Assembly (NCBI RefSeq): GCF_027925385.1
Contig: NZ_AP027142.1
Coordinates: 2,842,501-2,906,500, forward strand
Reading direction: 5' to 3'
DNA length: 64,000 bases
Origin: Methylocystis iwaonis
GTDB lineage: Bacteria; Pseudomonadota; Alphaproteobacteria; Rhizobiales; Beijerinckiaceae
Part shown: one piece after another, positions 1 through 64,000 of the stretch
Layout: every line of letters starts with the position of its first letter
Numbering within the stretch: the first letter of the stretch is position 1
The notes under the pieces: model-generated
The model's database searches: none
Seen by the model: the letters and a program-made list of their open reading frames with translations, nothing else
Told to the model about the DNA's origin: nothing
Translations under genes and position numbers: made by a program

Positions 1-1485
1 GTCACCAGGGATCTTTCCGGGCTCGACATCCATTCGCAGAGCGCGCAGCTCTCGTTCGACGAGGCGCAGGCGCAGGTCAATGAGCAGGTGAAGAGTTCGC
101 TCGCGGCGGGACCCAAGGCCGCCGCCCTGCCCCTCCCCGGCCAGCTTCTGCTGTCGCGCACGAGCCGCGCCGCCGCCATGGACCCACAGGCCCTCGCCTA
201 CGCCGCGCCGGGGACGTCGCTCACCGCGCCTTTTTCGTCGATCGAAGTACGCATGGTGCCGGAAAATGTCACCATCGCGCCGCGCGACACGCCACAACCG
301 ACGCAGATGGAAGAAAAGCTCGCCATCGTGCGCCGCGGCGAGACGCTCGACGACATTCTCGCCGCCAACGGCGTGCCGAGGGCGCGTATGGCCGCGGTCG
401 CGGCCGCCTATCGGGGCAAGCGCGACCCCGTTCGCGAAGGCCAGCGCGTGAAGCTGCTGTTTGCGGATTTCGACGGCTCGGGCAAAAATATGCAGCTCGC
501 GCGCCTGTCGGTTTACAATGACGACGAGGTCGAATCGATCGTCGCCGCGAATGATCAAGGCGCCTTCGTGCAGACGCCGACGGCGCCCTCGGGCGGCGCG
601 CGACGCGCGTCGAAACGCGCGCCCGCAGATGATTTCGCCGATGGCGAGGACGACGATTCCGGCGCCATGCGGCTCTACAACTCGCTCTACGAGACCGCGC
701 TGAAACAGCAGATCCCCAAAACAGTGGTGGGCGAGCTGGTGCGCATTTTCGCAAATGACGTCGATCTGCAGCGCGGCGCGGCCGGCGGCGATTCCCTCGA
801 CGTCTTTTACGACGAGCCGGACGACGGCTCGGGACCAACGCGCGACTCTCTCCTCTATGCGTCGCTGACCACGCATAATGAGACCTATCGCTACTATCGC
901 TTCCAGACCCAGGACGACGGGCTCGTCGATTATTACGACGAGAGCGGCCGCTCGAGCCGTAAATTCCTGGTGCGCAAGCCCATCTCGCTCGGCGAGACGC
1001 GCTCGGGATTCGGCATGCGCCGCCACCCGATCCTCGGCTATTACAAGATGCACACGGGCGTCGATTGGGCGGCGCCGATCGGGACGCCGATTCTCGCCGC
1101 CGGCAACGGCACGGTGATCAAGGCGCAGTGGGACTCAGGCTATGGCCGCCGCGTCGAGATCCAGCACGCCAACGGCTACATCACGACCTACAATCATATG
1201 TCGGGCTTCGCCCGCGGCGTTTCGGAAGGCGTGCGCGTCAAGCAGGGACAAATCGTCGGCTTCCTCGGCTCGACGGGCCTCTCGACCGGCCCGCATCTCC
1301 ATTACGAGGTCATGGTCAACGGCCATTTCGTCGATCCGATGCGCGTCAAGCTCGCCCGCACCCGCGAGATCGAAGGCCGCATGCTGGCGGATTTCAAGCG
1401 GGAGCGCGACCGGATCGACTCGTTGATGGCCAAGGCGCCCAACAGCAACAAGGTCGCCGCCCAGGGCGCCACGGCGAGCCGGTGA
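1..1485 (+). CDS. M23 family metallopeptidase with LysM-like domain, 5' end outside window
   Basis: A secreted murein endopeptidase of the LytM/M23 type, predicted to cut peptide cross-bridges in the periplasm. The frame is open to base 1, so the gene starts upstream; the GTG at 88 is probably internal. Around codons 105-140 is a LysM/OapA-like segment (RRGETLDDILAANGVPR). The M23 domain follows, with zinc ligands in HTGVD (codons 351-355) and HLHYE (codons 432-436). The region before it is low in complexity and acidic. It ends two bases after the converging ACP-like gene begins its stop region, so the two genes are convergent. Family assignment is firm; the exact role (division, shape or hydrolase activation) cannot be told from sequence. 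Confidence 0.9.
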   Translation, partial: VTRDLSGLDIHSQSAQLSFDEAQAQVNEQVKSSLAAGPKAAALPLPGQLLLSRTSRAAAMDPQALAYAAPGTSLTAPFSSIEVRMVPENVTIAPRDTPQPTQMEEKLAIVRRGETLDDILAANGVPRARMAAVAAAYRGKRDPVREGQRVKLLFADFDGSGKNMQLARLSVYNDDEVESIVAANDQGAFVQTPTAPSGGARRASKRAPADDFADGEDDDSGAMRLYNSLYETALKQQIPKTVVGELVRIFANDVDLQRGAAGGDSLDVFYDEPDDGSGPTRDSLLYASLTTHNETYRYYRFQTQDDGLVDYYDESGRSSRKFLVRKPISLGETRSGFGMRRHPILGYYKMHTGVDWAAPIGTPILAAGNGTVIKAQWDSGYGRRVEIQHANGYITTYNHMSGFARGVSEGVRVKQGQIVGFLGSTGLSTGPHLHYEVMVNGHFVDPMRVKLARTREIEGRMLADFKRERDRIDSLMAKAPNSNKVAAQGATASR

Positions 1486-1743
1486 TCAAGCCCCGGTGAC
1501 CGGCGCAGCGGATAGCGCGAGGCGGAGCGCCTGCTCGATCGATTCGAGCGATCGCATCGTCTCCCGCTTCATCGCATGGCGCGGAAATTGGACGCCGAAC
1601 TCGCGCTCCAGCGCGAGCATGATCCGCACGGCGCAATAGGGCGTGAGCCCAGAGGCGAACAAATCGGCTTTTGGCGTCAGATCGGCGGCGGCGATCGGAA
1701 GGCGCCCCTCCCGATCGATAATGCGCCTGATGGTGGAAAACAT
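1486..1743 (-). CDS. Acyl-carrier-protein-like protein lacking the phosphopantetheine serine (copy A)
   Basis: An 85-residue protein with the length and helix pattern of an acyl carrier protein. The conserved stretch after helix 1 reads SGLTPYCAVRIMLALEREF; aligned with the usual GxDSLDAVEL...ALEEEF, the carrier serine is replaced by proline (DSL becomes TPY). It therefore should not be able to carry a 4'-phosphopantetheine arm at the normal site. It lies 20 bp downstream of a paralogue with the same substitution (1764-2036), and the two are probably co-transcribed. No synthase or ligase gene is next to them. The fold assignment is an inference from pattern; the function is unknown. Confidence 0.7.
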   Translation of the reverse strand: MFSTIRRIIDREGRLPIAAADLTPKADLFASGLTPYCAVRIMLALEREFGVQFPRHAMKRETMRSLESIEQALRLALSAAPVTGA

Positions 1744-1763
1744 TGCCCCTGTCTCCCGCTATT

Positions 1764-2036
1764 TTACGCGGCGCAGCGCGGCGTTTCGGCCGCTGGCGAC
1801 GGCGTCTGCAGGCTGTCGATCGCATGAGCGATCGAGGCCATCGAGGCGGCGGTCTCGCGCGTCAACAACGCGCGTGGAAACTCGATCTTGAATTCGCGCT
1901 CGATGGCGACCAGCACGAGAACCGCCCCGAAAGGGGTCAGCCCGAGATCATAAAGATTGGCGTGCGGCGTGAGGCGCGCGGCCGGAACGGCGAGCTTCGT
2001 TTCCCGCTCGATAATGCGACGGATGGCTGCAAACAT
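1764..2036 (-). CDS. Acyl-carrier-protein-like protein lacking the phosphopantetheine serine (copy B)
   Basis: A 90-residue paralogue of the downstream gene; the two share the opening MF-x-x-IRRII-x-RE and the core GLTP[YF]-x-AV. Here the core is LGLTPFGAVLVLVAIEREF, again with proline where ACPs have the modified serine. The ATG is preceded by GGAG at good spacing, which fixes the start. The C-terminal tail is Ala/Pro-rich and not conserved between copies. Two neighbouring copies with the same loss argue that the change is ancestral to the duplication rather than a sequencing error. Likely first gene of a two-gene unit; function not known. Confidence 0.7.
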   Translation of the reverse strand: MFAAIRRIIERETKLAVPAARLTPHANLYDLGLTPFGAVLVLVAIEREFKIEFPRALLTRETAASMASIAHAIDSLQTPSPAAETPRCAA

Positions 2037-2153
2037 TGTTTTTCTCCTTGCCCCGAGAGAAATTCGATGAAGCCAATGTAGCTGCGCGGGCGTTGGAGCG
2101 TCGTGCGGACGCGCACGTCGGGCGAAACGGCTGCAGCCGCAAACGCCGGGCGT

Positions 2154-3047
2154 CTAAAATCCGAGTTTTCGCCACACCTCCGCGGCGCTTACCCCGGCGT
2201 CCCTGAACGCCCGCAGCGTCGCCGAACCTCGGCTCTTTGCGAGCTTCTCGCCAGCGTCGTCGAGAATCAGCTCGTGGTGAAAGTAGCGAGGTTCGGGCAG
2301 GCGCAGCAGCTTCTGCAACAGGCGGTGCAGGCTTGTCGCGAAGAATAGATCGCGCCCGCGCACCACGTCTGTCACGCCCTGCAGCGCATCGTCGACGACA
2401 ACTGCAATGTGATAGCTGGCGGGCGTGTCCTTGCGCGCGAGCGCCACGTCGCCCCATTGCGCGGGCTCGGCGCGCACAAGGGAAAATCCTTCCGCTGCGT
2501 CGGGGACCGTCGAATCGGGCGCACGCCCAGGGGCGCCGCGCTCCCGCCAAAAGAGCCCCTCCCCGGCCAGCGCCGCCGCTTTCCTCATGTCGAGCCGCAA
2601 CGCGGCGCCGCCCTCGGCCAAAACTTCGCGCACCGAGCGGCGGGGCTTGTCCCGGCAGGTTCCGGGATAGAGCGGCGCGCTGTCCGGATCGCGGGGCCAA
2701 TCGGAATGCGCGGCGGCGAAGCGGCCGATGTCCGAGCGCTTGCAATCGCAGGCGTAAAGCAAGCCCATGGCGCCCAGCGACTCCAATGCCGCGGCATAAT
2801 CCTCGAAATGCTCGGACTGGCGGCGCACCGGCCTTTCCCATTCGAGCCCGAGCCAGGCGAGATCTTCGTGGATCGCCGCCTCGAACGCCGGCCGCGCGCG
2901 TCCCAGATCGATATCCTCGATGCGCAGCAGAAAACGGCCGCCGCAATTGCTCGCGAGAGTAAAATTGAGCAGAGCCGAATAGGCATGGCCGAGGTGCAGA
3001 TAGCCGTTCGGCGAGGGCGCGAAACGGAAGACCCGACGCTCACTCAT
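2154..3047 (-). CDS. gluQ: Glutamyl-Q tRNA(Asp) synthetase
   Basis: A 297-residue truncated glutamyl-tRNA synthetase paralogue that puts glutamate on queuosine-34 of tRNA-Asp. It has the catalytic core only and no anticodon-binding domain, as usual for GluQRS (about 300 residues against about 470 for GltX). Visible motifs are the HIGH-type signature HLGHAYSALLN after FAPSPNG near the N terminus, a zinc site formed by CDC and TYR/Cys in PGTC, and the KMSKS-type KLAKS. The frame also allows a GTG at 3074, but the ATG at 3047 has a purine-rich site (GGAAAGG) before it and fits family length. It stands alone, in the same direction as cmk-aroA. Confidence 0.92.
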   Translation of the reverse strand: MSERRVFRFAPSPNGYLHLGHAYSALLNFTLASNCGGRFLLRIEDIDLGRARPAFEAAIHEDLAWLGLEWERPVRRQSEHFEDYAAALESLGAMGLLYACDCKRSDIGRFAAAHSDWPRDPDSAPLYPGTCRDKPRRSVREVLAEGGAALRLDMRKAAALAGEGLFWRERGAPGRAPDSTVPDAAEGFSLVRAEPAQWGDVALARKDTPASYHIAVVVDDALQGVTDVVRGRDLFFATSLHRLLQKLLRLPEPRYFHHELILDDAGEKLAKSRGSATLRAFRDAGVSAAEVWRKLGF

Positions 3048-3069
3048 GCTTCGCCTTTCCGGCTCCGAT

Positions 3070-3087
3070 ATCACCCAAATGGGTGAT
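3070..3087. promoter_or_regulatory. Perfect palindrome upstream of gluQ, possible operator
   Basis: Two 8-bp arms, ATCACCCA and TGGGTGAT, flank an AA centre, about 23 bp before the gluQ start. The symmetry and position suit a dimeric repressor site, but no regulator can be named and no second copy was noticed in the window. Confidence 0.3.
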
Positions 3088-3146
3088 GACCCTTAGGCTT
3101 AGTGTTGATTACATCAGCGCCGTATTTCGAGACATTTTCATCGACG

Positions 3147-3171
3147 GGGAGGCCTTCGGGCCTCCCTTTTT
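3147..3171 (+). terminator. Intrinsic terminator reading on the plus strand
   Basis: Eight perfect pairs (GGGAGGCC with GGCCTCCC) close a TTCG tetraloop and are followed by five T residues. The T run is on the plus strand, yet both neighbouring genes (gluQ, cmk) are on the minus strand. Read on the minus strand the hairpin has an A run before it and no T run after it. Confidence 0.75.
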
Positions 3172-3201
3172 CATTGGCGTTCTTCTTATCATCGACGCCT
3201 G

Positions 3202-3834
3202 TCACGCATTGCGCGCCCGCTCCGCAATCTCGAGCGCCACCGCAAATACCTGGTCGCGGTCGAGTTCACTGCTATCGAGCGTCACGGCGTCCGCCGCCGC
3301 CTTCAAGGGCGCGGCGCTGCGTTCGCTATCGCGGGCGTCGCGTTTGCGCACATCATCGAGAATCGCGTTGTAATCCACCTCTTCGCCGCGCCCGGCGAGC
3401 TCCAAAGCGCGGCGCTGGGCGCGCGTCTCGGGCGACGCCGTGACGAAAATCTTCACCCGCGCGGCGGGACAGATGACCGTGCCGATGTCGCGGCCGTCGA
3501 GCACGGCGCCCTCGGGCCGCGCGGCGAAAGCCCGCTGCATATCGACGAGCGCCGCGCGAACCGCGGGCATGGCGGCGACGACCGAGGCCGCCTCGCCCAT
3601 ATCGCGCGCCCGCAGACGCGTCTCGTCGAAATCGGTCAGCGACAGCCCACGCGCGGCCTCGACGGCCGCATCGACGTCGTCGAGCGGCAGACCCTCGTCG
3701 AGCAAAGCGCGCGCGGTGGCGCGATAGAGCAGGCCCGTGTCGAGATGCGGCAGGCCGTAATGCGCGGCAAGCCTGCGCGCGAGCGTGCCCTTGCCGGAGG
3801 CCGCCGGCCCGTCGATGGCGATGATGAAGCTCAC
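3202..3834 (-). CDS. cmk: Cytidylate kinase
   Basis: A 210-residue nucleoside monophosphate kinase that phosphorylates CMP and dCMP. The P-loop GPAASGKGT is at residues 9-17, followed by the typical LDTGLLYRA nucleotide-binding stretch and the [11 protein letters not shown] segment near the middle. It starts with GTG that overlaps the aroA stop (GTGA), so translation is probably coupled to aroA. The aroA-cmk order is standard in this group, where rpsA usually follows; here rpsA is absent and gluQ comes next. Confidence 0.95.
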
Positions 3835-5171
3835 GAGAATCGCGCTCCCAGGCCTTCCATCAGCACGCGAAAGGACGGGAAGCTCGTCGCGATCATCGTC
3901 TCGTCGTCGACTGTCACCTTATTTTGCGCGGCCAAGCCCATGACGAGAAAGCTCATGGCGATGCGATGGTCGAGATGCGTCTCGACCACGCCGCCGCCGG
4001 CCACAGCGCCGCCGCGCACGATGAGATCGTCGCCGATAATCTCGCAGTCGACGCCATTGGCCTTCAACCCGGCGGCGATGGCGGCGAGGCGGTCCGATTC
4101 CTTCACGCGCAATTCGGAGAGGCCGCGCATGCGCGTCTCGCCTTTGGCAAAGGCCGCGGCGACGGCGAGGATTGGATATTCGTCGATCATCGAGGGCGCG
4201 CGTTCGGCCGGCACGTCGACTCCGTTTAGGGCCGAATAGCGCGCGCGCACGTCGGCGACTTCCTCGCCGCCCTCCTCTCGCTTGTTGTCGAGAGAAATAT
4301 CCGCGCCCATTTCGATGAGCGTTGTGAGCAGGCCGCTACGCAGCGGATTGGTCATCACGCCTTCGACGACAATGTCGGAGCCGGGAACGATCAGCGCCGC
4401 GACCAGCGGAAAGGCGGCCGAGGAAGGATCAGCCGGCACGCGCACGGGGCGCGCTATAAGCTCGGGGCGGCCTTCGAGCGTGATCTTGCGCCCATGCGGA
4501 CCATGCGGCTCGCTCGTCACCGTCGCGCCGAAATGGGCGAGCATTTTTTCGGTGTGGTCGCGCGAGGCCTCGGCCTCGATCACCACGGTGCGGCCGGGCG
4601 AGTTGAGCCCGCAGAGCAGCACGGCCGACTTGATCTGCGCCGAGGCGACAGGGGTTTTATATTCCACCGGCAGCGGCTCGGCCGAGCCCTGCAGCACGAG
4701 CGGCAGACGGCCGCCTTCGGCCTGCTCCAAGAGCTGCGCGCCCTGAAGCGCCAGCGGATCGAGAATGCGCTTCATCGGGCGCTTGCGCAGCGAAGCGTCG
4801 CCGTCGAACCGCGCGACGATCGGATGGCCGGCGACGACGCCCATCATCAGCCGCGAGCCGGTCCCGGCATTGCCGAAGTCGAGCGTCTCCGTCGGCTGCA
4901 GAAGCGAGCCGAGCCCCGCCCCCCAGACGCTCCAGCTTCCCGGCGCATGCCGCACCACCTTGGCGCCGAGCTGGCGTGCCGCCTGCGCCGTGCGCAGCAC
5001 GTCTTCGCCCTCCAAAAGTCCGTCGATCTTCGTCTCGCCTACGGCGAGAAGGCCGAAGATCATGGCGCGATGCGAGACGGACTTATCCCCGGGCGGCCGC
5101 ACGCGGCCCGAGAGCGGGCCAGAAGCGACGGCGCTCAGCGGCGCAGCGGGAGCATGGGTGGCGGCGTCCAA
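3831..5171 (-). CDS. aroA: 3-phosphoshikimate 1-carboxyvinyltransferase (EPSP synthase)
   Basis: A 446-residue EPSP synthase, sixth step of the shikimate pathway, joining phosphoenolpyruvate to shikimate 3-phosphate. The N-terminal [17 protein letters not shown], the [15 protein letters not shown] loop (the GNAGTA-type phosphoenolpyruvate loop with glycine at the last position) and the later [16 protein letters not shown] are all present. GNAGTG rather than GNAGTA resembles the alphaproteobacterial class II-like enzymes. The best start is a TTG at 5171 with GAGG about nine bases ahead; no in-frame ATG lies near. It forms a unit with cmk. Confidence 0.95.
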
Positions 5172-5347
5172 TGACGTGATCCTCGGCGAAGAATGCGGAA
5201 TTGTCCCGCCGTCTTCTAGCCGGGCGGCCGCGCGATGTCATTCCCGTGAAAGTGGAAAGTCTCGGCGTCAGGGATCGCGCAGCGCGTCGCCAATTGTTAC
5301 CGCCGACTACGCGTTGAACGCGGCCAGCTTAGAGATGGGTCATGACC

Positions 5348-5578
5348 TCAGCTCGCCAGCGCCACATGGCGAGAAGGAGGCGGGACTGGGTGGCCAAGAT
5401 CACGCGCGGCTTCGATCCAGGTGAGAATGGCGTCACGCGCATTCGTCACCGCTTCCTCCGGCGTCTCGCCATCTGACATGCAGCCGGGAAGATCCGGGAC
5501 AATCGCTACGAACCCGCCGCCCTCCTCCGCGGAAAGCGGCTGGACGATGAGCGGATAATCGGTTGGCTCGACCCTCAT
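5348..5578 (-). CDS. hicB: HicB-family antitoxin
   Basis: A 76-residue protein with the partial RNase H-like HicB fold: YPLIVQPLSAEEGGGFVAIVPDLPG, then CMSDGETPEEAVTNARDAI. The frame runs further upstream, but the ATG at 5578 overlaps the hicA stop (ATGA), which is the usual arrangement and sets the start. There is no added DNA-binding domain, so autoregulation would depend on this short form or on the complex. It should bind and block the HicA RNase. The gene order toxin then antitoxin is typical for HicAB. Confidence 0.85.
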   Translation of the reverse strand: MRVEPTDYPLIVQPLSAEEGGGFVAIVPDLPGCMSDGETPEEAVTNARDAILTWIEAARDLGHPVPPPSRHVALAS

Positions 5579-5817
5579 GGCAAAGTCCTGACTGCATCGA
5601 CAAAGGCGACGAGCTTGCGGATATATACCGCTTTGATAGGCCGCTTGGAAGGAATTGTGAGCTTTTCCGCCACCCTGGGATGCGCGACCTTGTAGTGAGA
5701 ACCCCCGCCACGCGGCGGCGCGCATAGGATGCCGAACTCGCGGCACAAGGCCGCAATATCGTCGATTCGCCAGTCACCGGCCGGGCGGCTGCGCATTTCG
5801 TCAAGGCGACGGCTCAC
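5575..5817 (-). CDS. hicA: HicA-like toxin (predicted mRNA interferase)
   Basis: An 80-residue protein of HicA type, a small double-stranded-RNA-binding-domain fold that cleaves mRNA. The catalytic histidine sits in RGGGSHYKV, followed by the basic strand KLTIPSKRPIKAVYIRKLV. Length is at the upper end for HicA. The GTG at 5817 has AGAAGGG ahead; an ATG at 5796 is an alternative start. It is the first gene of a two-gene toxin-antitoxin unit placed between aroA and a tRNA-Gly gene, a common place for such cassettes to settle. Confidence 0.8.
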   Translation of the reverse strand: MSRRLDEMRSRPAGDWRIDDIAALCREFGILCAPPRGGGSHYKVAHPRVAEKLTIPSKRPIKAVYIRKLVAFVDAVRTLP

Positions 5818-5893
5818 GGTGAGCCCTTCTTTCGGGGAGGGAAACGGCTAAGTCAGCCGTAACGCAATAAACGATTGGGATGCTCAGGAAAAA

Positions 5894-5968
5894 TGGAGCG
5901 GGCGAAGGGAATCGAACCCTCGACATACAGCTTGGGAAGCTGTCGTTCTACCACTGAACTACGCCCGC
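5894..5968 (-). tRNA. tRNA-Gly (anticodon CCC)
   Basis: The minus strand folds into a full cloverleaf: acceptor GCGGGCG with CGCCCGC, anticodon stem ACAGC with GCTGT around the loop TTCCCAA, and T arm GAGGG-TTCGATT-CCCTT. The anticodon is CCC, reading GGG. The discriminator base is T and the 3' CCA is encoded. Confidence 0.95.
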
Positions 5969-6026
5969 GCGATTCCATGTGTAGCGCTTGTGCGGCCGGG
6001 TTTCAACGGGCGCGAGGGCGCGCTCT

Positions 6027-7427
6027 TCACGCATTCTCCCGCTCGGCGGCGCATTCGGCGCGCGGCAGGGTCACGCGGACGATCAGCCCGTGCGGCGCGC
6101 GATCCAGCATTTCCACTTTTCCGCCATGCCCTTCGACAAGCGAACGCACAATGGCGAGGCCGAGGCCGAAACCGCCATGCTCGCTGATCGTGCGGGCCAT
6201 GTCGCCGCGCACGAAGGGCTCGAAGACCTTTGCCTTCAACGCGTCGGGGATGCCCGGCCCATCGTCCGCCACGTCGATATGGATCATATTGCCGGAAATC
6301 TCGGAAACCTCGATTTCGACACGCCTGGCGTGCCGGGTCGCGTTCTCCACGAGATTAGTGAAAACGCGCTGCATATCGGAAAGCGAGCCGCGCATCGTCT
6401 GCCGTTTATCGCAGGAATAGACGACGTCGCGGCCGAGGTCGTTGAATTCGTCCACAACTGTCTGGATGACGCTGTCGAGATCGATGATCGAGTGATCGAC
6501 CCGCGGATTTTCGGTTCGCAAATATTCCAAATTCTTGCGTAGCATCGCATCCATGACGCGGATGTCTTTCTGCATTTTGCCGCGCAGATCATCGTCGGCG
6601 ATAAACTCCGTTCGCAGGCTCATGCGCGTGATGATCGTCTTCAGATCATGGCTGACGGCCGCGAGAATATGCGTGCGTTCGGCCACCATCGCGAGAATGC
6701 GCGCCTTCATCGCCCGTATCGACCGGTTGAGATCGCGAATCTCGCGTGGGCCGCGATCGACGAGCGGCGAGGCGAGCCCCTCTTTGGTCGGGAAGGACTC
6801 GGCGCGCCGGGCCAGCTCGTTCAAGGGCGCGACAATATAGTTCGACAGCCAGATTAAAATCACCGAGGCGCTGATGAAGAAAAGGAATCCCACCCGGGCC
6901 CAGCGGGTCATGAAGATCGGATAGCGCGGCTCCGGCTCCCAGAGCCAACGCCACAAAAGGCGCGAGGGTTTCCGGTGCTGCGCGATGGAGAGGATGGCAT
7001 AGCCGCCCTTCTCCAGCTCCAGCGCCAGAGTGTCCTGCATATTGTGAAGCGGGATCGTCTCGAAGGCCTTGGAGAACCCCGTCAGATGCGCATTGATGCG
7101 ATGAATTTCGGCTTTGAAGACGGGGTCCCGCGGATCGAGCGCCGCTGGCCGATCGTCACGAATGTGAATGTTGGCGTAGGGCGCGGCGAAGTGGATCTTC
7201 TGGATAAGCGCGTCTCGTTCGGCAACGGGCGCGGCGTCGAGCGCCAGCAGCACCCCCGTGAGGAAATCCGCCTCCGAAACGTAATGGCGGCGCCCTTCCG
7301 TCTCCATCACATGCAGCATCAGGACGATGACCGCCTGATAAACGACGATCGAGCCGAGGATCAGGAGGGAAATCTGGCCGAGGAGATGATCCGGCCGCAG
7401 CCGGCGGATGAAATCCGACAGGACCAT
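6027..7427 (-). CDS. Sensor histidine kinase, EnvZ-like, with unusual H-box; orphan
   Basis: A 466-residue inner-membrane sensor kinase. There are two membrane helices (about residues 18-40 and 180-200) enclosing a periplasmic sensor of about 140 residues, then a HAMP linker, a HisKA domain with phospho-acceptor His260, and a HATPase domain with DDGPGIP and GGFGLGLAIVR. The H-box reads HDLKTIITRM; most family members have proline where the first isoleucine stands (HDLRTPLTRM). That proline matters for phosphatase behaviour in many kinases. No response regulator gene is adjacent; the neighbours are tRNA-Gly and dcd. Its signal and partner cannot be read from the sequence. Confidence 0.88.
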   Translation of the reverse strand: MVLSDFIRRLRPDHLLGQISLLILGSIVVYQAVIVLMLHVMETEGRRHYVSEADFLTGVLLALDAAPVAERDALIQKIHFAAPYANIHIRDDRPAALDPRDPVFKAEIHRINAHLTGFSKAFETIPLHNMQDTLALELEKGGYAILSIAQHRKPSRLLWRWLWEPEPRYPIFMTRWARVGFLFFISASVILIWLSNYIVAPLNELARRAESFPTKEGLASPLVDRGPREIRDLNRSIRAMKARILAMVAERTHILAAVSHDLKTIITRMSLRTEFIADDDLRGKMQKDIRVMDAMLRKNLEYLRTENPRVDHSIIDLDSVIQTVVDEFNDLGRDVVYSCDKRQTMRGSLSDMQRVFTNLVENATRHARRVEIEVSEISGNMIHIDVADDGPGIPDALKAKVFEPFVRGDMARTISEHGGFGLGLAIVRSLVEGHGGKVEMLDRAPHGLIVRVTLPRAECAAERENA

Positions 7428-7454
7428 GACGTCTTTCCCTTGGCGCGCCGGCGC

Positions 7455-8561
7455 CTATCCGATCCTGAAATGTTTCGACAATTTCAGCCCTTGGCCCTGA
7501 TAGTTCGAAAGTCCTTCTTCGCCGTAGAGCGACTCCGGCGTCTCGGCCATGCGCTCATAGACCAGGCGGCCGATGAATTGGCCGTCCTCCAATATGAAGG
7601 GCACTTCGCGCGAGCGGACCTCCAGCACGGCGCGCGCGGCTGGGAGTCCATCCGGCCCGGCGCCGAAGCCGGGATCGAAAAAGCCGGCGTAATGCACGCG
7701 GAACTCGCCAATTGCGGCGTCCATCGGCGCCATTTCGGCGGCCAGCCCAGGCGGGATCGCGAGGCGCTCGCGCGAGGCCAGGATGTAGAAGTCGCCCGGA
7801 TCGAGGATCAACCTGCCGCCGCGGGCCGGCAGCTCGTCCCAGTAATCGTCGACGCGATAGGCGCCGACCCGGTCGACGTCGATCACATCCGTATGTTTCT
7901 GCGCGCGATAGCCGATGATCCCGCCGAAAGCCTCGGCCCCGAGCGCCACGCGCAGCACCACGCCGTCGCGCAGATTGAGCGCCCCGTCGACGAGCGGCGC
8001 CTTCCCGTGCAGCTCGGCGAGCGCCGCATCGGAGAGCGCGAAGCCGCTCTGCCCGCCCGCTCCTTCCGGACGCGTCCGGAAGCGAAGCTGATTGAGCCGC
8101 GACCCCATGCGCACGCGCACCGAGAAGCTCCTTGGCGAGACCTCGGCGTAAAGCGGCCCATCATAGCCGGGCGCGACCTCGTCGAAGCGCTCGCCCCTGT
8201 CGGTGATGAGCCGGGTGAAAATATCGAGGCGCCCGGTCGAGCTCTTGGGATTCGCCGCGCCCGAAACATCCTGGCCGAGCGACAGGCTTTCGAGCAGCGG
8301 CACGACATAAACGCAGCCGCGCTCGAGAATGGCGCCCTCGCCCTCGAGCGACATTTCGTCATAGGCGAGCGCCGAGAGTATATCGCGTACGCCCCGCTCC
8401 TTGCCGGGCAGGAAGCTCGCGCGCACGCGATAGGCCTTGGAGCCGAGCCGCAGGTCGAGGCTTGCCGGCTGGATTTGATTGCGGCTTAAAGGCGCGGCGA
8501 CCTGGATCGCGCCGCTGTCGGCCATCGCCTGTATCTGTCGGCTGGAGAGCACGCCGCTCAT
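7455..8561 (-). CDS. dcd: 2'-deoxycytidine 5'-triphosphate deaminase, long form
   Basis: A 368-residue dCTP deaminase of the long alphaproteobacterial form, about twice the length of the Escherichia coli enzyme. It makes dUTP for thymidylate synthesis; dut, which uses that product, is encoded at 31 kb. The N-terminal SRNQIQPASLDLRLG and the later GFFDPGFG stretch are dUTPase-superfamily motifs, and the two halves look like a duplication of that fold. The frame allows a start at 8585, but the ATG at 8561 follows a strong GAGGAGG. It stands 27 bp upstream of the kinase gene, so the two could share a transcript. Confidence 0.9.
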   Translation of the reverse strand: MSGVLSSRQIQAMADSGAIQVAAPLSRNQIQPASLDLRLGSKAYRVRASFLPGKERGVRDILSALAYDEMSLEGEGAILERGCVYVVPLLESLSLGQDVSGAANPKSSTGRLDIFTRLITDRGERFDEVAPGYDGPLYAEVSPRSFSVRVRMGSRLNQLRFRTRPEGAGGQSGFALSDAALAELHGKAPLVDGALNLRDGVVLRVALGAEAFGGIIGYRAQKHTDVIDVDRVGAYRVDDYWDELPARGGRLILDPGDFYILASRERLAIPPGLAAEMAPMDAAIGEFRVHYAGFFDPGFGAGPDGLPAARAVLEVRSREVPFILEDGQFIGRLVYERMAETPESLYGEEGLSNYQGQGLKLSKHFRIG

Positions 8562-8640
8562 TCTTCCCCTCCTCGGCCGGGCCAAAGCCGGTTAACGCAG
8601 GCATAAGCGCCAAATTGCGCCGCAAGGCAAGACGAGCCCG

Positions 8641-8672
8641 TTGACAGCCACGGGGCCTCTGCCTTCTATAAG
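8641..8672 (+). promoter_or_regulatory. Promoter of metZ
   Basis: A perfect -35 TTGACA (8641-8646) is followed by the -10-like TCTATAAG at 8665-8672. Transcription would start at about the first base of the SAM-II aptamer. The -10 match is only moderate. Confidence 0.55.
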
Positions 8673-8676
8673 CGAA

Positions 8677-8731
8677 CGTGGTTATTTGAGCCGGCCGGCT
8701 TGCCGCCACGCAAAACAAAGGGCTAAAAGGC
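8677..8731 (+). ncRNA. SAM-II riboswitch aptamer (SAM-alpha)
   Basis: The sequence matches the SAM-II pattern closely. CGTGG at 8677 pairs with CCACG at 8706-8710. The conserved loop ATTTGAGCCGGCCGGCTTGC lies between, followed by the A-rich CAAAACAAAG and the pseudoknot strand GGCTAAAAGGCC. SAM-II elements control methionine genes, most often metZ, metX or metA, in alphaproteobacteria, and metZ is the next gene. Binding of S-adenosylmethionine should lower metZ expression. Confidence 0.9.
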
Positions 8732-8757
8732 CGGGTCTCCCGAAGGAAACCCGTTTT
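8732..8757 (+). terminator. Terminator hairpin between SAM-II aptamer and metZ
   Basis: CGGGT pairs with ACCCG and an inner TCC pairs with GGA around a CGAA loop, with one C-A mismatch between. TTTTC follows at once. It lies directly after the aptamer and 65 bp before the metZ ATG, which suits control by premature termination; whether the aptamer excludes this hairpin was not modelled. Confidence 0.5.
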
Positions 8758-8822
8758 CGGCCGCGTGCTGAGGTAGCGCGCAATGGATTTGTTCGGCGCA
8801 GTCGCGCCCGAGGGAGAAACGC

Positions 8823-10007
8823 ATGTCTACGAACGCCCCGCGCAATCTCAAGCCGGCGACGCTCCTTGTCCATGGCGGAACGACGCGCTCGCCCTTCGGC
8901 GAAATGTCGGAGGCGCTGTTTCTGACGCAGAGCTTCGCCTATCCGACGATGGAGGCGGCCGAGGCGCGGTTCAAGGGCGACGATCCTGGCTTCATCTATT
9001 CGCGTTTCTCAAACCCGACCGTCGCCATGTTCGAGAACCGCATGTGCCTGCTGGAGGGCGCAGAGGCCGCTCGCGCCACGGCGAGCGGCATGGCCGCCGT
9101 CACGGCCGCCATCCTCGCGCAACTGAAGGCCGGCGATCATGTCGTGGCGGCCCGCGCGCTGTTCGGCTCCTGCCTCTATGTGGTCGAGGACCTGCTGCCG
9201 CGCTTCGGCGTCGCCTCGACGCTCGTCGACGGCGCGGACCTCTCGCAATGGAAGGCGGCAATCCGCCCCGAAACCAAGCTTTTCTTCCTCGAAAGCCCGA
9301 CCAATCCGGGCCTCGAAGTCTATGACGTCGCGGCGATCGCCGACCTCGCCCACAACGCCGGCGCGCGCCTCGTCGTCGACAATGTCTTCGCGACGCCTTT
9401 GCTGCAGAAACCTTTGGCGCTGGGCGCCGACGTCGTCGTCTATTCGGCGACGAAACATATCGACGGCCAGGGCCGCTGCCTCGGCGGCGTCATCCTCTCG
9501 ACACAGGCGCTCATCGAGGAGAGCATCCATAATTTCCTGCGCCAGACCGGCCCGGCCATGTCGCCCTTCAACGCCTGGGTGATGCTGAAAGGCCTCGAAA
9601 CCCTTCCCCTTCGCGTCGGCCAACAGGCGGCGAGCGCCGCCAGGATCGCCGATTTCCTTGCCGAGCAGAAGGGCGTGACGAAGGTTCTTTATCCCTTCCG
9701 CAAGGATCACCCGCAGGCTGAGCTGGCGCGCCGGCAGATGAGCGGCGGCGGCACGCTGGTCAGCTTCTTCCTGGAGAGCAAGGCGGCGGCCTTCAAGCTC
9801 GCCAACGCGCTGCAGGTGATCAAGATTTCCAACAATCTCGGCGACGCCAAGAGCCTGATCACCCACCCGGCGACGACAACCCACCAGCGCCTCACCCCGG
9901 AGGCGCGCGCCACGCTCGGCATCACCGACGGCATGCTGCGCCTCTCGGTGGGGCTGGAGGACGCCGACGATCTGATCGACGATCTCGCCGCAGGCTTGGC
10001 GGCATAA
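8823..10007 (+). CDS. metZ: O-succinylhomoserine sulfhydrylase
   Basis: A 394-residue pyridoxal phosphate enzyme of the Cys/Met metabolism family that turns O-succinylhomoserine and sulfide into homocysteine. Motifs seen are YSRFSNPTVAMFE near residue 60, SGMAAV for cofactor phosphate binding, DNVFATP, and the Schiff-base lysine in SATKHIDGQGRCLGG. The last motif, with GQGR, separates MetZ from cystathionine gamma-synthase. The ATG has AGGGAGAA before it. The SAM-II riboswitch directly upstream supports the methionine role. Confidence 0.95.
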   Translation: MSTNAPRNLKPATLLVHGGTTRSPFGEMSEALFLTQSFAYPTMEAAEARFKGDDPGFIYSRFSNPTVAMFENRMCLLEGAEAARATASGMAAVTAAILAQLKAGDHVVAARALFGSCLYVVEDLLPRFGVASTLVDGADLSQWKAAIRPETKLFFLESPTNPGLEVYDVAAIADLAHNAGARLVVDNVFATPLLQKPLALGADVVVYSATKHIDGQGRCLGGVILSTQALIEESIHNFLRQTGPAMSPFNAWVMLKGLETLPLRVGQQAASAARIADFLAEQKGVTKVLYPFRKDHPQAELARRQMSGGGTLVSFFLESKAAAFKLANALQVIKISNNLGDAKSLITHPATTTHQRLTPEARATLGITDGMLRLSVGLEDADDLIDDLAAGLAA

Positions 10008-10057
10008 GGGCCTTCAACCAAACTGCGCTGACCCGCGCGTCGCTCGATTGGGTCCGT

Positions 10058-10160
10058 GTCATTCCCGTCGCTCGCGCAGCGGGTGATCGGGAATCCAGAG
10101 CAAAACCAGCGCTTTTGTGGCTCTGGATTCCCGATCGGGCCTTCGGCCCATCGGGAGCGC
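10058..10160. repeat. Palindromic intergenic repeat, outer family, without insert
   Basis: A perfect 17-bp inverted repeat, GATCGGGAATCCAGAGC (10085-10101) with its complement at 10120-10136, surrounds the loop AAAACCAGCGCTTTTGTG. It is flanked by GTCATTCCCG on the left. The same loop and flanks occur at 26073, 35655 and 39731, where a second repeat is nested. The 355-bp gap 10008-10362 holds only this element and the REP-like hairpin that follows it; no gene is seen. Confidence 0.85.
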
Positions 10161-10338
10161 CAATGCGACCGATTCAACGGAAATGGTATGACGGGCGCAC
10201 TCAAGCGCGCCCGTTTCTTTCAATTGGGACCACTTGCGCGCCGGAGCGCGGCGCGTCCGTTGCTCTCGACTAGCGCGCTTTCCGCTCGCATGGAATCATG
10301 CGATCTATGGAAAAAACGCGTAGATTCAAAAAGCTGGA

Positions 10339-10382
10339 GCGCATTCCTTTCGCAGAAGTCTATCAACTTTTGCGGAATGCGC
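10339..10382. repeat. REP-like palindrome overlapping the end of a small gene
   Basis: Arms GCGCATTCC (10339-10347) and GGAATGCGC (10374-10382) enclose a 26-nt loop. On the minus strand a T5 run follows six bases after the hairpin, so it may also end the operon transcript. The last codons and stop of the 52-residue gene (AFRKS) lie inside the repeat. Confidence 0.6.
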
Positions 10383-10521
10383 GGTAGGCCGACCGCTTGC
10401 GCGCCAAGACTGGCCGCAATGCGGGGGCGGCTTCCTGGCGCAAGCAGTCGACGACGAAAACGGCGGCCGTCAGCACCGCCAGGATCATCTCGACGCCGAC
10501 CGATAGGACTGACTCGGACAT
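10363..10521 (-). CDS. Small single-pass membrane protein, function unknown
   Basis: A 52-residue protein with one predicted membrane helix (about residues 9-26, VEMILAVLTAAVFVVDCL) and a basic C-terminal tail. The longest frame starts earlier, but the ATG at 10521 follows a strong GGAGGAAAG. It is the last gene of the receptor/DUF2946 operon, 99 bp after the third DUF2946 gene. Its C-terminal end is made from a REP-like repeat. I do not recognise a family; the ribosome-binding site and position are the reasons to call it real. Confidence 0.5.
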   Translation of the reverse strand: MSESVLSVGVEMILAVLTAAVFVVDCLRQEAAPALRPVLARKRSAYRAFRKS

Positions 10522-10620
10522 TCTTTCCTCCACGCCGCCGCAGCGGCGACAATGAAACAGGGATTCGCGTCGGCGCCTCAAGGAGGGAACGAGCGCCGAC
10601 GCAAACCCGCCTGGGGGGCT

Positions 10621-11028
10621 TCAACCGGTCGCCGGCGGCGCCCGCGCCCAGTGCGGCAGACGGGTCCGGGTCGTCGGCGCAGCGCGGTCCGCCACCATCC
10701 AGGGGAGGTTCAGTCTCTGGATGTGCGCCGCAACGACGACACCGGGCCGGACAGCCAAGGGCGCAGCGCCACTGCAGAGCGTCTGACATAGGACGCAATC
10801 GATGCCGTGGTCGCTGACGGAGCCTGGCCGCCCTGTCTGCGCGTCGGGCAAGGAGGCGCCCGACGCGAAACAAACGAAAAGAGACGCAACGGCGCCCGCC
10901 CCCGCGCGCAGGCCCATGGCGAGCGACGCCGCGAACGGCGCTCCCGTCACAAGGGCCGCAGCCAGCAGCAGCGCGCGCGCAAAGCGGCTCGCTGCGGCGG
11001 GGCGCAGGAAAGAAAGGCGATGCGTCAT
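10621..11028 (-). CDS. DUF2946-like secreted Cys/His protein (third in operon)
   Basis: A 135-residue protein with a hydrophobic export signal (about residues 16-38) and a short mature domain. Its centre has SDHGIDCVLCQTLCSG, a His/CxxC/CxxxC cluster also seen in two other genes of this operon, and it ends in ARAPP plus a few residues. DUF2946 proteins are small exported proteins often found near copper-handling genes or TonB receptors; their biochemical role is not established. The gene begins 11 bp after a 72-residue gene, in the same direction. The ribosome-binding site is weak. A metal-binding role in the periplasm is an inference from the Cys/His cluster. Confidence 0.7.
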   Translation of the reverse strand: MTHRLSFLRPAAASRFARALLLAAALVTGAPFAASLAMGLRAGAGAVASLFVCFASGASLPDAQTGRPGSVSDHGIDCVLCQTLCSGAAPLAVRPGVVVAAHIQRLNLPWMVADRAAPTTRTRLPHWARAPPATG

Positions 11029-11039
11029 CTCGGTGTTCT

Positions 11040-11258
11040 TTAGGATTCGAGGCGCGCGAAACGCGCCCGTCGCTCCAGATTGATCAGTCGGATGCCGCTC
11101 TGCTGGGCGTCACGCCACATTGCGACAACCGGCGCGATCATCGGCGCCGCCGACGCCATGATCTTTCGCTCATGACGCTCGCGCTCTTTCAAGGACGAGA
11201 GCGCGGCGCCCGCCAGGACGCAGTCCCGGCCGCTCGGCCGTCTTTTCTTTCTGCTCAC
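11040..11258 (-). CDS. Small basic protein of unknown function in receptor operon
   Basis: A 72-residue, Arg/Lys-rich protein. The longer frame begins at 11309, but the GTG at 11258 follows GGGAGAAG at good spacing and gives a start MSRKKRRPSG. A middle stretch (IMASAAPMIAPVVAMW) is moderately hydrophobic, too short and interrupted for a clear membrane helix. It ends 11 bp before a DUF2946-like gene and follows another, so it belongs to the same transcript. No family is recognised. Confidence 0.5.
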   Translation of the reverse strand: MSRKKRRPSGRDCVLAGAALSSLKERERHERKIMASAAPMIAPVVAMWRDAQQSGIRLINLERRARFARLES

Positions 11259-11363
11259 GATACTTCTCCCTTCACCGCAGTCACACGGCGATTGTCGTCG
11301 CTCGGGCATGGGAACGCGCGCACCTGAAACAGGGCGGATTCCTATGACAAAGTCTTTGGACGA

Positions 11364-11732
11364 TCAGGAGAAGCTGGGGGGCCCGCGGGCGCGATTGGCC
11401 TCGTCGAGCGACGAGCTCGCCAATGCGCGGTCCGCCGGAAACCAGCGGAACTCGACCCATTGGACAGGCGCCATGCCAAGCGAGGTCGGGCGCGACGCAA
11501 TCGGCGCGACGCCGTCGCAAAAGGCCTGGCAGATCGGGCAGTCACGGCCGCCATGAGAATGGCCGGGCGCTTGAGAGCCGCTCTGCCCGCCTTTGGGGGC
11601 CTTCAGGCAAACGCCAATGGCGGGGTCGGCCTCGCTCTCCCGCGCGGCGGCAAGGCTGCTCGACAATGGCGCAAAGACCTGGACGGCCAGCGCCAAAGCG
11701 AAAAGCACCTTTGTCAGCCACACACGCGGCAT
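11364..11732 (-). CDS. DUF2946-like secreted Cys/His protein (second in operon)
   Basis: A 122-residue protein. The start MPRVWLTKV at 11732 gives a good signal peptide cut near residue 30 (SSSLAAA). A longer frame begins at 11870, one base after the receptor stop, and could be translationally coupled, but it would bury the signal peptide. The mature part holds PGHSHGGRDCPICQAFCDG, a His-rich stretch before CxxCxxxC, and the tail ends RARGPPSFS. The same cluster and an AR-x-PP tail occur in the two other DUF2946-like genes here. It lies directly downstream of the TonB receptor. Confidence 0.75.
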   Translation of the reverse strand: MPRVWLTKVLFALALAVQVFAPLSSSLAAARESEADPAIGVCLKAPKGGQSGSQAPGHSHGGRDCPICQAFCDGVAPIASRPTSLGMAPVQWVEFRWFPADRALASSSLDEANRARGPPSFS

Positions 11733-11871
11733 GAAGAAAGCCTGTCTTTCAATTTCGCCAAAATGAGCGGGTGGATTGAAGCAAACGCAGCCCGAGTCCG
11801 CAAGCAGCGCTGCGAGGCCCGCGTCGACATGCGTCAAAACGCCGCAGAAACGGGCCGCGGGCGTCGCCATC

Positions 11872-14508
11872 TCACCGCGCCCCGGGGACGCCGGCGCCGA
11901 CGCCGCCGTTCAGCCCCGCAACCGTCGCGGCGCCGTCCAGCCCGCCGATATCGTATTTCAAGCCAAGGAAGAACGTGCGCTGGTTGTAGGGATTGGGGTT
12001 CACATAGTATTTCCAGCGGCCGATGTTGTCGACGCCAGCGGTCAACGTCCACTCTGGCGCGAGCTTGTAGTTCATCTTGGCGTCGAAGACGAGATATTCG
12101 CTGTCGACGCTGCCGTAATTATTGTGGTTGAAATCCACGTTGTTGAGCGTCACGAAGGCGGCCGACGCATAGCGCGCGCCAAAGGAGATCGACCAATCCG
12201 TCGTCGGGCTATAGCTCAGAACCGAGCGGATGCGGATGCGCGGCACGCGCGGATATTGCATGCCGTTCAACAAGACGCCGGCCGCTGTGGGGAATGGCGA
12301 GCCGCTCGCCCCGCCCGTCGTCGCCAGAGCGCTGCCATTCGACAGAATCTTCGCATCGACGAAGGTCACGCTGCCGGAATAATCGAGGCCCGGAGTCAGA
12401 ATATCCTTCATCACGATCGCCGCCTCGACGCCGCGGAAGCGCGCTTTGTCGAGATTGGCGTTCTGCGTGACGATCTGCCCGGTCGGACCGATCGAGGACT
12501 GGCTGACGATGGCGTTCCAGCGGTCGTCCAGGAAGAGGCTCACGCGTGGATTGAACAGGCCGACCGCGCCGTTGAAGGCGTCGACCTTCCGATACTCGCC
12601 GGTCAGATCCCAGGAGGTCGAGATTTCGGACTGCAGGTTGGGATTGTTTAGGACCAGAGTGCTCGACGTCGCGAGCGACTGGAACAGCTCGTTGACGGTC
12701 GGGAAGCGATAGGCGCGCCCCATGGAGCCCCGCAAAGCGAATTCCGGCGTGACCTGATATTCGAGCGCCGCCTTCGGCGAAAAAGAATTTTTATAGGCGT
12801 CGGGGAATTGCCCGACTCTCGCCTGCGCCGGTACGACCGGCACGAGACCGGAGGCCGGTCCGCTGCCCGTAGCCAGGCCGCCCGCGACATTCGAGCCGTT
12901 ATAGGCATGCCAGAACTCGCCGCGGCCGCCGGCGATGAGCTTCCAATCCGGCAGGAACTTCCAGGCGTCCTGGATATAGACCGCCTTGGTTTCGGTTTTC
13001 CCGTAGTTCACGCCGGTGAGGCCCATCGCATAATTATTGCCGGCGAAGGGCGTCAGGGTCGTCACCGTGTTGAGCGAATAGACGTCGGCATGCCCGCCGA
13101 AGGAGACTTCGTGCTTTCCGAAGGCGTCCTGCATAGGCCGCCAGATGAAGCGGGCGTCGCCGGTGCGCCAATAGGTTCCCGTGTTTACGGTGTTCTGGCC
13201 GGTGGTGTTGATATTATAGGCGGTCGCGGCGTCGTTGGGGCGCAGGCCGTAGGACGTCGCGTTTTGCGAATAATCGCGCAGGAAGTTGTAGGACGTCGCC
13301 GAGAGATCGAAATCGAACACGCCGCCGGTGTCACGCTTGAGCGAGAGCGCCTGCATGAGATGCGTCGAGCCGCCCCAGCCGGGGTTCACGCCGCCCGGCG
13401 TCACGGCAAAGGAGCCGATAACGACGCGGCCGCTCTGCGTATTGTAGATCGGAACGCCGTTGCGATCGTAGATGAAGCTTTGGACGGTCGTCTTGTTTTC
13501 GAGGTTCCAGACGCCGAGCGTATAGGTCGCGCGCAGCAGCGGCGCGATGTCATAGGACATCTTTAGCTTCGCCATGTCCTGTTGCTGGAAATCGGCGCCG
13601 GCCGCGCCCGTGATGATGCGGGGAATGCCGTTCTGATTGAAATCCTGATAGCCGCCGAAGAAGCGCGTGCCGTTTCTGGGGGCGAAGGGCGTCATAAAAT
13701 TGCCGGGGAAGGTTTGCGCCTGTCCCTGCGAGGTGAGGTGGTCGTAGGAGAAGAAATAGCGGAAGTCGCCGAAACGATCGCCGATGAGAAGATTGGCGTT
13801 GCCCGAGCCGTCGAGCTCGCTGCGTCCATAGAGGCTGAAGGGCTGCAGCGCGCCGGTCGCCGAGGCGTGCAGCTCGAATTTATCCGGCATGCGCGTGGTG
13901 ATCGCCAATACGCCGCCGATCGAATTGCCGGGATAGAGCGCCGAGAAGGGGCCATAGATCACGTCGACGCGGTCGATCTCGGCGGGCGAGACCATGCCCC
14001 AGCGCGGCGGGAAGTTGAAGCTGTTGCCGAGCAGATTGGAGAGCAGCACATTATCGGCGTAGACGAGCGTCTTGGCGCTTTCGATCGTGCCGGTCGTGCG
14101 GCCCGAGACGATGGCGTTGCGGTCGCCGATATAGCGCTCGCGAATGAGCAGCGAGGGCAGATATTTGAACGCCTCCGCCGAGGTCATGACATTGACCGTC
14201 TCCTCGATCTCCTGGCGCGTGCGCGACTCCACGACCGCCGGCACATTTTGCGGAATCGTGCGGCTGAACGGCGCGGGCTTGGGCTCGGCGTAACGATCGA
14301 GCCCCGTCGAGGGCGCGGCCACTGGGCCGGCGGCGGGGGCGGACGGGCGCACGGGACCGCGCGGCGCGCTGGAGACGCTCGGCCGCGCCGGTCCGCGCCG
14401 CGCGCCGACGTCGATGGTGGGCAGGCTTTGCTGCGCCAGCGCATCGGCGGACACGAAGAAGAGAAGCGCGTTGATCGAGGCGGCGCCCAGGAGATGGTGA
14501 CGGTTCAT
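11872..14508 (-). CDS. TonB-dependent outer-membrane receptor
   Basis: An 878-residue receptor for TonB-driven uptake across the outer membrane. From MNRHHLLG it has a signal peptide ending ALA-QQ, then a possible TonB box LPTIDVGA, a Pro/Ala-rich linker, a plug domain (about residues 75-195, including SGRTTGTIES and RVDVIYGPFSALYPGNSIGGV) and a 22-strand-type barrel. The frame is open further upstream, but that part is not signal-like. After the last strand (RTFFLGLKYDI) about 22 residues rich in Gly/Ala/Val follow, whereas most barrels end on an aromatic residue. DUF2946-like genes on both sides suggest a metal ligand, as for the OprC/NosA copper receptors; the ligand itself is not shown by the sequence. 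Confidence 0.9.
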   Translation of the reverse strand: MNRHHLLGAASINALLFFVSADALAQQSLPTIDVGARRGPARPSVSSAPRGPVRPSAPAAGPVAAPSTGLDRYAEPKPAPFSRTIPQNVPAVVESRTRQEIEETVNVMTSAEAFKYLPSLLIRERYIGDRNAIVSGRTTGTIESAKTLVYADNVLLSNLLGNSFNFPPRWGMVSPAEIDRVDVIYGPFSALYPGNSIGGVLAITTRMPDKFELHASATGALQPFSLYGRSELDGSGNANLLIGDRFGDFRYFFSYDHLTSQGQAQTFPGNFMTPFAPRNGTRFFGGYQDFNQNGIPRIITGAAGADFQQQDMAKLKMSYDIAPLLRATYTLGVWNLENKTTVQSFIYDRNGVPIYNTQSGRVVIGSFAVTPGGVNPGWGGSTHLMQALSLKRDTGGVFDFDLSATSYNFLRDYSQNATSYGLRPNDAATAYNINTTGQNTVNTGTYWRTGDARFIWRPMQDAFGKHEVSFGGHADVYSLNTVTTLTPFAGNNYAMGLTGVNYGKTETKAVYIQDAWKFLPDWKLIAGGRGEFWHAYNGSNVAGGLATGSGPASGLVPVVPAQARVGQFPDAYKNSFSPKAALEYQVTPEFALRGSMGRAYRFPTVNELFQSLATSSTLVLNNPNLQSEISTSWDLTGEYRKVDAFNGAVGLFNPRVSLFLDDRWNAIVSQSSIGPTGQIVTQNANLDKARFRGVEAAIVMKDILTPGLDYSGSVTFVDAKILSNGSALATTGGASGSPFPTAAGVLLNGMQYPRVPRIRIRSVLSYSPTTDWSISFGARYASAAFVTLNNVDFNHNNYGSVDSEYLVFDAKMNYKLAPEWTLTAGVDNIGRWKYYVNPNPYNQRTFFLGLKYDIGGLDGAATVAGLNGGVGAGVPGAR

Positions 14509-14560
14509 TGTGCAAATCCGGAGAGCTTCGCGCGCTCTCTCGCACGCCGGCTCCCCGCGT

Positions 14561-14570
14561 GGGGGGGGGG
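14561..14570. repeat. Homopolymer tract of ten G (C on the coding strand) before the receptor gene
   Basis: An uninterrupted run of ten G lies 52 bp upstream of the receptor ATG, inside the 166-bp gap between the first DUF2946-like gene and the receptor. Tracts of this length slip during replication in many bacteria. Confidence 0.9.
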
Positions 14571-14674
14571 CGTCGCGAGGGCGACAAGCGGAGCAAATCT
14601 TGTGGGAGAGCGGCAGGGGCCGCTCAACTGGACCAAGGAAAATGCGCGGGCAGGCGGCGAGGACGCGCCGCCGC

Positions 14675-15049
14675 TCACGCGCTCGGGAAAATTGCAGGCG
14701 GGCCCCGCGCGAGCCGGCCGCGCGCAAGGCGCGCCGGCGCGCCGGCGCTATCGGCGGCGACAAAGCGGGCGCTGTGAAAGATGCGGGGCTGGGCGGGAAC
14801 GGGATAGAAAGCCCCGACCGGAAGCGAGGGCGGCCCTGCGCAGAGAAGGCAGGACTCGCACATATGATGGTGCGCGTCGCGGCCTGTGTCGCCCGAGCCG
14901 GGCTCGCTGGCGTGCGACAGGCCGCAATGGGCCGAGATTTGCGGATCGAAGCCGCTGGGCGCCGCCCGCGCAGCGCCGAACCCGCCCGCCACGGTCTGCA
15001 GGACCATGACGAACGCGAGCAGCAAGGCGCGTAGCGATGACGGCCGCAT
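14675..15049 (-). CDS. DUF2946-like secreted Cys/His protein (first in operon)
   Basis: A 124-residue protein and the likely first gene of the receptor operon. The ATG follows GAGGAA. The signal peptide runs to about residue 29 (GGFGAARA), and the mature part has DAHHHMCESCLLCAGPP, three histidines followed by CxxCxxC, with the tail ARGPPAIFPSA. It shares the layout, though little other sequence, with the genes at 11364 and 10621. Export and metal binding are inferred from these features. The upstream region has the half-sites GGATTTTTACGACGG and CCGTAAAAG, which may take part in control. Confidence 0.75.
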   Translation of the reverse strand: MRPSSLRALLLAFVMVLQTVAGGFGAARAAPSGFDPQISAHCGLSHASEPGSGDTGRDAHHHMCESCLLCAGPPSLPVGAFYPVPAQPRIFHSARFVAADSAGAPARLARGRLARGPPAIFPSA

Positions 15050-15249
15050 CTTCGTTCCTCAAAAAACTTTTACGGTAATTTAATGGCTTAGCCGGGCGTG
15101 GAAGCCAAGCGGGCGTTTTCCTGCCGTCGTAAAAATCCTTTGCGACGTGTCGAATCCGCCACAATCCTTCAGGCGCCTAAGAAAGCGGCAGCGCGGCGCC
15201 CGGAGAATGACATTCCTCTTTCGCAGAAGCCGTTCTAAGCTCCCGCGCC

Positions 15250-15642
15250 ATGTATACCGCCATCACGAGAGACATTCGGGTCACGGCGCTGCCGGATTTC
15301 CTGCCGGAGAATTCCGACCCCATCCAAGGCCGATTCTTCTGGGCCTATACGATCGAGATCGCCAATCTCAGCCGCGACCGCGTGCAACTGCTCTCGCGCC
15401 ATTGGATCGTCATCGACGCCAATGGCCGACGCGAGGAGGTCCGCGGGCCCGGCGTCATCGGCGAGCAGCCGGTGCTCGAGCCCGGCGAGACATTCCGATA
15501 CGAGTCGGGCTGCCCGCTGGCCACGCCGTCGGGATTGATGCAAGGTAGTTATCGAATGGTCACGGATTCGGGCGAGACTTTCGACGTGGAGGTTCCGGCC
15601 TTCTCGCTCGACAGCCCTATGTCCAATCCTACGCTGAACTAG
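15250..15642 (+). CDS. apaG: ApaG protein
   Basis: A 130-residue protein of the ApaG family, a fibronectin-III-like beta sandwich. Typical stretches are RFFWAYTIEIANLS, VQLLSRHWIVIDANGRREEVRGPGVIGEQPVLEPGE (read as two runs) and GSYRMV, the latter part of the G-x-M-x-G-S-Y segment common to the family. ApaG is linked to cobalt resistance and magnesium efflux in enterobacteria by genetics only; the molecular role is not settled. It lies 18 bp ahead of argE in the same direction and divergent from the receptor operon. Confidence 0.92.
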   Translation: MYTAITRDIRVTALPDFLPENSDPIQGRFFWAYTIEIANLSRDRVQLLSRHWIVIDANGRREEVRGPGVIGEQPVLEPGETFRYESGCPLATPSGLMQGSYRMVTDSGETFDVEVPAFSLDSPMSNPTLN

Positions 15643-15660
15643 CTTGCCCCAGATCGCCTG

Positions 15661-16818
15661 ATGGACGCTCTCGACCGCGCAATCGACATGACCGCAAGGC
15701 TCGTGGCTTTCGACACCGAAAGCTCGAAGTCGAACCTGCCGCTGATTGATTTTGTCGAGGCCTATCTACGCGAACAGGGCGTGCCCTTCGCGCGCGCGCC
15801 CAACGCCGTTGGCGACAAGGCCGCCATCTTCGCCACCATCGGCCCCATGGCGCCGGGGGGCGTGCTGCTCTCAGGCCATACGGACGTCGTGCCCGTCGAA
15901 GGCCAGGAATGGAGCTTCGATCCTTTCACGCTGCGGCGCGACGGCGGGCGTCTCTATGGGCGCGGCGCGGTGGATATGAAGGGCTTCGGCGCCGTCGCTC
16001 TGGCGATGATCCCGGAATTCAAGAAGGCGGCGCTGGCGCGCCCCATCCATATTCTCTTGAGCTACGACGAGGAGACGACCTGCCTCGGCCCGCTGGACAT
16101 GATCGCGCGGCTCGGCGTCGATCTCCCGCGCCCCAACGCCGTCATCGTCGGCGAGCCGACCTCCATGGAGGTCGCCGACGCGCATAAGAGCGTCACGACT
16201 TTTACGACCCACGTGCGCGGTTTCGAGATCCACTCGGCCAATCTGCATCGGGGGGTGAGCGCCGTGCATATCGCCTGCCGGCTGGTGACGGAGCTGGAGC
16301 GAATCTCGGAGGAGCTGCGCGTCGAAGGCGACCCCTCGGGCCGTTTCGATCCACCCTACTCCACCATCCATGTCGGCTTCATCAAGGGCGGCACGGCCCG
16401 CAACATCGTCGCCAAGGATTGCGAATTCCACTGGGAGTTTCGCGGCCTGCCGGGCGCCGCGCCGACGCTGGCGCGCGATCGGCTCGAAGCCTATGCCGAC
16501 GGCCTGCGCAAAACGGTATTCGCGGCTTTCCCCCAATGCGGGATCGACACTGACACGCTGGTGAAGGTGCCGGGTTTGGCGCCCCAGCCGGGCTCGGCCG
16601 CCGAGACTCTGGCGCTGCGCCTTGCGCGCCGCAACAACACGATCGCCGTGCCCTATGCGACCGAGGCCGGCCATTTCCAGAAGGCGGGCGTCCCGACCGT
16701 CGTCTGCGGGCCGGGCCGCATCGATCAGGCCCACCAGCCCGACGAATATGTCGACATTTCCGAGTTGGCCGCCTGCGTCGACTTCATGCGCGCCCTGGCG
16801 CGGGAACTGGAAACGTAG
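15661..16818 (+). CDS. argE: Acetylornithine deacetylase
   Basis: A 385-residue M20 metallopeptidase-family hydrolase that removes the acetyl group from N-acetylornithine in arginine synthesis. The metal-binding motifs are in order: SGHTDVVPVEGQEW (first His, then catalytic Asp), GRGAVDMKGFGAV (bridging Asp), DEETTCLG (catalytic Glu pair) and VGEPTSMEVADAHK. The C-terminal FQKAGVPTVVCGPG and QAHQPDEYV complete the site. Length fits ArgE; substrate choice within M20 is inferred from overall similarity. It follows apaG closely and probably shares its transcript. Confidence 0.9.
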   Translation: MDALDRAIDMTARLVAFDTESSKSNLPLIDFVEAYLREQGVPFARAPNAVGDKAAIFATIGPMAPGGVLLSGHTDVVPVEGQEWSFDPFTLRRDGGRLYGRGAVDMKGFGAVALAMIPEFKKAALARPIHILLSYDEETTCLGPLDMIARLGVDLPRPNAVIVGEPTSMEVADAHKSVTTFTTHVRGFEIHSANLHRGVSAVHIACRLVTELERISEELRVEGDPSGRFDPPYSTIHVGFIKGGTARNIVAKDCEFHWEFRGLPGAAPTLARDRLEAYADGLRKTVFAAFPQCGIDTDTLVKVPGLAPQPGSAAETLALRLARRNNTIAVPYATEAGHFQKAGVPTVVCGPGRIDQAHQPDEYVDISELAACVDFMRALARELET

Positions 16819-16895
16819 TTTCCAAACAGTCAAAGACGAAAAGCGCGCGCGACCAAAGTCCCGGCCGCGCGCCCCAAAGCGTCGCAAACGACCTT

Positions 16896-17213
16896 TTAGC
16901 AGGCCCAAACCCAGCGGCCATACCACCAGCGCCAGCACGGACCGCGATAGCCGTAGCCGCCATAATAAGGCCGGCGCCAGCCATAGCCATAGCCGCCGCC
17001 ATGCCACCCATAGCCGCCGCCATGCCAGCCGGGGCCGCCATGCCAGCCGTGTCCTCCCCAGCCACCGCCATGACCCCAGCCGCCGCCGTGGCCCCAACCA
17101 CCGCCACCGTGGCCCCAGCCGCCGCCGCCGTGACCCCAGCCGCCCGCGAACGCGGCATTTGGCGACGCGAGAAGGCCGGCCGCCACGACCAAACAGGATA
17201 ACTTCTTGAGCAT
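16896..17213 (-). CDS. Secreted Gly/His/Trp/Tyr-rich repeat protein
   Basis: A 105-residue protein with a clear signal peptide (MLKKLSCLVVAAGLLASPNA then AFA). The mature part is almost entirely Gly, His, Trp and Tyr: four copies of a GWGHGG unit, then GHGWHGG and GGYGWHGGG units, and a C-terminal GPCWRWWYGRWVWAC with two cysteines. The ATG at 17213 follows GGAGA; the longer frame is not signal-like. Such proteins are common in this order and resemble sulfur-globule-type or glycine-rich envelope proteins, with no known enzyme activity. About eight evenly spaced histidines could bind metal; that is an inference. Confidence 0.75.
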   Translation of the reverse strand: MLKKLSCLVVAAGLLASPNAAFAGGWGHGGGGWGHGGGGWGHGGGWGHGGGWGGHGWHGGPGWHGGGYGWHGGGYGYGWRRPYYGGYGYRGPCWRWWYGRWVWAC

Positions 17214-17379
17214 GGACGATTCTCCGAAGTCTTGTTTCCGCCTCAGGGAAGCATGTGGAGCGTCCGCTTTGGCGCCTGAACCATGGGTGAACGCGCGCCA
17301 TGGCCCCGCTGTTCCGCTTGGCAAGCAAACAGCCCTGCGCCGCAGAACCGGCAATTGCCTCGCGAAGCGGCATCCGGCA

Positions 17380-17407
17380 TTGCTTTCGTAAGTCGAGCGG
17401 CTATAGT
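17380..17407 (+). promoter_or_regulatory. Promoter of the yajC-secDF operon
   Basis: TTGCTT (17380-17385), a 16-bp spacer and TATAGT (17402-17407) form a reasonable housekeeping promoter about 68 bp upstream of yajC. No other candidate stands out in the 262-bp gap after the divergent repeat-protein gene. Confidence 0.45.
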
Positions 17408-17475
17408 CCGCGCCCGTTCAGACGCCCGCCCGACGCCTTCAAGACGCGCGTCGCGCCTACGATAGAGACGCTGCG

Positions 17476-17985
17476 ATGAAACTGATCACGGACGCCATGG
17501 CGCAAACCGAACAGCCGGCGGCTCCCGCCCAAACGGCTCCCGCGCCGGCCGCCCCGACGCCCTCCCCCGCCCCGAGCGCGCCCGCGACGCAGACGAGCGT
17601 CGGCGCTGCTGGCGGCGCCGACGCCAACCAGCCGCCGTCGATTCCCGATATGATGGCCCAGCTCGTTCCCATCTTCGTGGTGATGGGCATTGTCTATATT
17701 CTCGTCATCCGGCCGCGCGCGCGCCGCGAGAAGACGGAGCAGGAGTCGCTGCGCAATGTCCGCCGCGGCGACGTGATCGTCACGACCGGCGGCCTCGTCG
17801 GCAAAGTGACCAAAGCGATCGACGACAATGAGATCGAACTCGAGATCGCCGCCAACACCCGCATCCGCCTCATTCGCACGGCGATCGCCAGCGTCCGCGC
17901 CAAGGGCGAACCTGTGAAGGATACCCCGGCGCCGGCGCCCGCCAAGGCGGCCAAGCCTGCTCCCGAGACCAAGGCCAAGCCGTAA
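17476..17985 (+). CDS. yajC: Preprotein translocase subunit YajC
   Basis: A 169-residue form of YajC, the small accessory subunit that joins SecD and SecF at the Sec translocon. One membrane helix is at about residues 61-80 (QLVPIFVVMGIVYILVIRP), followed by the conserved VRRGDVIVTTGGLVGKV segment. It is longer than the usual 110 residues because of an Ala/Pro-rich N-terminal stretch of about 55 residues and a Lys/Ala/Pro tail; both are low-complexity. It is the first gene of yajC-secD-secF. Confidence 0.95.
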   Translation: MKLITDAMAQTEQPAAPAQTAPAPAAPTPSPAPSAPATQTSVGAAGGADANQPPSIPDMMAQLVPIFVVMGIVYILVIRPRARREKTEQESLRNVRRGDVIVTTGGLVGKVTKAIDDNEIELEIAANTRIRLIRTAIASVRAKGEPVKDTPAPAPAKAAKPAPETKAKP

Positions 17986-18028
17986 CACGCCTCCCCGCGC
18001 GCCGACCCTCTGACGAAATAGCGACACG

Positions 18029-19618
18029 ATGCTGCGATTCTCGACCTGGAAATTCCTCGCCATCGTGGCGATGACTCTCGCCGCCGTCCTGGTGACGGTC
18101 CCGAGCATGTTGTCGCCATCGACTTACGAGGCGCTCGCGGCGCGGCTGCCGTCATGGCTCATGCCGCCGACCATCGTGCTCGGCCTCGATCTGCAGGGCG
18201 GCTCGCATGTGATGCTGGAGGTCGACCAATCCGACCTCCTGAGCACGCAGATCAAGAATCTGCGCGACGACGTGCGCCGCATTCTGCGCGAGGAGAAGGT
18301 GGCGATCACCGGCGGCATCGGCGCAACGGCGCGCGGCGTGCAGCTTCGCGTCCCGGACGCCGCCGATCGCGAGAAAATCCTGCCGCGCCTGCGCCAATTG
18401 CGCAATAGCTTCAGCGCCAATGTCGGCGGCCAGTCGCCGCTCGACGTCGACGCCACGCCGGAAGGCCTCGTCCGCATCACCGTCACCGACACGGGCCTGC
18501 GCGACAAGTCGCGCAAGGCGGTCGAGCAGTCGATCGAGGTCATCCGCCGCCGCGTCGACGCGCTCGGCACGCGCGAGCCGTCGATCCAGCGTCAGGGCGA
18601 CGATCGCGTTCTCGTGCAGGTGCCGGGCCTTCAGGACCCGCAGACCCTGAAGGACATTCTCGGCCAGACCGCTAAACTCGAGTTCCGCCTCGTCGCCGAG
18701 CCGGGCCAAAACCCGGCCGAGGTCGAGGAGCTGGAGCAGGTCGACGAGCAAGGCAAGCTGCCGATCGAGAAGCAGATCATGGTGCAGGGCGAAGATTTGA
18801 CCGACGCCCAGCCCGGCTTCGACCAGCAGCGCAGCGGCGAGCCGGTCGTGAACTTCCGCTTCAACATCCGCGGCGCGCAGAAATTCGGCGACGTCACCTC
18901 CAAGAACGTCGGCCGCCTCTTCGCGATCGTGCTCGACAACAAAGTGATCTCGGCGCCGCGCATTCTGACGCCGATCACCGGCGGCTCCGGCCAGATTTCC
19001 GGCCGCTTCACCGTTGAGCAGGCGAACAATCTCGCGATTCTATTGCGCGCCGGCGCTCTGCCCGCGAAGCTCAACATCGTCGAGGAGCGCACCGTCGGCC
19101 CCGGCCTCGGCCAGGACTCGATCGACGCCGGCAAGCGCGCCGCCTTCGTCGGCGCCGGTCTCGTCGTCTTCTATATGCTCATCACCTACGGCGTGTTCGG
19201 CGTCTTCGCCAATCTGGCGCTGTTCGTCCACATCGCCTTCATCTTCGCCGGCCTCGTGCTGCTCGGCTCGACGCTGACGCTGCCCGGTATCGCCGGCATC
19301 GTGCTGACGATCGGTATGGCGGTCGACTCCAACGTGCTGATCTATGAGCGCATTCGCGAAGAAAACCACGCGGGCCGCTCGATCCTGGCCTCGCTCGACG
19401 CCGGCTTCAACCGCGCCTTCGCGACCATCGTCGACTCCAACGTCACCATGGGCGTCGCGGCGCTGATCCTTTACTTCCTGGGCTCGGGCCCGGTGCGCGG
19501 CTTCGCCGTGTCGCTGGGGCTCGGCATTCTGACCACCATCGTCACCGCCGTGACCATGACCCGCATGATGATCGCGGTCTGGTATCACTATGCGCGCCCG
19601 ACCAAGCTGCCGATCTAA
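18029..19618 (+). CDS. secD: Protein translocase subunit SecD
   Basis: A 529-residue inner-membrane protein of the RND superfamily that, with SecF, uses the proton gradient to pull exported proteins into the periplasm. An N-terminal membrane helix is followed by VLGLDLQGGSHVMLEVD, the large periplasmic P1 domain, then five membrane helices containing GMAVDSNVLIYERIREE, the conserved D-x-N-V-L-I-x-E-R motif. Length is normal for alphaproteobacteria, which have a shorter P1 than E. coli. It starts 43 bp after yajC and ends 15 bp before secF. Confidence 0.97.
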   Translation: MLRFSTWKFLAIVAMTLAAVLVTVPSMLSPSTYEALAARLPSWLMPPTIVLGLDLQGGSHVMLEVDQSDLLSTQIKNLRDDVRRILREEKVAITGGIGATARGVQLRVPDAADREKILPRLRQLRNSFSANVGGQSPLDVDATPEGLVRITVTDTGLRDKSRKAVEQSIEVIRRRVDALGTREPSIQRQGDDRVLVQVPGLQDPQTLKDILGQTAKLEFRLVAEPGQNPAEVEELEQVDEQGKLPIEKQIMVQGEDLTDAQPGFDQQRSGEPVVNFRFNIRGAQKFGDVTSKNVGRLFAIVLDNKVISAPRILTPITGGSGQISGRFTVEQANNLAILLRAGALPAKLNIVEERTVGPGLGQDSIDAGKRAAFVGAGLVVFYMLITYGVFGVFANLALFVHIAFIFAGLVLLGSTLTLPGIAGIVLTIGMAVDSNVLIYERIREENHAGRSILASLDAGFNRAFATIVDSNVTMGVAALILYFLGSGPVRGFAVSLGLGILTTIVTAVTMTRMMIAVWYHYARPTKLPI

Positions 19619-19633
19619 GAGGCGAAAAGACCG

Positions 19634-20722
19634 ATGAAACTCCTGCGCCTCGCTCCGGAGAATACGAAATTCCCCTTCATGCGCTTCCGGCGCGTGAGCT
19701 ATCCCTTCTCGGCCGTATTGTCGCTGGTCGCCGTCGCGCTCTTCATCTTCAAGGGCATGAATTTCGGCATCGATTTCGCGGGCGGCACAGTCATCGAGCT
19801 GCGCGCCAAATCGGGCTTCGCGGAAGTCGCGACGCTGCGCGGCCTCGGCGAAAACCTGAAGCTCGGCGACATCGAAGTGCAGGCTTTCGGCAATCAGGCC
19901 GACGCCACGCTGCGTTTCGGCCTGCAGCCCGGCGGCGACAAGGCGCAGCAGGAAGCCGTCGAGAAGGTCCGCGGCGCGGTCGAGACTCAATATGACGTGC
20001 GCCGCGTCGAAGTGGTCGGCCCCCGCGTGTCGAACGAGCTGGTGCAATCGGGCACGCTGGGCGTCGTCATCTCGATCCTCGCAGTGCTGACCTACCTCTG
20101 GTTCCGCTTCGAATGGCAGTTCGCCATCGGCGCCGTCATCGCGACGATGCACGACCTTCTGCTCACGGTCGGCTTCTTCTCGATCACCCAGCTCGAATTC
20201 AACACCACTTCGATCGCCGCCATTCTCACGATCGTCGGCTATTCGCTGAACGAAACGGTCGTCGTGCTCGACCGTATCCGCGAGAATATGCGCAAGTATA
20301 AGAAACTGGCGACGGCGCAGATGGTCGATATGTCGATCAACGCCGTGCTGCCGCGCACCATCATGACCGCGACGACGGTCATGCTCGCCCTCATCGCGCT
20401 CGTCGTCTTCGGTGGCCAGGTCATCCGCTCCTTCTCGCTGGCGATGATCTGGGGCATTTTCGTCGCGACCTATTCGTCGATCTTCATCTGCTCGCCCATG
20501 CTGATCTATCTCGGCCTGCGTAACGAGGACGTCGCGCGCCCGGCCGAGGAAAAGGCCGAGGCCGAAGCAGGGACGGAAATCGAATATCACGGGTCGTCGG
20601 ACGCCTACGCCGCCTCGATGTCGGACGACATCGGCGACACGCCCGTGCCCGTCGCGCCGAAGCGCCCTGCCCCCAAGGCGGCGGCGAAGCCGAAGTCGAG
20701 CGCGCGCCGCCGGCCGAAGTAA
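19634..20722 (+). CDS. secF: Protein translocase subunit SecF
   Basis: A 362-residue partner of SecD. Visible features are the first membrane helix followed by GMNFGIDFAGGTVIEL, the LVQSGTLGVVISILAVLTYLWFRFEWQF helix region (given here in family terms), and GYSLNETVVVLDRIREN, the SecF version of the conserved motif. The C-terminal 60 residues are a charged Lys/Ala/Pro tail that probably stays in the cytoplasm. GAGGCGAAA serves as ribosome-binding site. Next is an Mth938-family gene, as in many alphaproteobacteria. Confidence 0.95.
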   Translation: MKLLRLAPENTKFPFMRFRRVSYPFSAVLSLVAVALFIFKGMNFGIDFAGGTVIELRAKSGFAEVATLRGLGENLKLGDIEVQAFGNQADATLRFGLQPGGDKAQQEAVEKVRGAVETQYDVRRVEVVGPRVSNELVQSGTLGVVISILAVLTYLWFRFEWQFAIGAVIATMHDLLLTVGFFSITQLEFNTTSIAAILTIVGYSLNETVVVLDRIRENMRKYKKLATAQMVDMSINAVLPRTIMTATTVMLALIALVVFGGQVIRSFSLAMIWGIFVATYSSIFICSPMLIYLGLRNEDVARPAEEKAEAEAGTEIEYHGSSDAYAASMSDDIGDTPVPVAPKRPAPKAAAKPKSSARRRPK

Positions 20723-20746
20723 GCGCTCACGCAAAAGGCGCGCATC

Positions 20747-21121
20747 ATGACCGACCCGCAGGGCTATGTCCCGGGCCGCTACAAGATCGACGATTACGGC
20801 AATGGCGGCTTCCGCTTCGCCGACATGTCGCATCGCGGCTCGATCCTCGCCCTGCCCACCGGCATTCGCGCGATCACGCCAAGCGCCTGGAACGAGATCG
20901 ACGCGGCGACGATCGATCTGGCGCTGTCCGATTCGGGCGAGCTCGACCTGTTCATCGTCGGCACGGGCAAGGATCTGATGCCGCTCGCCTCGGCGCTGCG
21001 CGCCAAATTGCGCGACGCCGGAATCGGCTGCGAAACCATGGCGACGGGCGCCGCCGTGCGCACCTACAACATGCTCATCGACGAAGGCCGCCAGGTCGGC
21101 GCGCTGCTGATTGCAGTGTGA
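20747..21121 (+). CDS. Mth938-like domain protein (NDUFAF3 homologue)
   Basis: A 124-residue single-domain protein of the Mth938/DUF498 family. The stretches GGFRFADMSHRGSILALPTG, DLFIVGTGKDLMPL and ETMATGAAVRTYNMLIDEGR are the family pattern. In mitochondria the homologue NDUFAF3 helps assemble the Q-module of respiratory complex I, and its gene lies beside secD/secF in alphaproteobacteria, as here (24 bp after secF). The bacterial role is inferred from that homology. It is followed by an NDUFAF6-like gene, so two complex I assembly homologues are side by side. Confidence 0.85.
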   Translation: MTDPQGYVPGRYKIDDYGNGGFRFADMSHRGSILALPTGIRAITPSAWNEIDAATIDLALSDSGELDLFIVGTGKDLMPLASALRAKLRDAGIGCETMATGAAVRTYNMLIDEGRQVGALLIAV

Positions 21122-21172
21122 TGGGTAAGGCGCCCGGCTCGCTCCCCTGTGATCCAGAGCAACCGCTCCTGA

Positions 21173-21231
21173 GCGCGCCTGAAGGCGCGCGGTCCGGAGG
21201 CGCCCGATGGACCGCGCGCCTTCAGGCGCGC
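21173..21231. repeat. Paired 23-bp hairpin repeat (locus A), units head to head
   Basis: The first unit, GCGCGCCTGAAGGCGCGC followed by GGTCC, is at 21173-21195. The reverse unit, GGACC then GCGCGCCTTCAGGCGCGC, is at 21209-21231. A 13-bp spacer between them carries GGAGG and the start codon of the next gene (ATG at 21207). Confidence 0.85.
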
Positions 21232-22055
21232 AAGCATTCCGCCTCATCGTGACCGCCGCCCCCGACCACTACGCCCTCTGCGAGGCGGCGCTGCGCGAGC
21301 GCGACCGGGATCTCTGGCTCGCGAGCCTCTTCGCGCCGCCGGCTGCGCGCAAACATATCCACGCCATCTACGCCTATGCGCTCGAGGCCGCCGAGGTGCG
21401 CACGAAAGTCTCGCAGCCTCTGCTCGGCGAGATGCGGCTGCGCTGGTGGACCGACGCGCTCTCGAATGACGTTTCCGAGGGAACCCGCGCCCACCCGATC
21501 GCCGACGCGCTGATCGACACGATCGAGCGCTTCGCTTTGCCGCGCGAGGAGTTGATCGCGCTCGCCGACGCCCATGTCGCCGATCTCTACGACGATCAAA
21601 TGCCGGACATGGCGACCCTCGAAACCTATGCCCGCACGACCGCCGCCGGCCCCATCCGCTGGGCGGCGCGCATTCTCGGCGCGCCGGACTCTCCGGCTTT
21701 CGACGACGCCGGCATGGCGCTGGGCATCGCCCGCGTGCTGCGCCTCCCCTCGGGCGCCCTACTCCCGGCCGATCTGCTGGCGCGCCATGGCGCCGACATT
21801 CACGCTAACACCCCCGCCCTGCGCGCGGCCCTTTCGGAGCTGCGCGACAAGGCGCAAACCCACTATGACGCGGCGCGCCGCGCAGCGGGCGCACTGCCCA
21901 AGGGCCGAGAGGCTTTGCTGGCGGCCGCGACGGTTCCGGCCTATCTGGCGCGGGTCGGCGCCGCGGATTACGATCCGCTCCGGGGAATGAGCGACATCTC
22001 GCCGCTGCGGCGGCAATGGCGGATTTGGCGCGCCTCTCGTGGCGTCGGCCTTTGA
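21207..22055 (+). CDS. Squalene/phytoene synthase-like protein, NDUFAF6 type, without catalytic aspartates
   Basis: A 282-residue all-alpha protein of the phytoene synthase superfamily. Active members carry two D-x-x-x-D motifs that hold the Mg-diphosphate; here the matching places read RKHIHAIYAYALEAAEVRTKV and GIARVLRLPSGALLPADLL, with no aspartate pair. That is the state of NDUFAF6, a complex I assembly factor, rather than of a carotenoid or hopanoid enzyme. It follows the NDUFAF3-like gene. The ATG and its GGAGG lie inside a repeat, so the first ten or so residues (DRAPSGAQAF) are repeat-derived; a GTG at 21249 is the alternative start but lacks a binding site. Confidence 0.8.
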   Translation: MDRAPSGAQAFRLIVTAAPDHYALCEAALRERDRDLWLASLFAPPAARKHIHAIYAYALEAAEVRTKVSQPLLGEMRLRWWTDALSNDVSEGTRAHPIADALIDTIERFALPREELIALADAHVADLYDDQMPDMATLETYARTTAAGPIRWAARILGAPDSPAFDDAGMALGIARVLRLPSGALLPADLLARHGADIHANTPALRAALSELRDKAQTHYDAARRAAGALPKGREALLAAATVPAYLARVGAADYDPLRGMSDISPLRRQWRIWRASRGVGL

Positions 22056-22085
22056 CAAGCGCCGCCCGGCGCCGGAAAAAGAAGC

Positions 22086-23420
22086 ATGAAACCCGACGTC
22101 TATGACGAAGATAGCCGACGCCTGCGCGTCGGCACGCTGATTTTCCTGCGCTGGATCGCCATTCTCGGCCAGAGCATCGCCTGTCTCTTCGTTTATTTGG
22201 TTCTCAACTTCGAATTTCCCGTCGGGCTCTGCTTCGTCTTCATCGTCGCCTCCGCGACGCTCAATTTCGGATTGCGTTTCGGCACGTCCGGCACGTTCCG
22301 CCTGAGCGATCTCGAAGCCGTGGTGCTGCTCTGCTACGACCTCGTGCAGCTCAGCTTCCTGCTCTATCTCACCGGCGGCGTGACCAACCCCTTCGTCATG
22401 CTGCTGCTCGCGCCCGTGACGATCTCGGCCGTCTCGCTGCCGCGCAATCTCACGCTTTTCCTCGGCATCGTCATGCTCGCCGCGGCGACCTTCCTCTGCG
22501 TCGAATTCGAGCCCTTGCCCTGGTACGAGGACGAGCAGCTCAAATTCCCGCTGCTCTACCGCGCCAGCATTTGGTCGTCCCTCGCGCTGTCGGCGGCCTT
22601 CATCGCGCTCTATGCCGCACGCGTCTCCGATGAAAGCCGGCTGCTCGCCACGGCGCTTGCGGCGACCGAATTGGTGCTGGAGCGCGAGCAGCATCTCTCC
22701 CAGCTCGACGGGCTCGCCGCGGCCGCTGCGCATGAGCTCGGCACGCCCCTCGCCACGATTACCCTCATCACACGCGAATTGCAGAAGTCCTCCGCCAATT
22801 GCCCGGCGGAAGGCTTGAAGGACGATCTCGATCTCCTTGCGCAGGAGGCCGCGCGTTGCCGCGAGATCCTCGGCAAGCTGGCCTCGCTCGGCGCCGATCA
22901 GGGAACCATGATGAACGTGCTCTCCATCGACACGCTCATCGAGGAGGTTGTCGAGCCCCAACGCGAATTCGGCGTGAAGCTCGAAATCTCGAAGCGCAGC
23001 AACGGCTCGACCCCGTCCCCGGCGCTGGCGCGCAATCCCGGCCTTCTCTACGGTCTCGGCAATCTCGTGGAAAACGCCATCGATTTCGCCCAATCACGCG
23101 TGCGAATCGACGCCTGGTGGTCGCGCGACCTGGTGACCATTTCCATCGAGGACGATGGCCCGGGATTTACGCCAGCCATCCTCGATCGCCTCGGCGATCC
23201 TTACCTGCGCGGCCGGCCGACCGACCGCCGCACCAAGAACGACAGCCAGTCGGGCTTGGGGCTCGGCCTCTTTATCGCCAAGACCTTACTCGAACGCTCC
23301 GGCGCAACAGTGGAGGCCTATAATGTTTCGCCGCCCCGCACCGGCGCCATCGTCAAGGTCACCTGGCCTCGCGCCTTGCTTGAAATACCGGCCGCAAAGC
23401 TGAAGTCGACAGACGCCTAG
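22086..23420 (+). CDS. regB: Redox sensor histidine kinase RegB/ActS/PrrB
   Basis: A 444-residue sensor kinase with about six membrane helices in the first 180 residues. The quinone-sensing heptapeptide GGVTNPF is at residues 97-103. The H-box AAAAHELGTPLAT has phospho-acceptor His216, and the redox-active cysteine matches Cys258 in AARCREIL. The HATPase part has LGNLVENAIDFA, DDGPGF and GLGLGLFIAKTLLER. In this group RegB/RegA adjusts respiration, hydrogen, nitrogen and carbon metabolism to oxygen. It lies 30 bp after the NDUFAF6-like gene and 160 bp before regA. Confidence 0.95.
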   Translation: MKPDVYDEDSRRLRVGTLIFLRWIAILGQSIACLFVYLVLNFEFPVGLCFVFIVASATLNFGLRFGTSGTFRLSDLEAVVLLCYDLVQLSFLLYLTGGVTNPFVMLLLAPVTISAVSLPRNLTLFLGIVMLAAATFLCVEFEPLPWYEDEQLKFPLLYRASIWSSLALSAAFIALYAARVSDESRLLATALAATELVLEREQHLSQLDGLAAAAAHELGTPLATITLITRELQKSSANCPAEGLKDDLDLLAQEAARCREILGKLASLGADQGTMMNVLSIDTLIEEVVEPQREFGVKLEISKRSNGSTPSPALARNPGLLYGLGNLVENAIDFAQSRVRIDAWWSRDLVTISIEDDGPGFTPAILDRLGDPYLRGRPTDRRTKNDSQSGLGLGLFIAKTLLERSGATVEAYNVSPPRTGAIVKVTWPRALLEIPAAKLKSTDA

Positions 23421-23454
23421 AATATCCGCCGCGCTCTCCGATTGGGCGTCGCGG

Positions 23455-23485
23455 CGTAATTTTTTGACGCCTCGAAAAAATTACG
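23455..23485. promoter_or_regulatory. A/T-rich inverted repeat after regB, possible terminator
   Basis: CGTAATTTTTT and AAAAAATTACG enclose a 9-nt loop (GACGCCTCG), 34 bp after the regB stop. The stem is mostly A-T, so it would make a weak hairpin; it may instead be a protein site between regB and regA. Confidence 0.4.
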
Positions 23486-23495
23486 TGTCTTTTTG

Positions 23496-23533
23496 ATTTT
23501 ACGACTGCTGCGCCAGAGTCGACGTCGTAAAAT
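23496..23533. promoter_or_regulatory. Ten-bp inverted repeat upstream of regA
   Basis: ATTTTACGAC (23496-23505) and GTCGTAAAAT (23524-23533) are perfect complements separated by 18 bp. The spacing, close to two helical turns centre to centre, suits a dimeric regulator. A TTGACA occurs 16 bp later (23550-23555) but is too close to the regA start to be its -35 box with a normal leader. Confidence 0.45.
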
Positions 23534-23580
23534 CCTTGTTGTAGTCTACTTGACAAAAATCACTCTGGGGGGCTCGGGGC

Positions 23581-24183
23581 ATGAATCGCGAGGACATCGG
23601 CGACACGGAACACGCTGCCACGGAGCCAGCCGATACGCTCGCCATTCCGCCGCTGCCTGAGGACCGGTCGCTGCTCGTTCTCGACGACGACAAACCCTTC
23701 CTGCATCGCCTGGCCCGCGCCATGGAGGCGCGCGGCTTCGTCGTCACCCAATGCGAGACGGTGGCCGAAGGACTCGCGGCGCTCGAAAACAGGCCGCCCG
23801 CCTTTGCGATCGTCGACATGCGGCTCGAAGACGGCAACGGACTGGACGTCATCGAGAAGTTGAAGGAGGCGCGGCCGGACGCGCGCGGCATTATCCTGAC
23901 CGGCTACGGCAATATCGCCACCGCCGTCACCGCGGTGAAGCTCGGCGCCTTCGATTATCTCGCCAAGCCCGCGGACGCCGACGAAATCTATCATGCGCTG
24001 ATGGCCACCTCGATCGAGAAGCCCGACGCGCAGGAAAACCCCATGTCCGCCGACCGCGTGCGGTGGGAGCATATTCAGCGCGTCTTCGAATCCTGCGACC
24101 GCAATGTCTCGGAGACGGCCCGGCGCCTCAACATGCACCGCCGCACCTTGCAGCGCATCCTGGCGAAGCGCGCGCCGCGCTGA
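23581..24183 (+). CDS. regA: Response regulator RegA/ActR/PrrA
   Basis: A 200-residue two-domain regulator. The receiver has the acidic pocket VLDDD, phospho-acceptor Asp79 in FAIVDMRLEDGNG, the Thr in IILTGYGNIATAV and the Lys in YLAKPADADE. After a short linker the Fis-type helix-turn-helix reads CDRNVSETARRLNMHRRTLQRIL. Both the length and the HTH are typical for RegA. A 40-residue N-terminal extension is Pro/Glu-rich. It has a GGGG-rich leader rather than a clear Shine-Dalgarno. It works with RegB, encoded just upstream, but the 160-bp gap with two palindromes suggests separate control. Confidence 0.95.
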   Translation: MNREDIGDTEHAATEPADTLAIPPLPEDRSLLVLDDDKPFLHRLARAMEARGFVVTQCETVAEGLAALENRPPAFAIVDMRLEDGNGLDVIEKLKEARPDARGIILTGYGNIATAVTAVKLGAFDYLAKPADADEIYHALMATSIEKPDAQENPMSADRVRWEHIQRVFESCDRNVSETARRLNMHRRTLQRILAKRAPR

Positions 24184-24189
24184 GGAGTT

Positions 24190-24424
24190 GGACCGCGCGC
24201 CTTCAGGCGCGCTCGGTTTGGTGACGCCTCCCAAGGCGGCCTCCTCCTTCGAGACCCGAGCTTCGCTCGTTCCTCAGGATGAGGCCTAAGTGTTTGGCGC
24301 AGATGCAGAAGCCCCTCATGCTGAGGAGGCTGCGCAGCAGGCGTTTCGAAGCACGAGGGGCGGCAACGCTATCTTGTCGTAGTCGGCGCGCTCTACATAA
24401 AGCGCGCCTGAAGGCGCGCGGTCC
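24190..24424. repeat. Paired 23-bp hairpin units (locus B) enclosing another palindromic repeat
   Basis: One 23-bp unit is at 24190-24212, six bases after the regA stop; the inverse unit is at 24402-24424, ten bases after the mmcB stop. Between them, 24235-24356 holds a second repeat type with TCCTCAGGATGAGG and CCTCATGCTGAGGAGG arms, a kind seen widely in Hyphomicrobiales. No gene lies in 24184-24434. Confidence 0.8.
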
Positions 24425-24434
24425 GGTTTCTGAC

Positions 24435-24905
24435 TCACCCCTCCAGCCGCTCATCGCCGAAGGCGAGCGCGCAATAGCGTTCCGCAGCCAAGGCGCCGAA
24501 GCGCACCAGCATCGCCTTTCGGCTCGCCGATGCGAGGCGCAGGCTCGGCGCTTCGCGGGCGAGCATGGCGCCATGCGCGTCGGCGACGATGAGGCCCGCG
24601 TCCTCGGGGAAGAGTTCGACGTCGAGCGCCATGGGAATGGCGAAATAGAATCGGTCGCAATAGTCGCGGTAGCGCGTCCATTTCTGATCCGCGCGCAAAT
24701 CCTCGAGCGAGGATTTCACCTCGACGATACGCAATCCGCCGTCGGGCGCGAGCGCGACCAGATCGGCCCGCGTGCCATTGGGCAAAGGCAATTCAGCGAT
24801 GACGGCGAAGCCGCAGGCGCGCAGGTAGCGCCGCGCGCCGCGCGTCACATGCCGGGTCGTCTCGGGACGTCCGGCTTCCGCCGATGGAAGCAGATTGGAG
24901 TGCAT
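24435..24905 (-). CDS. mmcB: MmcB-family DNA repair protein
   Basis: A 156-residue protein of the MmcB family, named from Caulobacter where it takes part in tolerance of mitomycin C damage. A PD-(D/E)xK-type nuclease core is visible: RADLVALAPDGGLRIVEVKS, with Asp then Glu-x-Lys, followed by DLRADQKW and YRDYCDRFYFA. It is a single compact domain. The start MHSNLLPSA at 24905 was chosen over a long upstream frame that runs opposite the potF-like gene. It is divergent from that gene, 75 bp apart. Confidence 0.85.
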   Translation of the reverse strand: MHSNLLPSAEAGRPETTRHVTRGARRYLRACGFAVIAELPLPNGTRADLVALAPDGGLRIVEVKSSLEDLRADQKWTRYRDYCDRFYFAIPMALDVELFPEDAGLIVADAHGAMLAREAPSLRLASASRKAMLVRFGALAAERYCALAFGDERLEG

Positions 24906-24980
24906 CGTCTCTCCCGCGCGAGCATGATAATCTCCGCCCGCGACATGCGGCGCAAGCCGCGCCCCTCCAGCCGGCCGCTC

Positions 24981-26060
24981 ATGACGAAAATCCTCGCCGC
25001 CCTCCTCTTCGCTTTCGCCTGCGCTCCCGCCTCGGCCGCCGAGCGCGTGGTCAATATCTTCAATTGGAGCGATTACATCGACCCCGGCGTGCTCGAGGAT
25101 TTTACACGCGAGACTGGCGTCAAGGTCGTCTACGACACCTACGATTCCAATGAAATTCTGGAGTCGCGCCTGCTTGCCGGCGCAACCGGCTATGACATCG
25201 TCGTGCCTTCCGCGACCTTTCTGCAACGCCAGATCAAAGCCGGCGTGCTGCAACCCATCGACCGCAAACGCCTCGCCAATGCGGTGAACATATGGAGCGA
25301 GATCGACGGAAGGCTGTCGAGCTACGATCCCGGCAGCGCCCATGCGATCAATTACATGTGGTACACGACCGGCGTCGCCTATAATGTCGCGAAGATCAGG
25401 GAGCGCATCGGCAAGCCGATCACGAGCTGGGAACAGGTGCTGCGCCCAGAGAATTTGAAAAAGCTCGCCGACTGCGGCGTCTATGTGCTGGATAGTCCCG
25501 AAGACATTTTCGCCATCACGCTCAATTTCCTGAAGCTCGATCCCAACTCCAAGAGCGAAGCTGATCTCAAGCGCGCGGCCGATCATCTCGTGGGGCTGCG
25601 GCGCTACATCAAGAAATTCCACTCCTCGGAATATATCAACGCGCTGGCCAATGGCGACATTTGCCTCGCCATCGGCTGGGCCGGCGACAGCCTGCAGGCG
25701 CGCAACCGCGCGCGCGAGGCGGGCTCGGATGTCGAGATCGCCTATGCGATCCCGAGCGAAGGCACGCTGATGTCGATGGATAATCTCGCCATGCCCGTCG
25801 ACGCGCCGCATGTCGCCGAGGCTTATATGTTCATCGATTATCTGCTGCGGCCCGATGTCGCCGCGCGCAACACCAAGGCCACCAATTTCGCCAATGGGGT
25901 CGGCCCCTCCCGCGCCTTGATTGACAAATCGATCGCCGATGATCCTTCGGTCTACCCGAATGACACGACCATGCGCCGCCTCTTCACCGTCACAACGCCG
26001 AACCAGCCTCAGCAGAAGTTCATCACGCGGCTTTGGACGATGGTGAAAACCGGGCGATAG
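24981..26060 (+). CDS. Periplasmic polyamine-binding protein, PotF/PotD type
   Basis: A 359-residue periplasmic solute-binding protein with a signal peptide cut after ASAA. Family 1 stretches include VVNIFNWSDYIDP, GVKVVYDTYDSNEILESRL, INYMWYTTGVAYN, AIGWAGDSLQA and SMDNLAMPVDAP, the usual PotF ligand frame with aromatic and acidic residues for an amine. No permease or ATPase gene is adjacent, so the rest of the transporter must be elsewhere. Longer starts exist at 24925 and 24946 but lack ribosome-binding sites; 24981 also lacks a strong one, so the start is the least certain part. Confidence 0.88.
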   Translation: MTKILAALLFAFACAPASAAERVVNIFNWSDYIDPGVLEDFTRETGVKVVYDTYDSNEILESRLLAGATGYDIVVPSATFLQRQIKAGVLQPIDRKRLANAVNIWSEIDGRLSSYDPGSAHAINYMWYTTGVAYNVAKIRERIGKPITSWEQVLRPENLKKLADCGVYVLDSPEDIFAITLNFLKLDPNSKSEADLKRAADHLVGLRRYIKKFHSSEYINALANGDICLAIGWAGDSLQARNRAREAGSDVEIAYAIPSEGTLMSMDNLAMPVDAPHVAEAYMFIDYLLRPDVAARNTKATNFANGVGPSRALIDKSIADDPSVYPNDTTMRRLFTVTTPNQPQQKFITRLWTMVKTGR

Positions 26061-26072
26061 GTTTATGCGACT

Positions 26073-26269
26073 GTCATTCCCGGCACCCGCAGAGCGGGCG
26101 ATCTGGAATCCGGAGCAAAACCAGCGCTATATCGGCCAGCCGTCATTGCGAGGAGCGTAAGCGACGACGCAATCCAGGGCAGCTATCGCGGCTCTGGATT
26201 GCTTCGCTTCGCTCGCAATGACGGGAGGCTCTGAATTCTCGGTCGGGCCTGCGGCCCGCAGGGAATGAC
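26073..26269. repeat. Composite palindromic repeat, outer element with nested inner element
   Basis: Outer ends GTCATTCCCG (26073) and GGGAATGAC (26261-26269) match the element at 10058. Nested inside, 26142-26222, is an inner element starting GTCATTGCGAGG and ending GCTCGCAATGAC. The inner copy has entered the outer at a different point from the copies at 35655 and 39731. It lies between the potF-like and J-domain genes. Confidence 0.85.
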
Positions 26270-26276
26270 AAGCGCC

Positions 26277-26756
26277 CTATGACGCAGCCGCGAATTGCTC
26301 GAGAAGCGCGTCGCGCGCCTCCGCGATCCGGCGGTATTCCTCGGCGCTGCCGCCGGCGTCGGGATGCGCGGTCTTGGCCAGCCGCCGGAAGGCGGCGTTG
26401 ATCTCCGACGGCGTGAGCGCGCCCTCAATTGGCAAATTCAGCGTCTCGCGGTGCTCTTCCTGATCCGACTCGGTGAAACGAAACTGTAACTGGAAGGCCC
26501 GGCGTTTTTCCCGCGCTTCGAGGCGCAGTTCGACCTGATCTTCCTGCCACCTCTGGCGCGACATGACGAGGCATTCGCCAAAGGCGATCCGCCCCTGCGC
26601 CTCGAGCTCGTCGAGGCTAAAGGGGCCGACAACGCCATAGGGCGGCGCAAGATAGGCGCGCCTGCCATCCTCGCGCGCCTCGATATGGCCGATCGTCACC
26701 ATATCCAGGACGCCCAGCGAGCCGTTCCAGACGACCCATTGCTCTTTGTCCGTCAT
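26277..26756 (-). CDS. J-domain protein with C-terminal HPD motif
   Basis: A 159-residue protein with a DnaJ domain at the C-terminal end (about residues 115-155): LTPSEINAAFRRLAKTAHPDAGG, with HPD, then the helix EEYRRIAEARDALLEQF. The J domain would stimulate the ATPase of a DnaK-type chaperone. The N-terminal two thirds (from MTDKEQWVVW) is a domain I do not recognise. The longer frame to 26831 was cut at the ATG at 26756. It is 141 bp downstream of dnaA in the same direction, possibly on its own transcript. Confidence 0.8.
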   Translation of the reverse strand: MTDKEQWVVWNGSLGVLDMVTIGHIEAREDGRRAYLAPPYGVVGPFSLDELEAQGRIAFGECLVMSRQRWQEDQVELRLEAREKRRAFQLQFRFTESDQEEHRETLNLPIEGALTPSEINAAFRRLAKTAHPDAGGSAEEYRRIAEARDALLEQFAAAS

Positions 26757-26897
26757 GCAGCGGACCTTCTCGCACAGGCCAGCGTCGCGCCCCCGCCTTA
26801 TGCGTGCGAAAGGGTCTGCGAAGCCGGACAATCTGTGCGTCTATGCATGATCGGAGCCAAGGCGCGGAGAAAGGCCGGCAGGCTCCAGCGGTGAGGC

Positions 26898-28394
26898 TTA
26901 TTGCTCGTTCAATATGCGTTTCAGAAGATCGATGACTTCCGCAAGGCTTTTGTCCTTGGAGACGAGTTCCTCGATCTTTCGGACAGCGTGCAGCACCGTC
27001 GTGTGATCGCGGCCGCCGAAGCGCCGCCCGATTTCGGGCAAGGAGCGCAAGGTCAACACTTTCGACAGATACATGGCGATCTGGCGGGGGCGCACGACAT
27101 TCGCCGTGCGGCGCGAGGACAGAATGTCAGAGCGAGAAATATTGTAGTGCGAGGCCACGAGCTTTTGGATGTCGTCGATTTTGACGCGTTTGGGCTCTTG
27201 CGTGCGCACCAGATCGCGGATCGCCGTTTCCGCCGTCTCGACGGTCAGCGGCGCGCCGTTGAGCGTGACATGCGCCAGAAGACGATTGACGGCGCCTTCC
27301 AGATCGCGGCCGTTGGTGACGATCGTGCGCGCGACATAATTGATGACGTCCGGCGGCACATGGAAGCCCGGCTGCATCTCTTGGGCGGCGGCGATGCGCG
27401 CGCCCAGGATTTTTGCGCGCAGGGATTCGTCGAGGGGGCCGATGTCGACACACAGACCGCCTTTGAAACGCGACAGCACGCGCTCGTCCAGCGTTTCGAG
27501 ATCGGACGGCGGACGATCGGCGGCGACGACAACCTGACGCCCCGCGTCGATCAGCGCATTGAGCGTGTGGCAGAACTCCTGCTGAATCGATTTGCCTTGC
27601 AGGAACTGCACATCGTCGATGATGAGCATGTCGATGGCGCGCAGCCGCTCCTTGAAGGCGTGCGCCGTCTGCGTGGTCAGCGACGAAACGAAGCCGCTCA
27701 TGAATCGTTCGGCCGTGAGATAGACCGCGCGACGTCGATTATCGTTCGTCGCATGGGCAAGCGCCTGCAGAAGATGCGTCTTGCCCAGCCCAACCGCCGC
27801 ATGGGCGTAGAGCGGATTGAACATTGGCGTGTCGCCGGGCCGGGCGTCTGCGACGCGGCATGCGGCCGCGTAAGCGAGCTGGTTGGAAGGCCCGACGAGA
27901 AAGGTCGAAAAGGATAAGCGGCGATCCAGCGGCGAACCGACGACAGAGTCGTTCTCGCCGCGCGGCGCCACGGCGCGCGCCGGCCGCCGTTGTGCGGCGG
28001 AAGTCTCGACGGGCTCTGCGGCGACAACGTAAGGCGTCTGCGGCTTCTCCGCCAAATGCGGCGTCAGCGCCTCGGATTCGCCGACGCCATCGCGCGGCTT
28101 CGCCTTGCGCGCGGAGGAACGCACGTCGATCACGACATGCTCGATATTCTCGAACTCATTCGACACGCGCGCCTTGATGCGCGACGCATAGTGCGATTGC
28201 ACCCAGCTCTTCAAAAATTTGGTGGGCACACTGAGATAGATGGTCCCGGCGTTCAGGCGATCGAGCTCCAGGCGCGTGAACCATGAGCTGTAAACGGCGT
28301 CGCCGAGCTCGGCGCGCAACCTTTGACGTACGCCTTCCCAGCGCTTTTGATCTTCCGGGCAAATCCCGTCGTGTTGCATGGCGCGATCCAGCAT
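26898..28394 (-). CDS. dnaA: Chromosomal replication initiator DnaA
   Basis: A 498-residue AAA+ initiator. Domain I (about residues 15-85) has [21 protein letters not shown]; a variable linker follows. The AAA+ part has the Walker [14 protein letters not shown], Walker [14 protein letters not shown], the ISM and arginine finger ([12 protein letters not shown]). Domain IV ends with the DNA-recognition signature [16 protein letters not shown]. The ATG at 28394 has AAAGG ahead. It lies in the common rpsT-dnaA neighbourhood, but dnaN and recF do not follow. Confidence 0.97.
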
Positions 28395-29244
28395 TCGTGA
28401 CCTTTTTCGAGAATACGCGTTCCGTCGCGCCCGCAGCGCGCGGGCGACGTGAATTCGCTCAGATAGACGCAGATGGTTGCTAGAATAGTCTCAGTCGGCG
28501 ACGCTCAGCAGGGCGGACCTAGCGCAAACCCTTCGCTACTCGCCTCGCCGCTTATACGATCGAGATAGACGCTGGGGACAAAATCAATTGAACGCCGTGA
28601 GAAGAATTCACGCACTCTACGCAGCACTCCAATCTCATTGGCCCGCCGCTGTCTTCTCATGACAAAACCCCCGGTTTCCAGAATCGCAGGATCCTGGATT
28701 TCTAACGCCCCCGCCTGACTGCTTTGAACTCAGCAGCCCCGCGAACTGATCTCGTGAATTTCAAATCGAACAGGAGGGAAAGCAATCGCTCGCCGGAAGC
28801 CTCGGCTTTTCGAGCAGGATCTCGACATATCGTCGCTCCCTTTGTGTGCTCAGCCTGTAGCTGATGGTGGGCGATAATCGCTTTCGTTCGACAAAAAAGA
28901 ACCTACACGCGGCGCCTCATCCGCGCAATGATCGACATCAATGTGACGTCATCCTTTCGCCTCGCCTGTGGCGCCGATGCAAGACTTTACGGCGCAAAGT
29001 AGGCTGTAAACTTATGATTCAGCTCTGGGAATAAAAGGAAATCCGATTTTCCGCATTATGCACTTGGAATGCGCGTGAATTAACTGTCGTAAAGATGTCA
29101 AGTGGCCATCTGGATAGGCCTTTTTGACGACTTGGTCACAAGGGCTTGAATCCGAGGACTTTCGTCTGCGCGCAACCGCTACGCGATATTTTTTGTGTGC
29201 GCGTCCGAATGGCGCGGGCAAAGTTTGCGCCACCAGAGGCCAGA
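28395..29244. other. 850-bp gene-free region between dnaA and rpsT
   Basis: No credible gene is present. The part from about 28860 to 29200 is clearly richer in A+T than its surroundings. Three GANTC sites (28681, 29016, 29148), the target of the CcrM methylase, occur here, and one TGACGTCA palindrome (28944-28951). I found no TTATCCACA-type DnaA box on either strand, so evidence for an origin is lacking. It most likely holds the dnaA promoter and a long leader. Confidence 0.6.
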
Positions 29245-29271
29245 AATAAAAAAAGCCCAGCAGAGCTGGGC
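29245..29271 (-). terminator. Terminator of rpsT
   Basis: On the minus strand GCCCAGC pairs with GCTGGGC around a TCT loop, followed by seven T, then ATTT. It is 62 bp after the rpsT stop and also marks the rpsT side of the gene-free region. Confidence 0.9.
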
Positions 29272-29332
29272 CTTAAGAGTATCGCCAATCACTCCAAAAT
29301 CGGAGTAAGCTGCACGCAATAGGCGAGAAATC

Positions 29333-29605
29333 TCACCCCTTCGCTGCAAGCGCCTTCACGCTGGCGCTCAGGCGCGAAACTTTGCGCGAGGCGGTGTTCT
29401 TGTGAATGACGCCCTTCTGCGCGGCGCGCATCATCTCCGGCGCGGCGCTCTGCAGCGCAGCGGCGGCGAGCGACGCGTCGCCGGAAGCGATCGCCTCCTC
29501 GACCTTGCGCACGAAGGTGCGCATGCGGCTGCGACGCGCGCGATTGACGGCGGTGCGGCGCTCGATCTTGCGAACGGCTTTTTTGGCCGAAGCTGTATTG
29601 GCCAT
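29333..29605 (-). CDS. rpsT: 30S ribosomal protein S20
   Basis: A 90-residue, highly basic, helical protein that binds the 5' domain of 16S rRNA. The N-terminal [18 protein letters not shown] and the later [16 protein letters not shown] are the S20 pattern. GAGGACAG lies ahead of the ATG. It has its own promoter (29690-29718), a hairpin in the leader (29661-29678) and a strong terminator, so it is a single-gene transcript between ech and dnaA. Confidence 0.97.
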
Positions 29606-29689
29606 GTCTTATCTGTCCTCGAAGCTGTAACAGCGACTCATGGCCGCCCGAAAACATTGCGGCCGCGAAATCGCGGCCACGTCGCATGC

Positions 29690-29718
29690 CTTATAGGCTC
29701 GCCCCTTTTTTTCGTCAA
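29690..29718 (-). promoter_or_regulatory. Promoter of rpsT
   Basis: On the minus strand TTGACG, exactly 17 bp, then TATAAG. The leader downstream carries a perfect palindrome GGCCGCGA-AA-TCGCGGCC at 29661-29678, which could fold in the mRNA. Confidence 0.7.
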
Positions 29719-29733
29719 TGGCGATGCGCATTT

Positions 29734-29786
29734 GGACCGCGGGCCTTCCGGCCCGCATTTTGAGCGAGCCTGAAGGCTCGCGGTCC
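29734..29786. repeat. Paired 23-bp hairpin units (locus C) after ech
   Basis: Unit one (29734-29756) has the stem GCGGGCC with GGCCCGC; unit two (29764-29786) has GCGAGCC with GGCTCGC. The arms differ between units but each keeps its own pairing. Unit two ends three bases from the ech stop. Confidence 0.85.
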
Positions 29787-29789
29787 GCC

Positions 29790-30566
29790 TCAGCGATTTT
29801 GGAAAGCGGGTTTCCGCTTCTCCACGAAAGCCGCCATGCCCTCTTTCTGGTCCTGGGTGGCGAAGAGGGAATAAAACAGCCGGCGCTCATAGCGCACGCC
29901 CTCTGTGAGCGTGGTTTCGAAAGCAGCGTTCACCGCCTCCTTGGCCATCATCGCCGCCGGCAGCGACATGACGGCGACGGCCGCCCCCGCCTTCAGCGCC
30001 TCTGCGACAAGGTCGGCGGCGGGGACGATTCGCGCGACGAGACCGCAGCGCTCGGCCTCCTCCGCCCCCATCATGCGGCCGGTCAGCACGAGGTCCATGG
30101 CTTTGGCCTTACCGATCGCCCGGGTCAGGCGCTGGGTGCCGCCCGCGCCGGGGATGACGCCGATCTTGATCTCAGGCTGTCCGAACTGCGCCGTATCGGC
30201 GGCTATGATAAAGTCGCACATCATGGCGAGCTCGCAGCCGCCGCCGAGCGCGAAACCGGCGACCGCCGCGATGATCGGCTTGCGGGCGCGCGCGACCGTG
30301 TCCCAGCGGCCGATGAAGTCGCTCAGATAAGCGTCGGCGAAGCTCTTGTCCTTCATCTCCTTGATGTCGGCGCCGGCGGCGAAGGCCTTCTCCGAGCCGG
30401 TGACCACCACGCAGCCGACGCCGTCGTCGGCCTCGAAGCCGGCCAAAGCGCAGTCGACCTCGCTGATCAGCAGCGCGTTGAGGGCGTTCAATGCCTGCGG
30501 CCGGTTCAGGCGGATGAGGCCCACACGGCCATGCGTTTCGACGTCGATCGTCTCGTAGCTGCTCAT
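29790..30566 (-). CDS. Enoyl-CoA hydratase
   Basis: A 258-residue crotonase-family enzyme that adds water to trans-2-enoyl-CoA in fatty acid breakdown or a related route. The oxyanion-hole segments [11 protein letters not shown] and [15 protein letters not shown] are present, as are the two catalytic glutamates, in CELAM and in [18 protein letters not shown]. This pattern is that of a true hydratase. It is the last gene of coaBC-dut-rrf2-ech, 12 bp after rrf2. The physiological substrate cannot be decided. Confidence 0.9.
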
Positions 30567-30578
30567 CTGGGCCTCCTT

Positions 30579-31016
30579 CTAAATATCGAAGTCAGTCGCG
30601 GGCTCTTTCTGGCCGAAGCCCAGCGCAATGGCGCGGGCGTAGAGATCCTCGAGGGTGATGTCGTCGAGCCGCGCCAGCGCCGCCTCTTCGGTCTCGGCGA
30701 TCAGCGGCTCGAGCACGGCGACGAGCAGCGCGGGCGCCTGATCCTCTTCTTCCTCGGCGCGCAAGGCGACGCGCACGATCTCGCCGACGCAGAGTCGGCG
30801 CCGTTCGCGCGCCAGCTCATAGCCGCCAGCCGGGCCGCGCACACTCTTCAATATGCCGGCGCGCACCAGCGCCTGCAGCAGCGTCTCTAACCGGCGCGGC
30901 GGCAGATCGTGGCGCGCGGCAAGCTCCTTCGACGAGACGGGACGCCCGCGCGCATAAAGGGCGACGTCGAGCGCCGCCATCAAAGCGAATCGCGCCGGTC
31001 GCGGCAGCAGCTTCAT
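30579..31016 (-). CDS. Rrf2-family transcriptional regulator without the Fe-S cysteines
   Basis: A 145-residue winged-helix regulator. The N-terminal [42 protein letters not shown] and the wing [13 protein letters not shown] are the Rrf2 pattern. Members that sense iron-sulfur status (IscR, NsrR) carry three clustered cysteines in the dimerisation region; here only one cysteine is present (LCVGEI), so a cluster of that type is unlikely. Its start overlaps the dut stop (ATGA). It may regulate its own operon or genes elsewhere. Confidence 0.85.
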
Positions 31017-31477
31017 TCCTCACCGCCCCCGTGCAGGCCGGTCGAGCCGAAACCGCCCGCGCCGCGCGCGGTTTCGTCGAGATCCGCCACCTCCTCCAAG
31101 ATCGCGCGCACGACCGGCGCGACGACGAGCTGGGCGATCCGCATGCCGCGGGTGATCTCGAAGGGCTGGCCGCCATGATTGATGAGCAGCGCCTTCACCT
31201 CGCCGCGATAGTCGCTGTCGATGGTGCCCGGCGCGTTGAGAACGGTCACGCCATATTCGACGGCGAGCCCCGAACGCGGCCGCAACTGCGCCTCATAGCC
31301 CTCCGGCAAGGCGATCTGGATTCCGGTCGGAATCAGATCGCGCGCGCCCGGCTCCAGCACGAGCTTCTGCCCGGCGGGCAGCGCCGCATAGAGATCGAGC
31401 CCGGCGGCCCCTTCGCTGGCATAGGCGGGGAGCGGCAGGCCCTCGCCATTGGTGAGGCGGCGGATGGAGACTTTCAT
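31013..31477 (-). CDS. dut: Deoxyuridine 5'-triphosphate nucleotidohydrolase (dUTPase)
   Basis: A 154-residue trimeric dUTPase that converts dUTP to dUMP, preventing uracil in DNA and feeding thymidylate synthesis. All five family motifs are visible: [42 protein letters not shown] and the C-terminal GAGGFGSTG. It overlaps coaBC upstream and rrf2 downstream by four bases each (ATGA), so the three are translationally coupled. The coaBC-dut order is common in bacteria. Confidence 0.96.
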
Positions 31478-32721
31478 TCAGCGGCCTCTTTTTCATTGAG
31501 AATTTCCGCGAGCCGCGCAACGAGCCGCTCGGCGACGGCCTCCTTGCGCAGGCGCGGCCAGCTTTCGACGCCGATCGGCGAGACGAGATGCGCCTCGTTC
31601 TCATCGCCGCCGAAAACGCCGGAGCCTTCCGACACGTCATTGGCGACGATCAGATCGCAGCCTTTGCGGGCAAGCTTTTCGCGGGCGTGAGCGATGACGT
31701 TGGTGGTCTCCGCCGCGAAGCCGACGACGAGCCGCGGCCGATTTTGCGCGCGCGCGACGCTCGCCAGAATGTCCGGGTTTTCGACAAGCGCAAAGCTCGG
31801 GGCCTCAGCCCCCTGCTCTTTCTTGATCTTCTGCGTTGCCGCCTCGACGCGCCAATCGGCGACGGCGGCGGCGCCGACGAAAACATCGGCCGGCAGCGCC
31901 TGCTCGACAGCGGCAAGCATGTCGCGGGCGCTCTCGACGTGGATGACGTCGCAGCCAGGCGGATCGGGGAGCATCACAGGCCCGCAGATCAGCGTCACCC
32001 GCGCGCCCGCAATGGCGGCGGCGGCTGCAATGGCGTGGCCCTGTTTGCCGGAGGAACGGTTGGCGATATAGCGCACCGGGTCGATCGCTTCATGCGTCGG
32101 CCCCGAGGTGACGACGACATGGCGGCCGGCCAGCGCGCCGGGCTCGACGGCGGGCAAGGACAGCCGCGTGTCGCTTTCCAGCGCTTGCTCTATCGCGGCG
32201 ACGATTTCCAGCGGCTCGGCCATGCGGCCGGGGCCATATTCGCCGCAGGCCATCTCTCCGCTATTGGGGCCGACGAACAAGGCCCCGTCGCTTTTGAGCG
32301 TCGCGACATTGCGCCGGGTCGCCGGCGCCAGCCACATGCGCAGATTCATGGCGGGCGCGTAGAGGGCGCGCTTGTCGGTCGCAAGCAGGAGCGTCGTGGC
32401 GAGATCGTCGCAGAGACCCTGCGCGGCGCGCGCGAGGAGATGCGCGGTCGCGGGCGCCACGACGATGAGGTCGGCGTCGCGAGAGAGCTGGATATGGCCC
32501 ATCTCGTGCTCGTCCGTCGCCGAGAAGAGATCGTCGTAAACCTTTTCGCCTGCAAGGCTGACGAAGGCGAGCGGCGTGACGAACTCTTTGGCGGCGGCGG
32601 TCATGACCACCCGCACCCGCGCCCCCCGCTCGCGCAGGCGACGCACGAGGTCGAGTGACTTATAGGCCGCGATCCCGCCCCCAACGACGAGCAAAACCCT
32701 CTTCCCCTCAAGGCTTTGCAT
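31474..32721 (-). CDS. coaBC: Bifunctional phosphopantothenoylcysteine decarboxylase/phosphopantothenate-cysteine ligase
   Basis: A 415-residue two-domain enzyme that makes 4'-phosphopantetheine, the precursor of coenzyme A. The N-terminal flavoprotein part has [17 protein letters not shown], the active-site His in [21 protein letters not shown] and the cysteine in [13 protein letters not shown]. The C-terminal CoaB part begins at about residue 190 with [21 protein letters not shown] (family start of the ligase) and ends after [11 protein letters not shown]. The start at MQSLEGKR (32721) was chosen by family length; the longer frame crosses into recF. Confidence 0.95.
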
Positions 32722-32880
32722 GATCTCTGGACGCGGCAAGGCGGATACTCCCCGATGAATGCGCGCGGAGAATACAGACTTTGGGCGCAAGGCCAAAGCG
32801 GCCATGGCCGGCGCGCGTCCGAAATCCGACATTCGAACGCGCGCAACGATGAAGTGATCCAGAGCCATGGTGTGGCGTTG

Positions 32881-32906
32881 GGTTGCTTCGCTTCGCTCGC
32901 AATGAC
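32881..32906. repeat. Half copy of the inner palindromic repeat
   Basis: The right end of the inner element (TTGCTTCGCTTCGCTCGC then AATGAC) stands alone in the coaBC-recF divergent gap, preceded by a degenerate ATCCAGAG stretch. The left half is missing. Confidence 0.6.
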
Positions 32907-32952
32907 GGCGGCTCGGCGACGCGTCCCTCCCATTGGTGTTATCTAACGGCGA

Positions 32953-34086
32953 ATGACGCGCGCCGATTCCCTGCCCGCGCCGCGCGTGCGGCGCCTCACG
33001 CTTGCCGATTACCGCTCCTATGCTCAGGCGCGCTGCGAGATCGACGCGCGGCTCGTGGCGCTTGTCGGCGAGAACGGCGCCGGCAAGACCAATGTGCTCG
33101 AAGCCCTCTCGCTTTTTTCGCCGGGCCGGGGCCTGCGCCGCGCCGAGCTGTCCGAATGCGCCCGTCGCGACGGCTCCGGCGGCTTCGCCGTGTCGATCGA
33201 GATCGAAGCGGACGGGATGACGGCGCAGCTCGGTCACGGGCTCTCGGCCGAGGGCGAGCGGCAATTTCGCATCGACCGCGCGCCGGTTTCCTCCGCCCGC
33301 GCCTTTGCCGACCATCTGCGCGTCTTGTGGCTGACGCCGGCGATGGACGGTCTGTTCAACGGCCCGGCAGGCGAGCGCCGGCGTTTTCTCGATCGCCTGG
33401 CGCTCGGCGTCGACGCCGACCACGGCGCGCGCGTCAACAAGCTGGAACGCGCGCTGCGCAACCGCAACAGGCTGCTGGAGGAAGGCGTCTTAGACAAGCG
33501 CTGGCTCGACGCCGCCGAGCAGGAAATCGCCGCGCTCGGCGTCGCCGTGGCGGCGGCGCGGCGGGAGACCGTCTCGCGGCTTGCGTCGTTGATCGTCGCC
33601 AGCGAAAGCGTCTTCCCCTGGGCGGACATCGCAATAGAAGGCGAGATCGAGAACATGCTCGCCGAGGCGCCGGCGCTCGCGGTGGAAGAGCGCTTTCGTG
33701 AGACGCTGCGAGACACGCGACGCCGCGACGCCGCCGCCGGCCGCACGCTCACCGGACCGCAGACAAGCGACCTCGCCGTGCGCCACGGCCCCAAGAACGA
33801 AGCCGCGCGCGACTGCTCGACAGGCGAACAGAAGGCGCTGCTGATGGGGCTCACATTGGCGCATGCCCGGCTTGTCGGAGAAATGACCGGCAAGGCGCCC
33901 CTGCTGCTTTTGGATGAGGTCGCCGCGCATTTCGACCCGAAGCGGCGCGAGGCGTTGTTCGGCGAGCTAGAGGCGCTGGGCGGTCAAGTCTGGATGACGG
34001 GCGCCGATCCGCTGTTGTTCGCCTCGCTCGACGGGCGGGCGGAAATGTTGCTGGTGACGCCCGGACGCATAGAAAAAGCTTTCTGA
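32953..34086 (+). CDS. recF: DNA replication and repair protein RecF
   Basis: A 377-residue SMC-like ATPase that helps load RecA at single-strand gaps. The Walker A GENGAGKTNVLEALSLFSPGRG is at about residues 43-60, the ABC signature is in CSTGEQKALLMGL, and Walker B is LLLLDEVAAHFD. GPQTSDLAVRH is a further RecF landmark. Length is normal. It is divergent from coaBC and not next to dnaN, with which it often forms an operon. Confidence 0.95.
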   Translation: MTRADSLPAPRVRRLTLADYRSYAQARCEIDARLVALVGENGAGKTNVLEALSLFSPGRGLRRAELSECARRDGSGGFAVSIEIEADGMTAQLGHGLSAEGERQFRIDRAPVSSARAFADHLRVLWLTPAMDGLFNGPAGERRRFLDRLALGVDADHGARVNKLERALRNRNRLLEEGVLDKRWLDAAEQEIAALGVAVAAARRETVSRLASLIVASESVFPWADIAIEGEIENMLAEAPALAVEERFRETLRDTRRRDAAAGRTLTGPQTSDLAVRHGPKNEAARDCSTGEQKALLMGLTLAHARLVGEMTGKAPLLLLDEVAAHFDPKRREALFGELEALGGQVWMTGADPLLFASLDGRAEMLLVTPGRIEKAF

Positions 34087-34122
34087 CGCATGCTATCCAT
34101 CGCGCGGATCTCGGAGCAGGCA

Positions 34123-34311
34123 ATGGATTGGTATTGGTATGCGATCATCGCCGGCGTGGCGGCGCCGTGGCTCATCCTCGGCGCCGGCCTGCGCAACGCC
34201 TTCAAGGAAGGCGGCGTCGTCACCGGCGTTTCCGTCTGGTCGGGAATGGCCGTCTTCACGACGCTCCTCGCGCTCTTGATTGGCTGGATCGCGCATAGGC
34301 TGATCGGGTAA
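34123..34311 (+). CDS. Small two-helix membrane protein
   Basis: A 62-residue protein with two predicted membrane helices, about residues 4-22 (WYAIIAGVAAPWLILGAGL) and 37-57 (VWSGMAVFTTLLALLIGWI). The frame opens at 34090, but the ATG at 34123 follows GGAG. It lies between recF and the DUF3422 gene, five bases before the latter, so the two are probably co-expressed; both are membrane proteins. No family is recognised. Confidence 0.6.
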   Translation: MDWYWYAIIAGVAAPWLILGAGLRNAFKEGGVVTGVSVWSGMAVFTTLLALLIGWIAHRLIG

Positions 34312-34316
34312 GCGGA

Positions 34317-35633
34317 ATGAACAAGCCAATTACGGGCGCGCAGTGGATCGAGCACGAATCGCGCGCGGCGATCCTCGCGGAGCTGCATGCGCGGCCTTTC
34401 CTGCCGCTGCAGGTCCCGCGCCGCGTCTATCATTTCGCTTTCGCGACCAATCGCGAGGAGGCCCTCGCGGACCGCGCCGCGCTCGAACAATTGGCGCGAA
34501 CGCATCGGCTCGAACCGCCGGCGCCCGACGCGAAGTTCCATCATCTCGCGTTCAACGGCTGGCAGTTGCGCTGGGAGCAGCACGCGGAATTCACGACCTA
34601 TAGCTGGTCGACCAGCATAGGGGCGGAAAAGCCTTTCGATCACGCCGATCCTCTCACGCGCGGCGAGATCGCCTTTCGTCCGCCGGGGCCGCTGATCGTC
34701 GCCACGCATCTATGCGTCATCGACGGGCAAACGCCGCTCGACGAGCTGGCCGCGCTTTTCAATTCGCAGAGCCTCTGTGTCATCGAAATCGGCAAGGCCG
34801 GCGGCGCCCAGGCGCTGACCGACTTTGCCGTCGACGCTCATGGCTTCACGCGCATGGCCATCCGCATACTGGAGGCGCCGCCGCTCGAAGCCGGGCGTCT
34901 CGCGCAGCGTCTTCTCGAAGTCGAGACCTATCGCAGCATGGCGCTCATCGGCCTTCCGCTCGCGCGCGCGGTTTCTCCCGAGCTGACGATGATGGAAGAG
35001 GAGCTGTCCGAAATCACCAATGCGCTGCGTCGCGACGAGTCGCGCAGCAATCAGGCGCTGCTCAAGCGGCTTTCCGATCTTCTGGCCGCCAATGAGGCGC
35101 TGTCGACGCGCACGACTTTCCGTTTCAGCGCCAGCCGCGCCTATCATGCGCTGGTGAAAAGCCGGCTGGAATTATTGCAGGAAGCCAAGGAAGGGCAATA
35201 TCCGACCATTTCGAGCTTCCTCAACGCAAGGCTCGATCCGGCGATTGAAACCTGCAACGCCGTGCAGGCGCGACAGACGCGCTTTTCGACCGATGTCGCC
35301 CGCACGACCAACCTAATGCGCACCGGCATCACGCTGGAGATGGAGCGGCAAAACGGCGCCCTGCTCGACGACATGGTTCGTCGCACGCGCCTGCAGATGC
35401 GGCTCAACCGCATGGTGCAGGGCATTTCGGTCGCCGGCCTCGCCTATTATCTCGTGGGGCTATTCGCCTTCATCGCCAAGGGATTGAAGGAGGCGGGCGC
35501 ATTGCCGGAAGCGATCTCCGCGGATATGGCCGGGGCGATCTTCGTGCCTTTCGCGCTGCTCATTTCCTGGGCCTTCATGGCGCGCGTGCGCGTCTTGTCG
35601 ATCCGCGCCGCCAAGGAAGAGCTGGGCGATTAA
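34317..35633 (+). CDS. DUF3422 family membrane-anchored protein
   Basis: A 438-residue protein of the DUF3422 family. It opens with a soluble domain with ELHARPFLPLQVPRRVYHFAF, followed by helical, probably coiled-coil regions (residues 220-350), and ends with two membrane helices (MVQGISVAGLAYYLVGLFAF and GAIFVPFALLISWAFMA). The arrangement of a large cytoplasmic part plus a C-terminal membrane hairpin resembles CorA-like or hemolysin-like anchors, but no function is known. The 62-residue gene just before it may encode a partner. Confidence 0.85.
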   Translation: MNKPITGAQWIEHESRAAILAELHARPFLPLQVPRRVYHFAFATNREEALADRAALEQLARTHRLEPPAPDAKFHHLAFNGWQLRWEQHAEFTTYSWSTSIGAEKPFDHADPLTRGEIAFRPPGPLIVATHLCVIDGQTPLDELAALFNSQSLCVIEIGKAGGAQALTDFAVDAHGFTRMAIRILEAPPLEAGRLAQRLLEVETYRSMALIGLPLARAVSPELTMMEEELSEITNALRRDESRSNQALLKRLSDLLAANEALSTRTTFRFSASRAYHALVKSRLELLQEAKEGQYPTISSFLNARLDPAIETCNAVQARQTRFSTDVARTTNLMRTGITLEMERQNGALLDDMVRRTRLQMRLNRMVQGISVAGLAYYLVGLFAFIAKGLKEAGALPEAISADMAGAIFVPFALLISWAFMARVRVLSIRAAKEELGD

Positions 35634-35654
35634 TACGAGTCGGCTGGGGTCGGC

Positions 35655-35849
35655 GTCATTCCCGACGCTCGCAAAGCGAGCGATCGGAATTACCGCCGTC
35701 ATTGCGAGGAGGCGGAGCCGACGAAGCAATCCAGTGCCGCATCGCTGCCCTGGATTGCTTCGCTTCGCTCGCAATGACGGGCTCTGAGCAAAACCAGCGC
35801 TTTTGTGGCTCTGGTTTCCCGGTCGGGCTTTCAGCCCGCCGGGAATGAC
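35655..35849. repeat. Composite palindromic repeat, outer with nested inner element
   Basis: Outer ends GTCATTCCCG and GGGAATGAC (35841-35849); inner element 35698-35778 (GTCATTGCGAGG to GCAATGAC). After the inner copy comes GAGCAAAACCAGCGCTTTTG, the loop seen at 10058, so the inner element interrupts the left arm of the outer one. It fills most of the gap after the DUF3422 gene. Confidence 0.85.
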
Positions 35850-35892
35850 AAACCCCAATGCGAGCTGTTCAAACGGAAACTGTAGTAAGCCC

Positions 35893-36153
35893 TCAATCCA
35901 CGTCCAGCGGCGCAACGCCCTTGGGCGCGCCATTCTCGCCGAGCGTGATCTTTTCGACCCGCGCCTCGGCCTCGGCGAGCAGCTTCTCGCAACGCTCCTG
36001 CAGCGCCTTGCCGCGCGCATAAAGGCGCACCGATTCGTCGAGCGAGACGGAGCCCTTCTCCAGCTCGCCGACGATGCTCTCGAGTTCCTGCATTGCCTTC
36101 TCGAAAGGCATGGCGGAGACGTCTGCGGCCGCTTCTTCTTTCTCGGTCTTCAT
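35893..36153 (-). CDS. xseB: Exodeoxyribonuclease VII small subunit
   Basis: An 86-residue helical subunit that, with XseA, degrades single-stranded DNA to short oligonucleotides. The family core is PFEKAMQELESIVGELEKGS, then SLDESVRLYARGKALQERCE and LLAEAEARVEKI. The large subunit gene is not in the window. It follows the CDF transporter gene in the same direction, with repeat locus D between them. Confidence 0.93.
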   Translation of the reverse strand: MKTEKEEAAADVSAMPFEKAMQELESIVGELEKGSVSLDESVRLYARGKALQERCEKLLAEAEARVEKITLGENGAPKGVAPLDVD

Positions 36154-36171
36154 GTCTTGCCTTGATTTAAG

Positions 36172-36217
36172 GCGGGCCTGAAGGCCCGCGGTCCGGACCG
36201 CGCGCCTTCAGGCGCGC
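36172..36217. repeat. Paired 23-bp hairpin units (locus D), directly abutting
   Basis: Unit one (36172-36194) has the stem GCGGGCC with GGCCCGC; unit two (36195-36217) has GCGCGCC with GGCGCGC. They touch at GGTCC-GGACC with no spacer. The pair ends six bases from the CDF gene stop. Confidence 0.85.
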
Positions 36218-36223
36218 CGCCGC

Positions 36224-37627
36224 TCAATCATGATCGGCCGGCTCGGCATGGCCGACGATGCGCAGGATCTGAGGATATTCCTCGCGCATCCGGCGCTCCA
36301 ACCCATCGACCGCTTCATGCACCGTCTCGACCGGCACGCTGGCGTCGACGGCGCAGTGATAATTCACCACGAGCCCGCCGGAGGTTTCACGCACGCGCAC
36401 GTCGTGCACATTGGCGATATAGCCAACTTGCTCGCTGTGGCGATCGAGCGCCGCCGCGATCTCCCGCACAAGTTCATCCGGCGCGTCGCGGCCGACGAGC
36501 ACATGCGGCGCCAGCGGCTCGATATGGGTCTCGATTTCGACGTCTGCGCCGAATTCGTCCCGAATGGCGCTTTCGAAATCCGTGGCGATGGCGTGAGCGC
36601 GCCCCATCGGCATGACGCCGTCGAGTTCTATGTCGAGGCCGATCGACAAGCGCTCGCCGATCTGCTGGGCGATAACGTGATGCGCAGTGATATGGCGGCG
36701 CGCGGCGACGAGCATGATGCGCTCGACCACCGTCTCGTCGTCGAGCGCCCTGGCGTCGGCGGTGATGGTGACGCGCGCATGCGGGACGGCGGCGAGGATG
36801 GCCTCCGAGACCGCGGCCTTGATGCGCGCCGCCTGCTCGACGCGCAGCGTGCGCGCGACGCCGATCGTCGCGTCGCCGATAATCTCCGCGCCGGCGCTGC
36901 GCAGCCGCAATTCGTCGAGCGTGATGACGCCCGGCACGTTGAGAATCGCCCGCTCGATGTGCGGCGTAAGATCGCCCGGCGCCACGTCGACCAAAGTGTC
37001 GATCGTGCGCCGGCCGAGCCGGTAGCCGGCGATGGCGATGAAGCCCGCCACGCCGAAGGAGGCGAGCGCGTCGCCCTGCGGAAAGCCGAAATGCGCCGCC
37101 GCCACGCCGATCAGCGCCAGAACTGACGACACGAGATCGCTGGCGAAATGCAGGGCGTCGGCGGCGAGCGCGTCGCTGCGCTCCTCCCGCGCGATCTCGG
37201 CCAACTGCCGCGAGCGCACGAAATCGATGAGGATCGACGCCACCAGCACGCCATAGGCCGGCCAGCCGGTTTCGATCGTCACCTGCTCTCCGCCGAGGCG
37301 CCTGATCGCCTCGCCGACAACCACGAGCGCCAGGCCAAAGAGCAGGCCGGTCTCGACAAGCGCCGCGAGCGCCTCATATTTTCCATGTCCGTAATGATGT
37401 TCCGCGTCCGCCGGCTTCTCCGCCTCGCGCACCGCAAAATAGGTCAGCGCCGTCGCGCCCGTGTCGACAAAGGCGTGGCCAGCCTCGGAGAGCAGCGCGA
37501 GCGAGCCGGACCAGAGGCCGGCGGCGAGCTTGGCCACGGCGAGTAGCGCGCTCGCGGCGATGGAGGCCTTGGCTGCGGCGATTTTCCGGCTGGCGCCGTG
37601 GGCGTCGAGCGCCCTCGTCTCGGTCAT
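36224..37627 (-). CDS. Cation diffusion facilitator metal transporter with long C-terminal region
   Basis: A 467-residue metal/proton antiporter expected to export Zn(II), Fe(II) or Mn(II). Six membrane helices lie in residues 20-205. Site A ligands are seen in TM2 ([11 protein letters not shown], His and Asp) and TM5 ([11 protein letters not shown], His and Asp). The HxxxD/HxxxD pair is not decisive for one metal. The C-terminal cytoplasmic part is about 250 residues, more than twice the usual length, and looks like two or three copies of the ferredoxin-like domain. The loop between TM2 and TM3 has HHYGHGK. It is divergent from the glyoxalase-like gene. Confidence 0.88.
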
Positions 37628-37783
37628 GGGAGGTTGCCTGCGAAAATTGACGCGCTTTGCCTAGCAAGAGGCGGCCCCGGCCGCAAACGCCGCTTGTGGA
37701 TCGCCGCGGCGGAACGACTCACCCTCGGCCACGCACAAGCCGGCGCGCCGGTGCTAGGATGCGCCATCAACAGGAGTTTACGC

Positions 37784-38224
37784 ATGAAGTTTCTGCATAC
37801 GATGATCCGGGTGGGCGATCTCGACCGCTCGCTGCATTTTTTCTGCGACATTCTCGGCCTCACGGAAGTGCGCCGCATGGAGAATGAAAAAGGCCGCTAT
37901 ACGCTCGTCTATCTGGCGGCGCCCGCCGACATCGAGGAGGCCAAGCGCAGCGGCGCCCCGACGATCGAGCTCACCTATAATTGGGACGAGCACGAATATG
38001 CTAGTGGGCGCAATTTCGGCCATCTCGCTTTCGCCGTCGACGACATCTACGAGGTCTGCGGGAGGCTTCAGAAAGCCGGCGTGACGATCAACCGGCCGCC
38101 GCGCGACGGCCATATGGCGTTTGTGCGCACCCCGGACGCGGTGTCGATTGAGCTGCTGCAAAAAGGTAAGCCCTTGGAGCCCAAGGAGCCTTGGGCCTCG
38201 GCGCAGAATATCGGCGTTTGGTGA
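37784..38224 (+). CDS. gloA: Lactoylglutathione lyase (glyoxalase I)
   Basis: A 146-residue VOC-superfamily enzyme that turns the hemithioacetal of methylglyoxal and glutathione into lactoylglutathione. It has both beta-alpha-beta-beta-beta halves. Metal ligands fit His5 (FLHTMIRV), Glu in IELTYNW, His in [10 protein letters not shown] and Glu in [12 protein letters not shown] stands before the ATG at 37784; the longer frame was rejected. A TAGGAT -10-like box lies 25 bp upstream. It is monocistronic. Confidence 0.92.
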
Positions 38225-38501
38225 CGCCGCAGGCGGGATGGACTTTGGAATTGTTGTGCAGGCGCAGCAAAGATTTTTTCACTGCGCCATGAAACTATGA
38301 CCAGAGTGGCGCGTTGGGACAATACGGAGGCGCGGCAAGGGCGCGCCGCGCTTCCTCCACGCAAAAATTTACAACCGCTCGTCGTAGGCGCGTCACAGGC
38401 CTCGTATAGGAGCGGCGATACGCGGGGACGGAGCGTGCAAGGCGCGTTTCCGGGCCGAAGGCGAAAGCGCCCGGGTCCGTTGCGGATCCGAGGTTTTCAG
38501 C

Positions 38502-38978
38502 GTGAGCGGTTCAGCGACGGTTCAGTCGCCGCCGCCCAATTTTCAAGATGACGCCGCGCCCGAGGGGTCGGACGGCGTAGGAAGCGAAGAGGACGGGCTG
38601 AAAAAAGAAAGCAAAGCGGAGGACGATATGCTGGTAACGGATCTGATCCATTCCTGCTCGAATGAGATGGTCGCCCAGGCGGCCCTCAAAAGCATCGGCG
38701 GCCGCTTCGCCGAGCGCGTCCGCGTGGCGGCGCAAGAGAAGGGAATGAGCGTCGGCAGATTCGTATCGATTATCGTTCGCGACTTCGCCCGCCGGGCGGA
38801 TGACGGCGTCCGCGAGGCGCTGCGCGAACGGATCACGGGCGACGACCAGCCGTTGCTCAAGGGCCTGCGCGCGGTGCTCGAACCCGCGCTCGAAGAGGGA
38901 GCCCTCTTCGCCGATGAAGGCTTCGGTCAACCCTTCGCAATCAACCTGAGCTGCGCCGGCGCGCATCAGTATCAGTAA
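38502..38978 (+). CDS. Hypothetical protein with a ribbon-helix-helix-like segment
   Basis: A 158-residue protein. From residue 43, a conserved-looking part reads MLVTDLIHSCSNEMVAQAAL, then RVRVAAQEKGMSVGRFVSIIVRDFARRA, which follows the strand-helix-helix spacing of CopG/RHH proteins. The first 42 residues are acidic and low in complexity. The GTG at 38502 gives the full frame; the ATG at 38628 follows GCGGAGGACG and may be the true start, giving 116 residues. The 277-bp gap upstream has an inverted repeat (38261-38288) but no gene. Function unknown; DNA binding is a guess. Confidence 0.65.
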   Translation: MSGSATVQSPPPNFQDDAAPEGSDGVGSEEDGLKKESKAEDDMLVTDLIHSCSNEMVAQAALKSIGGRFAERVRVAAQEKGMSVGRFVSIIVRDFARRADDGVREALRERITGDDQPLLKGLRAVLEPALEEGALFADEGFGQPFAINLSCAGAHQYQ

Positions 38979-39059
38979 CGGCCCGAAGGGCTCAACGCAT
39001 CGGAGCGACATCGCGCCGCGGTGTCGCTTTTTGTTTATCCGAGCTTGCGCGACGTCATC

Positions 39060-39704
39060 ATGGCCCATTTCCTCGATCAGGCGCAGATCGCCGCCATCCT
39101 CTCGACCTATGGCTATTGGGCCATCTTCCTGGTGGTTGCGTTGGAAAGCTCCGGCCTGCCTTTGCCGGGCGAAACCATGCTGGTCGGCGCCGCGATCTAT
39201 GCGCGCCTCTCCGGCGCGCTCTCGATCGACTGGATTGTCGCGGCCGCCGCCGCCGGCGCCATCATGGGCGACAACATCGGCTATTGGATCGGCCGCGAAT
39301 TCGGCTACCGCTTCCTGGAGCGTCATGGCTGGCGCGTAGGTCTCGGCCCGGAGAAGCTGCGGCTCGGGCAATATCTCTTCTACAAATGGGGCGGCGCCAT
39401 CGTCTTTTTCGGCCGCTTCATCGCGCTGCTGCGCATTCTCGCGGCGCTGCTCGCGGGCGCCAACCGCCTGCCGGCCGGCAAGTTCTTCCTCTTCAACGCG
39501 GCCGGGGGCATTGTTTGGGCGCTCGTCTTCGGCTTCGGCGCCTATTGGCTGACAGCGGGTTTCGAGAAGATCGAGGGGCGGCTCGCAACGCTCGGCATTG
39601 TCTGTGGCCTGATCGGGCTCTTTGTGCTGTGGCGCTACTATAAGGTGAATGAGGAGCGGCTGTTGCGCGACGCCGACGCCGTCCTCTCGCAACGCAAGCA
39701 ATAA
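39060..39704 (+). CDS. DedA family membrane protein
   Basis: A 214-residue inner-membrane protein of the DedA/SNARE-associated family, thought to move phospholipids or undecaprenyl phosphate across the membrane. Family landmarks are VVALESSGLPLPGETMLVGA (the E-x-x-x-x-P-x-P-G-E motif), MGDNIGYWIGREFGYRFLERHG and GGAIVFFGRFIALLRILAALLAGA (the conserved FGRF-x-P-x-x-R region, with alanine for the usual proline). The ATG at 39060 fits family length; a GTG at 39021 is an alternative. Neither has a clear ribosome-binding site. Confidence 0.88.
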   Translation: MAHFLDQAQIAAILSTYGYWAIFLVVALESSGLPLPGETMLVGAAIYARLSGALSIDWIVAAAAAGAIMGDNIGYWIGREFGYRFLERHGWRVGLGPEKLRLGQYLFYKWGGAIVFFGRFIALLRILAALLAGANRLPAGKFFLFNAAGGIVWALVFGFGAYWLTAGFEKIEGRLATLGIVCGLIGLFVLWRYYKVNEERLLRDADAVLSQRKQ

Positions 39705-39730
39705 GACGAGATCCGCTCGACTGTTCGGCA

Positions 39731-39927
39731 CATTCCCGACGCTCGCACAGTTCGGACACACAGGAAAACCACCGCCGTCATTGCGAGGAGGCTGAGCCGA
39801 CGAAGCAATCCAGAGCCGCATCGTCGCCCTGGATTGCTTCGCTTCGCTCGCAATGACGGGCTCTGAGCAAAACCAGCGCTTTTGTGGCTCTGGATTCCGG
39901 TCGGGCTTTCAGCCCACCGGGAATAAC
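39731..39927. repeat. Composite palindromic repeat, outer with nested inner element
   Basis: Same build as the copy at 35655: outer ends CATTCCCGACGCTCG and GGGAATAAC, inner element 39777-39857, then the loop AGCAAAACCAGCGCTTTTG. The junctions match the 35655 copy, so these two share one ancestral composite. It fills the gap between the DedA and DUF2244 genes. Confidence 0.85.
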
Positions 39928-39967
39928 ACGCGCCCGCTACGAGCTATTCAAACGGAACTGGTAGAAG

Positions 39968-40459
39968 TCAGGAAAAGCGCGGTCCCCGTTTCGCCGTGGC
40001 GAGGGCGTGGGTGAGATCGCGGGCGAGTTCGGCCTTCTGATCCGGCCCCAGGAATGAGCCGACCTCGACGGTCTCGCCGCGAAACACCAAAGCGACGCTC
40101 TGCGTGCCGAATTCCTCGTGGACCTTCTGCTCCAGGCGCACCCAGGCGGGATTGAAGCGCCACTCGCGCCGCCAGCCGCCGGCGCCGACCTTGGCGAAGA
40201 CGAGCTCGACCGGCGTGACGTCCACCGTCTCATAGGCGCGCGCATCGCGGAAGCTGAGGCGGAAGGCGATGAACAGCGCCAACGCGTCGAGCCCCATGAA
40301 GCCCGCGACGGGCCAGGCCCCCATGAACAGAAAAGGCAGCGCGAACAGTCCTTGCGCGATGCAATAGGCGAGGATGAAGAGATAGAAGGCGCGCGGCGTC
40401 ATCGATCGATGCGGCGAAAGGCGCTTGGAATAAATCGGTTCGTCAAAGGGCTCAGCCAT
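39968..40459 (-). CDS. DUF2244 domain membrane protein
   Basis: A 163-residue protein with two membrane helices (about residues 25-65: FYLFILAYCIAQGLFALPFL and a second after GAWPVAGFMG), followed by a beta-rich cytoplasmic domain with RRDWRFNPAW-like WRREWRFNPAWVRLE. That is the DUF2244 pattern. The ATG at 40459 begins MAEPFDEPIYS. It is divergent from nth, 49 bp apart, an arrangement common in this order. No function is known. Confidence 0.85.
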   Translation of the reverse strand: MAEPFDEPIYSKRLSPHRSMTPRAFYLFILAYCIAQGLFALPFLFMGAWPVAGFMGLDALALFIAFRLSFRDARAYETVDVTPVELVFAKVGAGGWRREWRFNPAWVRLEQKVHEEFGTQSVALVFRGETVEVGSFLGPDQKAELARDLTHALATAKRGPRFS

Positions 40460-40508
40460 GGGCTCTACAGCGCTTTCGTCCCTGCGAACCAATAGATATA
40501 ACGCCGTC

Positions 40509-41219
40509 ATGGCGGGAAGAAACAGCGAAAACGCACAGACCAGGAAGCCCCTTGCTAAAAGGCCTCGTGCCCGCCGCCTGCCGGCGGCGGAGGCCGCGCG
40601 GATCGAGGCCATTTTCGCACGCCTCGCCGAAGCCAATCCCGAGCCCAAGGGCGAGCTTCTTTACACGAACCCCTTCACCCTGCTGGTCGCCGTCGTGCTC
40701 TCCGCACAGGCGACCGACGCCGGGGTGAACAAAGCGACGCCGGCGCTTTTCGCCATCGCCGACACTCCTGAGAAAATGGTCGCTCTCGGCGAGGACCGCG
40801 TGCGCGAGGCGATCAAGACCATCGGCCTCTTCCGCACCAAGGCCAAGAACGTCGTTGCGCTCTCGCAATTGCTGATCGAGCGCCACGGGGGCGAGGTGCC
40901 GCAGGACCGCGATGCGCTGACGGCGCTGCCCGGCGTCGGCCGCAAGACCGCCAATGTCGTGCTCAACATCGCCTTCCACCTGCCGACCATCGCCGTCGAC
41001 ACGCATATCTTCCGCATCTCGAACCGCCTGCCCCTCGCCAAGGGCGCGACGCCGGAGGCGGTGGAGAAAGGGCTCGAGGCCGTCGTGCCGGAGAAATATC
41101 TCCTGCACGCGCATCACTGGCTGATCCTGCACGGCCGCTATGTGTGCAAAGCGCGCAAGCCGGAATGCGCGCGGTGCATCTTGTATGATTTGTGCAAATT
41201 CAAGGAGAAGACGGCGTGA
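40509..41219 (+). CDS. nth: Endonuclease III
   Basis: A 236-residue DNA glycosylase/AP lyase for oxidised pyrimidines. The helix-hairpin-helix LPGVGRKTANVVLN carries the catalytic Lys, TIAVDTHIFR the catalytic Asp, and CKARKPECARCILYDLC binds the 4Fe-4S cluster with the C-x6-C-x2-C-x5-C spacing. The frame opens at 40458, but the ATG at 40509 (MAGRNSE) fits family length and leaves room for the divergent DUF2244 start. The first 40 residues are basic. Confidence 0.95.
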   Translation: MAGRNSENAQTRKPLAKRPRARRLPAAEAARIEAIFARLAEANPEPKGELLYTNPFTLLVAVVLSAQATDAGVNKATPALFAIADTPEKMVALGEDRVREAIKTIGLFRTKAKNVVALSQLLIERHGGEVPQDRDALTALPGVGRKTANVVLNIAFHLPTIAVDTHIFRISNRLPLAKGATPEAVEKGLEAVVPEKYLLHAHHWLILHGRYVCKARKPECARCILYDLCKFKEKTA

Positions 41220-41242
41220 CGTAGCCGTGCCTGAGCGAAGCG

Positions 41243-41683
41243 CTACTCCCCGCGGGGAACCGACTTCGCTCGAACTGTTCGCCAACGCGCCACAAGGCGT
41301 TCGCGCAGCACTCTCATGAAGCCCGGCGGCAGCATCCCGTAAACAACGCTCGCGGGGTCGCCCCGGACTGCCGGGCGAAGATCGGGCCCCGGCCAAACAA
41401 AATCATTGGCTTCGGTCAGCACAACCCAGGAACGGGCTGAATCGAGCCCGAGGCGTTGCTTCGTCGCCAGAGGGATCTCCAGCCCATCGTCGGGGTTCAT
41501 CGGAGCGGTATGGGTGACTGGCAGGACGCGGACAAGCGGCGCCTTTCCCCCTTCACGCAGAAGAACGAGAACGACCGCGCAGGGCCGGTCCTTGGCGCCT
41601 TCTTCCCTGCCCTCGCGAGCTTCGCGGGCCCAAAGATAGGAATATCGGATCAACAATCCCGGCTGTGGCGCCGGCCAACTCAC
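41243..41683 (-). CDS. PemK/MazF-like toxin
   Basis: A 146-residue protein of the PemK/MazF growth-inhibitor type, predicted to cut mRNA. The stretches KDRPCAVVLVL, RVLPVTHTAP, EIPLATKQRLGLD and SWVVLTEANDFVWPGPDL follow one PemK-like subfamily, longer than E. coli MazF (111 residues). The start is a GTG overlapping the antitoxin stop (GTGA). It is the second gene of a Phd-antitoxin/PemK-toxin unit downstream of recN. Confidence 0.82.
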   Translation of the reverse strand: MSWPAPQPGLLIRYSYLWAREAREGREEGAKDRPCAVVLVLLREGGKAPLVRVLPVTHTAPMNPDDGLEIPLATKQRLGLDSARSWVVLTEANDFVWPGPDLRPAVRGDPASVVYGMLPPGFMRVLRERLVARWRTVRAKSVPRGE

Positions 41684-41943
41684 GGCCGCCAGTCTTTCAA
41701 TTCCTCATCCAGGCTCTCATGGCCTGGCGGGACTTCGGCCTTGGCGATGGCGGCTATTTCTTCTTCCGTAAAATCCGCCAGTTCCACAACGCGCCGGTCA
41801 CGGCGCTTGAGGCGTGAATATTCCTCGGCCGAAATGACCACCAGCCGGTCACAACCGTTCCTCGTTATGGTGATCGGCTCGGAGAGCGCGCGATCGGCCA
41901 ATGTGCTGTAATTCTCGATAAATTCAGCGGAAGAGACCTTCAT
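41680..41943 (-). CDS. Phd/YefM-type antitoxin
   Basis: An 87-residue antitoxin. The N-terminal MKVSSAEFIENYSTLADRAL and ITRNGCDRLVVISAEEYSRL form the Phd/YefM DNA-binding and dimer fold; the acidic C-terminal part (DFTEEEIAAIAKAEVPPGHE) should wrap around the toxin. A Phd antitoxin with a PemK-type toxin is a known mixed pairing. It is the first gene of the unit and probably represses it. Confidence 0.82.
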   Translation of the reverse strand: MKVSSAEFIENYSTLADRALSEPITITRNGCDRLVVISAEEYSRLKRRDRRVVELADFTEEEIAAIAKAEVPPGHESLDEELKDWRP

Positions 41944-42021
41944 GGGTCTTTCACTCGCTTTGTGACGCCATCCTTATTATGGGCGCGCCCTCTTTTGGTC
42001 GCAAGCGCATTGGCCTTGGAG

Positions 42022-43698
42022 CTACCCCGCCCCTTCCAGCAACCGCATCGCCGCGGCGCGCGCTTCGTCGGTGATCGCCGCGCCTGACAGCATCCGCGCG
42101 ATCTCCTCCCGCCGCTCGGCCTCCGCCAGCACAGCGACGCTCGTCGCCACGCGCTTTTCCTTGCCCTTGCTTGACGCGCCCTTGCTGATGCGCAAATGGC
42201 GGCTGGCGCGGGCGGCGACCTGCGGCGCATGCGTCACGGCAAGCACCTGAGCCTTGCCCGCGAGCCGCGCGAGGCGCTGGCCGATCGCGTCGGCCACCGC
42301 GCCGCCGACCCCCGTATCGATCTCGTCGAAGACCAGCGTCGGGGCCGAGCCACGGTCGGCGAGCACGACCTTCAAGGCCAGCATGAAGCGCGCAAGCTCG
42401 CCGCCCGACGCCACCTTGGTCAGCGGCCCGGGACGCGAGCCCGGATTGGTCTGCACCCAGAATTCGACCCGGTCGATCCCCTCCGGTCCGCCGTTCTCGG
42501 GCTCGCTCGTCACCTGCGTCGAGAAATGCGCGCCCTCCAGCTTCAAAGGCTTCAGCTCGGCGTCGACCAGCGAATCGAGCTTTTTCGCCGCCTTCTGGCG
42601 GGCGGCGGAGAGCGCGCGCGCGGCCGTGTCATAGGCGGCCTTCGCCGTCTCAAGCTCCTGCGCGAGCTTTGTCAGCCGCGCTTCCGAGGCGTCGAGCGCC
42701 GCAATGTCTCCGGCGAATTTCTCAGCGAGCTTCGGCAGCTCCGGAATGCCCACCTGATATTTGCGCGCCGCCCCGCGCAGCGCGAAGAGCCGCTCCTCGA
42801 CGCGCTCCAACTCCGCCGGATCGAAACGCGTTTCGGCGAGCGCCTGCTCCAGCGCCTGCTCAGCGAGCGACAAAGCGTCGACGGCCTGCGCCATCGCCTT
42901 GGCCGGTGGCTCCAATATTTGCGGCGCCTGCGTCAGCCGGCGTTCCAGCCGGCGCGCGGCATGGCCGATCTCCACGGCCGGAGCCCGGTCATCCGCGAAA
43001 ACCGCGAGCGCGTCGCGAATGTCGGTCGCGACCTTCTCGGCGCGCTGCATGAACAGCCGGCGTTCGGCGAGCGTCTCCTCCTCGCCTGGCTCGGGCGCGA
43101 GCTTGGTCAGCTCCTCATGGGCGTGGCGCAGATAATCGGCGTCGGCGCGCGCCTTGGCGATGCGCGCCTCCTCATCGGCCAGAGCGCGCCGCGCCGCCTG
43201 CCAGGCGCTGTGCCTGCCGCGCACCTCAATGGCCTGACCGAGCAAACCGCCATGGGCGTCGACCAGCGTGCGATGAGCGCTCGGATCGACAAGCGCGCGA
43301 TCATCGTGCTGGCAATGGATTTCCACCAGCTCGCGGCCAATGGCGCGAAGCGCCTGCGCCGTCGCCGGTTGGTCGTTGACGAAGGCGCGCGTGCGCCCGT
43401 CCGCCGCCTGCACGCGGCGCAGCACCATTTCGTCCTCGCTGGCGAGGCCGAATTCGCGCGCAGCCAGATGGGCGGGATGGTCCGGGGCAAGATCGAAGAC
43501 GGCCGTCACCTGGCCTTGCTCACTGCCCGCGCGCACGAGCGAAGCGTCGCCGCGCCCGCCCAGGGCAAGCACAAACGCGTCGAGCAGAATAGACTTGCCG
43601 GCGCCCGTCTCGCCGGTAAGCGTCGTCAGCCCCTGCCCGAAATCGAGATCGAGCGCGTCGATGAGCACGATATCGCGAATCGAGAGGCGGGTGAGCAT
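42022..43698 (-). CDS. recN: DNA repair protein RecN
   Basis: A 558-residue SMC-family ATPase acting at double-strand breaks. Walker A is in GETGAGKSILLDAFVLALGGRG near residue 30, the signature motif is in KVASGGELARFMLALK, and Walker B is TLVFDEIDTGVGG, with a central coiled coil between about residues 155 and 370. The ATG at 43698 (MLTRLSIRD) fits the family. In this order recN usually follows bamD and precedes ligA; here ligA is absent and a toxin-antitoxin pair follows. Confidence 0.95.
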   Translation of the reverse strand: MLTRLSIRDIVLIDALDLDFGQGLTTLTGETGAGKSILLDAFVLALGGRGDASLVRAGSEQGQVTAVFDLAPDHPAHLAAREFGLASEDEMVLRRVQAADGRTRAFVNDQPATAQALRAIGRELVEIHCQHDDRALVDPSAHRTLVDAHGGLLGQAIEVRGRHSAWQAARRALADEEARIAKARADADYLRHAHEELTKLAPEPGEEETLAERRLFMQRAEKVATDIRDALAVFADDRAPAVEIGHAARRLERRLTQAPQILEPPAKAMAQAVDALSLAEQALEQALAETRFDPAELERVEERLFALRGAARKYQVGIPELPKLAEKFAGDIAALDASEARLTKLAQELETAKAAYDTAARALSAARQKAAKKLDSLVDAELKPLKLEGAHFSTQVTSEPENGGPEGIDRVEFWVQTNPGSRPGPLTKVASGGELARFMLALKVVLADRGSAPTLVFDEIDTGVGGAVADAIGQRLARLAGKAQVLAVTHAPQVAARASRHLRISKGASSKGKEKRVATSVAVLAEAERREEIARMLSGAAITDEARAAAMRLLEGAG

Positions 43699-43820
43699 GA
43701 CGCTGACTTTATCGCTCCGGCGCGCGAACCGCATGCAACAGCCCCGCCGCCCAGTGGTGGCGGAAGGGCGCGATTCGCCGACGCGCCAAGGTTGGCACGC
43801 CCTGCGACGAAATCAATCGG

Positions 43821-43877
43821 GGACCGCGCGCCTTCAGGCGCGCATTTTTAAGAGGCGAGCCTGAAGGCTCGCGGTCC
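43821..43877. repeat. Paired 23-bp hairpin units (locus E) after bamD
   Basis: Unit one (43821-43843) has the stem GCGCGCC with GGCGCGC; unit two (43855-43877) has GCGAGCC with GGCTCGC. An 11-bp spacer, ATTTTTAAGAG, separates them. Unit two ends seven bases from the bamD stop. Confidence 0.85.
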
Positions 43878-43884
43878 AAATTGG

Positions 43885-44772
43885 TTAGATCGCGTGCAGC
43901 GTCTTGCCGACCTTGGAGAGCCAGGAATCGCTATATTCGTGCGGCTCCAGACCGCCCGTTTTCAACAAGGCGTGCGCGTCCTTGTACCATTGCGAATCCG
44001 GGTAGTTATGACCGAGGATCGCCGCCGCCGTCTGCGCCTCATTGGTGACGCCCATGGCGAGATAGGCTTCCGTCAGGCGGTAGAGCGCTTCTTCCGTATG
44101 GCGAGTCGTCTGATATTTGCCGAGCACGTCGTGGAAACGGTTGATCGCCGCCGGGTAATTCTTACGCGTCAGATAGAAGCGACCGACCTGCATTTCCTTG
44201 GCGGCGAGCTGATCGCGCGCCACGCCCATCTTGTATTTGGCGTCGGCGACATATTCGGACTTCGGGTATTTCTGGATCAGCTCGGAGAAAATCTGCAGCG
44301 CCTTTTCAGCAGAAGACTGGTCGCGCATCACGTCGGGCACTTGGTTGTAGTAGCTCATGCCAGCGAGATAAAAGACATAAGGCGTGTCGGGCGAATTCGG
44401 ATAAAGGCCGATGTAACGCTGCGCCGCCTGGACGGCTTCGTCATAAGCCGGCTTCTCATATTGCGTGAAGACAGTCATCAGCAGCGCCTTGCGCGACCAT
44501 TCGGACGAGGGATAGTTTTTCTCCACCTCGCCGAATCTCTTCGCCGCCTTCTCGTAGTCCTTGGCCTTCAGCCTGGCGAGGCCCTGGTTGTAGAGGTCGT
44601 CGGCTGGAATGTCCGGGGTGATTTCCGTCTTATATTTTTCGCCGCCGCCCAAAAGGCCAAAGCCGCTCGTGATCGTATCCATGATGTCCGCGCGCGCCGG
44701 CGCAATGGCGAGCGCCAGGGCCGCCGCGGCGAGCATAGCGGAAGAGCGGAAAGAAGCAGCGAAAACAGACAT
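43885..44772 (-). CDS. bamD: Outer-membrane assembly factor BamD, without lipobox cysteine
   Basis: A 295-residue BamD (ComL) with tetratricopeptide-like repeats, part of the complex that inserts barrel proteins in the outer membrane. The helical repeats run from DDLYNQGLARLKAKDYEKAA to the end, with KNYPSSEWSRKALLM and QKYPKSEYVADAKYKMG as clear repeat units. The N terminus is a normal signal peptide (LAAAALALAIAPARA then DIMD). There is no lipobox and no cysteine anywhere, whereas BamD is normally a lipoprotein. It lies between lpxC and recN as in related genomes. Confidence 0.9.
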   Translation of the reverse strand: MSVFAASFRSSAMLAAAALALAIAPARADIMDTITSGFGLLGGGEKYKTEITPDIPADDLYNQGLARLKAKDYEKAAKRFGEVEKNYPSSEWSRKALLMTVFTQYEKPAYDEAVQAAQRYIGLYPNSPDTPYVFYLAGMSYYNQVPDVMRDQSSAEKALQIFSELIQKYPKSEYVADAKYKMGVARDQLAAKEMQVGRFYLTRKNYPAAINRFHDVLGKYQTTRHTEEALYRLTEAYLAMGVTNEAQTAAAILGHNYPDSQWYKDAHALLKTGGLEPHEYSDSWLSKVGKTLHAI

Positions 44773-44949
44773 TATGAAGCGCCCCTTGCGGCAAAGAGCG
44801 ACGACCGCGCCGCGCTCTGAAAGCCTATTAGCCTAAACCGCCATAACCCGCCACTCGCGGCCCCGCTCGAGAGCGCATTGCGATACGCATGCGCGCCGGA
44901 CCCGCGCCGTCCCGGCGCTGGCGGCGCGCGGCGACGGATGATGCGGTTA

Positions 44950-45912
44950 TTAGGAAGGACTTTGTTCTGGCGAGATTATGGCGAAAGACGCCGCCGGCCG
45001 CTCCGCGACAACATGGCGCTCGACCAATTCCAGCGCGCCTTGGCGCATCGCCGTTTGCACCAGCGCCACATTCAGCGCATGCCCGCCTCTGAAGGAGCGG
45101 AACGCCCCCAGGATCGGCGCGCCGGCGAGCGCGAGGTCTCCGACGACGTCGAGCATTTTGTGGCGGACGAATTCGTCGACGTAGCGCAGCCCCTCGGGGT
45201 TGAGCACGGTCTCGCCGTCGAGCACCACCGTATTCCCGAGCGAGGCGCCGAGCGCGAGGCCGCCGCGCCACAGACGCTCGGCGTCGCGCAGGAAGCCGAA
45301 GCTGCGCGCGCCGGCGAGCTCGCGGCGGAATGTTTCGGGGGTGACGTCCAACGCGCGGCGCTGCCGGCCAATGCGGCCCTCGAAGGCGATTTCGACGTCG
45401 AGGCTCAGGCCGCCGCCCGCTGGCGTCAGCTCGGCCCAGCCGGCGCCGTCGGAGACGCGCACAGGCGCGCTCACGCGCAAAACACGACGGGGCGCGGCCA
45501 GCTCGGCGATGCCCGCCTCATCGAGCGCGGCGACAAAGGCTCCAGCGGAGCCGTCCATGGCGGGGACTTCCGCGCCCTCGATCTCGACAAGGGCGTTGTC
45601 GACGCCAAGGCCCGCGAGCGCCGCCAGCAGGTGTTCGACGGTCGAGACGCTCGCGCCCTCGCCCGACAGCCGCGTGCGCAATTGCGTGGCGTCGACGCTG
45701 CGCCAGTCGGCGAGGATGTCCGCGCCGTCGACGCTGAAGACGATCCCGGAATCGGCGGCGGAAGGCGAAAGCGTGAGACGCGCTGGTGTGTCGCTATGGA
45801 CGCCGCGGCCGCTGAGCGTGACGGGGCGCGCAAGCGATGTCTGGGCGCGAGACTTCGGGCGAATGAGGGGATCCTCCCGGCGAAGGCTGGAACAGGCCCA
45901 AGTTAGAGCCAC
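44950..45912 (-). CDS. lpxC: UDP-3-O-acyl-N-acetylglucosamine deacetylase
   Basis: A 320-residue zinc deacetylase, the committed step of lipid A synthesis. Visible are LSGRGVHSD near residue 34, the zinc His94 in STVEHLLAALAG, VPAMDGSAGAF (catalytic Glu/Asp region) and the second zinc pair in FVRHKMLDVVGDLAL. The first 17 residues (to DPLIRP) are longer than in most homologues, so the true start may be nearer RPKSRAQ. It follows ftsZ after a terminator, so it has its own promoter in the 128-bp gap that includes the ftsZ terminator. Confidence 0.93.
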   Translation of the reverse strand: MALTWACSSLRREDPLIRPKSRAQTSLARPVTLSGRGVHSDTPARLTLSPSAADSGIVFSVDGADILADWRSVDATQLRTRLSGEGASVSTVEHLLAALAGLGVDNALVEIEGAEVPAMDGSAGAFVAALDEAGIAELAAPRRVLRVSAPVRVSDGAGWAELTPAGGGLSLDVEIAFEGRIGRQRRALDVTPETFRRELAGARSFGFLRDAERLWRGGLALGASLGNTVVLDGETVLNPEGLRYVDEFVRHKMLDVVGDLALAGAPILGAFRSFRGGHALNVALVQTAMRQGALELVERHVVAERPAASFAIISPEQSPS

Positions 45913-45998
45913 TTACTGGATAATTCTTATCCCAGGGGCGTGGCAAGGCTCCAGTAACGGTTTGCTACCGTTTGTTACAAGCCACGCGCAAAAAAGAC

Positions 45999-46022
45999 AA
46001 AGGCCCGCGCTGGCGGGCCTTT
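45999..46022 (-). terminator. Terminator of the dcw cluster after ftsZ
   Basis: Ten pairs, AAAGGCCCGC with GCGGGCCTTT, close a 4-nt loop 18 bp after the ftsZ stop. On the minus strand TGTCTTTTTTG follows. It separates the dcw cluster from lpxC. Confidence 0.88.
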
Positions 46023-46040
46023 GCGAAGCTGCAAAGCAGC

Positions 46041-47753
46041 TTAGTGGTTCGATTGCCGGCGCAGGAAAGCCGGGATTTCGAGATGGTCTTCCTCCACCGG
46101 ACGCGGCGCGGGGGCGCGGCGGCCATGGGTGTCGAGCCCGGCGTGACCCGGCGCCTGCGGCGCAGGCGCCGCCGGGCGCTTGCCATATTCGGCGTGCGCC
46201 GGAGAAGGCTGCGGTGCGCGCGGCGGCATGGGGGCCTGAGGATAAGGCGCGGCGGGCGCGGCCTGCATCGCGTCCTCCTGGCGGCTCGCGCCGAAGGAGG
46301 CGAGGCGCTCGAAGATCGATTTACGACGCGGGTCCTGCGACGCCTCAGCGTGGTGCTGACGAATCTGATCCTGCACCGGCCGCGGGAAATCCTCGAGCGA
46401 CGGCATGCGCGGGGTGCGCGGCATCTCGGGCGCCGGCGGCACATAAGGCGCCGCGGCTGGCTCCGCAGCCATGCGCGGCGCGGGCTCCGGCATCGGCTCG
46501 ACATAGGCCGGACGCGCGGCGACCGGCTCCAGATAGACGCCATTCGTCGTCATATGGGCGGGCGCAGCCGGGGCCGGCTCGGCATAATAGACAGGAGCCG
46601 GCGCCGCTTCGCGCATCTCGGGCTGATAGGCGGGCGCGGGCGCGCGTTCCGGCATCGCGTAGATCTGGGCCGAAGGGGCGGCCTCGGCGACGGGCGCCGG
46701 TTGCGACTTGGCGTGCAACTGCTGGCGCAGCCGCTCGGCGGCCTCGGCCATCCGGCTCTGGCTCGTCGGATCCTCGGCCGTGATTGCGGCGAGATCGATG
46801 CCCGTCGCGACGACCGACACGCGGATGACGCCTTCGAGCGAGGAATCGAAAGTGGCGCCAAGGATGATATTGGCGTCCTCGTCGACCTCCTGACGGATGC
46901 GGCTCGCCGCCTCGTCGACTTCATAAAGCGTGAGATCGTGGCCGCCGGTGATCGAGATCAGCAGGCCGCGCGCGCCCTTCATCGACACTTCGTCGAGCAG
47001 CGGATTGGCGATCGCCGCTTCGGCCGCGAGATTGGCGCGGCGCTCGCCGGTCGCCTCGCCCGTGCCCATCATCGCCTTGCCCATGCCGCGCATGATCGAG
47101 CGCACGTCGGCGAAGTCGAGGTTGATGAGGCCTTCCTTGACCATGAGATCGGTGACCGAGGCCACGCCCGAATAGAGCACCTGATCCGCCATGGCGAAGG
47201 CGTCGGCGAAGGTCGTCTTCTCCGTCGCGATGCGGAAGAGATTCTGGTTCGGGATGACGATCAGCGTGTCGACGCATTTCTGCAGCTCGCCAATGCCGGC
47301 GTCGGCGATGCGCAGACGGCGCTGACCCTCGAAATGGAACGGCTTGGTCACGACGCCGACAGTGAGGATGCCCATCTCGCGCGCGATCTGCGCGATGACC
47401 GGCGCGGCGCCCGTGCCGGTGCCGCCACCCATGCCGGCGGTGACGAAGCACATATGCGCGCCCTGCAGATGCTCGCGAATCTCCTCGCGAGCTTCCTCAG
47501 CGGCGGCGCGGCCGACTTCCGGCTGGGCGCCGGCGCCGAGACCTTCCGTCACCTGCAGGCCCATCTGAATCACGCGCTCGGCGGAAGAAGAGGCAAGCGC
47601 CTGAGCGTCGGTGTTGGCGACCAGAAAATCGACGCCCGACAGGCCAGACGTGATCATGTTGTTGACGGCGTTGCAGCCGCCCCCGCCCACGCCGCAGACC
47701 ATGATTCGGGGCTTGAGTTCCCTCAGTTCGGGCGCTTTGAGATTGATCGTCAT
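46041..47753 (-). CDS. ftsZ: Cell division protein FtsZ
   Basis: A 570-residue tubulin-like GTPase that forms the division ring. The GTP-binding signature GGGTGTG is at about residues 109-115, with NTDAQAL and the synergy loop [11 protein letters not shown]. After the globular part (to about residue 320) comes a Pro/Ala-rich linker of some 230 residues, then the C-terminal peptide [10 protein letters not shown] that binds FtsA and other anchors. A linker of this length is usual in Hyphomicrobiales. It is 154 bp after ftsA, enough for a promoter of its own. Confidence 0.97.
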
Positions 47754-47907
47754 TTGCCAGGCCTCTCGGAATTAACACAGCTCATCGGCGTCGGTTGTCC
47801 TTTCCTTGGACGCCCCGTCGCCGAACGCGTCGTCCTCGGTAACTTTACGCAGAGGCCCGTCTCGACAGGCCGAATCGCTTCGGTAGAGAGAATCACTTGC
47901 TGCGATT

Positions 47908-49233
47908 CTAGAAGCTTTCCTTTAACCATCTACCCACTCGCGACATGTAACCATCCGTACCCGTCGCAAACCTTTCGCCGCGATGCGGCTCGAAATATTC
48001 GCGCCCCGCGACCTGCGGATAGACGAGCAATCCCGCCGCCGCCGCGAATGCGGGGCTGCGCGCCGGATCGGGAAGACCGTCGACTCCGATCGGGCGGCCG
48101 ATGCGCACTTGCCCGCCGAGAATCGACCGCGCGCACTCGGCCGCGCCGGTGAGCTGACAGGCGCCGCCGGTGAGCACGATGCGGCGGTTGGGGCCGGACG
48201 GATAGCCGGCGCGCGCGAGCCGGTCACGCAGGAATTCGAACGTCTCCTCGATGCGCGGACGAATGATCCGCACGAGATGCGACTTCGGCGCATAGTGCTT
48301 GTGACGGCCGCTCTCGCCGACATGATCGAAGGACACCGTCTCGCGCTCGTCGGAGGAAGACGAGATCGCCGAGCCGTGGAAGGTCTTCAGGCGCTCGGCG
48401 TCGGCAAGGCGCGCGTCGAGGCCGCGGGCAATGTCCATGGTGACGTGATTGCCGCCGAGCGTCACGGCGTCGAGATGTGTCAACTTTCCGCGCGCGAAGA
48501 CCGCAAGCGAGGTCGAGCCCGCGCCCATGTCGATGAGGACGACGCCCATTTCCGCCTCGTCGGGCTCGAGCGCCGATAGGCCGGCGGCGTAAGGCGCAGC
48601 GGCCATGCCTTCCACGCCGAGATGGCCGCGCTCCGCCGCGAGGACGAGATTGCGAACCGCCGCCTGATCGCAGCTTGCCACATGGAGATCGACGCCGAGC
48701 TCGTCGCCGATCATATCCTTGGGCTCGCGAATGTCCGGCACGCCGTCGAGCGAGAAGCCTGTCGGGATCGAATGCACGGCGACGCGGCCGCGATGCAGGT
48801 GATGCGCGGCGGAAGCTTCGAGCACGCGATGAATGTCGCTTTCCGCGACCTCACGCCCGCCGATCGCGCGCTTCGCGGCAAAGTGTTCCGACGCGAGACG
48901 GCCGCCCGACGCGGTGACGATCACATGATCGATCTGCGTTCCGGCCATGCGCTCGGCCGCGTCCACCGTCTGCCGGATGGCGCGCTCGGCCGCGTCCATG
49001 TCGATCACGAGGCCGTGTTTCACGCCGAGCGAGCGCTGGTGGCCGATGCCGATGACGCGGATGCGATGCGTCCGCCAGTCGCGCGGCGCAACGTCGCCGA
49101 CCGGCGTCAGGCGCGCGATCAGGCAAGCGATCTTCGACGTGCCGATATCGAGCACGCCGAAGGTCGCGGCGCGGCGCGGCGAGAGCGGCTTGAGACGGGG
49201 GGGAACAAGCTGGGACTTCATGACTCTACCCAC
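47908..49233 (-). CDS. ftsA: Cell division protein FtsA
   Basis: A 441-residue actin-like ATPase that ties FtsZ to the membrane. Actin-fold motifs are FGVLDIGTSKIACLIA (phosphate 1), VVLIDMGAGSTSLAVF (phosphate 2) and RRIVLTGGACQLTGAAE (adenosine). The C-terminal WLKESF is the amphipathic membrane-targeting helix. The start overlaps the end of ftsQ by eight bases. Confidence 0.96.
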   Translation of the reverse strand: MGRVMKSQLVPPRLKPLSPRRAATFGVLDIGTSKIACLIARLTPVGDVAPRDWRTHRIRVIGIGHQRSLGVKHGLVIDMDAAERAIRQTVDAAERMAGTQIDHVIVTASGGRLASEHFAAKRAIGGREVAESDIHRVLEASAAHHLHRGRVAVHSIPTGFSLDGVPDIREPKDMIGDELGVDLHVASCDQAAVRNLVLAAERGHLGVEGMAAAPYAAGLSALEPDEAEMGVVLIDMGAGSTSLAVFARGKLTHLDAVTLGGNHVTMDIARGLDARLADAERLKTFHGSAISSSSDERETVSFDHVGESGRHKHYAPKSHLVRIIRPRIEETFEFLRDRLARAGYPSGPNRRIVLTGGACQLTGAAECARSILGGQVRIGRPIGVDGLPDPARSPAFAAAAGLLVYPQVAGREYFEPHRGERFATGTDGYMSRVGRWLKESF

Positions 49234-50221
49234 CAGCCTTCTTGGTTTTATGGGGCAACGCCGCTTCTCGCGCCGCGGCGGCTTCCTCCGTCAGGCGCAC
49301 CGTGACGCGGTCGGCCGCGCGAAGATCGATCGCCATCACGTCTTTGTCGAGAATGCGCGCCTCGCGCTGCAGGCGGATCAGGGCGCCGATGGCGCGGCCC
49401 GGATCGGCTTCCGGCAATTTCACGATCACGCCATTGGTCATCTCGATGTCCCAACGGCGGTTGGCGACGAGAACGCCGGCCTTCACACGCTGCGCGAGAT
49501 CGCCCATCCCCTCTCTGATCGCCAGGAATTCCGGCAGACGTTTCTGCGCGCCCTCGCCGACAACGAAGGGCAAGCCGAGGTAACGCTCGTCGCGCAGTTC
49601 GTCGATCGCGACGCCGTCATCGGAAACAACCGAGATGCGGCCGTCGCGCTGCCAAAGCGCTTGCGGCCGGCGCTCCTCGATCGCGACGACGAGACGGTTG
49701 GGATAAAGCTTCATCACCCGCGCTGTCTTCACGAGCGGGATGGCCAGCAAGCGCTCGCGAACGGCGCCGGCGTCGAGAAAGAGCAGCGATTGGCGCGGCG
49801 TGACTCCCGCGGCGTCCAGAAGCTCGTTTTCGGTCAGCCGCGACTGCCCGGTGATGGTCACCGCGGAAATATCGAAACCGAAAGCGCGGGCGGCAATGTC
49901 CCAGGGCTGGCCTTCGCGCCGGATGAGCGCGTCATAGCCGCCATTCTGCAAGGCGCCGGCGAGGCCGACCCCGCCAAAGAGAAGAAGCACGGCGGCCAGG
50001 CCGACGCCCGGACGTGCAAGAAACGCGTAGCGCTGCAGCGCGGACGGCCCATCGTCGAGGCGATGCGGCTGCTGGGGCGGAAGATCGGCGGTGGCGGCGG
50101 CGCTGGCGTAGGAGGCGCCCGCGACAGCCGCCTCGGGCTGGGCGAGCGGAAAATGTACAGGCGGGAGGGAAGTCGCGAGCGACTCCCTCAACGATCGCAG
50201 GATGCGTTCTCCACCATCCAT
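49226..50221 (-). CDS. ftsQ: Cell division protein FtsQ
   Basis: A 331-residue bitopic protein of the divisome. About 85 cytoplasmic residues precede one membrane helix (GVGLAAVLLLFGGVGLAGAL), then the POTRA domain (ISAVTITGQSRLTENELLDA) and the FtsQ beta domain with AIEERRPQALWQRDGRISVV. The longest frame starts at 50383, but the ATG at 50221 (MDGGERIL) gives a family-like length and overlaps the end of ddlB by 34 bp. Confidence 0.93.
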   Translation of the reverse strand: MDGGERILRSLRESLATSLPPVHFPLAQPEAAVAGASYASAAATADLPPQQPHRLDDGPSALQRYAFLARPGVGLAAVLLLFGGVGLAGALQNGGYDALIRREGQPWDIAARAFGFDISAVTITGQSRLTENELLDAAGVTPRQSLLFLDAGAVRERLLAIPLVKTARVMKLYPNRLVVAIEERRPQALWQRDGRISVVSDDGVAIDELRDERYLGLPFVVGEGAQKRLPEFLAIREGMGDLAQRVKAGVLVANRRWDIEMTNGVIVKLPEADPGRAIGALIRLQREARILDKDVMAIDLRAADRVTVRLTEEAAAAREAALPHKTKKAGG

Positions 50222-51111
50222 TTCACAAGCTCGCCGAACGATAAACCTGCATAAGCCGCCATATCTGGCACGAGCGAGGTCTCCGTCATTCCCGGCTGCG
50301 TATTGACTTCCAACACGACAAGCTCGCCCGTTCCATCGGGGCGATCGTCGTATCTGAAGTCCGCGCGGCTGACGCCGCGGCAACCGAGAGCCCGATGAGC
50401 CTCGATGGCTAAATGTTGAACCTCTTGGTAAATATTTTGTTTAAGATTCGCGGGAATAACGTGTTTTGAACCGCCTTTCGCGTATTTCGCGTGGTAGTCG
50501 TACCAGCCGCCGTCAGCGGCGAGAATCTCGATCACGTCGAGCGCGCGGTCTCCCATCACGGCGCAGGTAAGTTCCCGCCCCGCCACGAATTGTTCGGCGA
50601 GCATCAGATCGCCATGCGCCCAATCTTCCCGCATCAGCTCCTGCGGCGGATGGGCCTGGTCCTCCCTGACGATGAAGACGCCGAAGGAGGAGCCCTCCGA
50701 GACGGGCTTCAGCACATAGGGCGGCGGCAGCACATGCGCCTTCGCGGCCTCCAGACGATGCACGACGCGGCCTTTGGGCACGGGAACGCCGGCGGCCGCC
50801 ATCACGACCTTGGCCACGTCCTTCTTCATCGCGAGCGAGGAAGCGAGCACGCCCGAATGCGTATAGGGAATGCGCAACAGCTCGAGCACGCCCTGAATAC
50901 AGCCGTCCTCACCGAACTTTCCGTGCAGGGCGTTGAAGGCCACGTCGGGCGCGAGCGACGCCAGCACGGTTGCGGCGTCATGGCCGACATCGACCGGCGT
51001 CACGCGGTAGCCCTGCTCCTCCAGCGCTTTGGCGCAGGCCGCGCCTGAGCGCAAAGAGACTTCGCGTTCGGCGGAGAGTCCGCCCATCAGCACGGCGACG
51101 TGTTTGGTCAT
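50188..51111 (-). CDS. ddlB: D-alanine-D-alanine ligase
   Basis: A 307-residue ATP-grasp ligase making D-Ala-D-Ala for MurF. It opens with HVAVLMGGLSAEREVSLRSG, has the ATP-grasp core VLKPVSEGSSFGVF and EQFVAGRELTCAVMG, and ends with the metal site VLEVNTQPGMTETSLVPDMA. The serine in EGSSFG and the tyrosine in DYHAKYAKG are the usual ligase residues. It lies between the GT-C-like gene and ftsQ. Confidence 0.96.
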   Translation of the reverse strand: MTKHVAVLMGGLSAEREVSLRSGAACAKALEEQGYRVTPVDVGHDAATVLASLAPDVAFNALHGKFGEDGCIQGVLELLRIPYTHSGVLASSLAMKKDVAKVVMAAAGVPVPKGRVVHRLEAAKAHVLPPPYVLKPVSEGSSFGVFIVREDQAHPPQELMREDWAHGDLMLAEQFVAGRELTCAVMGDRALDVIEILAADGGWYDYHAKYAKGGSKHVIPANLKQNIYQEVQHLAIEAHRALGCRGVSRADFRYDDRPDGTGELVVLEVNTQPGMTETSLVPDMAAYAGLSFGELVKWMVENASCDR

Positions 51112-51210
51112 ATCGATCTCTTGATTGGCGCCAAAGCAAAGCTGAAAGAGAAGTCTTTGCCTCTGTCGCGCGTTGATCGGGCCGCGCCCGAATCCCTTAC
51201 CCGGCCGAAG

Positions 51211-52755
51211 CTATGCCGCCCCCGGAGACGGCGCAACGGCGTCCCGCGCCTTGCGGGTCCAGATTTCGATTTCCTCGGATCGCCCGGTTTTTTCGTAGCC
51301 ATCGAGGACGGTCGCGCACTCCGGCTGCTTGATCGCCCACTCGCGCGTCTCTTTATCCTCGACGATGATGACGTCGGGCTTGCCGAGGCGAACATCCTCG
51401 GCAAATCCGGCGAGATCGCGACGGCGATAGTCCTGCAGCAGCGCGCGCCGCTCCGGGTCGATGGAGCCCTTCGAGAGATAGGCGGCGAAGCTCGCGACCC
51501 AAAGCGCATTGGGGCGGCCGACCCAGACGCCGCCGAGCTGGCGCGTGACCGGATGGCCAAAGTCGAGCTGGCGCGCCATGGCGATCACGCGCGGATGCGG
51601 CGGCGCAACGCGTTCGATCGCCGCGCGCAGACCGGGGTGCTCCTCGGCGTTCACCCAAAGCATGTGAGCGCCGAATTCGAAGGGCGCGGCGATCAGCAGA
51701 GGCAGGAAGACGAATTTGAACAGCCGCCCTTCCCGCGCGGCCTTGGCGCGCGGATCGTCGCCGAGCGCGAACAGGCTCCAGGCGAGAAGCGCCAGCACGA
51801 CGCCTGGATAGGCGTGATTCATCCAGCCTTTCCCCTGCAAGAAAAAGCTTGCGAGAAAGGCGGCCGAGGCGAAGGCGCAGACCCGCACGGCGGCGGGCGC
51901 CACGCCACGCGCCGAGGCGATCAAAAGCGCGCCGAGAAGCGCGAGGTTGACAGGCGCGAGCGAGCGGAAGGCGAGATTGGCCGTGGTTTCGCGGGACGGC
52001 TGATAAACATCCGCGATCACGGGCAGCGCGTAATGCGCATAGCCCGGGAAAAACACGAGGGTCGCGACGCCATAGGCGACGCAGACGCCGACGGCCGTGG
52101 CCATTTCCGCCGTCAGCAGCGAACGAAGCGAGCGTTCGCGGTACGCAATAGCGAGCGCCGGCGCGATGATCGCGAGCGCGAAAAACGGTTTGAAGCAGAC
52201 GGCCAGCCCGCCGCCGAGGCCTGCGACGATCCGCAATGGCCGAGCGACGCGCCCGCCCTCGGCTGACGCCGCCAATGTCGCAAGCAGAGGCGCGAGCGCC
52301 AGAAGCGCCAGATGCTCGCGTTCCGCGAAAGCCAAAGCAGGCGCGACGAGCAGCAGGAAAACCGCTGCGTTGGCGATAAGCCCCCATTCCTTACGCGAAC
52401 GCGGTGCGCCCGAACGCAGGATCACAGCGCTGAGCGCGATCGACAGAAAGGCGGAAAAGAACACGAGCCCTGCAACGACCGGCTCGGCCGCAAGGCCCAA
52501 GGCGCGGGCCAGTCTGATCGCCGGCGCCAGAACGAGAAAGGACGCCGGCGGGTTTGGATCGGTGATGTCGACATAGGGAACGGCGCCGTCGACATATCGC
52601 TCGGCAAAAGTGATGAACCAGGACACGTCGCAATCGAGATGGCCGGCGATCTGCTGGCCGATTGCAATCAAGACCAGGGCAAGCGTCGTCCAGGGACTCG
52701 CAAGGATCGCCTCGAGCTTCGAGGCCGCGTCGGCGCCCGGCGTGTCCGCTTTCAT
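51211..52755 (-). CDS. Multi-pass membrane protein, GT-C-like, inserted between murB and ddlB
   Basis: A 514-residue protein with about ten to twelve membrane helices, then a soluble C-terminal part of about 120 residues. The first loop reads CDVSWFITFAERYVDG then AVPYVDITDPNPP, an Asp-rich outer loop after TM1 with the spacing of GT-C glycosyltransferases of the ArnT/PMT type. Those enzymes take sugars from polyprenyl phosphate on the periplasmic side. No standard dcw member has this form. It starts one base before the murB stop region and is 99 bp from ddlB, so it is within the operon. The glycosyltransferase call is an inference from topology and the loop; the acceptor is unknown. Confidence 0.6.
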   Translation of the reverse strand: MKADTPGADAASKLEAILASPWTTLALVLIAIGQQIAGHLDCDVSWFITFAERYVDGAVPYVDITDPNPPASFLVLAPAIRLARALGLAAEPVVAGLVFFSAFLSIALSAVILRSGAPRSRKEWGLIANAAVFLLLVAPALAFAEREHLALLALAPLLATLAASAEGGRVARPLRIVAGLGGGLAVCFKPFFALAIIAPALAIAYRERSLRSLLTAEMATAVGVCVAYGVATLVFFPGYAHYALPVIADVYQPSRETTANLAFRSLAPVNLALLGALLIASARGVAPAAVRVCAFASAAFLASFFLQGKGWMNHAYPGVVLALLAWSLFALGDDPRAKAAREGRLFKFVFLPLLIAAPFEFGAHMLWVNAEEHPGLRAAIERVAPPHPRVIAMARQLDFGHPVTRQLGGVWVGRPNALWVASFAAYLSKGSIDPERRALLQDYRRRDLAGFAEDVRLGKPDVIIVEDKETREWAIKQPECATVLDGYEKTGRSEEIEIWTRKARDAVAPSPGAA

Positions 52756-53676
52756 CTAAGCGACGCCGATCCTTTTGATCTCCCAGTGCAGTTCCACGCC
52801 GCTCGTCTCCAAGACGCGGGCCCGCACCGTCTCGCCGAGATTTTCGATGTCGGCGGCGGTGGCGGCGCCGCGGTTGATGAGGAAATTGCAATGCATCTCG
52901 CTCACCTGCGCATCGCCCACGACGAGGCCGCGGCAGCCGGCGGCGTCGATCAATTGCCAGGCCTTGTGGCCTTCGGGATTCTTGAAGGTCGAGCCGCCGG
53001 TCTTTTCCTTGATGGGCTGCGAAGCCTCGCGCGCCTGCGTGATGCGATCCATCTCGGCGAGGATCGCCGTGCTGTCGCCGGGCCGGCCCTGAAACAGCGC
53101 CTGCGTGAAAATAACATCCGCCGGCGCCGAGCAGTGGCGGTAGCTGTAGCCCATATCGGCGATGGAGAAGATACGGATGTTGCCTGCGCGATCGACGCCG
53201 CGCGCTTCGATGAGCGTATCCTTGGTCTCGCCGCCATGCGCGCCGGCGTTCATGCGCAGCGCGCCGCCGATGGCGCCGGGAATGCCGCGATAAAAGGCCA
53301 GACCATCAATGCCCGCATCCGCCGCGGCGCGCGCGGCTTTCACATCCGGGACGGCGGCGCCGACGCGCAGGCGCGCGTTTTCTTCAATGGCGATCTCCCC
53401 GAAGCCTTTCGCCGAGAGCCGGATAACCACGCCCGCAACGCCGCCGTCGCGCACGATGAGATTGGAGCCGAGCCCGATGACGGTGACGGGAATGTCGCTC
53501 GGCAGACGCGAGAGGAAATAGGCGAGGTCCGCTTCGTCCGCCGGCATGAAGAGAAGCTGCGCCGGCCCGCCGACGCGAAACCATGTGTAAGGCGCGAGCG
53601 GCTCATTGGCGGAGAGTTTGCCGCGCAACTCGGGCAGGAGGGGCGCGATGTCGGGGGTGAGATCGCGGAAGGTCAT
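52756..53676 (-). CDS. murB: UDP-N-acetylenolpyruvoylglucosamine reductase
   Basis: A 306-residue type I FAD enzyme that reduces UDP-GlcNAc-enolpyruvate to UDP-MurNAc. FAD-binding motifs are [26 protein letters not shown] and [18 protein letters not shown]; the proton donor is the serine in [10 protein letters not shown], and the catalytic Glu is in [13 protein letters not shown]. The ATG at 53676 was chosen because the longer frame reads into a palindromic repeat. Confidence 0.95.
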
Positions 53677-53689
53677 AGACGCTTCCTCC

Positions 53690-53795
53690 TTCTCCCGCTT
53701 GCGGGAGAAGGTGTCGCGCGGAACGCGTGACGGATGAGGGCGGCCCTCACCCGACCCTCGCTGACGCGAGGGCCACCGTCTCCCGCAAGCGGGAG
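53690..53795. repeat. Palindromic repeat between murC and murB
   Basis: Three hairpins lie in the 145-bp murC-murB gap: TTCTCCCGCTTGCGGGAGAA (53690-53709), CCCTCGC with GCGAGGG (53755-53772) and CTCCCGCAAGCGGGAG (53780-53795). The first and last are near inverse copies. It interrupts an otherwise close-packed operon. Confidence 0.75.
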
Positions 53796-53821
53796 AGGGG
53801 AGGAGCCGTGAAGAATGCGCG

Positions 53822-55234
53822 TCATGCGCTGACCCCGCCCGCCGCAAGCTGCTCCGGCAGCGCATAGGCCCATTGCGTGATGTTCCCCGCGCCGAGACAC
53901 ACAACGTAATCGCCCGGCGTCACGATCTCGCGCACCATGGCCGGCAGCACTTCCGGCGATGGCAGACTCACGGCGCGGCGATGGCCGTGCGCGCGAATGG
54001 CCGAGACGAGCGCGTCACGATCGACGCCCACGATTGGCTGCTCGCCCGCCGGATAGACATCGGCGACAATCACGACATCCGCGTCGTTGAAGCAGGTCGC
54101 GAAGGCGTCGAAGAGCGATTGCAGGCGCGTATAGCGATGCGGCTGCACAACTGCGACGACCTTGCCCTTGGTGGAGGCGCGCGCGGCGCGCAGCACGGCG
54201 CCGATCTCCACCGGATGGTGGCCGTAATCGTCGAAGACCTGAACGCCGTTCCATTCGCCCGTGCGCGTGAAGCGGCGCTTGACGCCGCCGAAGCCCGCGA
54301 GCGCCTTGCGGATCTGATCCGGCGACAGGCCAAGCTGATAGGCCACAGTGATGGCCGCCGTGGCATTCAGCGCATTGTGATGGCCGGGCATCGGCAGCAG
54401 CAGGTTTTCGAGGTAAGTCGCCTGCGCGGTCTTGCGGTCGCGCAGCAGCACGTTGAAGCGCGACACGCCGCCTTCGAGATTGACGTCCAGCAGCCGCACG
54501 TCGGCCTGCGGATTCTCGCCATAGGTGAAAACCCGGCGGTCCTCAATCTTGCCGACGAGCTCCTGCACGGTCGGATGATCGAGGCACATCACCGCGAAGC
54601 CGTAGAACGGCAGATTTTCGATGAAGGCGCGAAAGGCTTCCTTGATCGCATCGAAAGTGTGGAAATGGTCGAGATGCTCGGGATCGATGTTGGTGACGAT
54701 CGCGACATCGGCGGGAAGCTTCAAGAAGGTGCCGTCGCTTTCGTCGGCCTCCACCACCATCCAATCGCCGGCGCCCAATCGCGCATTGGTGCCATAGGCG
54801 TTGATGATGCCGCCATTGATGACGGTCGGATCGAGCCCGCCGGCGTCGAGCAGCGTCGCGACAAGAGACGTGGTCGTCGTCTTGCCATGCGTGCCGGCGA
54901 TGGCGACGCATTGCTTGAGGCGCATCAGCTCCGCGAGCATTTCGGCGCGGCGCACCACAGGCAGGCGCTTCTCGCGCGCCGCGACAAGCTCGGGGTTGTC
55001 GCGCTTGATGGCGGTCGAGACCACGACGACGGCGGCTTCGGCGAGATTCTTCGCGTCATGGCCGACGAAGACCCTGGCGCCCTTTTCGGCGACGCGCTTC
55101 ACATTGGCGTTTTCGGCGGCGTCCGAGCCCTGCACCGTGTAGCCGAGATTGAGCAGCACTTCGGCGATGCCCGACATGCCGATGCCGCCAATGCCGACAA
55201 AGTGAATGGGGCCGAGATCGCGCGGCAGTTTCAT
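53822..55234 (-). CDS. murC: UDP-N-acetylmuramate-L-alanine ligase
   Basis: A 470-residue Mur ligase adding the first amino acid to UDP-MurNAc. The N-terminal [19 protein letters not shown] is typical of MurC, the ATP loop is [17 protein letters not shown], and the central domain has [10 protein letters not shown] and [19 protein letters not shown] is the C-domain landmark. The usual length is about 460-475. It is followed by murG on the upstream side, 14 bp away. Confidence 0.97.
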
Positions 55235-55248
55235 TCCAATGTGTCTCC

Positions 55249-56349
55249 TTAAGGCGCGCGGCTTTGGGCCACGTTCAAAATCAGATCGGCGAGACGCTCG
55301 GCCGCGTCGGCGACGCCGACGCGCTTGGCGGCTTCAGCTTTTTGCGCGAGCGCCTGCGGCGCCTCGATGAGCTGCGCGAGACGCGCAGTCAGGAAGGCCG
55401 GCGAGAAATCGCTCTGCTTCACCGTCTCCGCGGCGCCGGCCTGTTCGATGACGGCGGCGTTTGCGGCCTGATCGCCATCGAGCGATTGCGGCAGCGGCAC
55501 GAGCAGCGACGGACGGCCGATGACGGCAAGCTCGGAAACGGTCGATGCGCCCGCGCGCGCGATGACAAAATGCGCCTGCGCAATGCGCAGCGGCAGATCT
55601 TTGAAGAAGGGTGCGATCTCGACGTCCACCTTGGCGCTCTCGTAGATGGCCTCGACGCGAGCGATGTCCTCGGCGCGGGTCTGCTGCACGAGCCGAATGC
55701 GCGCACGCAAATGATCCGGCAGAGCGGCGATCGCTTCGGGCACGATATCCGCCATCACGCGCGCGCCCTGCGAGCCGCCGGTGACGAGAAGCCGGAAGGT
55801 TCCGTCTGCGAAATCGGGATAAGCGCGCGTCGCCGCCTCCAGCACCGCCGGACGCACCGGATTGCCGGTGACGACGACCTTGCTCTGCAAAGCGGGCGGC
55901 ACGGCGAGATTGGGGAGTCCTGCGGCGATCTTGTCGACATGGCCGGAGAGAAAGCGGTTTGCCTTCCCCATGATGGCGTTCGACTCGTGCAGCGCGGTGG
56001 GGATTTTCAGGAAAGACGCCGCGAGCAGCGGCGGCACGGTGGGATAGCCGCCAAAACCGATCACAGCGCGCGGGCGCAACCGGCTCATGACCTTCGCGGC
56101 CTGCGCTGTGCCATAAGCAAGCTGCGCAACGGCGCGCGCCTTCTCAAACAGCGAGCCGCCGCGCGGCGTCGCCGAGGGAATGCAATGCATCGCGCGCGCC
56201 GGAAAGCTCCCGCCATAAGCCAGCGCCCGCTCGTCGGTGACGAGCTCCACCGCAGCGCCGCGGGCTTCGAGCGCATGCGCCAGCGCCTCGGCTGGAAAGA
56301 GATGGCCGCCGGTGCCGCCGGCGGCGAGAAGAATGGGCCGATCGTTCAT
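55249..56349 (-). CDS. murG: Undecaprenyl-PP-MurNAc-pentapeptide N-acetylglucosaminyltransferase
   Basis: A 366-residue GT28 enzyme that adds GlcNAc to lipid I, giving lipid II at the inner face of the membrane. The N-terminal [16 protein letters not shown] binds phosphate, [14 protein letters not shown] and [11 protein letters not shown] are family loops, and [17 protein letters not shown] with [14 protein letters not shown] is the UDP-GlcNAc site. The frame is open far upstream into ftsW, but the ATG at 56349 lies two bases from the ftsW stop. Confidence 0.96.
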
Positions 56350-56351
56350 TG

Positions 56352-57512
56352 TCAGGCCGCCGCCGGCAAAGGCCCGCTCGTCGCGGCGACCTCGGTCAGG
56401 ACCCGCGTGCGCGGGCGCTTGCGCGTGACGGCGAGCAAGAAGCCCATGCCGAGCGACAGCGAGATGAGCGACGAGCCGCCGTAGGAAACGAAAGGCAGCG
56501 TCATGCCCTTGGCGGGCATGAGGTGGACGTTCACCGCCATATTGATGCAGCTCTGCAGGCCAAAGAGCATGACGAGCCCCGCCGTCGCAAAACGGCAGAA
56601 CGGGTCTTCGTTGCGCGCGGCGGAGAAGAGCCCCCGCACCACGATGAAGGCGAAGACCATCGCCAGCACAATGCAGACGATGACGCCGAACTCCTCGCCG
56701 ATGACAGCGAAAATGAAGTCCGTATGCGAGTCGGGCAGGATGCGCTTGACCGTGCCTTCGCCCGGCCCCTTGCCGAACCAGGAACCCGCCTTGAAGCTTT
56801 CGAGCGCGGTCTCGGATTGGAAGTTCGTCGGCACGCCGGCGACGGGCGGCGGCGGCTCGAGAAAGGCGTCGACGCGCGCGCGCACGTGTGGCGCAAATTT
56901 GTAGGCCAGCAGCGCGGCGGTAGCGCCGAGGCCGCCAAGCCCGACGACCCAGATGAGATGCAGCCCCGCCATGAAGAAGAGCGCGGCCCAGACAACCGAG
57001 ATCAGCATGGTCTGGCCGAAATCGGGCTGCAAAACGAGCGGCCCGATGGTGAGCGGAAAGAGAAGGAGCGCGAGCCAGTTGCCGGGAACGTCCTTGCGCC
57101 GCGCGCCTTCCGAAAAGGCCCAGGCGACGACGACGACAAAGGACGGCTTGAGGAACTCCGAAGGCTGAATGCCGAAGATCCAGCGCCGTGCGCCTTTCAC
57201 TTCCTGGCCGAAGAACAGCGTCGCGACGACGAGCGCCAGCGACACGATGAAAACGACGAGCGCGGCGCGACGCACATGGCGCGGCGACAGGAAGGAGGCG
57301 CCGATCATCACCGCCAACGCCGGCAGAAGATAGGCGACCTGTCGGTTGACGAAATGGAAGGTCGAGAGATGCAGCCGTTCCGCAACCGGCGGACTGCCCG
57401 CCATGCCGAAGACGAGGCCCGCGACGATGAGAAGCGCGATGCCGGCGAGAAGCCAACGATCGATGGTCCATGCCCAATCGGAGATTGGTGTTCGCTCGGC
57501 GCGCGAAATCAT
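56352..57512 (-). CDS. ftsW: Septal peptidoglycan polymerase FtsW
   Basis: A 386-residue SEDS-family glycosyltransferase with ten membrane helices that polymerises lipid II at the septum with FtsI. Landmarks are KGARRWI ([19 protein letters not shown] region), [10 protein letters not shown] and the C-terminal [19 protein letters not shown] and [12 protein letters not shown]. The essential Asp of SEDS proteins is in the QPDFG loop region or the following large outer loop. Its start overlaps the murD stop (ATGA). Confidence 0.95.
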
Positions 57513-58936
57513 GGGTGCTCTCCTCTGCGAGCGGCGATAACGGCTGGCAATCCGTTGACGAGGGCGCGGAAGGCGTCGCCGCGCGCCTCGAAATTCTTGA
57601 ATTGGTCGTACGAAGCGCAGGCGGGCGAGAGCAGCACGATCGGCTCCGCCGCATCGCCGTCCAGCGCATCGAAAGCCGCACGCATCGTCGCGACGTCGAG
57701 CGTCTCGCAGCGCTCATAAGGCAGCGCGCCGTCGAGCGTGCGCGCGAAATCGTCGCTCGCATGGCCGATGAGATAAGCCTTGCGAATGCGCGGGAAGTAA
57801 GGCCGCAGCGGCTCGATGCCGCCCTCCTTCGCCTTGCCGCCGATGATCCAGTAGATGTCGGCAAAGCTCGCGAGCGCTTTTTCTGCGGCGTCGGCGTTGG
57901 TCGCCTTGGAGTCGTTCACGAAGAGCGTGCGCTCGATGCGGCCGACCTCCTCCATGCGATGCGGCAGGCCCGGATAGCTCAGCAGGCCGCGGGCGATTTC
58001 CTCGTCCTCCAGCCCGCATTCCCAGGCGGCCGCGGCGGCGAAAGCGGCGTTTTGCGCATTATGCGCGCCGCGCAAAGCGCGTGCGCCTAGCAAGGAGCCG
58101 AGCAACTCGGCTTCTTCCGGCGGATGGCCCTGTTCGCGGAAATAGACGCCGCCGTCTTCGACATAAAATCCCCAATCCAGACGACGCGCGGCGGAAACCG
58201 GCATGATACGCTGCCCGGGTTTGGGATCGGCGGAGAGACGCGCGCCGATTGCGTGCGTATAGGCGTCGTCGACGCCGACGAGCGCCACCTCGGCGCTCGC
58301 GACGAGGCGCTCTTTCACCGCCGCGTAATTCTCCATCGTGCCGTGGCGGTCGATGTGATCGGGCGTCAGATTGATCAATATGCCGATGGTCGGATTGAGC
58401 GAGGGCGTGAGATCGATCTGGAAGGACGAGCACTCGATGACATGGATGCGTTCATCCGACGGCGGCTCGAGATCGAGAATCGGCACGCCGATATTGCCGC
58501 CGAGCTGCACGTCGCGGCCGGCCTCGCGCAGAATATGCGCGATGAGCGCAGTCGTCGTCGATTTGCCGTTGGTGCCGGTGATGGCGACAAAAGGCGCGCC
58601 GCCAGCATGCGCCGCGCGTTCGCGGCAAAAGAGCTCGATGTCGCCGATGACCTCGACGCCGGCGGCGCGGGCGCGCGCGACCGTCCAATGCGGCTCCGGA
58701 TGAGTCAGCGGCACGCCGGGCGCGAGAACCAACGCGGCGAAAGACGACCAGTCGCTATCGGATAGATCTTCGAGCGGCACGCCATTCCGTGCGGCGGCGA
58801 GTCGCCCCGCTTCGCCATCGTCCCAGGCGCGCACATTAGCGCCGCCCGCCATCAGCGCTTTCGCGGTGGAGAGTCCCGAGCCGCCGAGCCCGAAGAGGGC
58901 GACAGTCTTGCCTCTGAATGTTCTGACCGGCGTCAT
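57509..58936 (-). CDS. murD: UDP-N-acetylmuramoylalanine-D-glutamate ligase
   Basis: A 475-residue Mur ligase adding D-Glu. The N-terminal [20 protein letters not shown] binds the nucleotide sugar; ATP loop [20 protein letters not shown]; central [21 protein letters not shown]-terminal [18 protein letters not shown] with the ATP-contact DSKATN. The ATG at 58936 is supported by an overlap-like gap of two bases to mraY; the long upstream frame lies opposite or inside mraY. Confidence 0.96.
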
Positions 58937-58938
58937 GA

Positions 58939-60021
58939 TCACCTCAGCTTGAGGGTCGAAAGACCCATGAGCGCCAGAACGAAGGCGATGACCCAGAAGC
59001 GGATGACGATCTGCGGCTCCTTCCAGCCCTTCTTTTCGAAGTGGTGATGAATCGGCGCCATCAGGAAGATGCGCTTGCCGGTCGCCTTGAAATAGGCGAC
59101 CTGAATGATGACCGACGCGCCTTCGAGCACGAAGAGTCCGCCGACGATGACGAGCACGAATTCCTGCTTCACCGCGACGGCGACTGCGCCGAGCAATCCG
59201 CCGAGCGCGAGCGAACCGGTGTCGCCCATGAAGATCTGCGCAGGCGGCGCGTTGAACCACAGGAATCCAAGCCCGGCGCCGATCAGCGCGGAGCAGACGA
59301 TGGTGAGCTCGCCCGCGCCTGCAACGTAATTCACGCCAAGATAATTCGAGAAGATCGAATTGCCGACGAGATAGGCAAAGATCGCGAATGTGCCGACCGC
59401 GATCATCGACGGAACGATGGCGAGGCCGTCGAGACCATCGGTGAGATTGACGCAATTGCCCGCGGCGACGATGACGAAGGCGCCGAAGACGATGAAGAAC
59501 AGGCCCAGCGAGCCGACGTAGCCCTTCACCATCGGTATGGCGAGATTCGACATATTCTCGCCGCCGACTTTCATCATCAGATAGCAGGCGATGCCGGCGG
59601 CAAGGAATTCGAGCGCGAGGCGCGCCTTGCCGGAGAAACCGGCGTGCGATTGCTTCGTCACCTTGAGGTAATCGTCGTAAAAGCCGATCGCGCCGAAAGA
59701 GGCGGTGACGAAGAGCACGATCCACACATAATAGTTGCGCAGATTGGCCCACAGCAGCGTCGCGGCGATGAGGCCGGAGAGGATCATCAGCCCGCCCATG
59801 GTGGGCGTGCCCTTTTTCGTCAGAAGATGCGACTCGGGCCCATCCTCGCGGATCGGCTGGCCCTTGCCCTGCTTGAGGCGCAGCGCCGCGATAATGTTCG
59901 GGCCAAAGAAGAAGACGAAGAACAGCGCCGTCGCCGCCGCCATGGCGGCCCGGAAGGTGATGTAGCGAAAGATGTTGAGCGGACTGTAGAGATAAGACAG
60001 ATCCGCGAGCAGCGTCAGCAT
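58939..60021 (-). CDS. mraY: Phospho-N-acetylmuramoyl-pentapeptide transferase
   Basis: A 360-residue ten-helix enzyme that moves phospho-MurNAc-pentapeptide to undecaprenyl phosphate, giving lipid I. The Mg site and active loops are [19 protein letters not shown] (the DD pair), [14 protein letters not shown] and [15 protein letters not shown], with [13 protein letters not shown] near the C terminus. The start at [10 protein letters not shown] is the usual one. Confidence 0.97.
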
Positions 60022-60031
60022 ACAGTAGTCC

Positions 60032-61450
60032 TCAACTGGCCATCTCGGGCGCGAATTTCGCTTTCGCCGCAGCGACAATCTTCGACATGCGCGACCCGTT
60101 GGAGCCCTTGATCATGACGACGTCCCCCGACCGAATTGCGGCGAGGACGGGCTCTTCGACCTCCAGCGCCGTGGCGCGATGGGCGGCGCGCATGGCCTCC
60201 GGCGCGGCGTAATAGAGCTGCTGCATCAGCGGCCCGGCCGTGAACAGCAGATCAACCTTGGCGTGCGCGACATCCTCCGCCAGCGCCGCGTGTAGATTCC
60301 CGCCTTCTGGTCCAAGCTCCAGCATGTCGCCGAGCACGGCGATACGGCGCCCGCCCGCTCTGGGCGCCGTCGCGGCAAGAAGCTCCAGCGCCGCGCGCAT
60401 GGACGTCGGATTGGCGTTGTAGCTCTCGTCGATGAGCGTAAAATCTCCCTCGTCGACGGGAAGCGTCTCACGCTGGCCGCGCCCCTTGGGCGGCGCGAAA
60501 TCGACAAGCGCCGCGGCGGCCTCTTCGAGATCGAGATCGAAAGAAACAGCGATCAGCAGCGCGGCGAGCGAATTGAGCGCGATGTGCTTGCCCGGCGCGC
60601 CGATGAGGTAAGAAAGCCGCCGGCCGAGAATCTCGGCCTCTATCTCACAGCCGCCATCGATCTGTTTATAAGAAAGCAGCCGCGCCTGCGCGCCTTCGGC
60701 CTCGCCGAAATCGAGAACATGCCCTGCATAAGGCGCAGCCGCCTCTGCGAGCCGCTCATATTCCGCGTCGTCGCGATTGATGATGGCGACGCCGCCTTCG
60801 AGGCCCCCGAAGATTTCCGCCTTGGCGTCGGCGATGGCCTCGAGCGACGCGAAATGCTCGAGATGCACGGGCGCGACGCGCGTCACCACAGCGACATGCG
60901 GGCGCACCTGCGCGACGAGACCGGCGATTTCGCCGGCGTGATTCATGCCGATCTCGAAAACGCCGAAGCGCGACGACGCCGGCATCCGCGCCAGCGACAG
61001 CGGCACGCCCCATTGATTATTGTAGGAGGCGACAGAGGCATGCGTGGCGCCGAAATGCGCCAGCATCAGCCGCGTCATATCCTTCGTGGAGGTCTTGCCG
61101 ACCGAGCCGGTGATGGCGGCGATGAAGGCGGCCGTGCGGTCGCGCGCGCGCATGCCGAGGAGTTCAAGCGAGTGCTGCACGTCCTTGACGACGAAAAGCG
61201 GCCCGGCGCCTGCAAGCTCACGCGCGTGCTCTTCGTCGATCACCGCCGCAGCGGCGCCCTTCTCGAAAGCCGCGTTGACGAATTCATGGCCGTCGCGCGC
61301 CTCGCCCTTGATGGCGACGAAAAGATCGCCGGGCTGCAGCGTGCGCGTGTCGATCGAGACGCCCGTCGCCTGGCGGGCGAGCGCGCCGCTGACGCGGGCC
61401 TGCAAGGCGCCGACGAGCGCCAGTCCCGACCATAGAGGTTCCTGCTTCAT
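60032..61450 (-). CDS. murF: UDP-N-acetylmuramoyl-tripeptide-D-alanyl-D-alanine ligase
   Basis: A 472-residue Mur ligase adding D-Ala-D-Ala from Ddl. Seen are [20 protein letters not shown] in domain 1, the ATP loop [43 protein letters not shown] and, in domain 3, [19 protein letters not shown]. The start overlaps the murE stop by four bases. Confidence 0.96.
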
Positions 61451-62901
61451 GAGCTGTGCTCCTGCAGCGCTTTCGTGACAGCTTCGTGGTCGGAAAAGGG
61501 CAATATGCGATTGCCGACGATCTGGCCAGTCTCGTGCCCCTTGCCGGCGACCACGAGCGCGTCGCCGGCGCAAAGGCCCGCGACGGCCTGGGAGATGGCC
61601 TCCCCCCGGTCGGCGATCTCGATGATCTGCGCCGGACCCGCGCCTTTGGCGCCGTCGATGATGGCGGCGCGAATCAGCGCGGGGTCCTCGCTTCGGGGAT
61701 TGTCGTCCGTGACGATCGCGACATCGGCGGCGCGCACGGCGATCTCGCCCATCAGCGCCCGCTTGCCCTTGTCGCGATCGCCGCCGCAGCCGAAAACGAC
61801 GATGAGCCGACCCTTGGTCAGCGGCCGCAGCGTGGCGATCACTTTCTCGAGCGCGTCGGGCTTATGGGCGTAATCGACGAAGACCGGCGCGCCATTGCGG
61901 GCGCCGACGAGTTCGAGGCGCCCGGGAGCGCCCTTGAGATGATCGAGCGCGGCGAAGACCCGCGCGGGATCGTCACCGGACGCGATGGCGAGCCCCGCCG
62001 CGACAAGCGCGTTCGAGGTCTGAAAGGCGCCAGCGAGCGGCAGTTCGATCTTGTAATTCTTGCCGGCGTGGCTGATGTCGAGGCTCGTCGCCAGCGCATG
62101 CGGGCGCGCGTCTTTCAGCACGATGGCCTCGCCCTTGGCGCCGACGCCGAAGACGCTCAGCCCACGGGTGTTGCAAACCGCGGCGACACGCGTAGCCACA
62201 TCGCTGTCGGCGTCGATCACCGCCGTCTGGCCGGGCTGCAACAGCGTATCGAAGAGGCGCATCTTCGCCGCGAAATAGTCTTCCATGTCGCGGTGGTGGT
62301 CGAGATGGTCGCGCGAGAAATTGGTGAAGCCCGCCGCAGCCAGCCTCACGCCGTCGAGGCGGCGCTGGTCGACGCCGAGCGAGGAGGCTTCCATCGCGAG
62401 ATGTGTCACGCCCCCCGCGGCAAGTTCATTCAGCGTCTTGTGCAACTCGACAGGCCCCGGCGTCGTCAGCGCGCCGTAATGGGCGCCCTTGGAATCGACG
62501 ACGCCGACCGTGCCGAGCGAGGCCGCCTCATGGCCCATCGCCGCCCAGATCTGCCGCAGAAAGGCGACGACGGAGGTCTTGCCGCTCGTGCCGGTCACCG
62601 CGACGATTGTTTCCGGCTGGCGCGGATAGAAGCGCGCCGCGGCGCGCGCCACGGCCGCCCGCACATCGGGGACGACGATCAGCGGCAAGGCGCATTCGGC
62701 CGCGCGCTCAGCGATGACGACCGCCGCGCCGCGCGCCTTGGCGTCCCCCACAAAAGCAAGACCATCCCCGGCATGGCCAGGGATGGCGAAAAAGGCAAAG
62801 CCCTCGCTGACGACGCGGCTGTCCGCCGAGAGGCCCGCGATCTCGATGTTCCCGATGGAAGGGTCGAGGTCGCCCAACGCGAGGAGTTCAGAGAGACGCA
62901 T
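61447..62901 (-). CDS. murE: UDP-N-acetylmuramoylalanyl-D-glutamate-2,6-diaminopimelate ligase
   Basis: A 484-residue Mur ligase adding the third residue. ATP loop VAVTGTSGKTSVVAFLRQ; central HLAMEASSLGVDQRRLDG and NFSRDHLDHHRDMEDYF; domain 3 has VFGCGGDRDKGKR and VTDDNPRSEDP. The DNPR motif is the mark of meso-diaminopimelate specificity, so the peptidoglycan is of the standard Gram-negative type. The start touches the ftsI stop at 62901. Confidence 0.97.
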   Translation of the reverse strand: MRLSELLALGDLDPSIGNIEIAGLSADSRVVSEGFAFFAIPGHAGDGLAFVGDAKARGAAVVIAERAAECALPLIVVPDVRAAVARAAARFYPRQPETIVAVTGTSGKTSVVAFLRQIWAAMGHEAASLGTVGVVDSKGAHYGALTTPGPVELHKTLNELAAGGVTHLAMEASSLGVDQRRLDGVRLAAAGFTNFSRDHLDHHRDMEDYFAAKMRLFDTLLQPGQTAVIDADSDVATRVAAVCNTRGLSVFGVGAKGEAIVLKDARPHALATSLDISHAGKNYKIELPLAGAFQTSNALVAAGLAIASGDDPARVFAALDHLKGAPGRLELVGARNGAPVFVDYAHKPDALEKVIATLRPLTKGRLIVVFGCGGDRDKGKRALMGEIAVRAADVAIVTDDNPRSEDPALIRAAIIDGAKGAGPAQIIEIADRGEAISQAVAGLCAGDALVVAGKGHETGQIVGNRILPFSDHEAVTKALQEHSS

Positions 62902-64000
62902 CAGTGGCCACGGCCTCCGGCAGCAGGAACATTGGCCATGCCATAACCGAGTTTGGCGAGCAGCGGGAAGGGCATATGCGGCGGCTCGAAGCGCGGCGCG
63001 AGGCCGAGGATCGGGCCGGTGCGCTCGATGATCTCGCCGGTGACGAAGCCGGCGTTATAGGCGGCGGTGGCGTAGCCGCCGTCCTCGGGCCGACCCTGCG
63101 GCTCGTCCATGATGGTGAGGAAAAGATATTTAGGCTTGTCCGACGGCGCGACGGCCATGAAGGTCGTGAACAGGCGGGTCTTGCTGTAATGGCCGCCGAC
63201 GACCTTTTCCGCCGTGCCGGTTTTGCCGCCGACGAAATAGCCGTCGACATTGACCCTTTTTGCTGTGCCGATCTCGGCGTTGAGGCGCATGAGATAGCGC
63301 ATGGCCTCGCTCGTCTCGGGTTTCACCACTTGCACGGCGTTCTTCATCGCCTCTTCCTGCGAGCGCTTGAGGAAGGTCGGCGTGATAAGATAGCCGCCAT
63401 TCATCAGCGCGCCGACCGCCATCATCGCCTGTAGCGGCGCGACGGCGAGACCATGGCCGAAGGCGATGGTCATAGTGTTCAGCTCGCTCCAGTTCTTCGG
63501 ATAGATCGGCTCGGCGCTTTCGGGCAGCTCCGTGCGCATGCGCGTGAGCTGGCCCATCTTGCGCAGATAAGCCTTGTGCTTCTCGACGCCCTGCCCCATC
63601 GCCATGCGCGCCGTGCCGATGTTCGAGGAATAAGTGAAAACCTCCGGCACCGTCAGCGCGCGGTTCTGCGCGTGATAATCGTGGATCTTGAAACGGCCGA
63701 AGGAGAGCGCGCCGCGCGCATCGAGGCGCGAACCGAGATTCACTTTGCCCGAGTCGAGCGCCATCGAGATGGTCAGCGCCTTGAAGGTCGAGCCCATCTC
63801 ATAGACGCCGACATTCATGCGGTTGATGTGGGTAAGGTCGAGCGCGTTGGCGTTTTCTTCGGTCGGATGGTTCGGATCGTAATCCGGCAGCGACGCGAGC
63901 GCGATTACTTCGCCTGTATTCACATCCAGAATGGCTGCGGCGCCGGCTTTCGCCTTGAAGCGGGTGACGCCTTTCTCCAGCTCGTCGCGCAGCGCATGGG
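62901..64000 (-). CDS. ftsI: Penicillin-binding protein FtsI (PBP3), 5' end outside window
   Basis: The C-terminal transpeptidase part of the septal PBP that cross-links peptidoglycan made by FtsW. The nucleophile is in YEMGSTFKAL (S-x-x-K), the second motif is SSNIGTARMA (S-x-N), and the third is VGGKTGTAEKV (K-T-G). The frame is open to base 64000; the GTG at 63923 falls inside ILDVNTGEVIALASLP and is not the start. After the domain a short Gly/Ala tail ends the protein. It heads the visible dcw operon; mraZ, mraW and ftsL, usual neighbours, would lie further on. Confidence 0.96.
   Translation of the reverse strand, partial: HALRDELEKGVTRFKAKAGAAAILDVNTGEVIALASLPDYDPNHPTEENANALDLTHINRMNVGVYEMGSTFKALTISMALDSGKVNLGSRLDARGALSFGRFKIHDYHAQNRALTVPEVFTYSSNIGTARMAMGQGVEKHKAYLRKMGQLTRMRTELPESAEPIYPKNWSELNTMTIAFGHGLAVAPLQAMMAVGALMNGGYLITPTFLKRSQEEAMKNAVQVVKPETSEAMRYLMRLNAEIGTAKRVNVDGYFVGGKTGTAEKVVGGHYSKTRLFTTFMAVAPSDKPKYLFLTIMDEPQGRPEDGGYATAAYNAGFVTGEIIERTGPILGLAPRFEPPHMPFPLLAKLGYGMANVPAAGGRGH

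Follow-up and report, generated by a model that had tools for sequence, protein, structure and literature searches.

Organization of the locus

In methanotrophs, copper is the overriding signal for methane oxidation. In the genome of Methylocystis iwaonis, three small DUF2946-type genes alternate with a gene for a TonB-dependent receptor and two genes for small proteins, and the question raised by this locus is what three such relatives do side by side. An earlier note on the window, by which we mean the whole 64,000-nt stretch of DNA analysed, had described six minus-strand genes here, one of them for a TonB-dependent receptor, and the six open reading frames lie where it had placed them. It had also called the presence of three DUF2946-type members unusual, and we agree that their occurrence side by side is an oddity. 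We refer to the genes as A to F in the direction of transcription (uORF, upstream open reading frame; SD, Shine-Dalgarno sequence; hyphenated entries give cysteine motif, residues between, proline motif and residues after it).

14675..15049, minus strand: A, CruR/DUF2946-type uORF, 124 amino acids, CESC-47-RGPP-6, preceding the receptor gene
14509..14674, minus strand: A-B intergenic region, 166 nt, C-rich; conserved pairing of uORF tail and SD not found here
11872..14508, minus strand: B, TonB-dependent receptor, 878 amino acids (PF00593, PF07715)
11775..11804, minus strand: promoter-like element 5' of C, TTGCGG (11798-11803), 17 nt, TTCAAT (11775-11780)
11364..11732, minus strand: C, CruR/DUF2946-type uORF, 122 amino acids, CPIC-47-RGPP-3
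11367..11373, minus strand: CTTCTCC in the final codons of C, 3' of the RGPP codons, predicted anti-SD for D
11263..11270, minus strand: GGGAGAAG, the SD of D, predicted to pair with the tail of C
11040..11258, minus strand: D, 72 amino acids, GTG start, conserved end RLI[DN]LERRARFxR
10621..11028, minus strand: E, CruR-type uORF, 135 amino acids, CVLC-47-RAPP-3, homologue of C, starting 11 nt past D
10561..10608, minus strand: conserved hairpin of 14 pairs in the E-F intergenic region
10363..10521, minus strand: F, 52-amino-acid protein with one hydrophobic span (by eye)

Each DUF2946-type gene is followed by a gap, of 166 nt after A, 105 nt after C and 99 nt after E, and 139 nt separate B from C. 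Inspection by eye found neither a signal nor a membrane span in D. A search of PHROGs at E 0.01 gave no match for D, E or F, and for B the 23 NCBIfam families listed do not include the OprC-type receptor model TIGR01778. Directly after F lies a copy of GATTCCATGCGAGCGGAAAGCGC (window positions 10275-10297), an interspersed repeat with 27 copies in the genome at no more than two mismatches, another of which stands before the second uORF of the methanobactin (mbn) locus described below.

Three probable CruR-type upstream open reading frames

The PF11162 (DUF2946) profile matched C at 30.4 bits (E 7.4e-7) and A at 22.9 bits (E 1.6e-4), below the Pfam cut-off of 23.7, and gave no match to the E protein; among orthologues of this fifth gene, 2 of 10 matched, with a best E value of 0.1. 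E is homologous to C, with 36% identity over 83 amino acids (E 1e-12 for the pair). In a tree of the uORFs, E, C and the C-type sequences of Methylosinus group together with a support of 0.93, the C/E sister node having 0.14; two entries of this tree were a chance match to the pattern (Sm6_x1) and a duplicate. The DUF2946 kinship that the earlier note had seen in all three proteins is supported, as is, by family, the link to copper that it had drawn for them.

In all three proteins a CxxC motif is separated by exactly 47 residues from R[AG]PP, which three to six final residues follow; each also has a hydrophobic, signal-like N-terminus (by eye) and a histidine ahead of the cysteine cluster. 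The N-terminus, the histidine and the tail had been noticed in the earlier note and are confirmed on inspection; the tail, then described as AR-x-PP, is present and is reinterpreted here as an R[AG]PP arrest motif. A tolerant CxxC-R[AG]PP pattern matches three times in the 64-kb window, at A, C and E, against a chance expectation of 0.01 per window for shuffled residues; sequences simulated with Markov models of two orders, 60 for each, contained none. Among relatives that match the pattern the spacing is 46-48, some copies of A reading there as CxxxC-46, and it hardly changes, whereas most of the other sequence drifts.

The published literature offers two characterized relatives. CruR of Bordetella pertussis is a DUF2946 uORF in which stalling at RAPP keeps bfrG on, and copper at the CxxC motif releases the ribosome, upon which Rho terminates transcription (Roy 2022, PMC9426467); a copper-responsive uORF of this type with an arrest motif has been described there. 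The CxxC-RAPP spacing in CruR is 45 and the gap that follows is 162 nt (PMC9426467). Arrest of CruR at RAPP was demonstrated in vitro in 2025 (PMC12992588), and the receptor that follows it, BfrG, was renamed CrtA in 2026 as a copper transporter (PMC12914433, PMC13038864). The present locus shares with the CruR-bfrG/crtA-bp2921 operon the DUF2946 uORF, the CxxC motif, the terminal R[AG]PP (RAPP in CruR), the near-constant spacing, the long gap and the downstream TonB receptor, and CxxC with a terminal R[AG]PP at near-constant spacing is what A, C and E all display. The B. pertussis operon as described there has one uORF, in first position, that acts on a TonB receptor, whereas the present locus has two in one probable unit and a third beside it, and two of the genes that would be controlled encode the small proteins D and F.

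The second relative, CutF of Rhodobacter capsulatus, is likewise a DUF2946-type sensor acting in cis, but of opposite sign, and a stem-loop covers the SD of cutO (PMC9973294). CutF has a CxxxC motif and another proline motif, copper induces the system, and the stem-loop lies in a 40-bp gap (PMC8456105); A, C and E depart from this type in both their CxxC motif and their gaps of 99-166 nt. Because CutF works the opposite way, the sign of the response here is uncertain, and copper might cause stalling and turn the following genes on. CutF is after all a DUF2946-type sensor with a shielded SD whose target is made when copper is present (PMC9973294). We regard a response of this sign as quite unlikely at the present locus, given the CxxC and R[AG]PP motifs, which are those of CruR, and the repression of the CruR receptor operon by copper (PMC9426467).

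Both published systems also bear on the proposal of the earlier note that the three proteins are secreted periplasmic carriers that serve the receptor and pass copper on. Signal-like N-termini, Cys/His clusters and the occurrence of DUF2946 genes beside receptors agree with such a role. However, CruR was undetected in proteomics and showed no complementation in trans, its CxxC and RAPP motifs acting in cis (PMC9426467), and secreted CutF is degraded (PMC9973294). At the present locus the CxxC-R[AG]PP spacing is nearly fixed while the rest drifts, and the codons of C after RGPP fit a role in RNA. The threefold alternation of a DUF2946-type gene with another gene, the former followed each time by a gap (166, 105 and 99 nt), fits one sensor for each target and would be unexpected for a relay of carriers. 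We therefore find the carrier proposal highly improbable. Given the cis action reported for CruR and CutF and the motifs shared with them, A, C and E are most likely cis sensors, with B, D and F as their respective targets, and A and B would form a classical CruR-receptor unit.

Conservation of the layout in Methylocystis

The layout is marked by D, which is present in 27 of 39 Methylocystis genomes including our own, and all 27 loci (our own and 26 others) were read. C stands ahead of D in every one of them, with a CxxC-R[AG]PP spacing of 47 in 26 and 48 in one, and a C-D gap of 92-116 nt. E follows D in all 27, one copy being truncated by a contig end. A lies upstream in 22; three contigs end too early, and two genomes (G160 and G114) have no A there. 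A receptor ends 80-186 nt 5' of C in 25 of the 27 loci. In eight of these 25 its C-terminus is different (...FKF), and the stretch resembling B covers only the first 206-255 residues, at 26-33%, in seven, with none listed in the eighth (G170); the ...FKF receptor beside the C unit looks as if it had been swapped in, A and C being retained.

Among 26 complete copies of E, 23 stop 1-5 residues past R[AG]PP and three (G162, G163, G150) run on. F lies 91-114 nt after E in 22 of the 26 loci not truncated by a contig end and was not found in the other four, G114, G162, G163 and G150. At three loci without F (L106, L108 and L122) the E frame extends well beyond R[AG]PP, as though maintenance of the tail had ceased; in G114, F is missing yet the tail of E is short. 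Median pairwise dN/dS was 0.38 for A, 0.38 for C, 0.28 for D, 0.52 for E and 0.48 for F, the set for F omitting our own copy and its two nearest relatives, which the filter had missed.

In Methylosinus sp. Sm6 and in G146, from another genus of the family, an F-like protein comes next after D and E is missing from the interval. Two further genomes (G178 and G057) have C together with a D-like and an F-like frame, and a complete E is absent. Relatives of D at E 0.01 number 129 among the 8000 candidates sharing most words with it, which were the ones scored; among the 120 matches listed, the names given are Methylocystis, one Hyphomicrobiales and one Alphaproteobacteria MAG, and the nearest named relative is Methylocystis sp. 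Sn-Cys (99%). A search of the class (A4) matched in six of 57 other genomes, once in each, at a sensitivity too low to judge how rare serial uORFs are. A second open reading frame of the genome (L038, G000:C1:451877-451957) has the RLIDLERRARFAR ending of D, and the uORF pattern had no match in the 3 kb of that locus.

Two probable transcription units

The earlier note had seen no convincing break across the six genes. The 139-nt gap between B and C, however, holds a promoter-like element, TTG[CT]NN-17-TTNNAT, which recurs in 26 of the 27 loci, 41-62 nt upstream of the C start; in the 27th the C start is over-long in the set used. The element came to light in an alignment of 12 loci 5' of C, which has a conserved [CG]TTG[CT]...TTTGCTTnnAT. 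A scan for consensus promoters returned none in the B-C gap and two weak minus-strand candidates within B, and the same scan reported a weak terminator-like stem of five pairs (11786-11802) that overlaps the promoter-like element of C.

Since this element precedes C, the claim of one operon is weakened. C to E in G114 and C to F in G160 occur without a receptor just upstream, and in G146 C-D is oriented away from the receptor. Together with the promoter-like element, these arrangements lead us to conclude from sequence that C-D-E-F probably forms a unit distinct from A-B, with E internal to it, although read-through from B may occur. CruR-type genes are said to stand first in their operon 'in most cases' in the text and 'systematically' in a legend of the same report (PMC9426467); here C has the promoter-like element before it, and E, right after D, is internal.

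Predicted pairing of the C tail with the Shine-Dalgarno sequence of D

C ends in RGPP-SFS-stop, and the DNA immediately 5' of its TGA reads CTTCTCC; the SD of D is GGGAGAAG. Folding of single sequences, from which this helix originates, predicted the SD core of D to be paired with the tail of C with a mean probability of 0.95 (lowest 0.56) in 26 distinct loci. Synonymous recoding of the last ten codons lowered the mean to 0.59, all 26 loci lying above the mean of their own control, and a cruder, fixed 12-nt SD window gave 0.31-0.88. Relatives use other matched pairs, such as AACTCC with GGGAGT. A stall was modelled as a ribosome that sits on the initial proline of R[AG]PP and covers 16 nt, which raised the probability that the SD of D is free from 0.01 to 0.45, with a rise above 0.3 in 25 of the 26 loci. 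In this model a ribosome that has stalled at RGPP would cover the last codons of C, and the codons that follow RGPP fit an RNA role. RNAalifold, supplied with 24 of the 27 loci, did not return the tail-SD helix, and a search of Rfam gave no match up to E 1.

An SD mask that a stall could open is predicted in silico for C-D but not for A-B or E-F. Two kinds of known system share parts of it. With SecM-secA and the Sec/YidC-related arrest peptides (PMC10987492) it shares a helix over the SD that would be opened by a ribosome stalled close to where the uORF ends; those peptides monitor protein localization, and here the CxxC metal site would take the place of the pulling partner. With CutF-CutO the locus shares the shielding of the next gene's SD by RNA pairing, but the anti-SD lies in the uORF's own last codons and would pair across ~105 nt. 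The CutF authors thought such translational control likely to be limited to short gaps (PMC9973294), and a tail-SD match would let uORFs with long gaps control translation beyond that expectation. The predicted pairing of the C tail with the SD of D at 26 distinct loci is what we regard as new; among the main texts of the best-matching papers listed, we found no account of matched anti-SD tails or of serial CruR uORFs.

The A-B and E-F regions and other loci

Tail-SD pairing was rejected for E-F (0.26 against 0.34 in the control; 19 loci) and for A-B (0.00, with an SD core in only five loci), and the stall model freed the SD in 3 of 19 E-F and none of 6 A-B loci. When 42-nt tails were compared as matched and mismatched duplexes, energies at C-D hardly differed (-23.42 against -22.69) and those at E-F (-19.14 against -20.02) and A-B (-17.83 against -18.60) went in the wrong direction; the signal described in the next section needed a wider set of loci and 15-nt tails.

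The E-F region instead carries the conserved hairpin. In an alignment of 21 of the 22 loci, pairing is kept in 98.3% of cells (92.5 in shuffles), 22 cells are changed on both sides (7.1 shuffled) and the covariation score is 0.270 (0.153 shuffled), slid versions scoring far lower. Two-sided changes affect five pairs against 3.6, a number reached by 18 of 500 shuffles, and further pair types show no excess (12 against 12.3). Many of the two-sided changes may be one inherited event. The same alignment has an apparent contact between the loop and the SD.

At other loci, tail-SD pairing was 0.69 in Sm6, 0.96 in G146, 0.94 in G178 and 0.02 at C-D of G057. Among other uORFs of our own genome it was 1.00 before a receptor (L024), 0.88 before mbnPH, 0.33 before exbB, and 0.01 and 0.00 before two other receptors, and three more had no recognizable SD. 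The share of recodings that equal or exceed the pairing observed is no more than 5% only in Sm6 (0.03), L024 (0.02) and the exbB case (0.05).

Generality across the order

Of 150 genomes of the order, 30, our own included, had a PF11162 match at E 1e-5. Outside the genus, 21 of the 29 loci fetched had a usable SD core, two of these lacking an R[AG]PP end, and mean tail-SD pairing there was 0.74 against 0.35 after recoding, for which Methylocystis codon usage served as a stand-in; 17 of the 21 exceeded their control and 13 exceeded 0.8. We then compared duplex energies between the 15-nt tail and the SD region in loci ending in R[AG]PP, 26 in number and thinned by similarity to 22, which removes kinship only in part. 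Matched pairs averaged -10.83 and mismatched pairs -6.95, with p 5e-5, the lowest value that 20,000 permutations allow, and perfect runs of at least six pairs occurred in 11 of 22 loci against 10% of mismatched pairs. When the SD was left out of the choice of start, the values were -9.51 and -6.58 (23 loci, p again at this lower limit), with such runs in 8 of 23 against 7%. Ordinary same-strand gene pairs of Methylocystaceae, 63 of them called by a purpose-written script, had no run of six or more and a mean of -6.83; among the 30 with an SD-like motif there was again none, the mean being -7.63. Under the stall model, SD freedom rose by more than 0.3 in 9 of 19 usable loci of the order set, from 0.16 to 0.43 on average.

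These figures bear on the possibility that CruR-type uORFs act only through Rho-dependent termination in the intergenic regions, the tail-SD pairing being incidental or secondary. Termination by Rho was shown in B. pertussis, where the evidence on CruR comprises experiments with bicyclomycin and termination assays in vitro (PMC9426467), whereas tail-SD pairing is what we propose here. The gaps after A, C and E are long, that between A and B is C-rich, and A-B has no tail-SD pairing, so A may itself act through Rho termination. As the only mode of action we consider it unlikely: throughout the order the match between tail and SD is locus-specific, at C-D it surpasses the synonymous control, and windows of C over G, the Rho signature, do not separate the A-B, C-D and E-F regions from ordinary genes. 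That the codons after RAPP or RGPP carry, order-wide, an anti-SD matched to the next gene and form a SecM-like copper switch over ~45-125 nt, which Methylocystis has stacked twice, making the final gene dependent on two stalls, seems to us an even bet.

Two proposed sensors in series

For the locus itself, we think it probable that A, C and E are CruR-type copper-sensing uORFs that each control the following gene, that they belong to two units, that C-D works in a SecM-like manner and that E-F is placed in series with it. Motifs, spacing, conservation, the promoter-like element and the predicted pairing can be read in the sequence; from CruR we infer copper as the ligand, the stalling and the direction of the response. 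By that analogy, when copper is low a ribosome would arrest on the R[AG]PP codons close to where the uORF ends, and the gene that follows would be expressed; copper bound to the nascent CxxC would release the stall and turn that gene off. C-D-E-F would be transcribed from its own promoter. The anti-SD in the C tail would mask the start signal of D unless a stalled ribosome covered the tail.

E starts 11 nt after D, and the D-E gap is 3-12 nt in 19 of 26 loci (25-105 nt in the other seven), which suggests that E is probably translated by coupling to D. With such coupling, F would need the stalls of both C and E, a two-step relay. At low copper, C would stall, the SD of D would open, D would be made, E would be entered by coupling and would stall in turn, and F would be made; with copper, C would be completed, its tail would mask D, E would not be reached and expression of F would cease. 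As both D and F are targets beside the receptor, our best guess is that they are small helpers or regulators of copper uptake. The tail-SD match would give a large family, of which the two members studied respond in opposite ways, a specific mechanism that is easy to mutate.

Other uORFs in the genome

The genome has 14 DUF2946-like open reading frames, 11 of them with the full CxxC-R[AG]PP pattern, and they precede receptors, exbB, methanobactin genes, a lone pmoC and other genes. Together they may make up a copper regulon that nascent chains control. The mbn locus (L019) shares with the present one the possession of two CruR-like uORFs, at 4575-4985 before mbnPH (TIGR04052, TIGR04039) and at 7503-7841 upstream of mbnB (8922-9761, TIGR04159), but its targets are methanobactin genes; by eye, a sigma-factor-like frame and mbnA lie between the two uORFs. 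About 200 nt precede the second uORF, which makes a separate promoter possible.

A further, weak match to the CruR alignment (E 0.025) lies at G000:C1:1681139-1681489. Two divergent CruR-like uORFs stand at 6233-8086 of L018, one before exbB (by Pfam, with exbD and tonB by eye) and the other before a TonB receptor. L020 and L023, on two other contigs, carry very similar cassettes of a CruR-like uORF, a sigma factor, FecR and a receptor. In the 9.5-kb locus L016, where pmoA and pmoB were not recognized by eye, the gene for PmoC (PF04896; 5929-6702, minus strand) is preceded by a DUF2946 frame (31.3 bits; G000:C1:1257932-1258234) that ends in RAPP and whose cysteine motif is CCILHC, not CxxC; it is possibly a copper-sensing uORF on a subunit of methane monooxygenase.
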